From contig JAJTDQ010000017.1 of NCBI GenBank assembly GCA_021300505.1, forward strand, positions 1 through 32,861: DNA of 32,861 bases, written 5' to 3'. The position numbers and the translations under genes are program-made. Shown piece by piece: positions 1 through 32,861 of the stretch. This stretch comes from Cryomorphaceae bacterium. GTDB taxonomy: Bacteria > Bacteroidota > Bacteroidia > Flavobacteriales_D > Crocinitomicaceae. Under the pieces are notes generated by a model. That model did no database searches. It worked only from the letters and a program-made list of their open reading frames with translations, and was not told the DNA's origin. Position 1 is the first letter of the stretch, and each line of letters opens with the position of its first letter.

Positions 1-50
1 TTCAACTCTATATCCGAAGATTTTACTCTATTTACTACTTGTGCTGCCAT
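1..50 (-). CDS. rpsE: 30S ribosomal protein S5 (uS5), 5' fragment
   Basis: Only the first 16 complete codons are in the window. They read MAAQVVNRVKSSDIEL from an ATG at 50-48, and the rest lies beyond the left edge. The start sits 3 nt after the rplR stop, the position rpsE occupies in every spc operon. The basic N-terminus ending in SSDIEL fits Bacteroidota S5. The fragment is too short for a domain call, so the assignment rests on operon position plus this N-terminal pattern. Confidence 0.85.
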   Translation of the reverse strand, partial: MAAQVVNRVKSSDIEL

Positions 51-53
51 TTC

Positions 54-407
54 TTAAAATTTAAGTCCACCTTCTCTTGCTGAGTCGGCCAACGATTTAA
101 CTCTACCGTGGTACAAATATCCATTGCGATCAAACACAACGGTCTCGATTCCAGCTTTTAATGCTTTTTCTGCTACTTCCTTACCAACAACTGATGCTTG
201 GTTGCTTTTGCTTCCATTTTCAGCTGCTTTGTTTTTGTAAGAACCAGCGGATGCTAGCGTTACTCCATTCACATCATCGATCAACTGAGCGTAGATCTGT
301 TTGTTACTGCGGAATACCGACAAGCGAGGCACCTTTGAAGTACCAGAAATTTTCTTTCTGATTCTTCTTTTAATTTTTGCTCTTCTGTTTAATTTACTGA
401 ATGCCAT
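54..407 (-). CDS. rplR: 50S ribosomal protein L18 (uL18)
   Basis: This 117-residue protein is the 5S rRNA-binding component of the central protuberance. It has the basic N-terminus ([16 protein letters not shown]), the '[14 protein letters not shown]' strand and the C-terminal '[17 protein letters not shown]' typical of L18, at the usual family length. It lies between rplF (12 nt gap) and rpsE (3 nt gap), the standard spc order. No promoter is visible in front of it, so it should be co-transcribed from the rpsL promoter. Confidence 0.97.
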
Positions 408-419
408 AACTATTAAGAA

Positions 420-974
420 TTATTTTTTACCTGCAGATTTACCAGCTTTTCTTCTGATTTCTTCTCCTACGAATCGAATACCTTTTCCTTTGTACGGTTC
501 TGGTTTACGAAGGGAACGAATTTTGGCAGCGACCTGGCCCAAGAGTTGTTTGTCGTACGATTCCAACGTTACAACAGGTGCCTTACCCTTTTGGGTGTCT
601 GCAGATACCTTAATTTCTGTCGGGAGTTCTAAAATAATCGCGTGAGAGTAACCCAATGCTAATTCCAACTGTTGTCCAGTTGCTGTTGCACGGTAACCTA
701 CACCGATAATTTCTAACTCCTTCTTGTACCCTTCTGAAACGCCTACAACCATATTTTGTACAAGCGCACGGTATAAACCATGCTTTGCACGAATGGATGG
801 GGCATCTGATTCGCGGCTGAAAGTGATTTCAGACCCTTCAATGTGCATTGCTACTCCTTCGCTAAACTCTTGAGACAATTCACCTTTAGGTCCTTTCACG
901 GTAACTACATTACCGGTCACCTTTACATCTACACCACTCGGGATGTTAACTGGGGATTTACCTATCCTTGACAT
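420..974 (-). CDS. rplF: 50S ribosomal protein L6 (uL6)
   Basis: This 184-residue protein binds 23S rRNA near the factor-binding (GTPase-associated) region. It starts MSRIGKSPVNIPSGV, carries 'GVGYRA' mid-protein and ends with the conserved 'EPYKGKGIRFVGEEIRRKAGK' region. That C-terminal block contacts 23S rRNA in this family. The lysine-rich tail makes it a few residues longer than typical forms. It sits between rpsH (17 nt upstream) and rplR (12 nt downstream), the canonical order. Confidence 0.97.
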   Translation of the reverse strand: MSRIGKSPVNIPSGVDVKVTGNVVTVKGPKGELSQEFSEGVAMHIEGSEITFSRESDAPSIRAKHGLYRALVQNMVVGVSEGYKKELEIIGVGYRATATGQQLELALGYSHAIILELPTEIKVSADTQKGKAPVVTLESYDKQLLGQVAAKIRSLRKPEPYKGKGIRFVGEEIRRKAGKSAGKK

Positions 975-991
975 TTCAAATTTACTTAAGA

Positions 992-1390
992 TTAATACAC
1001 GTAGCAGAGAACCTCTCCACCTACGTTTTGTTTTCTTGCTTCTTTATCCGTAATTACGCCTTTAGAAGTAGAGACGATTGCGATACCTAGACCATTCAAT
1101 ACGCGTGGCATTTCTGCTGAACCGCTATATTTTCTAAGTCCTGGACGAGAAGCTCTTTCGAGTTTCGTGATTGCCGGAACTTTTGTTGAATGGTTGTACT
1201 TCAAAGCGATCTTGATGACACCTTGTTTTCCGTCTTCTTCAAATTTATAATTCGTGATGTACCCTTGATCGAATAGAATTTGCGTCATTGCACGTTTCGT
1301 ATTCGAGCTTGGAATTTCTACCATTTTCAACCCAGCTGAACTTGCGTTACGGATGCGGGTTAGAAAATCTGCAATTGGATCAGTATTCAT
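992..1390 (-). CDS. rpsH: 30S ribosomal protein S8 (uS8)
   Basis: This 132-residue primary 16S-binding protein of the central domain begins [16 protein letters not shown]. It ends with the family signature '[20 protein letters not shown]' and 'GGEVLCYVY'. In other bacteria S8 also binds spc-operon mRNA as a translational repressor, but no matching mRNA site was identified here. It lies 18 nt after rpsN and 17 nt before rplF. Confidence 0.97.
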
Positions 1391-1408
1391 AATTGTCTTT
1401 AATATTCG

Positions 1409-1723
1409 TTACCAACTTGCTTTTTTCACTCCTGGGATTTTTCCAGCAAGTGCCATTTCACGGAAAGTCACCCTTGATATTCCGAATTTACGCATGTATC
1501 CACGCGGACGACCTGTCAATCCACAGCGATTGTGCACGCGGACTTTAGATGAGTTCGCTGGCATTTTTTGTAGCGCCATCATAGCGTCCCACTTTGCTGC
1601 CTGAACTTCATCTGATGTCGAAGTCGATTTAAGGACCTTTGTCAGCTCCTCACGCTTTTTAGCATAACGGGCAACCAACTTTTCTCTTTTGCGCTCACGC
1701 GCTTTCATTGATTCTTTAGCCAT
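1409..1723 (-). CDS. rpsN: 30S ribosomal protein S14 (uS14), zinc-free form
   Basis: This 104-residue protein of the 30S head starts [16 protein letters not shown]. Its C-terminal core is '[21 protein letters not shown]' followed by '[18 protein letters not shown]'. The CxxC pairs of the zinc-binding form are absent, so this is the C-minus type. At 104 residues it is nearer the long form (about 101 in E. coli) than the roughly 89-residue S14 I recall from many flavobacteria. The extra length lies around residues 30-50. It is 5 nt downstream of rplE. Confidence 0.97.
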
Positions 1724-1728
1724 TTCCT

Positions 1729-2280
1729 TTATTTTTTAATGAATGGGAATCCGAATGCATCAAGAAGCGCTTTCGCTTCCTCATCACTTTCTGCTGATGT
1801 CACAAACGTGATATCCATTCCAAGAATGCGGTTTACCTTGTCAATATCAATTTCCGGGAAAATGATATGTTCTTTGATCCCGAGGTTGAAGTTTCCACGT
1901 CCATCAAATCCTTTCGGATTGATTCCACGGAAATCTCGTGTTCTCGGCAATGCTACAGCGAGCAAACGATCAAGGAAATCATACATTTTATCTCCACGAA
2001 GCGTTACTTTAGTTCCAATCGGCATTCCTTTTCTTAATTTGAAATTGGAAATATCCTTTTTAGAAATTGTAGTAATTGCTTTTTGTCCGGCGATCTTTGA
2101 AAGATCAGCAACCGCACTTTCGATTAGTTTCTTGTCGGCAACGGCATCTCCCATTCCCTGGCTCAAAACAATCTTTTTTAGTTTAGGCACACGCATAACG
2201 GTCTTGTACCCGAACTTTTCAGTCAATGTCGGAATGATTTCCGCACTGTACTTTTCCTTAAGTCTTGGTGAATAACTCAT
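1729..2280 (-). CDS. rplE: 50S ribosomal protein L5 (uL5)
   Basis: This 183-residue 5S rRNA-binding protein of the central protuberance contacts P-site tRNA. Visible signatures are '[16 protein letters not shown]' near the N-terminus, '[19 protein letters not shown]' and '[12 protein letters not shown]', in family order. Its ATG overlaps the rplX stop by one base (TAATG at 2282-2278), implying translational coupling to L24. Confidence 0.97.
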
Positions 2281-2597
2281 TACTTGATCTCCTCTCCTGT
2301 CTTTTTAGAATAACGAACTAATTTTCCTTTCGCATCAGCTTTGCGTCCTGTGCGTGATGCTGTTCCATTCGCTACAACCATCAAGTTAGAAACATGAATT
2401 GTTCCTTCTTTCTCAATGATTCCACCTTGTGGATCTGCTGCACTTGGTTTCGCGTGCTTCTTTACGAGGTTCACACCACCTACTGTGGCGCGAGACTTTT
2501 TGCGATCGATCATGAGGACTTGTCCTTCTTGACCTTTTGATTCACCGCTAATAACCTTCACGGTGTCGCCAACTTTAATGTGTAATTTCTGTTGCAT
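2280..2597 (-). CDS. rplX: 50S ribosomal protein L24 (uL24)
   Basis: This 105-residue assembly-initiator protein of the large subunit has the KOW motif near the N-terminus ('[16 protein letters not shown]'), followed by '[14 protein letters not shown]' and '[16 protein letters not shown]'. It is the expected family length. The stop codon shares one base with the rplE start (TAATG). The gap from rplN is 12 nt. Confidence 0.97.
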
Positions 2598-2609
2598 GAC
2601 GTCCTTCTT

Positions 2610-2978
2610 TTAAAGTACTTCGGGAGCAAGTGAAACAATCTTCATGTAGTTATTCTCACGAAGTTCACGCGCTACTGGTCCGAAGATACGGGTTCCACGC
2701 ATTTCGCCAGCCTGGTTAAGGATCACACATGCGTTATCATCGAAACGGATGTAAGAACCATCAGGTCGACGGACTTCTTTTCTTGTTCTAACTACGACAG
2801 CCTTGGCTACCGAACCTTTTTTCACGGCACCAGCGGGCATTGCGCTCTTGACAGCAACTACGATTTTGTCGCCAACAGAAGCATAGCGGCGTCTAGTTCC
2901 TCCGAGTACACGGATCACTAACACCTCTTTTGCTCCAGAGTTGTCTGCTACTGCAAGTCTTGATTCTGTTTGTATCAT
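2610..2978 (-). CDS. rplN: 50S ribosomal protein L14 (uL14)
   Basis: This 122-residue protein matches the almost invariant bacterial L14 length. It opens [20 protein letters not shown] and contains '[21 protein letters not shown]' and '[13 protein letters not shown]'. L14 sits at the subunit interface and forms bridges to 16S rRNA. It lies 9 nt after rpsQ and 12 nt before rplX. Confidence 0.98.
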
Positions 2979-2987
2979 TACTAAAAG

Positions 2988-3245
2988 TTATTTAGCTCGT
3001 TCAACAATTTCAACTAGTCTCCAGTTCTTTGATTTACTCAACGGTCGTGTTTCCATGATCTTTACAGTATCACCGATGTTACAATCGTTGTTCTCATCAT
3101 GAGCTACAAACTTTGTCGTTTTCTTTACGAACTTTCCATACTTCGGGTGTTTTACCTTACGTTCTACAGCTACCACAATTGATTTCTGCATTTTATCGCT
3201 GGTAACAACCCCGATTCGTTCTTTTCTTAAATTACGCTTTTCCAT
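2988..3245 (-). CDS. rpsQ: 30S ribosomal protein S17 (uS17)
   Basis: This 85-residue OB-fold primary 16S-binding protein contains '[20 protein letters not shown]' and '[20 protein letters not shown]'. The '[23 protein letters not shown]' segment is the classic S17 signature. It is preceded by a 30-nt spacer after rpmC, the largest gap in the whole cluster. That spacer contains no recognisable -7 box. Confidence 0.97.
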
Positions 3246-3275
3246 TTCAAGCTAATTTCGTTTTTAAACAAGCAA

Positions 3276-3470
3276 CTAAGCCTGTGCTTCACGTTTGGTC
3301 AATTCAGTTTTCAATCGAGCCACCGTCTTTCTTACCATACGGATTTGGATCGGATTTTCCATCGGAGCTACTCCATGTGTCAATTTCATTTTCGTCAATT
3401 GACTAGAGAAATCTGCGATTCTGCTCTTCAGATCTTCCACTGAAAGTTTTGTGATTTCTTGCTGCTTCAT
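3276..3470 (-). CDS. rpmC: 50S ribosomal protein L29 (uL29)
   Basis: This 64-residue helical hairpin protein sits at the polypeptide exit tunnel, next to L23. It has 'MKQQEITKLSVEDLKSRI' and the conserved second helix 'NPIQIRMVRKTVARLKTELTKRE'. It lies 6 nt downstream of rplP in canonical S10-operon order. The size is typical for L29. Confidence 0.95.
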   Translation of the reverse strand: MKQQEITKLSVEDLKSRIADFSSQLTKMKLTHGVAPMENPIQIRMVRKTVARLKTELTKREAQA

Positions 3471-3476
3471 TTTCGT

Positions 3477-3905
3477 TTATTTTCCTGGTATAACATAATC
3501 GTTGCGCACAACGAATTTGCATTTCACCGGTAACTTTTGAGCTGCCAAACGCATTGCTTCTTTTGCAATTTCGTATGGTACACCGTCCGCTTCAAACATG
3601 ATGCGACCTGGTTTCACTACCGCTACCCAGTGACTTGGAGCCCCTTTACCTTTACCCATTCGGACTTCAGCCGGCTTTGAGGTTACCGGTTTGTCCGGGA
3701 AGATACGGATCCACACTTTTCCTTCACGCTTCATGTATCTGGTTACGGCGATACGTGAAGCTTCAATCTGGCGTGATGTGATCCATCCTGGCTCCAATGT
3801 TTTGAGACCAAAAGATCCGAAAGCGATGGTGCTACCTCTTTGAGCTTCACCTCTGTTTCTTCCTTTTTGAACTCTTCTAAATTTGGTTCTTTTTGGCTGT
3901 AACAT
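3477..3905 (-). CDS. rplP: 50S ribosomal protein L16 (uL16)
   Basis: This 142-residue protein near the A-site and peptidyl-transferase region begins [19 protein letters not shown]. It carries '[20 protein letters not shown]', '[16 protein letters not shown]' and '[19 protein letters not shown]', all strongly conserved in L16. It is 24 nt downstream of rpsC. The 149-residue track ORF overlapping rplP and rpsC is a frame shadow. Confidence 0.98.
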
Positions 3906-3929
3906 CTTCTACAAATTTTACTGTCCTTC

Positions 3930-4661
3930 TTACTTTTTCTTTCTCTTTGCAGCCATAGGTTTGCGTGCTCCCGAAGGACCAGCTCCTGGTTTTGCTGCAG
4001 AAGCAGACATTCCGACATTTGGTGACAAGTCACGTTTACCGTAAACTTCTCCCTTACAGATCCACACTTTGATACCAATGCGGCCGTAAGTTGTATGCGC
4101 TTCGGAAATCGCATAGTCGATGTCAGCTCTGAACGTATGTAACGGAGTACGTCCATCCTTGTACATCTCTGTACGAGCCATCTCTGCACCATTCAAACGT
4201 CCAGAAATCTTAACTTTGATTCCTTCAGCTCCCATGCGCATTGTGCTCGCAATTGCCATTTTAATGGCACGTCTGAACGAGATACGCGCCTCAAGCTGAC
4301 GAGCAATTCCGTCTGCCACTAAGCGTGCATCCAACTCTGGACGCTTTACTTCGAAGATGTTGATTTGAATCTCTTTCTTCGTAAGTTTTTTCAATTCTTC
4401 TTTAAGCTTATCTACCTCTTGACCACCTTTACCGATAATCACTCCCGGACGTGCCGTGTTGATTGTTACAGTAACCAGTTTAAGGGTGCGCTCAATAATA
4501 ATTTTTGAGATGCTCGCGCGTGACAATCTAGCATTCAAATACTTGCGGATTTGATCATCTTCAACGATCTTATCTCTGTAGCTGCCTTTGTCAAACCAAT
4601 TCGATTCCCATCCGAAAATGAACCCGAGTCTGTTTCCTATTGGATTTGTTTTTTGTCCCAT
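3930..4661 (-). CDS. rpsC: 30S ribosomal protein S3 (uS3)
   Basis: This 243-residue protein of the 30S head forms part of the mRNA entry tunnel. The N-terminus is [23 protein letters not shown] domain near residues 60-80 carries the GxxG loop 'IIGKGG', and the C-terminal S3 domain includes '[20 protein letters not shown]'. The extreme C-terminus is a short Ala/Gly/Pro stretch ending in lysines (AAKRKKK). It lies 9 nt after rplV. Confidence 0.98.
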
Positions 4662-4670
4662 TTCTATTCC

Positions 4671-5066
4671 TTATTTAGAACCATCAACAACTATGGTCAC
4701 GTGATTCGATCTTTTTCTAATTCTGTGTGCACGGCCTTGTGGAGCTGCTTGAATTCTCTTCAGCATGCTACCTCCGCCCACTTCAATAGACTTCACGATC
4801 AATTTCTCATCCTCGATGCTCTTACCTTCGTTTTTCTGTTCCCAGTTAGCGATGGCAGAACGCAACAATTTAGCGAGACTTGTTGACGCATTCTTAGCAT
4901 TATGTTGCAATATGTTCAGAGCCTTATTCACTTCTACTCCCCTTACAAGATCTGCAACTAATCTCATCTTTCTTGGAGCGATCGGAGAATCATTTAGACG
5001 TGCAAACGCAATCGTCTTATTCATCTCTTTGATCAAATCTGCTCTTTCTCTCTTTCTAGCACCCAT
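4671..5066 (-). CDS. rplV: 50S ribosomal protein L22 (uL22)
   Basis: This 131-residue protein extends a beta-hairpin into the exit tunnel. The core has '[21 protein letters not shown]' and the conserved C-terminal '[20 protein letters not shown]'. The N-terminal ~18 residues ([18 protein letters not shown]) are a basic extension before the fold. The hairpin is intact, with no sign of macrolide-type deletions in the '[17 protein letters not shown]' part. It is 16 nt downstream of rpsS. Confidence 0.97.
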
Positions 5067-5082
5067 TACTTTGCTATTTTAA

Positions 5083-5361
5083 TTATCTTTTTTTGTCTTT
5101 TTTATTCCCACCGTGACCACGGAAGTTACGTGTTGGAGAAAATTCACCCAACTTGTGACCAACCATGTTTTCTGTTACGAATACAGGAATAAACTTATTA
5201 CCATTGTGTACTGCGAAAGTCAGTCCCACAAAGTCTGGCGTAATTGTAGAAGCACGTGACCAAGTTTTGATAACTGCTTTACTGCTAGAGGCCTGTGCAT
5301 CATCCACTCGCTTCATTAGTTTGTAATGAACAAACGGTGGTTTTTTCAACGAACGACTCAT
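5083..5361 (-). CDS. rpsS: 30S ribosomal protein S19 (uS19)
   Basis: This 92-residue protein of the 30S head contacts S13. It begins [15 protein letters not shown] and ends with the invariant region '[22 protein letters not shown]' plus a lysine-rich tail. It lies 6 nt after rplB and 16 nt before rplV in canonical S10 order. The length is typical. Confidence 0.98.
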
Positions 5362-5367
5362 ATCTTA

Positions 5368-6192
5368 TTATTTTTTTCTTCTTTCGATGATGAACTTATC
5401 TGAATATTTCTTCTTGTCACGTGTCTTGTAACCCTTAGCAGGCATACCATTACGTGAGCGTGGGTGTCCACCGGCGTTACGGCCCTCACCACCACCCATC
5501 GGGTGATCTACTGGGTTCATCACCACACCACGAACTCGTGGACGGCGACCCAACCAGCGTGAGCGTCCTGCTTTACCAGAAACAACCAAGTTGTGTTCAG
5601 CGTTCGACACCGAACCGATCGTTGCGAGACATGTCGTCAAGATCATACGTGTTTCACCTGAAGGCATCTTGATAATCGCATAACGACCATCACGTGCATT
5701 CAATTGAGCGTAAGTTCCTGCACCACGTGCAATAGCACCACCTTTCCCTGGCTTCAATTCGATATTGTGAATCACAGTACCTAGTGGTACGTCGCTCAGG
5801 AAAAGTGCATTTCCAACATTCGGAGCTGCATTTTTTCCAGATACAACTGTATCTCCCACTTTCAATCCGCTTGGAGCGATGATGTAGCGCTTTTCTCCAT
5901 CTGCATAGTACAACAAAGCGATGTGAGCTGTACGATTTGGATCGTACTCAATCGACTTTACTGTTGCAGGGATTTCGTGCTTATCGCGCTTGAAATCGAT
6001 GATGCGGTACTTTTGCTTGTGACCACCACCGATATAACGCATGGTCATACGACCATCATTGTTACGACCACCTGACTTCTTCTTGCTGGCAACCAAACTC
6101 TTTTCTGGAGAGCTTGCTGTTACCTCTGAATAGTCGCTGATGACCTTGTGTCTTTGCCCTGGAGTAATAGGCTTGAATTTTTTAAGACTCAT
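5368..6192 (-). CDS. rplB: 50S ribosomal protein L2 (uL2)
   Basis: This 274-residue protein is needed for subunit association and for structuring the peptidyl-transferase centre. The N-terminal RNA-binding domain has '[19 protein letters not shown]'. The C-terminal region reads '[19 protein letters not shown]' and retains the histidine corresponding to E. coli His229 (VDHP). The Met after that Pro replaces the second His of proteobacterial L2, which I associate with Bacteroidota. It is 11 nt after rplW. Confidence 0.98.
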
Positions 6193-6203
6193 TTGTCAGC
6201 TGC

Positions 6204-6503
6204 TTAAAAATTAGTAAATAAATCAATCGTCTCTCCATCTGCAACCGTTACCACAGCTTTTTTCCATTGCTTGCTTGGTTGCTCAACGATACCTTTGTTC
6301 GTAAACTTAACAGAGGATTTTCCACCGCCATAATTCATTGTACGCACTTCAGTAATACTGACTCCATACAATTTCTCGACGGCATTTTTGATCTCGATTT
6401 TGTTAGCTGAACGGTCTACAGCAAAAGTAAAACGGTTACGTTTCTCACTTGCTACTGTTGCTTTCTCAGTAATAATCGGTTTTTTGATAATTGTTCTCAT
6501 CAT
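6204..6503 (-). CDS. rplW: 50S ribosomal protein L23 (uL23)
   Basis: This protein of about 99 residues sits at the exit tunnel mouth and docks trigger factor and SRP. It contains 'IIKKPIITEKATVASEKRNRFTFAVD', the L23 core 'KIEIKNAVEKLYGVSITEVRTMN' and a short C-terminal strand. The ORF track begins at TTG 6506. Two tandem ATGs follow at 6503 and 6500, and I chose the first; 6500 is equally possible. The gene starts almost directly after the rplD stop (TAA TTG ATG ATG), suggesting coupling. Confidence 0.95.
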   Translation of the reverse strand: MMRTIIKKPIITEKATVASEKRNRFTFAVDRSANKIEIKNAVEKLYGVSITEVRTMNYGGGKSSVKFTNKGIVEQPSKQWKKAVVTVADGETIDLFTNF

Positions 6504-6506
6504 CAA

Positions 6507-7133
6507 TTAGTTTAATATCTTTTCGATCACTTCGATTGAACTTTCAGCCAGAACTACTTTTTTCGCGTTCAACACATCGTATGTGTTCACAGAGTCAGCG
6601 GTTACGACTTTCACGCGTCCAAGGTTACGTGAAGACAGATAAACATTGTCATTTTTTTCTCCAAGCACCATCAATACCTTCTCATTCGTAAGGTTCAATG
6701 CTGCCAACATTGCTTTGAAATCTTTCGTTTTCGCAGCGTCAAATTTCGGATCTTCCAAAATTAGGATTGAATCATTCTGAGCTTTGTAAGAGAATGCCGA
6801 CTTACGAGCCAGACGCTTCAATTTTACATTTAGCTTGAAATGATAGTTGCGTGGTTTTGGTCCGAAAATACGACCACCACCTACACGTGTACCAGACTTC
6901 ACACTACCTGCACGAGCTCCTCCTGTTCCTTTTTGTTTTTTCAACTTTTTGGTTGATCCGGAGATTTCAGCGCGCTCTTTTGATTTGTGAGTCCCTTGAC
7001 GACGGTTCGCCAAGTGTTGTTTCACATCCAAATAGATTGCGTGATCGTTTGGTTCAATTCCAAAAACTGTTTCTGAAAGCGTAACTTTCTTCGAAGTTGC
7101 TTTTCCTTTCGCGTCAAATACCTTTACTTCCAT
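6507..7133 (-). CDS. rplD: 50S ribosomal protein L4 (uL4)
   Basis: This 208-residue protein has a loop that lines the exit tunnel. The basic extended-loop region is visible as '[20 protein letters not shown]' followed by '[20 protein letters not shown]', then an alpha/beta domain with '[20 protein letters not shown]'. The track starts at GTG 7136, but an ATG at 7133 overlaps the rplC stop by one base (TGATG), so I take 7133. L4 represses its operon in E. coli; no such leader is identified here. Confidence 0.96.
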
Positions 7134-7747
7134 CACTTCACAATTGTTACGGTTGAACCTTTAGAACCAGGGATTGATCCTTTTACAACGATCAAATTCT
7201 TATCAGCTAGTACTTTAAGCACTACCAAGTTTTCCATTACGATGCGCTTGTTCCCCATCTGACCCGCCATGCGCATTCCTTTGAATACACGTGCAGGATA
7301 TGAACATGCTCCAATTGAACCTGGCGCACGAAGACGGTTGTGCTGACCGTGAGTTGATTGACCAACACCACCGAAGCCATGTCGTCTTACCACCCCTTGG
7401 AAACCTTTACCTTTCGAAGTTCCTACTACACTAACGAACTCACCTTCCTCGAAGAGCTCAACGTTAATGCTATCACCGAGATTTACGTTATCAAAACCTT
7501 TAAACTCAACCAACTTCGACTTTGGCGAAGTGTTGGCCTTTTTAAAGTGACCTTTCAATGCGTTTGGCGTATTTTTCTCCTTGCGGTCGCCAAACCCCAA
7601 TTGAACGGCATCGTAACCATCTCTGTCTTGCGTCTTCACCTGAGTGACAACGCAAGGACCAGCTTCTATCACCGTGCATGGCAATGCTTTACCCTCGGCA
7701 CTGTAGATGCTAGTCATTCCGACTTTTCTACCAATAATTCCTGGCAT
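7133..7747 (-). CDS. rplC: 50S ribosomal protein L3 (uL3)
   Basis: This 204-residue early-assembly protein reaches toward the peptidyl-transferase centre. It begins [20 protein letters not shown] and has the L3 signature '[19 protein letters not shown]' and '[19 protein letters not shown]' (written [16 protein letters not shown] in the sequence). A further conserved piece is 'MAGQMGNKR'. The C-terminus '[15 protein letters not shown]' is conserved. It lies 17 nt after rpsJ and shares one base with the rplD start. Confidence 0.97.
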
Positions 7748-7764
7748 ATTTTACTTTTTATGGA

Positions 7765-8073
7765 TTAAACAACTTTGATTTCTACGTCAACACCGCTTGG
7801 CAATTCCAAACGCATGAGCGCATCAACAGTCTTAGAAGAAGAGCTGTAGATATCGAGCAAACGCTTGTATGCGCAAAGCTCAAACTGCTCACGTGCTTTC
7901 TTGTTCACGTGTGGTGACTTCAATACAGTGTAAATTCTTTTGTGTGTAGGCAATGGAATTGGTCCGCTTACTACTGCACCTGTTGACTTCACTGTTTTCA
8001 CGATCTTCTCTGCTGACTTATCAACGAGGTTGTGATCGTATGACTTCAATTTTATTCTGATTTTCTGACTCAT
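7765..8073 (-). CDS. rpsJ: 30S ribosomal protein S10 (uS10)
   Basis: This 102-residue protein of the 30S head is also the NusE antitermination factor. It shows '[20 protein letters not shown]', '[20 protein letters not shown]' and '[12 protein letters not shown]'. It follows fusA by only 14 nt; the tuf gene that separates fusA from rpsJ in E. coli-type clusters is absent. No promoter of the TAnnTTTG type is evident in that gap, so the S10 part appears to depend on upstream transcription. Confidence 0.97.
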
Positions 8074-8087
8074 CTGAATTGTAATTT

Positions 8088-10193
8088 TTATGCTGTTACT
8101 TTACCGCTTGCTTTCGCTACTACATCATCTGCTACGTTCTTTGGAGCCTCTGCATAGTGAGAGAATTCCATTGAAGAACTTGCACGACCTGAAGACAACG
8201 TACGAAGTTGTGTTACATATCCGAACATTTCCGAAAGTGGAACATCGGCTTTAACTACCTTAGAACCTGCACGGTCATCCATTCCACGAATCACACCACG
8301 ACGACGGTTCAAGTCACCTACGATATCACCCATGTTTTCTTCTGGAGTAACCACTTCCATCTTCATGATTGGCTCAAGAAGGATTGGACGTGCATTTTTC
8401 AATGCTGCACGGTATGCCATTTTCGCACACAATTCGAAAGACAATGAATCTGAATCGACTGCGTGGAATGAACCATCCAACAATTCAACTTTCATTGCTT
8501 CAATTTGGAAGCCAGCCAAGACACCATTTTTCATTGATTCCTTGAATCCTTTCTCTACTGAAGGGATAAATTCACGAGGAATGTTACCACCTTTCACAGA
8601 GTTCACGAACTCAAGACCTTTTTTCGCTTCATCCTCTTGCGGAGAAATTTTAACAACGATATCGGCAAATTTACCACGACCACCCGATTGTTTTTTGTAC
8701 ACTTCACGGTGATCAATTGTTGCTGTAATGTTCTCACGGTAAGATACCTGTGGAGCTCCTTGGTTTACTTCAACCTTGAACTCACGCTTCAAACGGTCAA
8801 CGATAATCTCCAAGTGAAGCTCACCCATTCCAGAGATAATTGTTTGTCCAGTTTCTTCGTCAGTATTCACACGGAATGTTGGATCTTCTTCAGCAAGTTT
8901 GTTCAACCCAATACCCAATTTATCTTGATCCGCTTGAGTTTTAGGCTCAATTGCGATACCGATAACCGGCTCAGGAAAGTTCATCGACTCAAGAACGATT
9001 GGTGCATTTTCAGCACACAATGTATCTCCTGTACGAATATCTTTAAATCCAACCAACGCACCGATATCTCCAGCACCAAGCTCATCAATTTGATTTTGCT
9101 TATTCGCGTGCATTTGGAAGATACGAGAGATACGCTCTTTGTTGTTTGTACGTGTGTTCAAAACATAAGAACCTGCAGGCAATTTACCTGAGTACGCACG
9201 TGTAAAGCACAAACGACCTACGAAAGGATCTGTTGCAATTTTAAATGCCAAACCTGCAAACGGCTCATCATAAGATGGCTGACGCGTGATAGGCTCATCT
9301 GTCTTAGGATTGATTCCTGTGATTGCCTCGATATCCAATGGTGAAGGAAGAATCTCCATTACCATGTCCAACATTGCTTGTACCCCTTTGTTTTTGAAAG
9401 AAGAACCACACATCATTGGGACTACTTTACCAGAAATAGTCGCTTGACGCAATGCATCAAGAATTTCTCTTTCTGTCAATGAGTTCTCATCTTCGAAGAA
9501 TTTCTCCATCAAGCTCTCATCGAATTCAGCAACCGCCTCCAACAATTCGCTGCGCAACTTACGTGCGTCGTCGATAATGTCAGCAGGGATTTCAACTTCT
9601 TTAAACGTCATTCCTTGGTCAGCGTCGTTCCAAACGATACCTCTCCAATTGATCAAGTCAACAACACCTTTGAAATTATCTTCTTCACCGATGTTGATTT
9701 GAAGTGGCAATGCATGACTACCCAACATTTCTTTCACTTGCTTACAAACATTCAAGAAGTCAGCACCCTGACGGTCCATTTTGTTTACAAACCCGATACG
9801 TGGAACATTGTAGTTATTCGCCAAACGCCAGTTTGTTTCAGATTGTGGTTCAACACCATCAACCGCAGAGAACAAGAATACCAATCCATCCAATACACGC
9901 AATGAACGATTCACCTCAACGGTGAAGTCAACGTGTCCTGGGGTATCGATAATGTTGATGTGGTATTTTGTACCACGGTAGTTCCAGCTCACTGTAGTCG
10001 CCGCTGAAGTAATGGTAATACCACGCTCCTGCTCTTGCTCCATCCAGTCCATTGTTGCACCACCCTCGTGTACCTCACCAATTTTGTGGTTTACACCCGA
10101 GTAATACAAAATACGCTCAGTGGTAGTCGTTTTACCTGCATCAATGTGAGCAGCGATACCAATGTTACGTGTGTATTTAAGATCTCTTGACAT
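8088..10193 (-). CDS. fusA: Elongation factor G
   Basis: This 701-residue translocation GTPase moves tRNA and mRNA through the ribosome. The G domain has G1 '[13 protein letters not shown]' (about residues 15-27), switch II/G3 'DTPGHVDFT' and G4 'NKMD'. It is followed by domain II, the 'GMGELHLEI' segment of domain III, and domains IV-V with 'GRGKFADI' and '[11 protein letters not shown]'. Length and motifs are canonical and complete. It lies between rpsG (5 nt) and rpsJ (14 nt). The motifs fit the housekeeping enzyme rather than a ribosome-protection paralogue. Confidence 0.98.
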
Positions 10194-10198
10194 ACTGA

Positions 10199-10669
10199 TT
10201 AAAATCTAAAATGTGAGAATGCTTTGTTTGCCTCAGCCATTCTTAATGTATCTTCTTTTTTCTTGTAAGCAGCACCTTCTTCTTTGGACGCAGCGATGAT
10301 TTCAGCGGCAAGTTTCCCAGCCATTGTTTTCTCGTTACGACGACGTGCGTACCCGATCAACCATTTCATTGCAAGTGATGCCTTACGGTCTTCACGAACA
10401 GGAGTTGGGATTTGGAAAGTAGCTCCACCTACACGGCGGCTACGAACCTCAACACTTGGAGTAACATTTTCCAATGCTTTTCTCCAAACGTCTAATCCCT
10501 CTTGGTCTTCTAATTTTTTGTCTACGATTTCTAATGCGTCATAGAATATTTTGAACGCTAAACTCTTTTTCCCATCCAGCATGAGGTTGTTCACGAATTT
10601 CGTTACTACGACATCGTTGAACTTTGGATCCGGGAGAATCGCTATCTTTTTGGCTTTTCTTCTTCTCAT
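10199..10669 (-). CDS. rpsG: 30S ribosomal protein S7 (uS7)
   Basis: This 156-residue primary 16S-binding protein nucleates assembly of the 30S head. It starts [20 protein letters not shown]. It carries the S7 signature '[18 protein letters not shown]', '[19 protein letters not shown]' and the tail '[20 protein letters not shown]'. It is the second gene of the cluster, 16 nt after rpsL and 5 nt before fusA, and is the normal length. Confidence 0.98.
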
Positions 10670-10685
10670 CTCTTCAAGGATTTAA

Positions 10686-11063
10686 TTATTTCTGTTTAGG
10701 TCTTTTCGTTCCGTATTTAGAACGACGTTGTTTTCTTCCTTCAACACCAGCTGTATCTTCAGCTCCGCGAACAATGTGGTAACGTACCCCTGGTAAATCT
10801 TTTACCCTTCCACCACGCACAAGCACCAAAGAGTGCTCTTGCAAGTTGTGACCTTCACCACCAATGTATGCATTGACCTCTTTTCCATTGGTCAAGCGCA
10901 CTCTGGCAACCTTTCTCATCGCCGAATTCGGCTTCTTTGGTGTAGTTGTGTAAACACGAACACACACCCCTTTACGCTGGGGACATGAATCAAGTGCAGC
11001 AGACTTACTCTTCTTGACTACCGCTGTTCTTCCTTTGCGAACTAACTGTTGAATAGTTGGCAT
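10686..11063 (-). CDS. rpsL: 30S ribosomal protein S12 (uS12)
   Basis: This 125-residue decoding-centre protein is the first gene of the cluster. It has '[21 protein letters not shown]', '[20 protein letters not shown]' and '[16 protein letters not shown]'. The lysines at the two classic streptomycin-resistance sites (PKKPNSA and RVKDLPG) have wild-type identity. A strong Bacteroidota promoter lies about 57 nt upstream (11120-11149), and the predicted leader folds into a small hairpin. Confidence 0.98.
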
Positions 11064-11096
11064 AAAATACTCTTAATTAATAATAATATAAAATTG

Positions 11097-11117
11097 CCCC
11101 AAACGCACTTTGAGGGG
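11097..11117 (-). promoter_or_regulatory. Small hairpin at the predicted 5' end of the rpsL leader
   Basis: On the minus strand the sequence reads CCCCTCAAAGTGCGTTTGGGG. It can pair CAAA with TTTG and CCC with GGG around one bulged T, giving a 7-bp stem with a 5-nt loop. It lies immediately downstream of the -7 box, so it would form the very 5' end of the transcript. It could stabilise the mRNA or be a regulatory site for a ribosomal protein. No known leader family was recognised, and the function is inference. Confidence 0.35.
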
Positions 11118-11119
11118 TG

Positions 11120-11149
11120 CAAAGATACTAGATTTAAAATACAAAGCAA
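11120..11149 (-). promoter_or_regulatory. Bacteroidota-type promoter for the rpsL ribosomal cluster
   Basis: The minus strand reads TTG (11149-11147), exactly 19 nt, then TATCTTTG (11127-11120). This is a full match to the Bacteroidota housekeeping consensus TTG-N17-23-TAnnTTTG. Transcription should start near 11115, giving a leader of about 50 nt before the rpsL ATG at 11063. It is the only good promoter seen for the whole 11-kb cluster. Confidence 0.85.
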
Positions 11150-11293
11150 GGGGATCAGAAAAAAAGATGCATGTTTTTCACAATATCGTGTTCACATCTT
11201 CCTTTAAAAAAAGCACAAAATGGCTTGAAGACCCGAAAATAGAAAGATTTTCATCAACTAAGTAAGCAATTAATCCGAAAAAATAAATTTCGC

Positions 11294-12098
11294 TTAGTCC
11301 CTAATTATACGTTTACAGACAGTATTGCCTAGTTGGTCATGGACCTTTAATACATATGCTCCTCGATGAAGAGAGGACACATCGATTTTAGCATTGAAGT
11401 CATCACCGTTTTGTCTCAAAACAGAATTACCTAACGCATCCAAGACCTCAATTTCTTCAATTAAAAAATCAGCCTTAAGATACAGTAAATCCGACGTTGG
11501 ATTTGGGCCTATATATAAGGTGTGATTTTCTGCTTCATTTAATCCAACATGCGTCAACATGTATTCACATTCAACACCATTCGGATTTACCACAAGACTA
11601 TCATCTTGAAAGCATCGAAAAGTAAAGATGTAATCTTCATAGATAATACTAGGATCGCAAGAGCGCAACAATGGCAGGAAATAATCCCCTCCAAAACGAT
11701 TGTTAAAGGTGCCTGTTAATTTAAGATTTGCATTGAGATACGATTCCACAGTTATAGAGGGATAACCATAATCATCATTACCTGTCCCAGTGAGCATTGT
11801 CCATGATTCCGCACTGCATTGATCCGCAGGACTTGGATTCGTTACACCAATCATATAAGAATCACCCGTACTTTTTGAAAAATCAAAGAGTTTTTGAAAG
11901 GAACTGTCTTGAAGATAAAAAACGGTGGTTCTTTCCTTGAATGACTGTATCTCCACTCTGCTCAATTTTCATAAATCCAAACCATCCAATTGTCCAATAA
12001 TCATAATGCCAAACCGCATTTGGTTTTACCCAGATGGAATTCTGTGCAATCAAAGGCATTGGAATTAAAATGATGAGGAAGAATAAAATGCGAATCAT
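11294..12098 (-). pseudogene. Frameshifted T9SS-sorted secreted protein
   Basis: Two overlapping minus-strand ORFs look like halves of one gene. ORF 12098-11883 encodes a signal peptide (MIRILFFLIILIPMPLIAQ) and the start of the mature protein, up to 'QSGDTVIQGK'. ORF 11965-11294, in another frame, continues with 'TVFYLQDSSFQKLFDF' and 'GDSYMIGVTNPS'. It ends in a T9SS type-A sorting domain: 'GPNPTSDLLYLKADF', 'IEVLDALGNSVL', 'IDVSSLHRGAYVLKV', 'KRIIRD'. The frame switch must lie between 11883 and 11965, best near 11915-11940. Neither half alone would be both exported and sorted. Related proteins as I recall them carry more sequence between the two motifs, so a small deletion is also possible. 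Real mutation and assembly error cannot be separated here. The function of the mature part is unknown. Confidence 0.7.
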
Positions 12099-12141
12099 TC
12101 AAAGCGAATTGGTTAAAGCGAAAATAAGAAAATTCAAGCAC

Positions 12142-12172
12142 AAAAAAAGCCGTAAGGTTTCTCCTACGGCTT
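12142..12172 (-). terminator. Intrinsic terminator of the pdhB transcript
   Basis: Read on the minus strand, AAGCCGTA, GG, a 5-nt loop, CC, T and TACGGCTT form a hairpin. An 8-bp stem plus 2 bp sit around one bulged base, followed directly by a run of Ts (the A-run at 12142-12148 on the plus strand). It sits 22 nt beyond the pdhB stop, as expected for a single-gene transcript. Confidence 0.85.
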
Positions 12173-12193
12173 CCAATCTATGTCAATACTGGC

Positions 12194-13171
12194 TTATCTG
12201 TATAATGTACTTTTTACGGCTTTCACGATACGCTCCACATTTGGCAATGCTTCGTCAATCAATGTTGGTGAAAATGCAAATGGCGTATCTGTTTGCGTCA
12301 CACGCATCACTGGTGCATCCAAATGATCGAAGGCATAGCGTTGCAAGTGGTAAGAAATCTCAGAAGAAATCGAAGCCAATGGCCAAGATTCCTCAACAAC
12401 CACACAGCGATTTGTTTTCTTCACGGAATCCACAACTGCGGCATAGTCAATTGGTCGAATGGTTCTAAGGTCGATGATTTCTAATGAAATACCTTCCTTC
12501 TCCAACACATCCGCAGCCTCTTGAGCTACTTTAATGATTTTACCAAAAGTCACCACAGTAACGTCTGTTCCTTTGCGCTTCACATCGGCAACACCAATTG
12601 GAATGATGTATTCACCTTCAGGCACTTCACCTTTATCACCATACATTTTCTCTGATTCCAAGAAAACCACAGGGTCATTGTCGCGAATTGCTGCTTTCAA
12701 CAGGCCTTTTGCATCATACGGATTTGATGGAGTGATCACTTTCAATCCTGGAACATGTGCATAAAACGCTTCAAATGACTGAGAATGAGTCGCTGCAAGT
12801 TGTCCCGCGGTACCATTTCCTCCACGGAAAACAATAGGACAGCTGTACTGACCTCCAGACATTTGCAACATTTTCGCCGCACTATTGATGATTTGATCGG
12901 CTGCTAAGATGGCAAAGTTCCATGTCATGAATTCTACGATAGGACGAAGCCCATTCATCGATGCACCGACAGCTATACCGGCAAAACCTAGCTCAGCGAT
13001 TGGCGTATCAATAACTCGTTTCGCCCCAAACTCGTCGAGCATTCCTTGTGAAACTTTATACGCACCATTGTATTCGGCTACCTCTTCTCCAAGTAATAAT
13101 ACACGCTCGTCACGGCGCATTTCTTCGGACATTGCCTCCCTTAATGCTTCTCTGAATTGAATTGTCTTCAT
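12194..13171 (-). CDS. pdhB: Pyruvate dehydrogenase E1 component, beta subunit
   Basis: This 325-residue beta subunit belongs to a thiamine-diphosphate-dependent 2-oxo acid dehydrogenase, most likely pyruvate to acetyl-CoA. It has the N-terminal 'FREALREAMSEEMRRD' and 'LLGEEVAEYNGAYKVSQGM'. Next come 'DTPIAELGFAGIAVGASMNG', 'RGGNGTAGQLAATHSQSFEA' and 'GLKVITPSNPYDAKGLLK', then a transketolase C-terminal domain ('EIIDLRTIRPIDYAAVVDSV'). The gene stands alone with its own promoter and terminator. The alpha subunit, E2 and E3 genes are not in the window. A branched-chain dehydrogenase beta subunit is the main alternative, but the sequence reads as PdhB. Confidence 0.9.
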   Translation of the reverse strand: MKTIQFREALREAMSEEMRRDERVLLLGEEVAEYNGAYKVSQGMLDEFGAKRVIDTPIAELGFAGIAVGASMNGLRPIVEFMTWNFAILAADQIINSAAKMLQMSGGQYSCPIVFRGGNGTAGQLAATHSQSFEAFYAHVPGLKVITPSNPYDAKGLLKAAIRDNDPVVFLESEKMYGDKGEVPEGEYIIPIGVADVKRKGTDVTVVTFGKIIKVAQEAADVLEKEGISLEIIDLRTIRPIDYAAVVDSVKKTNRCVVVEESWPLASISSEISYHLQRYAFDHLDAPVMRVTQTDTPFAFSPTLIDEALPNVERIVKAVKSTLYR

Positions 13172-13203
13172 GTTTAACGGTTTTAATCCGCGATTGTAGG
13201 CGA

Positions 13204-13231
13204 CAAATTTAATACAAAATCACACGTACAA
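13204..13231 (-). promoter_or_regulatory. Bacteroidota-type promoter for pdhB
   Basis: The minus strand reads TTG (13231-13229), 17 nt, then TAAATTTG (13211-13204), matching TTG-N17-TAnnTTTG. It predicts a leader of about 25-30 nt before the pdhB ATG at 13171. It faces away from the etfB promoter in the same 205-nt divergent intergenic region. Confidence 0.75.
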
Positions 13232-13342
13232 ATTGTGTTCGACAGGAAATAAAGTTATTAATGTCATTTTGACACTAAGTAAATAATCTTTTTAATTGTA
13301 TTTTACTTGAAGAAATAGCCGATGAAATTTGCAATATATCCT

Positions 13343-13350
13343 TAAATTTG
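13343..13350 (+). promoter_or_regulatory. -7 box of the etfBA promoter
   Basis: TAAATTTG matches TAnnTTTG exactly and lies 26 nt upstream of the etfB ATG. No TTG occurs at the proper -33 distance, so the upstream element is weak or supplied by an activator. The box is identical to that of the divergent pdhB promoter. Confidence 0.55.
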
Positions 13351-13376
13351 TGCCCGATAAAAATTAAAAATTCGCG

Positions 13377-14117
13377 ATGAAAATTCTAGTGTGCATCAGC
13401 AAATCTCCAGACACTACGTCAAAAATTTCATTCACTGAGAACAGTACGAAATTCGATGAGAACGGTGTCCAATATATTGTCAACCCTTATGACGAGTGGT
13501 ATGCCCTCGTTAGAGCGCTTGAAATCAAGGAAGCAAATGGTGGAAATGTGACCATTATTTCTGTAGGTTCTGCGGGTGATGAGGCAGTTATTCGCAAAGC
13601 ATTGGCGATTGGTGCAGATGATGCGGTTCGTATCGATGCTGATCCAACAGATGCCTATTTTGCAGCAATGCAAATTGCTGAGTATGCCAAAACAAATGGT
13701 TTTGACTTGGTATTAACGGGCAAGGAAACAATCAATTACAATGGTTCACAGGTTGGCGGTATGATTGCTGAGGCTTTGGATCAACCCTTCGTTTCTGTCG
13801 CTACGAAAATGGATGTCAATGGAACAACGTTGACCTTAGAGCGTGAAATCAACGGAGGAATCGAAGTTGTTGAGGTGAATACTCCAGCGGTAGTTTCATG
13901 TGCTAAAGGAATGGCTGAGCAACGTATTCCTAACATGCGGGGCATCATGGCAGCTCGCACGAAACCCTTGCAAGTGGTTGCAGCGGTGGCAGTTGACCAG
14001 ATGACTACCTATGTAAATTACACCATGCCGAATGCCAAATCAGCATGCAAAATGATCGATCCAAGCAATATGGATCAACTTGTTGAATTACTTCACAACG
14101 AAGCTAAAGTTATTTAA
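13377..14117 (+). CDS. etfB: Electron transfer flavoprotein, beta subunit
   Basis: This 246-residue AMP-binding subunit of the ETF heterodimer takes electrons from acyl-CoA dehydrogenases during fatty-acid and amino-acid oxidation. The N-terminus MKILVCISKSPDTTSKISF, the core 'GADDAVRIDADPTDAYFAAM' and 'FDLVLTGKETINYNGSQVGG', and the signature-like 'IPNMRGIMAARTKPL' all fit group I ETF-beta. etfA follows after 10 nt, forming an operon. The start is the ATG after the AT-rich leader. Confidence 0.95.
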   Translation: MKILVCISKSPDTTSKISFTENSTKFDENGVQYIVNPYDEWYALVRALEIKEANGGNVTIISVGSAGDEAVIRKALAIGADDAVRIDADPTDAYFAAMQIAEYAKTNGFDLVLTGKETINYNGSQVGGMIAEALDQPFVSVATKMDVNGTTLTLEREINGGIEVVEVNTPAVVSCAKGMAEQRIPNMRGIMAARTKPLQVVAAVAVDQMTTYVNYTMPNAKSACKMIDPSNMDQLVELLHNEAKVI

Positions 14118-14127
14118 TCCACTCGCT

Positions 14128-15069
14128 ATGTCAGTATTAGTCTATATAAACAGTAAAAACGGGCTTCACAAGTCAGCTTTTGAAACCGTTACCTATGGAA
14201 AAAAACTCGGTGATGTTACCGTAATTACAACAGGTTCTCTTAGCGCCGATCAATTGTCAACACTTGGTAACTATGGCGCGTCTAAAGTGCTTGTCGATCG
14301 TTCAGTTGAAGGTGATGATGACCAACAGCTGACACGTATCATTGCTAGCGCTGCAGATGCATGTTCGGCAATCACCATTATTTTCTCTCATGACTTGGTT
14401 GCTAAAGCAGTGGCTCCGAGACTTTCCGTTCGACTGAAGGCAGGACTCATCTCTGGAGCGATCAATGTTCCTTCTGCTGATGGAACGGTTCCAGTGAATG
14501 TTTTCTCTGGAAAAGCATTCGGACATGTGAAAGTCAATGCATCACGTACAATTATTTCTTTGTTACCAAACAGTATTCAACCTCAGGAAAATGGAAGTGC
14601 TTGTTCTGTTGAAGATTTCAACGGCAATGCTGGTTCAGCTGGAGTAAGAGTTATTTCAACAAAGAAACCTGAGGGTGAAATTCCATTGCCCGAGGCAGAA
14701 TTGGTTGTTTCCGCTGGACGTGGTTTGAAAGGACCTGAAAACTGGGGTCTTGTTGAAGATTTGGCGGCTGCACTTGGTGCTGCTACAGCTTGTTCACGTC
14801 CAGTAGCAGATATTGGTTGGAGACCTCATCATGAGCACGTGGGACAGACTGGTGTTGCCATCCGTCCAAACTTATACATTGCAGCAGGAATTTCAGGAGC
14901 GATTCAGCATTTGGCTGGAGTGAATGGTTCGAAGGTGATTGTTGTGATTAACACAGATTCTGAAGCACCTTTCTTCAAAGCTGCAGATTACGGTGTCATT
15001 GGTGATGCTTTTGAGGTTTTGCCCCGTTTGACTGAAGCGGTGAAAAAATTCCGTTCCTCAGGTCACTGA
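14128..15069 (+). CDS. etfA: Electron transfer flavoprotein, alpha subunit
   Basis: This 313-residue FAD-binding subunit partners EtfB and passes electrons toward the quinone pool through ETF-quinone oxidoreductase. The C-terminal FAD domain is complete: 'SAGRGLKGPENWGLVEDLAA', 'GWRPHHEHVGQTGVAIRPNL', 'YIAAGISGAIQHLAG' and 'INTDSEAPFFKAADYGVIGD'. The ORF track starts at 14080 inside etfB. The ATG at 14128 (MSVLVYINSKNG) gives the normal N-terminus and a 10-nt intergenic gap. Confidence 0.95.
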   Translation: MSVLVYINSKNGLHKSAFETVTYGKKLGDVTVITTGSLSADQLSTLGNYGASKVLVDRSVEGDDDQQLTRIIASAADACSAITIIFSHDLVAKAVAPRLSVRLKAGLISGAINVPSADGTVPVNVFSGKAFGHVKVNASRTIISLLPNSIQPQENGSACSVEDFNGNAGSAGVRVISTKKPEGEIPLPEAELVVSAGRGLKGPENWGLVEDLAAALGAATACSRPVADIGWRPHHEHVGQTGVAIRPNLYIAAGISGAIQHLAGVNGSKVIVVINTDSEAPFFKAADYGVIGDAFEVLPRLTEAVKKFRSSGH

Positions 15070-15108
15070 TGTACTAAAGATATTTTAACTTTACATACAA
15101 CGATAGTT

Positions 15109-15132
15109 TAGGGAAGCGTGATAGCTTCCCTA
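15109..15132 (+). terminator. Hairpin between etfA and the bifunctional nuclease gene
   Basis: TAGGGAAGC, loop GTGATA and GCTTCCCTA form a perfect 9-bp stem 40 nt after the etfA stop. The following sequence (CTTGTTTAC) is only moderately T-rich. It may be a weak terminator of etfBA or a structured leader of the next gene, since a possible -7 box (TAACTTTA, 15086-15093) lies upstream of it. Confidence 0.5.
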
Positions 15133-15161
15133 CTTGTTTACAACAGTGCAAGTTGGGCATC

Positions 15162-15749
15162 ATGGAAAAAATAAAATTAGACATCGCGGGATTGCAATAC
15201 AGTCAGACTCAATCTGGCGCTTATGCATTGGTCTTGATTGAATCCGGAGGAAAGCGTCAAATTCCAATCGTTATTGGTGGAAATGAGGCACAATCCATAG
15301 CCTTGGCACTGGAAAAACTCAAACCAGAACGTCCGTTGACTCACGATCTATTCGTCAGTTTTTCAACTGCCTTTTCCATTCGAGTGCTCGAAGTCATTAT
15401 TTATCGATTCGAGGAAGGTGTCTTTTTTTCCAAGTTAATCTGTGAGCAATTTGATGCGACAGCTGAAATTGATTCGCGCACTTCTGATGCCATTGCGATT
15501 GGAATTCGATTCAATTGCCCCATTTACACCTATGAGAATATATTGTCAGACACTGGTCATGCGAACGATGAAACAAGTTTTGATGTATTGGCTAGAGAAG
15601 AGGACTTTGATGGTGATTTAGATGATATCGATGAGTTGGATGAAATTCCAGTTGAAGAATTGGAAAACCAGTTGAAAGAAGCAATTGAAAATGAAGATTA
15701 CGAATTGGCTTCAAGACTTCGGGACGAAATCAATCAAAGAAATAAGTAA
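15162..15749 (+). CDS. Bifunctional nuclease (DUF151) family protein with C-terminal UVR domain
   Basis: This is a 195-residue protein. Residues 1-135 form the DUF151/bifunctional nuclease fold ('GGKRQIPIVIGGNEAQSIAL', 'SRTSDAIAIGIRFNCPIYT'). A very acidic linker ('EEDFDGDLDDIDELDE') leads to a UVR motif ('LKEAIENEDYELASRLRDEI') like the UvrB/UvrC interaction helix pair. Characterised plant homologues have RNase/DNase activity; the bacterial role is not settled. The track start at 15153 is TTG. The ATG at 15162 (MEKIKLDIAGLQYSQ) is the family start. The transporter gene follows 11 nt downstream. Confidence 0.88.
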   Translation: MEKIKLDIAGLQYSQTQSGAYALVLIESGGKRQIPIVIGGNEAQSIALALEKLKPERPLTHDLFVSFSTAFSIRVLEVIIYRFEEGVFFSKLICEQFDATAEIDSRTSDAIAIGIRFNCPIYTYENILSDTGHANDETSFDVLAREEDFDGDLDDIDELDEIPVEELENQLKEAIENEDYELASRLRDEINQRNK

Positions 15750-15760
15750 TATGTCTTGTC

Positions 15761-17161
15761 ATGACTTCAACTACCCTAAATAGCAAAAACCAGGTAAATA
15801 GATTAGCTCTGATGAGTTTCCTCCAGTTTTTTGTCTGGGGTGCATGGCTCATTACGATCTACAATTATTGGTTTGAAACGAAGCATTGGGGTGGTGTTGA
15901 ATTTGGAGCGATCTTTACAACACTCGGTCTGTCTTCACTCATCATGCCTACCATTACGGGTATCATTGCCGATAAATGGATCAATGCTGAGCGACTCTAC
16001 GGCGCTTTACACATCATTGGAGGAATCATTTTGTTCACCCTGCCAGGAGTGACAAACCCTGACACTTTTTTCTGGGTGATTTTCGCAGCCATGCTGTGTT
16101 ACATGCCAACGATAGCCTTGTCCAATTCAGTAGCCTACAACATCTTAAAATCAGGAGGTCATGATGTTGTAAAAAGCTTTCCTCCCATTCGTGTTTGGGG
16201 AACTATAGGGTTCATTGCGGCCATGTGGTTTGTAAACCTGACTGGCAATAAAGCATCTGGAAACCAATTTATAATTTCTGGGATCACCGCCATTCTTCTT
16301 GGGCTCTATGCCTTTACCTTACCGAAATGTTTGCCAAGAAAAAGCGAGAAATCAAGTCTTGTTGAGGCACTTGGATTGAATGCTTTTAAATTGTTTGCCA
16401 ATTACAAAATTTTGTTGTTTTTCCTCTTCTCACTCTTCCTTGGTGCTGCTTTGCAATTGACCAACATGTATGGGGATGGATACATTAGTGAGTTCCGTTT
16501 CTTTGGTTCACACCACGACTCAATCATTGTAAAATACTCGACAGTAATTATGTCGATATCTCAAATTTCTGAAACACTTTTCATCCTGGCTATCCCATTT
16601 TTCTTGAAGCGATTTGGAATAAAGATGGTCATGTTGATCAGTATGCTCGCTTGGGTTCTTCGCTTTGGTTTATTGGCCTATGGTGATCCAGGATCTGGTT
16701 TGTGGATGATTATTATTTCATGTATCGTCTATGGGATGGCTTTCGACTTTTTCAATATCTCAGGGTCTTTGTTTATTGAAACAAATACCGATTCAAAAAT
16801 TCGTTCGAGCGCTCAGGGACTTTTCATGATGATGACGAACGGAATTGGCGCCATCCTGGGTAGCTACGTCAGCGGATTGTTGATTACGCAATACTTTAAA
16901 CTGCATTTTGAAACGACTAAAGAACTCACAAATTATTTTGGTTTGAACTTACAAAATGATGCACATCAAAAAATTTTCAAGGGTTTAACAGAGAACACTT
17001 CAATCGGTGCAGATGGTGTATTTTCCAAAGCCATAGAATTTAACGATTGGCCAGCGATTTGGATTGCGTTTGCAGCCTACGCATTGGTGATCGCGGCTCT
17101 TTTTGCTTTGATGTTTCGCCATAAACACGAAGCAGAAGAGCTCTCCTCAATTCAACATTAA
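15761..17161 (+). CDS. Nucleoside:H+ symporter family (NHS/NupG-like) MFS transporter
   Basis: This 466-residue inner-membrane transporter has about 12 hydrophobic segments. The first helix shows 'LALMSFLQFFVWGAWLITIY', typical of the nucleoside:proton symporter branch that includes NupG and XapB. Other landmarks are 'GIIADKWINAERLYGALHII', 'PPIRVWGTIGFIAAMW' and 'SSAQGLFMMMTNGIGAILGS'. It is expected to import nucleosides with protons. It follows the DUF151 gene by 11 nt and precedes the LuxE-like gene by 6 nt, so the three look co-transcribed. Substrate specificity is inferred from family membership only. Confidence 0.88.
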   Translation: MTSTTLNSKNQVNRLALMSFLQFFVWGAWLITIYNYWFETKHWGGVEFGAIFTTLGLSSLIMPTITGIIADKWINAERLYGALHIIGGIILFTLPGVTNPDTFFWVIFAAMLCYMPTIALSNSVAYNILKSGGHDVVKSFPPIRVWGTIGFIAAMWFVNLTGNKASGNQFIISGITAILLGLYAFTLPKCLPRKSEKSSLVEALGLNAFKLFANYKILLFFLFSLFLGAALQLTNMYGDGYISEFRFFGSHHDSIIVKYSTVIMSISQISETLFILAIPFFLKRFGIKMVMLISMLAWVLRFGLLAYGDPGSGLWMIIISCIVYGMAFDFFNISGSLFIETNTDSKIRSSAQGLFMMMTNGIGAILGSYVSGLLITQYFKLHFETTKELTNYFGLNLQNDAHQKIFKGLTENTSIGADGVFSKAIEFNDWPAIWIAFAAYALVIAALFALMFRHKHEAEELSSIQH

Positions 17162-17167
17162 TCCAAC

Positions 17168-17929
17168 ATGGGTGCCGTCATTTCGGAGGATCGAATTTTT
17201 TCATTGAACTCCAATGATGACTTCAACCGTTTAGCGTTGGATATGTACGACTATCAAAAAACGCATTGCGGCATCTACAGTGAATTCATTCATTTACTCG
17301 GTAGGCCCGAACCAAAAGAGTATTCAGAGATTCCCTTTCTACCCATCTCTTTTTTTAAAGAACATGATATCATCGCAGAAGGTCATCGACCAGAAGTGCA
17401 ATTTCTGAGTAGTGGAACAACTGGAATGCAGCGTTCGAAGCATCTTGTCGCGAGTAAGGGACTTTACGAACGTTCGTTCATGACAGCCTATAGAAAACGG
17501 ATTGGAAATCCTGAAGACCAGGTCATCTTGGCCTTGTTACCGAGCTATATTGCGCAAGGGGAATCGAGTTTGGTTTATATGGTAAATCATCTCATCAAGG
17601 AGTCAAATTCGTATAAATCGGGATTCTTGTTAGAGTCTATTGATGAAATAGAACATCGCTATACAATGGCTTGTAACGAAGGAAAAAAAACCATCTTGTT
17701 TGGTGTGAGCTATGCCCTACTCGATCTCGCTGAAAAAGGTATTGATTTATCTAAAGCTGTCATCATCGAGACAGGTGGAATGAAGGGTAGAAGAAAAGAG
17801 ATGACCAAAGAAGAATTGCACAATACCCTAAAGAAAGCGCTCAAGGTTGAAACCGTTCTTTCGGAATATGGCATGACAGAATTGTTATCTCAAGCCTACT
17901 GTGATGTTTTATCTCAACACAGGATTTAG
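17168..17929 (+). CDS. LuxE-like acyl-protein synthetase/acyltransferase, truncated by internal loss and frame change
   Basis: This 253-residue member of the LuxE/adenylate-forming family is expected to activate an acyl group with ATP or hold it as a thioester. Visible motifs are 'IPFLPISFFKEHDI', the ATP-binding-like 'LSSGTTGMQRSKH', 'ILALLPSYIAQGESSLVYMV', 'IIETGGMKGRRKEMTKEELH' and 'LSEYGMTELLSQAY'. After the last motif the reading frame fails (CDVLSQHRI then stop). Family members run about 320 residues and continue with a segment ending 'GRFD.SDIRGCNL'. That end is present downstream in another frame (see 17905-18012). The N-terminal two thirds are intact, but the product is probably non-functional. 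Confidence 0.75.
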   Translation: MGAVISEDRIFSLNSNDDFNRLALDMYDYQKTHCGIYSEFIHLLGRPEPKEYSEIPFLPISFFKEHDIIAEGHRPEVQFLSSGTTGMQRSKHLVASKGLYERSFMTAYRKRIGNPEDQVILALLPSYIAQGESSLVYMVNHLIKESNSYKSGFLLESIDEIEHRYTMACNEGKKTILFGVSYALLDLAEKGIDLSKAVIIETGGMKGRRKEMTKEELHNTLKKALKVETVLSEYGMTELLSQAYCDVLSQHRI

Positions 17930-18012
17930 GCAGATCGAATGGAGAACAATTTCAAATATTGGGTCGCTTTGATCAGTCAGACATTCGAGGGTGTAATCTA
18001 CTCATTGAGTAA
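17905..18012 (+). pseudogene. Out-of-frame 3' remnant of the LuxE-like gene
   Basis: In a frame different from the 17168 ORF, this stretch reads 'CFISTQDLGRSNGEQF', 'QILGRFDQSDIRGCN' and 'LLIE' before TAA at 18010. It matches the C-terminal end of LuxE-like proteins in Bacteroidota. The roughly 45-55 residues normally lying between 'SEYGMTELLSQAY' and this block are missing, so the lesion is a deletion that also shifts the frame, not a single-base slip. The family length comparison is from memory. Confidence 0.72.
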
Positions 18013-18050
18013 GCGATATTTCATTACTTTTACTTTCAAAATTGACACGA

Positions 18051-18443
18051 ATGACAGGTACCAGCATCGCACTATTGATCATGATTGGCCTTATGGCTGG
18101 TGTGCTTAGTGGTTTTGTTGGTATTGGTGGGGGTGTTCTCATCGTTCCCGCACTTGTCTTTTTCTTAGGATTCACTCAACATCAAGCTCAAGGTACGAGC
18201 TTGTTTGTTTTGGCGATGCCCGTTGTTGCCTTAGGCGTTTACAATTATTGGAAAACAGGCAATGTACAGTGGCAACATGGCTTAATCATCGCGGGAAGTT
18301 TTCTCATCGGCGGATATATCGGATCGAAACTCTCACTTAAAACGTCACCTGGAATGGTGAAACTCATCTTTGGCGCCTTGATGGCTTATGTTTCTGTGCG
18401 CCTCATTATTTCTGGTGTAAACTCAATAGGTCATGAATCCTGA
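18051..18443 (+). CDS. Half-size TauE/SafE-family membrane protein
   Basis: This 130-residue inner-membrane protein has about four hydrophobic segments. It carries the family N-terminal signature 'GLMAGVLSGFVGIGGGVLIV' followed by 'PALVFFLGFTQHQAQGTSL'. Full-length TauE/SafE exporters (about 250 residues) contain two such halves; this one has a single half. The family is linked to export of sulfite, sulfoacetate or other organic anions, but no substrate can be assigned here. The track start at 18042 is TTG; the ATG at 18051 (MTGTSIALLIM) is preferred. The end overlaps the next gene by 11 nt. Confidence 0.82.
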   Translation: MTGTSIALLIMIGLMAGVLSGFVGIGGGVLIVPALVFFLGFTQHQAQGTSLFVLAMPVVALGVYNYWKTGNVQWQHGLIIAGSFLIGGYIGSKLSLKTSPGMVKLIFGALMAYVSVRLIISGVNSIGHES

Positions 18444-19620
18444 ACTGAAAAAGCTTATCGACGTCCATGCTGATTCTCTTTTCACCAAGGTGAAGGAGAT
18501 TCGTGAATATTTACACATGCACCCAGAATTATCCTACGACGAATTCAAGACGATGGAGTATGTTTCAGGGATTCTTACTGAACATAACATTCAACACGAG
18601 AAAGGTGTAGGAAAAACAGGGGTTGTCGCTATTGTGAGAAATGAAAATCATTCTTTGTCGGACACTTGCATCGGATTGCGTGCTGATTTGGACGCACTTC
18701 CGATTGAAGAGGCAAATGACGTTCCTTACAAATCAACTGTTCCCGGTGTCATGCATGCATGTGGTCATGATGTGCATACGGCCATTCTTTTGGGAGCGGC
18801 CATCATCATCAACAGGTTGAAAGACCAACTTCCTTCTCCAGTGAAATTTGTATTTCAACCGGGGGAGGAAAAAAATCCAGGTGGAGCAACTCTCATGATT
18901 GCCGATGGCGTTTTGGAAAAGCCCAAGGTTCGTGAAATGATTGCTTTACATGTTTTTCCAGAAATGAATACAGGAAATGTCGGATTCAAAGAAGGGTTGT
19001 ACATGGCGTCATGCGACGAAATCCACCTAACAATAAATGGTAAAGGTGGTCATGGTGCCACACCTCATCAGTGCATTGATCCAATTGTGATTGGTTCATC
19101 TATTGTGATTGAACTGCAACAAATAGTCAGTAGAAAATGTGACCCAAAGATACCTTGTGTCTTGACCTTCGGTCATTTTGAGGCATTGGGCGCGACGAAC
19201 ATCATCCCTTCACAAGCCAAGCTCAAAGGAACCTTTCGCACCATGAATGAGACTTGGCGGGCAGAGGCTCTTCAACTGATAGAGTTACAAATTCGCTCCA
19301 TTGCTGCATTGCATGGGGCAACCGTTGATCTGGAAATCAGCAAAGGCTATCCATATCTTGAAAATGATCCTGAGGTTACTGGTAGAATGAGAGAAAAAGC
19401 AATCAATGTATTGGGAGAAGCGCATGTTGAAGAACTTCCAATTCGATTGACGGCCGAGGACTTTTCATTCTATGCACAACATGTTCCTGTGTGTTTCTTT
19501 CGTCTAGGTGTTAGAAATGAATCGCGAGGAATCTTCCATGGAGTTCATCATCCTCGATTTGATATTGATGAGCATGCTTTGCTTACAGGAGTGCAACTGA
19601 TGTGTCATGCCGCATTTTAA
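18433..19620 (+). CDS. M20 family metallopeptidase / N-acyl-amino acid amidohydrolase
   Basis: This 395-residue enzyme of the M20D (hippurate hydrolase/IAA-amino acid hydrolase-like) group hydrolyses N-acyl amino acids. Metal-site motifs are present: 'HACGHDVHTA' (C110, H112), 'FQPGEEKNPGGA' (E145-E146), 'ALHVFPEMNTG' (H173) and the C-terminal 'HGVHHPRFDIDE'. The dimerisation lid domain spans roughly residues 185-300 ('GKGGHGATPHQCIDP'). No signal peptide is visible, so it should be cytoplasmic. The start overlaps the TauE/SafE gene by 11 nt, indicating coupled translation. The natural substrate is not evident. Confidence 0.92.
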   Translation: MNPELKKLIDVHADSLFTKVKEIREYLHMHPELSYDEFKTMEYVSGILTEHNIQHEKGVGKTGVVAIVRNENHSLSDTCIGLRADLDALPIEEANDVPYKSTVPGVMHACGHDVHTAILLGAAIIINRLKDQLPSPVKFVFQPGEEKNPGGATLMIADGVLEKPKVREMIALHVFPEMNTGNVGFKEGLYMASCDEIHLTINGKGGHGATPHQCIDPIVIGSSIVIELQQIVSRKCDPKIPCVLTFGHFEALGATNIIPSQAKLKGTFRTMNETWRAEALQLIELQIRSIAALHGATVDLEISKGYPYLENDPEVTGRMREKAINVLGEAHVEELPIRLTAEDFSFYAQHVPVCFFRLGVRNESRGIFHGVHHPRFDIDEHALLTGVQLMCHAAF

Positions 19621-19624
19621 GTCT

Positions 19625-20059
19625 ATGAAAGTTGTTGGTTATTTTTTCTTGCTTTTTGTTCTATTCACCTCATGTGACAAGCAAAAACAAACCGCTCGGC
19701 AGTTGGAGGGAACATGGGAATTGACGAGTTACAGGATGAAAGATACGGAAGGATTGAGCGCCTATGCAACTGGAACCGGTGAGATGCACTTTAGTGCATG
19801 CAGTGAAACGCCGATAAAGTGTACGTATCAATTTAATGCATCATTGACCTTACCAGGATTACCATTAACGCAGATTATTGAGCAAGGTACCTTCGAGATG
19901 ATTGAGAAAGGTGACTACATGACTGTTAAGAAGTTGGATGGCGCGGGTAGTGAACTTGGCAGCTTCACCTATCGCATATTGGTATTGACAAAAACAGATT
20001 TAGAGTTGGAGTATCCCGACAATCTTGGAAACTATATCACGATAATTTTCCGCCGTTAA
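19625..20059 (+). CDS. Lipocalin-like lipoprotein
   Basis: This is a 144-residue protein with a lipoprotein signal peptide (MKVVGYFFLLFVLFTSC, lipobox FTSC, Cys17). The mature region opens with 'LEGTWELTSYRMKDTEG', resembling lipocalin-like domains, and has alternating beta-strand character to 'ELEYPDNLGNYITIIFRR'. The track start at 19607 lies inside the M20 gene; 19625 places the hydrophobic core correctly. The gene is 4 nt after the M20 stop. Its own stop overlaps the convergent recQ stop. Ligand and function are unknown. Confidence 0.75.
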   Translation: MKVVGYFFLLFVLFTSCDKQKQTARQLEGTWELTSYRMKDTEGLSAYATGTGEMHFSACSETPIKCTYQFNASLTLPGLPLTQIIEQGTFEMIEKGDYMTVKKLDGAGSELGSFTYRILVLTKTDLELEYPDNLGNYITIIFRR

Positions 20060-22239
20060 TTGGCCATTTCACTCATGAACTTAATGCGCATCAGTCGCAG
20101 ATCTTCTTCTGAATAATCGCCATCAAATTCATTGTAGGCATCTGAAAGATCGTCTGTCTCCGCTTCGATGAAGTAACCATAGATTTCCTTTTGGTCCTCC
20201 ACATCAATGATTTCATCAATATAATAATTGATGTTGACACGTGTACCAGACGAAACAATTGCTTCTATTTCTTCCAAAACTTCAGACATTGATTTGCCTT
20301 GGGCACGTCCGATATCTTCAAGGGGCAATTTACGGTCGATGTTCTGAATGAGTTGCACCTTCAATCCTGACTTATTCACTAAGGATTTCACCACCATGTC
20401 TTGTGGACGCTCAATATCGTTTTCTTCGACATAGTTCTGGATCATATCAACAAATGGCAATCCGTAGCGCGCTGCTTTTCCGGTACCTACACCTTGAATA
20501 TTTGTCAATTCATCAATAGTGATCGGGTATTGGAAACACATGTCTTTCAACGAAGGCTCCTGAAAAATCACAAATGGCGGAATGTTCTTTTGCTTAGAAA
20601 TTGATCTACGCAAATCGACAAGCATGTCGTATAAGGTTTCATCAAAAACACCTCCTTTTCCGCCACTGCTAATCATGGATTCGTCATCATCCGTATTGGA
20701 GAAATCATGTTCCTTCAATAGTGTGAATGAATGTGGTTTCGCTAGATAAGCCTTTCCAGCTTCAGAAAGCTTAAGTGTTCCATAAGTTTCGATGTCTTTG
20801 TAAATCAAGCCGCCTACAATTACTTGTCGAATTACCGCATTCCAGAAATGTTCATCTTTGTCATTCCCACAACCAAAATCGGGCAAGGTATCGTGACGAT
20901 AGGATTTGATGTCTGCTGTAACATGACCAGAAAGGTATGCGCAGTAATGTTTTGCCTTTTGAGTTTCCTGAAGATCAATAAGTGCTTTTAAAAGCATTAC
21001 AACATATTCTTGACCTTCGCGTCGTTCTTTTGGATTACGGCAATTGTCACAATAGGCATTGCATTCGTGTTCATCGAAAACTTCACCAAAATAATGGAGA
21101 ATAAACTTGCGTCTGCACACTGAGGTTTCGGCATAGGAGACAATTTCACTCAACAATTGCTTCCCGATTTCTTGTTCAGCAACAGGTTTTCCTTGGAGGA
21201 ATTTCTCCAATTTTTCAATGTCCTTGTAACTGTAAAATGCTAGGCATTCGCCTTCACCGCCATCTCGTCCTGCTCTACCTGTTTCTTGGTAATAACTTTC
21301 CAAGGATTTTGGAATATCGTGGTGAATGACAAAACGTACATCTGGCTTATCGATTCCCATGCCAAAGGCAATAGTAGCGACGATCACTTGTGTTTCTTCC
21401 ATCAAGAACATGTCCTGATGTTTCGCACGCGTTACAGCATCTAGTCCAGCGTGATAAGGCAATGCATCGATCCCATTCACTTGAAGTAATTCGGCAAACT
21501 CCTCTACCTTCTTACGGCTAAGGCAATAGATGATTCCACTTTTACCCTCCTTTGAACGGATGTAACGAATGATTTGTTTTTCCACGTCCCGTTTCGGGCG
21601 GATTTCATAATATAGGTTGTCTCTATTGAATGACGATTTAAACACCGTTGCATCCAACATATTGAGGTTCTTTTGAATATCGTACTGCACTTTTGGTGTA
21701 GCTGTGGCTGTGAGCGCAATAATTGGAACACTTGATATCTTTTCAAAAATCTCACGAAGTCGGCGGTACTCAGGACGAAAATCGTGGCCCCATTCTGAAA
21801 TACAGTGCGCTTCATCTATGGCGAAAAAAGAAATATCTACCGACGTCAGAAAATCAATGTTTTCTTGCTTGGTTAATGATTCAGGAGCAACATAAAGCAA
21901 TTTCGTTTTTCCATCCTGAATATCTTCTTTCACCTTGGCAATTTCAGCTTTCGAAAGAGATGAATTCAAAAAGTGAGCTATCGATTCCTCATCACTTACA
22001 TTCCGGATGGAATCCACCTGATTCTTCATCAAGGCGATTAGTGGAGAAACTACGATAGCTGTACCATTCGACAGAAGTGCAGGCAATTGATAGCACATTG
22101 ATTTACCACCTCCTGTGGGCATGATGACAAAAGAGTTATTGCCATTGAGTACATTATTAATAATTTGTTCTTGACTGCCTTTAAAGCTGTCAAACCCAAA
22201 ATATTTTCGCAATGCACTTCTAAGATCGTTCGATACCAT
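20056..22239 (-). CDS. recQ: ATP-dependent DNA helicase RecQ
   Basis: This 727-residue 3'-5' DNA helicase acts in recombination and fork repair. Helicase motifs are complete: Walker A 'MPTGGGKSMCYQ' (about 40-51), 'VVSPLIALMKNQVD', DEAH box 'AIDEAHCISEWGHDFRPEY' (142-145), 'ALTATATP' and motif VI 'YYQETGRAGRDG'. The zinc-binding region has 'CRRKFILHYFGE' and 'CNAYCDNC', followed by a winged helix. An HRDC domain lies around 'PPFVIFQEPSLKDM' and 'NIQGVGTGKAARYG'. A C-terminal extension of about 110 residues (HTH_40-like, then acidic) follows, as in other long Bacteroidota RecQs. It converges on the lipoprotein gene and diverges from tatC. Confidence 0.96.
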   Translation of the reverse strand: MVSNDLRSALRKYFGFDSFKGSQEQIINNVLNGNNSFVIMPTGGGKSMCYQLPALLSNGTAIVVSPLIALMKNQVDSIRNVSDEESIAHFLNSSLSKAEIAKVKEDIQDGKTKLLYVAPESLTKQENIDFLTSVDISFFAIDEAHCISEWGHDFRPEYRRLREIFEKISSVPIIALTATATPKVQYDIQKNLNMLDATVFKSSFNRDNLYYEIRPKRDVEKQIIRYIRSKEGKSGIIYCLSRKKVEEFAELLQVNGIDALPYHAGLDAVTRAKHQDMFLMEETQVIVATIAFGMGIDKPDVRFVIHHDIPKSLESYYQETGRAGRDGGEGECLAFYSYKDIEKLEKFLQGKPVAEQEIGKQLLSEIVSYAETSVCRRKFILHYFGEVFDEHECNAYCDNCRNPKERREGQEYVVMLLKALIDLQETQKAKHYCAYLSGHVTADIKSYRHDTLPDFGCGNDKDEHFWNAVIRQVIVGGLIYKDIETYGTLKLSEAGKAYLAKPHSFTLLKEHDFSNTDDDESMISSGGKGGVFDETLYDMLVDLRRSISKQKNIPPFVIFQEPSLKDMCFQYPITIDELTNIQGVGTGKAARYGLPFVDMIQNYVEENDIERPQDMVVKSLVNKSGLKVQLIQNIDRKLPLEDIGRAQGKSMSEVLEEIEAIVSSGTRVNINYYIDEIIDVEDQKEIYGYFIEAETDDLSDAYNEFDGDYSEEDLRLMRIKFMSEMAN

Positions 22240-22277
22240 TCGCTAGAATTACCTATCTAAATGTAAGAAAAGAACAT

Positions 22278-22285
22278 CGAATTTA
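22278..22285 (-). promoter_or_regulatory. Possible variant -7 box upstream of recQ
   Basis: The minus strand reads TAAATTCG, differing from TAnnTTTG at one base. It lies 38 nt upstream of the recQ ATG (22239). No TTG is found at a proper -33 distance. It is listed because the same TAnnTTCG variant precedes three other genes in the window. Confidence 0.3.
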
Positions 22286-22381
22286 CGCAATCAATCCCAA
22301 TATTCCGTGAAAAGTTGCAATCAATTGAGACAATAAGGCTTGAATAGGATTGAAACATGGGAAATTTCCTGTCAGATTCAC

Positions 22382-22389
22382 TACTTTTG
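22382..22389 (+). promoter_or_regulatory. -7 box immediately upstream of tatC
   Basis: TACTTTTG is an exact TAnnTTTG match ending 6 nt before the preferred tatC ATG (22396). If used, transcription would begin at or next to the start codon, giving an almost leaderless mRNA. A -33 TTG at proper spacing is not visible. The box lies inside the track ORF's unlikely N-terminal extension, which supports the shorter start. Confidence 0.45.
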
Positions 22390-22395
22390 CAGCGC

Positions 22396-23187
22396 ATGAA
22401 TGAAGAAAAAAACATGTCTTTCCTCGATCATCTAGAGGAGTTGCGCTGGCGTCTTGTTCGCATAGCCATTTCAATTTTGGTAATTGCGACGGTTTTGTTC
22501 ATTTACCAAGAATGGATCATTCGGACATTTTTCATTGCCATGGTGAACCCAAATTTCATATCGTTTCGAATGATGTGTGAATGGTTCAATGTCTGTATCT
22601 CTAAAATTCCTGTAAGCTTTCAAAGTACAACCATGTCTGGTCAGTTCAGTTACGCCTTAATGATGAGTATAATGGGTGGAATTGTATTGTCCTTCCCATT
22701 CATTTTTTACCAGATTTGGTCCTTTGTAAAACCAGGCTTAAAACAAAATGAGCGTTCAATGGCCAGTGGGATTGTATTCTATGTTTCGGTTCTTTTTTTT
22801 CTTGGAATACTCTTTGGCTACTTTGTGGTGGCACCCCTAACCGTTCAGTTTTTTGGTTCGTATAAAATCACTGATCAAATCGAAAACCAGTTCACGATCA
22901 GTTCATACATGAGTACAATCATTTCAACTGTGTTTTGGTCTGGTGTGTTGTTCTTGTTGCCTGTTGTAACTTATATTTTCGCAAAACTTGGAGTAATAAC
23001 CTCGGAATTTCTTCGGAAATACCGCAAACATTCCATCATTGTTGTCCTTATTATAGCCGCAGCGATAACACCACCAGATTTAATTTCGCAGATAATCGTT
23101 TCCATACCAATCATGATCTTGTATGAAATTGGGATTTTGGCTGCCGTGCGCGTCGAAAAAAATCGCAAAAAGAAGGAAGTTTCCTAA
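22396..23187 (+). CDS. tatC: Sec-independent (twin-arginine) translocase subunit TatC
   Basis: This 263-residue polytopic inner-membrane protein recognises twin-arginine signal peptides and forms the Tat translocon core. It opens 'MNEEKNMSFLDHLEELRWRL', has the TatC-typical 'FYQIWSFVKPGLKQNERS', and shows six predicted membrane segments. It ends with 'AAAITPPDLISQIIVSIPIM', 'LYEIGILAA' and a basic tail. The track adds 13 residues from 22357. The family start and a -7 box at 22382 favour 22396; Met at 22414 (MSFLDHLEEL) is a further option. No tatA/B gene is adjacent. Confidence 0.93.
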   Translation: MNEEKNMSFLDHLEELRWRLVRIAISILVIATVLFIYQEWIIRTFFIAMVNPNFISFRMMCEWFNVCISKIPVSFQSTTMSGQFSYALMMSIMGGIVLSFPFIFYQIWSFVKPGLKQNERSMASGIVFYVSVLFFLGILFGYFVVAPLTVQFFGSYKITDQIENQFTISSYMSTIISTVFWSGVLFLLPVVTYIFAKLGVITSEFLRKYRKHSIIVVLIIAAAITPPDLISQIIVSIPIMILYEIGILAAVRVEKNRKKKEVS

Positions 23188-23208
23188 GTAGGTAAACCCT
23201 AAATTTTT

Positions 23209-23216
23209 TATTTTCG
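23209..23216 (+). promoter_or_regulatory. Possible variant -7 box 5 nt before the DUF5686 gene
   Basis: TATTTTCG differs from TAnnTTTG at one base and ends 5 nt before the ATG at 23222. That start is well fixed by the signal peptide. If real, the transcript is near-leaderless. No -33 TTG is seen. Confidence 0.3.
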
Positions 23217-23221
23217 ACTCA

Positions 23222-25684
23222 ATGAACTACAGACTGCTGCTCGTCTTACTCCTTTTTCCAGTGCAAATCATTCTTGCGCAACAGACAAAGGTGCAGGGAA
23301 TTGTCAGCGATCAACTTACAGGCGAACCAATGGCCTTTGTCAAAGTCTTTTTCCTCGATTCGAAAATTGGAACTTTCACAGACAGTACTGGCCATTATTC
23401 AATCGAAACATATTACGCTACAGATTCGTTGCGCTTCGTGTTCACCGGATACCTTTCCGTAACAAAGAAAGTTACGAAGGATGTCGCGCAAGAAATTTCC
23501 GTTGTGCTACCCGTTCTTACTGCAGATATTGAAGAAGTTGTAGCACGTGCACCCGACGAATTGCCTTCAACACGTTTACATAAAAGAGTTGTCGCCAATA
23601 AGCCTATCAACAATAAAGAAAAGCTTAGCGCTTACGAATACGAACTCTACAACAAGATACAATTCGATGCCAATAACATTGGCGAGAATTTCACCAAACG
23701 CGACATCGTTAATCGCCTAGACTTGGTGTTGGATTATTTAGACTCAACTGAAGCGGGTGAAACCTATTTGCCCATGTTGCTCTCCGAAACAGTCTCCGAC
23801 TTTTATTTCAGAAAAAACCCAAAGAGTCGCCGCGAGTATGTTCATGGAACGCGCGTTACAGGAATTGACAATCTCCAGATCAACCAGCTGCTTGGTGATA
23901 TGTATCTTGACTTCAATATCTACGACAACAGTATCATCATGTTCAATCGTTCATTCATTAGTCCTGTGGCGGATAATGCACGAAATTTCTACAAGTTCTT
24001 TTTGGAGGACTCAGCCTTTATCGATCAGTATTGGTGCTATAAGTTGCGCTTCGTTCCTAAGCGCGATGGCGATCTTACTTTTCAAGGAGAAATGTGGATT
24101 CATGACACCACCTATGCCGTAAAAAACATCAAGGCGACAATTTCACTGGATGCCAATGTCAATTTCGTGCAAGGATTATTTTTTGAGCAAGACTTCAATC
24201 AGGTTGAAAAAGAAGTGTGGATGTTGACCAATGAAAAACTCATTCTCGACCTTAAATTGACGAGAAACACAGGCTTGTATGGTGTATATGCCCGAAAGAC
24301 CTCGAGCCGGAGAAATTTTAAAATCAATGAAAAGCACCCTGATGAGTTTTACAATACAGATTATACCGTAGAACTTGCAGATAGTGCCAAATTACGAGAT
24401 GAGCATTTTTGGGAAACCCATCGACACACAGCCTTGAATCAGCAAGAATCTGGAATCATTGAGATGATCGACTCACTCAATGCAACTCCATATTTGAAAA
24501 ACCTTAAAAAACTCGCTTACCTCGCCTCTACGGGCTATTATCCATACAAGAAATTAGAATTTGGAAATGCCTTGGCGCTCATTAGCGGAAATCCAGTTGA
24601 AAAGGTACGTACAGGTCTTGCTTTGCGCACCTCAAATGCATTTTCGAGACGTTTAGAACTCGGTGGCAGAGTAGCCTATGGATTTGGGGATCAACGATTC
24701 AAATATGGAGCAACCGTTCGCTACAACATTACACCGAAAAAAAGAGGTATGTTGGTGGCATACTACAACTATGATTTAGAGCAAATAGGAGCATCTCCAA
24801 CTGCAGCAGCATTGGGATCATCATTTGGTACAATTTTCCGAACAGGCCCATTCGACAAGCTTACGTTTGTTCAAAAAGTTGGAATGAACATCGAGAAGGA
24901 TGTTAAGAAAGATTTTGTGATTTACGGAGGGTTTGAATGGAAGGAATTCACCCCGAAAGGCATTGCCAATTACGTCCGCATCAACCAAACAACAAATCTG
25001 CCTGAGAACATTGAGAGCATTCGCACATCCGAATTTACCGCTCGTCTGAGATGGGCGAAAAATGAAGAATTTATCGGTGGTTCATTTGACCGTGTATCAA
25101 TGGGTTCTTGGTACCCTATTATTTCATTACAAGCCATAATCGGTGTAAAAGGATTATTTGGCAGTGATTACAACTATCAGAAAATAGAATTTCAGATGGA
25201 GCATGATAGGCCAATCGGTTTTCTGGGACGAATCCGTTATGGGATTAATGCTGGATACATCTTCGGTACAGCTGCCTACCCATTTTTGAAAGTTCATGAA
25301 GGAAGTCAATCATACTGGCTTCAAAGCAATGCCTTCAACAAACTAAATTTCTTCGAGTTTGTCTCTGACCGCTATGTTGGTGGGTTTATCGAAAACCATT
25401 GGGAGGGATTGTTTTTTGATCGAATACCCTTGATTAAAAAACTAAAATGGCGTTTGGTCACTTCGAGCAGATTCACTTATGGAGCCGTTTCCGATCGGCA
25501 TTCCGCAGAAATGCTGTTGCCCTCGTTTACGAAAAAATTCGGGTCTATTCCATACGTAGAGGCAGCCATAGGTATTGAAAATATCTTTCAGTTTTTCCGG
25601 GTAGATCTGGTTTACAGAGCAACACACCTCGATCCGGGCATGAGTCCTTTTGGTGTTCGCGCACGTTGGTCATTTAATTTCTAA
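23222..25684 (+). CDS. DUF5686 / carboxypeptidase-regulatory-like outer membrane protein
   Basis: This 820-residue envelope protein has a Sec signal peptide (MNYRLLLVLLLFPVQIILAQ). A CarboxypepD_reg-like beta-sandwich at about residues 22-100 follows ('KVQGIVSDQLTGEPMAFVKV', 'IGTFTDSTGHYSIET'). The remaining roughly 700 residues resemble DUF5686, with many short amphipathic strands. The last aromatic residues (RARWSFNF) resemble an outer-membrane beta-barrel end signal. No TonB plug is evident. Biological function is unknown for this family. lptB follows 9 nt downstream, so this gene may be co-transcribed with the LPS transport ATPase. Confidence 0.8.
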   Translation: MNYRLLLVLLLFPVQIILAQQTKVQGIVSDQLTGEPMAFVKVFFLDSKIGTFTDSTGHYSIETYYATDSLRFVFTGYLSVTKKVTKDVAQEISVVLPVLTADIEEVVARAPDELPSTRLHKRVVANKPINNKEKLSAYEYELYNKIQFDANNIGENFTKRDIVNRLDLVLDYLDSTEAGETYLPMLLSETVSDFYFRKNPKSRREYVHGTRVTGIDNLQINQLLGDMYLDFNIYDNSIIMFNRSFISPVADNARNFYKFFLEDSAFIDQYWCYKLRFVPKRDGDLTFQGEMWIHDTTYAVKNIKATISLDANVNFVQGLFFEQDFNQVEKEVWMLTNEKLILDLKLTRNTGLYGVYARKTSSRRNFKINEKHPDEFYNTDYTVELADSAKLRDEHFWETHRHTALNQQESGIIEMIDSLNATPYLKNLKKLAYLASTGYYPYKKLEFGNALALISGNPVEKVRTGLALRTSNAFSRRLELGGRVAYGFGDQRFKYGATVRYNITPKKRGMLVAYYNYDLEQIGASPTAAALGSSFGTIFRTGPFDKLTFVQKVGMNIEKDVKKDFVIYGGFEWKEFTPKGIANYVRINQTTNLPENIESIRTSEFTARLRWAKNEEFIGGSFDRVSMGSWYPIISLQAIIGVKGLFGSDYNYQKIEFQMEHDRPIGFLGRIRYGINAGYIFGTAAYPFLKVHEGSQSYWLQSNAFNKLNFFEFVSDRYVGGFIENHWEGLFFDRIPLIKKLKWRLVTSSRFTYGAVSDRHSAEMLLPSFTKKFGSIPYVEAAIGIENIFQFFRVDLVYRATHLDPGMSPFGVRARWSFNF

Positions 25685-25693
25685 CTTTACCAC

Positions 25694-26422
25694 GTGAAAT
25701 TACATACAAACACTATCTGTAAAACCTATAAAGGGCGTGATGTCGTTAAAGGCGTTTCTATTGAAGTAAATCAAGGAGAAATTGTTGGACTTTTAGGACC
25801 AAATGGTGCTGGTAAAACAACGTCATTTTATATGATCGTTGGCTTGGTAAAGCCCGATACAGGTTCCGTTTACTTGGACGACACGGATATTACCCATTTC
25901 CCGATGTACCGCCGTTCTCAACTTGGAATTGGTTATTTACCACAAGAGGTTTCAGTTTTTCGAAAGTTAAGTGTGGAAGACAATATCATGGCAATTTTGG
26001 AAATGACCGACATGACCAAGGTGCAACGCAAGGAAAAGCTAGAAACGCTTCTGGAGGAATTTCACTTGACACACGTGCGTAAAAACTTGGGAAACAGACT
26101 TTCAGGAGGGGAAAAACGACGTACAGAAATCGCTCGAGCCTTGGCTACGAATCCGAAATTTGTTCTTTTGGATGAGCCGTTTGCAGGAGTTGACCCCATT
26201 GCTGTGGAAGACATTCAGAGTATTGTTTCTGAGCTGCGCAAGCGCAATATTGGGATATTGATCACCGACCACAATGTGCAAGAAACGCTTTCTATAACCG
26301 ATCGGGCGTATTTACTCTTTGAAGGAAGCATCTTGAAATCAGGCACCGCAGAAGAGTTAGCGGCGGATGAACAGGTGCGTCGTGTTTATCTTGGTCAAAA
26401 TTTCGTTTTACGAAAGAAATAA
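25694..26422 (+). CDS. lptB: LPS export ABC transporter ATP-binding protein LptB
   Basis: This 242-residue cytoplasmic ATPase powers the LptB2FG extractor, which moves LPS from the inner membrane to the Lpt bridge. It has Walker A '[19 protein letters not shown]' (about residues 33-51), Q-loop '[18 protein letters not shown]', ABC signature '[17 protein letters not shown]', Walker B '[16 protein letters not shown]' and switch His '[10 protein letters not shown]'. These match LptB closely, including '[15 protein letters not shown]'. The start is GTG at 25694; no ATG gives the normal N-terminus. lptF/G, A and C are not in the window. Confidence 0.95.
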
Positions 26423-26481
26423 AAGATTTTAAAAAAAGGTTTATATTTACAAGCAAATTGAATCAACTAAATACCACACCT

Positions 26482-26961
26482 ATGCTACGCAGCTCATCAT
26501 TTTTGGCACTTTCATTATTGTTTGTCATCACATCACTTTCTTCTTGCAACAAGAAATGTGTGATCAGTAAGGAAACTTTAGACAGTGGGGTGATTATCAA
26601 AAATGTAATTTTCTACCCAAATAGTGGAAACATGACTCAAAGTATGTCATCTGCAAGTTACCTCATTAATGCGAACAGCCCATACGCAGATCGCATCGAG
26701 GTTGGTGTCAATGGTGCTGGAAAAGCACCAGTAGATTATAGCCAGTACAATGTACTGTGCCTTCCTGTTAAGGCAAAATGCAACGCGGCATTTGACCGTA
26801 AAGTTACAATTGATGATGCGAACCAAAAAGTGACCTACACCATTATTACAACGCAATGTGGTAATTGCGAACAGGAATGGTATACGGAAAACTATGTGTT
26901 GGTTCCAACATTCCCTGCGTCCTATTCTGTTACTTACGATGTTCAATATGTAAACAAGTAA
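26482..26961 (+). CDS. Lipoprotein of unknown function
   Basis: This 159-residue protein has a clear lipoprotein signal (MLRSSSFLALSLLFVITSLSSC, lipobox LSSC, Cys22). The mature part contains 'SGVIIKNVIFYPNSGNMT', a predicted beta-rich middle, and a cysteine pair in 'TQCGNCEQEW'. Further cysteines occur at the start of the mature region (CNKKC) and in the middle (LCLPVKAKC). I recognise no family. The track start 26458 is TTG; the ATG at 26482 places the signal peptide properly. It ends before a strong bidirectional terminator. A box-like TATATTTA lies 32 nt upstream. Confidence 0.7.
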   Translation: MLRSSSFLALSLLFVITSLSSCNKKCVISKETLDSGVIIKNVIFYPNSGNMTQSMSSASYLINANSPYADRIEVGVNGAGKAPVDYSQYNVLCLPVKAKCNAAFDRKVTIDDANQKVTYTIITTQCGNCEQEWYTENYVLVPTFPASYSVTYDVQYVNK

Positions 26962-26987
26962 TAAAAATAGTCTCGAATTTTCGACAT

Positions 26988-27016
26988 AAAAAAAGGGTGC
27001 TATAGCACCCTTTTTT
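26988..27016. terminator. Bidirectional intrinsic terminator between convergent lipoprotein genes
   Basis: GGGTGCTATAGCACCC (26995-27010) is a perfect palindrome preceded by seven As and followed by six Ts. It therefore works as hairpin plus T-run on both strands. It lies between the 26482 lipoprotein gene (plus) and the 46-residue lipoprotein gene (minus) and can end both transcripts. Confidence 0.93.
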
Positions 27017-27033
27017 ATTTCTTGAGGAAACGA

Positions 27034-27174
27034 TTACTTACTTGCAACATCAGATTTTGTCGTCTGATCTAGTTTACCGTATGCATCGCAACCATGTCCG
27101 CTAGTTGATTTGCACGCTGCCAAAACCAACGTTAATACAATTCCTACAAGCGTTAATGTCATCATTTTTTTCAT
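27034..27174 (-). CDS. Very small lipoprotein (46 residues)
   Basis: It has a signal peptide with lipobox (MKKMMTLTLVGIVLTLVLAAC, Cys21) and a mature peptide of only about 26 residues with a 'GHGCDAYGK' motif. The track ORF starts upstream at 27276, but the signal-peptide start at 27174 is the only sensible one. It has its own terminator (26988-27016) and a possible promoter box TATTTTCG at 27229-27222 (minus), leaving a leader of about 45 nt. The mature peptide is too short for an enzyme. A structural or envelope-stress role is possible, but I do not recognise it. Confidence 0.7.
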   Translation of the reverse strand: MKKMMTLTLVGIVLTLVLAACKSTSGHGCDAYGKLDQTTKSDVASK

Positions 27175-27221
27175 GGTTACTGTTTTAGTTTGATTGTTGT
27201 TGCTTTGTTTGTTGTGAAATG

Positions 27222-27229
27222 CGAAAATA
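27222..27229 (-). promoter_or_regulatory. Possible variant -7 box for the small lipoprotein gene
   Basis: TATTTTCG on the minus strand lies 47 nt upstream of the 27174 ATG and differs from TAnnTTTG at one base. The sequence between box and start is AC-rich with no stable fold, which suits an untranslated leader. Confidence 0.3.
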
Positions 27230-27312
27230 AAATATTTTAACCGCTTTCGTGTAAAATAATTATTCACATTTGCCATTTAATACGTAAATCATCTTTTAAG
27301 GTTACAAACCAC

Positions 27313-29004
27313 ATGAAAAAAATAATGTTTTTTGTCATTCTTGTCCTTCACACCATTGCTTTTGGACAGGAATCTTGGCAAATAACGTGGGTTGGAAAAG
27401 ATCAAACGAAAATAACCAAGCATCCAAAAGAATCTTTTAAGGATAGTCTTTCCTTACACAACTACCTCAGTCAATTTCAACAAGTGGCCATTTCAAAAGG
27501 CTACCTTCTTGCTTCATGCGACAGCATTTCATTCAAAAGTAAAACGGCGTCTGTGCTTTTTCAACCCGGGCCTAAATTTCAACAGGCAACGATACACATC
27601 GCATCAGAAGACCAGCGTTACATTCGAAATTCAATCCTGCGCGAACGGAGTATTGTAAACATGCCTTTTCTGCCTTCAGAAATTTCATCATTGATGGGGG
27701 GCATACAAAACCAACTACTTTCAGCTGGGTATCCATTTGCTCGAGTTTCATTGAACTCAATTTCTCTTGATAAGGAACAATTAGACGCACAGTTGGTCGT
27801 AGAGAAAGGACCGCTTGTGACTTGGAAGGAAATACACATTAAAGGCGACAGCACGCTTTCACCAAAGTTCATTTCAAACCTGATAGGAATACATGTCGGT
27901 GACTTATTTAACGAAACCCTTTTGAGTGAACTTGATCAAAAAATAGAACAAGTACCCTATATTAAAACCATCAAGTCATCTGCGGTTTTTTTTACCAAAG
28001 AGGGAGCTGAGCTCTTTCTCTATTTAAAAACGGAGCCGCTCAGCTCTGTAAACGGTGTATTAGGCCTCCAGCCTGACCCATTGTCGGGCAGGGTTGGTGT
28101 TACCGGAGATTTAGATTTAAAGCTCTTAAATGCACTTAAACGAGGAGAGCTGCTTTCATTGAACTGGCGAAGCATTCGTGCAAAAACACAATCGATCAAT
28201 GTGAGGGTAAACCTTCCCTTCCTTTTTTCCACGCCGATTGGAACAGATTTACGGTTTCAATTGTACAAACGAGATTCTTCTTTCCTTGAAATTAAAGCAC
28301 TTTTTGGGGTTCAATACATGCTACGCAACGGAACAACGTTTAAGGTATTCTATCAAAATGCCACATCATCTTTATTGAGTGGAAGTACAGGAAACCCAAA
28401 TTTCTCAAATCTTTCCTCTTTGCAATCGAACAATTATGGACTATCCTTTAACCGACGAAAGGTAGATTACATTCCCAACCCCTCTCGAGGATTTGCCTTT
28501 AACTTTGAAGGTTCGGTTGGAGGAAGGAAAAGTAGGTTGAATGATACTTCGGAAGTTTTAAAATCAAATGCTTTTCGTGGTACGTTGAGTGCTGAATGGT
28601 TCATTCCCATGGCGAAGCGCCACATTCTGCACATCAATACCTTGACTGAATTTTATTACGCGGATCAGATTTTCCAAAACGAAGTATTCCGATTTGGTGG
28701 ACAACAATCGTTGAGAGGTTTCAACGAAGAAGAATTGTATGCCACAACGCGATCAATCCTGTCTCTTGAGTATCGCTTTTTATTGGACAAAAACTCGAAT
28801 GTATTTGCCTTCTTTGATCAAGCCATTTATGAAAACAGGTCAACAAATTATTACAAGGACACACCTTTCGGTTTTGGATTCGGGCTTTCTTTTGGAACAA
28901 GGGCAGGAATCTTTGCTGTTTCATACGGTTTAGGCAAGCAAATGAACAATCCACTTAAACTGAATAACGGAAAGATTCACTTTGGCTATGTTGCTTATTT
29001 CTAA
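27313..29004 (+). CDS. Omp85/BamA-TamA-type outer membrane protein
   Basis: This 563-residue protein has a signal peptide (MKKIMFFVILVLHTIAFGQ). Roughly two POTRA-like units span about residues 75-240 ('LVVEKGPLVTWKEIHIKGDS', then 'GIHVGDLFNETLLSELDQKI'). A C-terminal beta-barrel follows, with the Omp85 loop-6 motif 'FRFGGQQSLRGFNEEEL' (the VRGF/Y equivalent). It ends in an aromatic residue (GYVAYF). At 563 residues it is too short for BamA of this phylum and closer to TamA-like or surface-antigen-type Omp85 proteins. Likely roles are insertion of outer-membrane proteins or lipid movement; the exact role is unknown. It converges on mlaF with an 11-nt gap. Confidence 0.82.
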   Translation: MKKIMFFVILVLHTIAFGQESWQITWVGKDQTKITKHPKESFKDSLSLHNYLSQFQQVAISKGYLLASCDSISFKSKTASVLFQPGPKFQQATIHIASEDQRYIRNSILRERSIVNMPFLPSEISSLMGGIQNQLLSAGYPFARVSLNSISLDKEQLDAQLVVEKGPLVTWKEIHIKGDSTLSPKFISNLIGIHVGDLFNETLLSELDQKIEQVPYIKTIKSSAVFFTKEGAELFLYLKTEPLSSVNGVLGLQPDPLSGRVGVTGDLDLKLLNALKRGELLSLNWRSIRAKTQSINVRVNLPFLFSTPIGTDLRFQLYKRDSSFLEIKALFGVQYMLRNGTTFKVFYQNATSSLLSGSTGNPNFSNLSSLQSNNYGLSFNRRKVDYIPNPSRGFAFNFEGSVGGRKSRLNDTSEVLKSNAFRGTLSAEWFIPMAKRHILHINTLTEFYYADQIFQNEVFRFGGQQSLRGFNEEELYATTRSILSLEYRFLLDKNSNVFAFFDQAIYENRSTNYYKDTPFGFGFGLSFGTRAGIFAVSYGLGKQMNNPLKLNNGKIHFGYVAYF

Positions 29005-29015
29005 GCAGCGAACTG

Positions 29016-29783
29016 CTACTTACGCGTTGATTGCATCGTTTGACGAATCTCTTTCATGAATTCAGACGCATACACGAAGCTCAAAACTTGGTCATCCTCA
29101 GTGGTAATAATTGATTTGCTGTCACCTTTCCACCAGCCTTTCCCTTGGTACATGAAAAGTATCGTATCACCAATCTCTATGACACTATTCATATCGTGCG
29201 TAATCACAACAGTGGTAATGTCGTACTCATAGGTGATTTCACGTATCAGATTATCAATTACAATGGAAGTCTTCGGATCTAGTCCTGAATTGGGTTCATC
29301 ACAAAAGAGGTACTTTGGATTCATTGCAATGGCCCGCGCAATACCGATACGTTTCTGCATCCCCCCACTACATTCCGATGGAAACAATTTATTCTTACCC
29401 GATAGATTAACACGTTCCAAACAAAAGTCTGCCCGATTCTGCATTTCCTTCTTGGTCATGTTCGTGAACATCGATAAGGGGAACATTACATTTTCCTCTA
29501 CCGTCATTGAATCAAAAAGTGCTGAACCTTGAAACAGCATTCCAATTTCCTTGCGAATTTCCTTTCTGCCGAGACGATCCATTTCAGAGAAATTTCTACC
29601 ATTGAAGAGCACTTGTCCGCTATCGATTTCGTGCAAACCTACGATACATTTAGCCAACACAGATTTTCCGTGACCCGATTGACCGATGATTAGATTCACC
29701 TTTCCCTTTTCGAATCGTGCATCGATGTCAAAAAGTACTTGGTTAGTGCCAAATGATTTATTCACTCCGATTACATCGATCAT
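29016..29783 (-). CDS. mlaF: ABC transporter ATP-binding protein, MlaF-like
   Basis: This 255-residue ATPase belongs to the Mla-type lipid ABC transporter. It has Walker A 'GQSGHGKSVLAKCIVG' (about residues 34-49), Q-loop 'GMLFQGSALFDSMTVEENV', ABC signature 'SECSGGMQKRIGIARAIA', Walker B 'YLFCDEPNSGLDP' and switch 'VVITHDMNSV'. 'ALFDSMTVEENV' and 'GLDP' are typical of MlaF. Its ATG overlaps the mlaE stop (ATGA). No MCE-domain gene (mlaD) follows, because the next gene downstream runs in the opposite direction. Confidence 0.9.
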   Translation of the reverse strand: MIDVIGVNKSFGTNQVLFDIDARFEKGKVNLIIGQSGHGKSVLAKCIVGLHEIDSGQVLFNGRNFSEMDRLGRKEIRKEIGMLFQGSALFDSMTVEENVMFPLSMFTNMTKKEMQNRADFCLERVNLSGKNKLFPSECSGGMQKRIGIARAIAMNPKYLFCDEPNSGLDPKTSIVIDNLIREITYEYDITTVVITHDMNSVIEIGDTILFMYQGKGWWKGDSKSIITTEDDQVLSFVYASEFMKEIRQTMQSTRK

Positions 29784-30520
29784 AAGAGCATGATTTGCGT
29801 GAGAATGAAATTGGCAATGAGGATTGCGATACTGCTACTCACTACTGCCTGTGTTGATGCTTTCCCTACATCCAACGCTCCACCCTTGGTGTAATAGCCA
29901 TAGAACGATGCGATGGAAACGATGAGAAAGCCAAAGACAATTGTTTTTGTCAAGGCATAAACAACATTATACACTTCAAAGAAAGAACGGATTCCAAGAA
30001 CATAAATCTCAGATGTAGCAAGATCACTTGAAACCAATACTGCCCATCCACCGATGAGTGAAAGTGCCATAGAAAAAATTACGAGAATAGGGAAGAACAA
30101 AATCGCTGCTGTAACCTTTGGTAAAACAAGGAATGTCAAGGAATTAACTCCCATAATTTCAAGTGCATCAATCTGTTCAGTCACGCGCATTGTGCCAATT
30201 TCAGAGGCCACATTCGACCCAACCTTACCCGCTAAAATAAGCGAGATGATGGTTGGTGAAAACTCTAAAATTGTACTTGACTGAGTGATGTATCCGATAG
30301 TGTAATCTGGCAACAAGGGGTTATCCATATTCGACGCCGTTTGCAAGGCAATGACGGCTCCCATGAATGTTGACATCAACGCAACAATTGGAATAGAATT
30401 GATCCCGATTCCTTGAATTTCTTCAAATAGCCGCTTTCTGAAAATCTGAAATTTCTCTGGTCGCGAAAACACGACGAACATCATCAGTATGTACTTGCCG
30501 ATATTTGAGATCACTTTCAT
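29780..30520 (-). CDS. mlaE: ABC transporter permease, MlaE-like
   Basis: This 246-residue inner-membrane permease of the MlaE/YrbE family pairs with MlaF to move phospholipids between membranes. It has the family features 'SIPIVALMSTFMGAVIALQT', 'ILAGKVGSNVASEIGTMRVT', 'EQIDALEIMGVNSLTFLVLP' and 'SFYGYYTKGGALDVGKASTQ', with about five to six membrane segments. It is translated before mlaF with a 4-nt ATGA overlap. It diverges from the sprT-like gene. A weak TAAATTAG box ends 6 nt before its ATG. Confidence 0.92.
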   Translation of the reverse strand: MKVISNIGKYILMMFVVFSRPEKFQIFRKRLFEEIQGIGINSIPIVALMSTFMGAVIALQTASNMDNPLLPDYTIGYITQSSTILEFSPTIISLILAGKVGSNVASEIGTMRVTEQIDALEIMGVNSLTFLVLPKVTAAILFFPILVIFSMALSLIGGWAVLVSSDLATSEIYVLGIRSFFEVYNVVYALTKTIVFGFLIVSIASFYGYYTKGGALDVGKASTQAVVSSSIAILIANFILTQIMLL

Positions 30521-30600
30521 TGGGTACTAATTTAAGTTTATTTTCCTGTATTCACAGCGGTGGACTTAAAACTTTCTCCACAAAAAGCCAACAAAACATG

Positions 30601-30608
30601 TACATTTG
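30601..30608 (+). promoter_or_regulatory. -7 box immediately upstream of the SprT-like gene
   Basis: TACATTTG is an exact TAnnTTTG match ending 5 nt before the ATG at 30614. Transcription would begin at about the first base of the start codon. No TTG is present at proper spacing upstream. Confidence 0.45.
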
Positions 30609-30613
30609 AGTCA

Positions 30614-31249
30614 ATGAAAAAAGAGCCAATTCGTTCGAAAGAAAAGGTGGCGAATGCGTTAGGTAAATACCTTCCAGAGGCATTCGTTGACTACGTTGTG
30701 ACTCTTTTTAAGGAATCAAGTGTTCGATTCAAGATTGTGCCGGGGCGTGCGACCAAGCTTGGTGACTTCCGTGCCGGGATGAATGGTGAAAAGCATACGA
30801 TTACAGTCAATGGAGACCTTAACCCCTACTCTTTTCTCATTACGACTGTGCACGAATTCGCGCATCTGCATACCTTCAATGCTTATGGAAATCGAGTTTC
30901 ACCTCACGGAGAGGAATGGAAAGCCGCTTATCGTAAACTTCTTTTACCACTTATTGATTCTTCAGCTTTGCCCGATGACCTCCGCAAAGCACTGATGAAT
31001 TCGTTGGTGCGCACAAAAGCGTCTTCCTGTTCAGATCATGGTCTTTCACGTGTATTGTTAAACTACGACAAACCGAAGGATGGTGTCATCGTGCTCGAGC
31101 ACTTGCCAAAAAATTCTACCTTTGCACTGAATGGGAAGCACTTCGTGAAGGGTGATCTCCGACGGAAACGCTATATCTGTCAGGAAGTGAAGTCCAAGCG
31201 ATCTTACCTCGTCAACAGTTTGGCGCAGGTAATTCCTCTGAATGATTAA
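30614..31249 (+). CDS. SprT-like zinc metalloprotease domain protein
   Basis: This 211-residue protein has the zincin motif 'VHEFAHLHTF' (HEFAH at residues 80-84) and a third likely zinc ligand in 'RVSPHGEEWK' (His98), as in SprT/Spartan-type domains. The C-terminal half lacks the CxxC zinc ribbon of some family members and has 'HFVKGDLRRKRYICQEVKSK'. SprT-like proteases in eukaryotes act on DNA-protein crosslinks; the role of bacterial members is unclear. The track start 30560 is GTG. The ATG at 30614 follows a perfect -7 box. The guanylyltransferase gene follows 6 nt downstream. Confidence 0.88.
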   Translation: MKKEPIRSKEKVANALGKYLPEAFVDYVVTLFKESSVRFKIVPGRATKLGDFRAGMNGEKHTITVNGDLNPYSFLITTVHEFAHLHTFNAYGNRVSPHGEEWKAAYRKLLLPLIDSSALPDDLRKALMNSLVRTKASSCSDHGLSRVLLNYDKPKDGVIVLEHLPKNSTFALNGKHFVKGDLRRKRYICQEVKSKRSYLVNSLAQVIPLND

Positions 31250-31255
31250 AAGACT

Positions 31256-32344
31256 ATGAAAGATAATTATTGTGTAATTATGGCAGGTGGTGTTGGAAGC
31301 CGTTTCTGGCCGATGTCAACTCCGCAAAAACCAAAACAATTTCTAGATGTCCTAGGCATCGGAAAGTCATTGATTCAAATGACTTACGAGCGCTTATTGC
31401 ACATTGCTCCAGCTGAGAATATTTTTGTAGTAACGAATGCTTCTTATGCATCCATCGTAAAAGAACAGTTGCCCGACATGTCAATGAACCAAATATTGAC
31501 AGAGCCAAAACGCAAAAATACAGCTCCATGTATTGCCTATGCTGCAGCAAAGATTCATGCCTTGAATCCCAATGCCACTATGGTGATTTCTCCTGCTGAT
31601 CATTTGATTATCAATCAAAATAGATTTACTGAGATCATCACAACAGCGATACATCAAGCCAATGACAATGACCGTTTGGTAACTCTTGGAATACGTCCGA
31701 CACGTCCTGATACAGGCTATGGGTATATAGAATATTCATCAGACGAAGATCTTCAGGCCGGTCAAGTTACTGAAGTGAAGCAATTCCGAGAAAAGCCAGA
31801 TTTGTTGACCGCTGAAGAATTTTTGCGAAGCGGGAATTTCTGCTGGAACTCTGGAATTTTTGTTTGGAAGTCTTCCACTGTATTGAACGCATTGTATCAA
31901 CACCAGCCTGCGCTGCATGCGCTTTTTGCGGATGATCTCTCGTTCTACAACAGCATCATTGAACAAGAACGCGTGAATGATTGCTTTGAGCGCTGTGAGG
32001 ACATTTCCATTGATTATGCGATCATGGAACATGCCGATAATGTGGATGTTGTTCTTTCCGACTTCGATTGGAGTGACTTAGGTACTTGGGGAAGTTTGGG
32101 TGGACATTTATCCAAAGATGCGCGCAACAATTCCGTGATTGGAAACAATACCCATTTGTACAATTCAGACAATTGCATTGTGAATGTTCCCAATGACAAG
32201 TTGGTGGTTCTCGATGGTTTGGACGGGTATATCGTTGTTGAATCGGATGAAATGCTTATGGTACTTAAAGCAGAGAATGAACAAGAACTAAAGAATTTCT
32301 TGAAGGATGCCGAGTCTAAGAGTCCGCAGTATTTCACGAAATAG
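31256..32344 (+). CDS. manC: Mannose-1-phosphate guanylyltransferase (GDP-mannose pyrophosphorylase)
   Basis: This 362-residue cytosolic enzyme forms GDP-mannose from mannose-1-phosphate and GTP for polysaccharide and glycoprotein synthesis. The nucleotide-binding signature 'MAGGVGSRFWPMSTPQKPKQ' lies at residues 9-28. Further conserved parts are 'EPKRKNTAPCIAYAA', 'VISPADHLI', 'RPDTGYGYIEY', 'FREKPD', 'WNSGIFVWK' and 'DFDWSDLGTWGSL'. It is the short form, without the C-terminal phosphomannose-isomerase domain of bifunctional enzymes. It lies in an operon with the SprT-like gene and ends before a strong terminator. The ManC/RfbM symbol reflects family only. Confidence 0.93.
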   Translation: MKDNYCVIMAGGVGSRFWPMSTPQKPKQFLDVLGIGKSLIQMTYERLLHIAPAENIFVVTNASYASIVKEQLPDMSMNQILTEPKRKNTAPCIAYAAAKIHALNPNATMVISPADHLIINQNRFTEIITTAIHQANDNDRLVTLGIRPTRPDTGYGYIEYSSDEDLQAGQVTEVKQFREKPDLLTAEEFLRSGNFCWNSGIFVWKSSTVLNALYQHQPALHALFADDLSFYNSIIEQERVNDCFERCEDISIDYAIMEHADNVDVVLSDFDWSDLGTWGSLGGHLSKDARNNSVIGNNTHLYNSDNCIVNVPNDKLVVLDGLDGYIVVESDEMLMVLKAENEQELKNFLKDAESKSPQYFTK

Positions 32345-32360
32345 AAAAATTTTAAACAAA

Positions 32361-32386
32361 AAAATCCCAGCTTAAACTGGGATTTT
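32361..32386. terminator. Bidirectional intrinsic terminator after manC
   Basis: AAAATCCCAG, loop CTTAAA and CTGGGATTTT make a perfect 10-bp stem with T-runs outside it on both strands. It lies 16 nt after the manC stop and 21 nt before the stop of the convergent plug-domain gene, so it can terminate both. Confidence 0.93.
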
Positions 32387-32407
32387 CTTTTTCTACCTGC
32401 TCACCTA

Positions 32408-32861
32408 CTACTGATTGCCTAGTCGGATTTGATCCGCTTCCCAGGCACGGTATAAGTCGAAATAACTTTTCGTTTCCATAACCACTACACCACCTAGTGT
32501 ATCGCCGTATTTCGCGGGGATTCCGCCTGTGTAGACCATCATACGTCCTATGGCACAGCTTGGCACATTCATCATTTCATTTCCTTTGACACCGTCAAGC
32601 ATAAAGATCATATCACCTTTTCGTGCTCCTCTGAACATCAATTCTCCATCATCCGACATCCGTGCTTCAGAAGACATGGACAATACCAATCCTTTTACAT
32701 CAAACTTACTCGGTGATTGCGCGATTTCCTCAGACGTCAACTCTTTAATTGGCAAGGAACCATATACCAGTTTCATGTCGCCCTTCGCCGAAATATTCAC
32801 CATGTCCAAGACTTGAATTGACGTAGTAAACTTTACGGTTCCAATGTTTGCAAATCCATCC
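32408..32861 (-). CDS. TonB-receptor plug-domain protein without barrel, N-terminal part beyond the window
   Basis: The reading frame stays open to the right edge ('DGFANIGTVKFTTSIQVLD' precedes the track's TTG 'start'), so the gene begins outside the window. Visible features are the end of a likely carboxypeptidase-regulatory-like beta-sandwich and then a plug-type segment: 'MFRGARKGDMIFMLDGVKGN', 'VPSCAIGRMMVYTGGIPAKY' and 'GDTLGGVVVMETKSYFD'. These correspond to the 'DG...', 'VxTGGxPAEYGD' and 'GGVVxxxTK' pattern of TonB-dependent receptor plugs. The protein ends only about 20 residues later (ADQIRLGNQ), so no beta-barrel follows. It could be a dedicated plug-like envelope protein or a receptor cut by a premature stop. 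Confidence 0.72.
   Translation of the reverse strand, partial: DGFANIGTVKFTTSIQVLDMVNISAKGDMKLVYGSLPIKELTSEEIAQSPSKFDVKGLVLSMSSEARMSDDGELMFRGARKGDMIFMLDGVKGNEMMNVPSCAIGRMMVYTGGIPAKYGDTLGGVVVMETKSYFDLYRAWEADQIRLGNQ

Follow-up and report, generated by a model that had tools for sequence, protein, structure and literature searches.

The loss of 133 bp from a LuxE-like gene in the DNA analysed here is very probably an assembly error in an ordinary, intact chromosomal LuxE/PaaK-like gene, most likely produced where contig ends were joined over gaps. The window, that is, the whole stretch of 32,861 nucleotides that was analysed, is contig C150 of the draft genome G000 (2,408,460 bases, 174 contigs, 85% complete). 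An earlier note on this DNA had left the choice between a recently dead gene and a segment lost by the assembly. The latter is favoured because frame-shifting losses occur in excess throughout the genome and affect even mraY, an essential single-copy gene. Most likely, then, the 133-bp loss involves no novel biology, and the lesion in the LuxE-like gene is not a real feature.

In the published sequence, the gene appears as an open reading frame of 253 amino acids (positions 17168–17929, plus strand), whose last residues are SEYGMTELLSQAYCDVLSQHRI followed by a stop codon. Immediately 3′ of the end of this frame, the frame starting at 17872 gives ISTQDLGRSNGEQFQILGRFDQSDIRGCNLLIE and a stop codon, and the C-terminal residues of the LuxE-like gene are encoded at 17908–18009 in this shifted frame. 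Both translation and comparison with the closest relatives (L002–L005) thus bear out the description in the earlier note of a frame that ends early, with the family's C-terminus in another frame. The features of the locus are the following:

17168..17905, plus strand: intact 5′ part of the LuxE-like gene, codons 1–246 (74–82% amino acid identity to L002–L005 over 246–247 residues)
17905..17906, plus strand: junction, site of the 133-bp loss (breakpoint optimisation against four relatives, D=133 for each)
17906..17929, plus strand: out-of-frame tail VLSQHRI and stop codon, a product of the junction (translation; relatives have no counterpart)
17908..18012, plus strand: conserved 3′ part of the LuxE-like gene in the other frame, last 34 codons and stop codon (translation; dN/dS against L002)
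17885..17893, plus strand: first copy of the direct repeat, TTATCTCAA, in conserved codons (LSQ), not a breakpoint
17909..17917, plus strand: second copy of the direct repeat, TTATCTCAA, in conserved codons 3′ of the junction, not a breakpoint

In the four closest relatives, the gene is intact, has 325 codons and is followed by a TauE-like gene, as in the window; two of them have long contigs, and there the neighbouring genes also stand in the order of the window. The comparison with genomes of close relatives that had been proposed as a check gives a common result, as 133 bp are absent after position 17905 at the nucleotide level against each of L002, L003, L004 and L005 (17905 or 17906 against L002). 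Since 133 bp correspond to 44 codons and one base, the frame of the C-terminus is changed. The earlier estimate of 45–55 missing codons was therefore close but slightly high, the true size being 44.3 codons. No N runs are present at the junction, and neither a second intact copy of the gene nor the lost segment was found on the other contigs of G000.

Slippage between the two copies of a 9-bp direct repeat had been suggested as the origin of the loss. The repeat is real, with TTATCTCAA at both sites listed above. Nevertheless, slippage would have cost one copy, yet both remain, and the breakpoint (17905/17906) falls between the two copies and outside either one, with only 0–1 base shared at the junction when the breakpoint is optimised against the four relatives. 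Slippage was consequently rejected as the cause.

The LuxE-like gene is not the only broken gene in this assembly. It is true that, as the earlier note stated, the adjacent genes are intact; nevertheless, a gene farther away on the same contig, which that note had missed, is broken in a similar manner. It emerged when all genes of the window were compared with the genomes G008 and G024, in which its orthologues are intact, with 304 amino acids and a Por secretion sorting domain. Outside the window, mraY is present in G000 as a single copy that is split over two frames, covering residues 1–88 and 131–401, with an internal segment missing. The final residues of mraY are absent as well, together with the beginning of murD, so that the two genes are fused in one frame. 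The identity of the gene is clear from the copy in G024, which scores 338 bits against the NCBIfam mraY model. MraY is indispensable for peptidoglycan synthesis, and a walled bacterium cannot live without it. A further affected gene is clpX, where a single base pair has been lost outside any homopolymer. The larger lesions are located as follows:

11297..12098, minus strand: second broken gene of the window, encoding a 304-amino-acid protein that carries a secretion sorting domain; 110 bp lost near 11928, frame changed (comparison with G008 and G024)
G000:C21:16110-17290 (locus L166): broken mraY, its 3′ end lost together with the first part of murD

A census of such lesions covered 61 stretches of G000, 747 kb in all, which were compared in all directions with stretches from three sister genomes, G004, G008 and G024. 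In G000, there are 13 frame-shifting deletions of 1–205 bp in 161 kb of compared coding DNA, whereas the three sister genomes together have a single one in 481 kb. The rate is thus about 39 times higher in G000; at equal rates, the binomial probability of finding at least 13 of the 14 deletions in this genome is about 2e-7. By contrast, frame-shifting insertions in G000 number 0, and in-frame stops number 3, versus 16 in the other three genomes together. Where G000 was the query, frame-shifting insertions were listed in the sister genomes, and most of these mirror the losses in G000. Conservation is good on the two sides of each junction, and 0–2 bases are shared at the resolved junctions, among which that of L166 is not included. 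Extrapolated from 0.8 per 10 kb, the whole assembly perhaps contains about 100 to 200 small losses. Lesions similar to that of the LuxE-like gene are therefore in clear excess in G000, as expected of an assembly artefact, with mraY and clpX among the genes affected.

The likeliest route to these losses starts from short coverage gaps, i.e., stretches without reads within genes of G000. We infer that contig ends were joined across such gaps with too few Ns inserted, or none, and the joined ends would then leave a published sequence that lacks tens to about 200 bases and has changed frame. In 747 kb of G000, there are seven N runs of 4–81 bp (loci L126, L132, L135, L146, L167, L170 and L185), from which the assembly was evidently scaffolded across small gaps; the only N runs of the sister genomes are ones spanning whole or nearly whole contigs. 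The N runs of G000 had no usable counterpart in the relatives with which they were compared. Points against the proposed route are that the junction of the LuxE-like gene has no Ns and that short-read assemblers seldom join ends that have no overlap.

Assembly errors have been reported to underlie many apparent pseudogenes in bacteria (PMC11017572). The excess in G000, relative to near relatives, of genes that are broken in frame and otherwise conserved resembles these spurious pseudogenes, with the difference that the emphasis of the paper is on frameshifts and internal stops of any kind, while most of the errors in G000 remove tens to about 200 bases. In practice, gene losses or single-gene "pseudogenes" in G000 and similar drafts need to be checked against sister genomes or reads, and counting the frame-broken conserved genes against near relatives quickly exposes assemblies of this kind.

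An alternative is that a real and very recent deletion of 133 bp inactivated the LuxE-like gene in one strain, leaving a young pseudogene. The loss is clean, and it is unique to the window species among the 25 genomes of the genus that were searched, the rest being either complete or interrupted by the end of a contig. For instance, two apparent cases of parallel truncation proved to be such cuts: the match in G018 ends at base 8636 of an 8637-base contig, and the N-terminal piece in G019 stops at 4869 in a contig of 4874 bases. A young deletion would likewise show undecayed flanks, and these are indeed what is found. Against L002, the 5′ part has a dN of 0.103 and a dS of 1.53, the 34 codons of the 3′ part have a dN of 0.039 and a dS of 1.38, and dN/dS for the gene is about 0.07; lineage-specific replacements in the 5′ part number 9 in the window and 10 in L002. 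No relaxation of selection is thus apparent in the remaining sequence, although a very recent event would escape such a test. With undecayed sequence flanking the junction, two explanations remain, namely a deletion of very recent date and an error. Between these, a young deletion is unlikely, since similar losses are so much commoner in G000 than in its sisters and strike even mraY. Only one of the broken genes need carry a real deletion, yet the LuxE-like gene is not singled out by anything. Moreover, of 60 relatives across the order, 56 keep the gene, nearly always as one good match, and most of the four absences correspond to incomplete genomes. It is accordingly doubtful that the strain truly lost a near-universal gene of its order by a very recent deletion; if it did, the enzyme would be dispensable in the strain's habitat.

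Two other explanations are weaker still. Genome-wide gene decay in the lineage, as in bacteria that have recently become host-bound, could account for many broken genes in a genome of 2.4 Mb. Nevertheless, decay should also add nonsense mutations, insertions and an elevated dN, and the pattern in G000 is unlike it because frame-shifting insertions are absent and in-frame stops are few. The low dN/dS and the equal numbers of replacements in the LuxE-like gene also speak against decay, and a loss of mraY function is incompatible with a walled cell, which makes this explanation very improbable. Finally, the protein of 253 amino acids might be a functional short form, given that its reading frame is open and its N-terminal part conserved, or the 3′ part might be a separate gene or be reached by a translational frame change. 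None of these versions is at all credible. All 28 relatives with full sequence run on to the common C-terminus, contrary to the case considered in the earlier note of homologues that end naturally at this point and have a separate C-terminal frame, and the short form lacks 12 invariant positions. The 3′ part has no in-frame start codon of its own, and a frameshift cannot restore 44 missing codons. The reading of the lesion as an error of assembly thus stays the preferred one.

As for the gene itself, its related loci come from draft genomes of Flavobacteriales, Crocinitomicaceae and Fluviicola, many of them evidently environmental. The assignment to a LuxE-like family holds, as the intact orthologue L002 matches the Pfam family PF04443 (LuxE, an acyl-protein synthetase family with uncharacterised members in Flavobacteriales) over its whole length, with 50.3 bits against a cutoff of 24.9. 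The copy in the window has no Pfam match at the cutoff, because of the missing segment. Nevertheless, the window has all of the conserved C-terminal blocks (DLG, GRfD..d.RGCN), of which the last ones are in the shifted frame, and they are collinear with the full-length orthologues. The missing 44 residues hold the 12 positions that are invariant in 28 intact relatives (WM, NDP, TGG.N.iD.AN..SC.FI), and the protein without them would hardly be active. With regard to LuxE proper, the long-chain-fatty-acid--protein ligase (NF052244), L002 reaches only 30.9 bits against a curated cutoff of 550, and other lux genes were not seen beside the LuxE-like gene in the window. A match to PF04443 at a score far below the cutoff of the LuxE model points to a product that, judged by its sequence, is a LuxE/PaaK-like adenylate-forming enzyme and not a true LuxE. 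A search by sequence found no solved structure for the truncated protein.

Downstream, at 18051–18443, lies a frame for a TauE/SafE-like protein of about 130 amino acids, roughly half as long as the Pfam model. In the window species and its four closest relatives, it separates the LuxE-like gene from a gene for an M20 peptidase; in L006 and L007, this peptidase gene comes directly after the LuxE-like gene.
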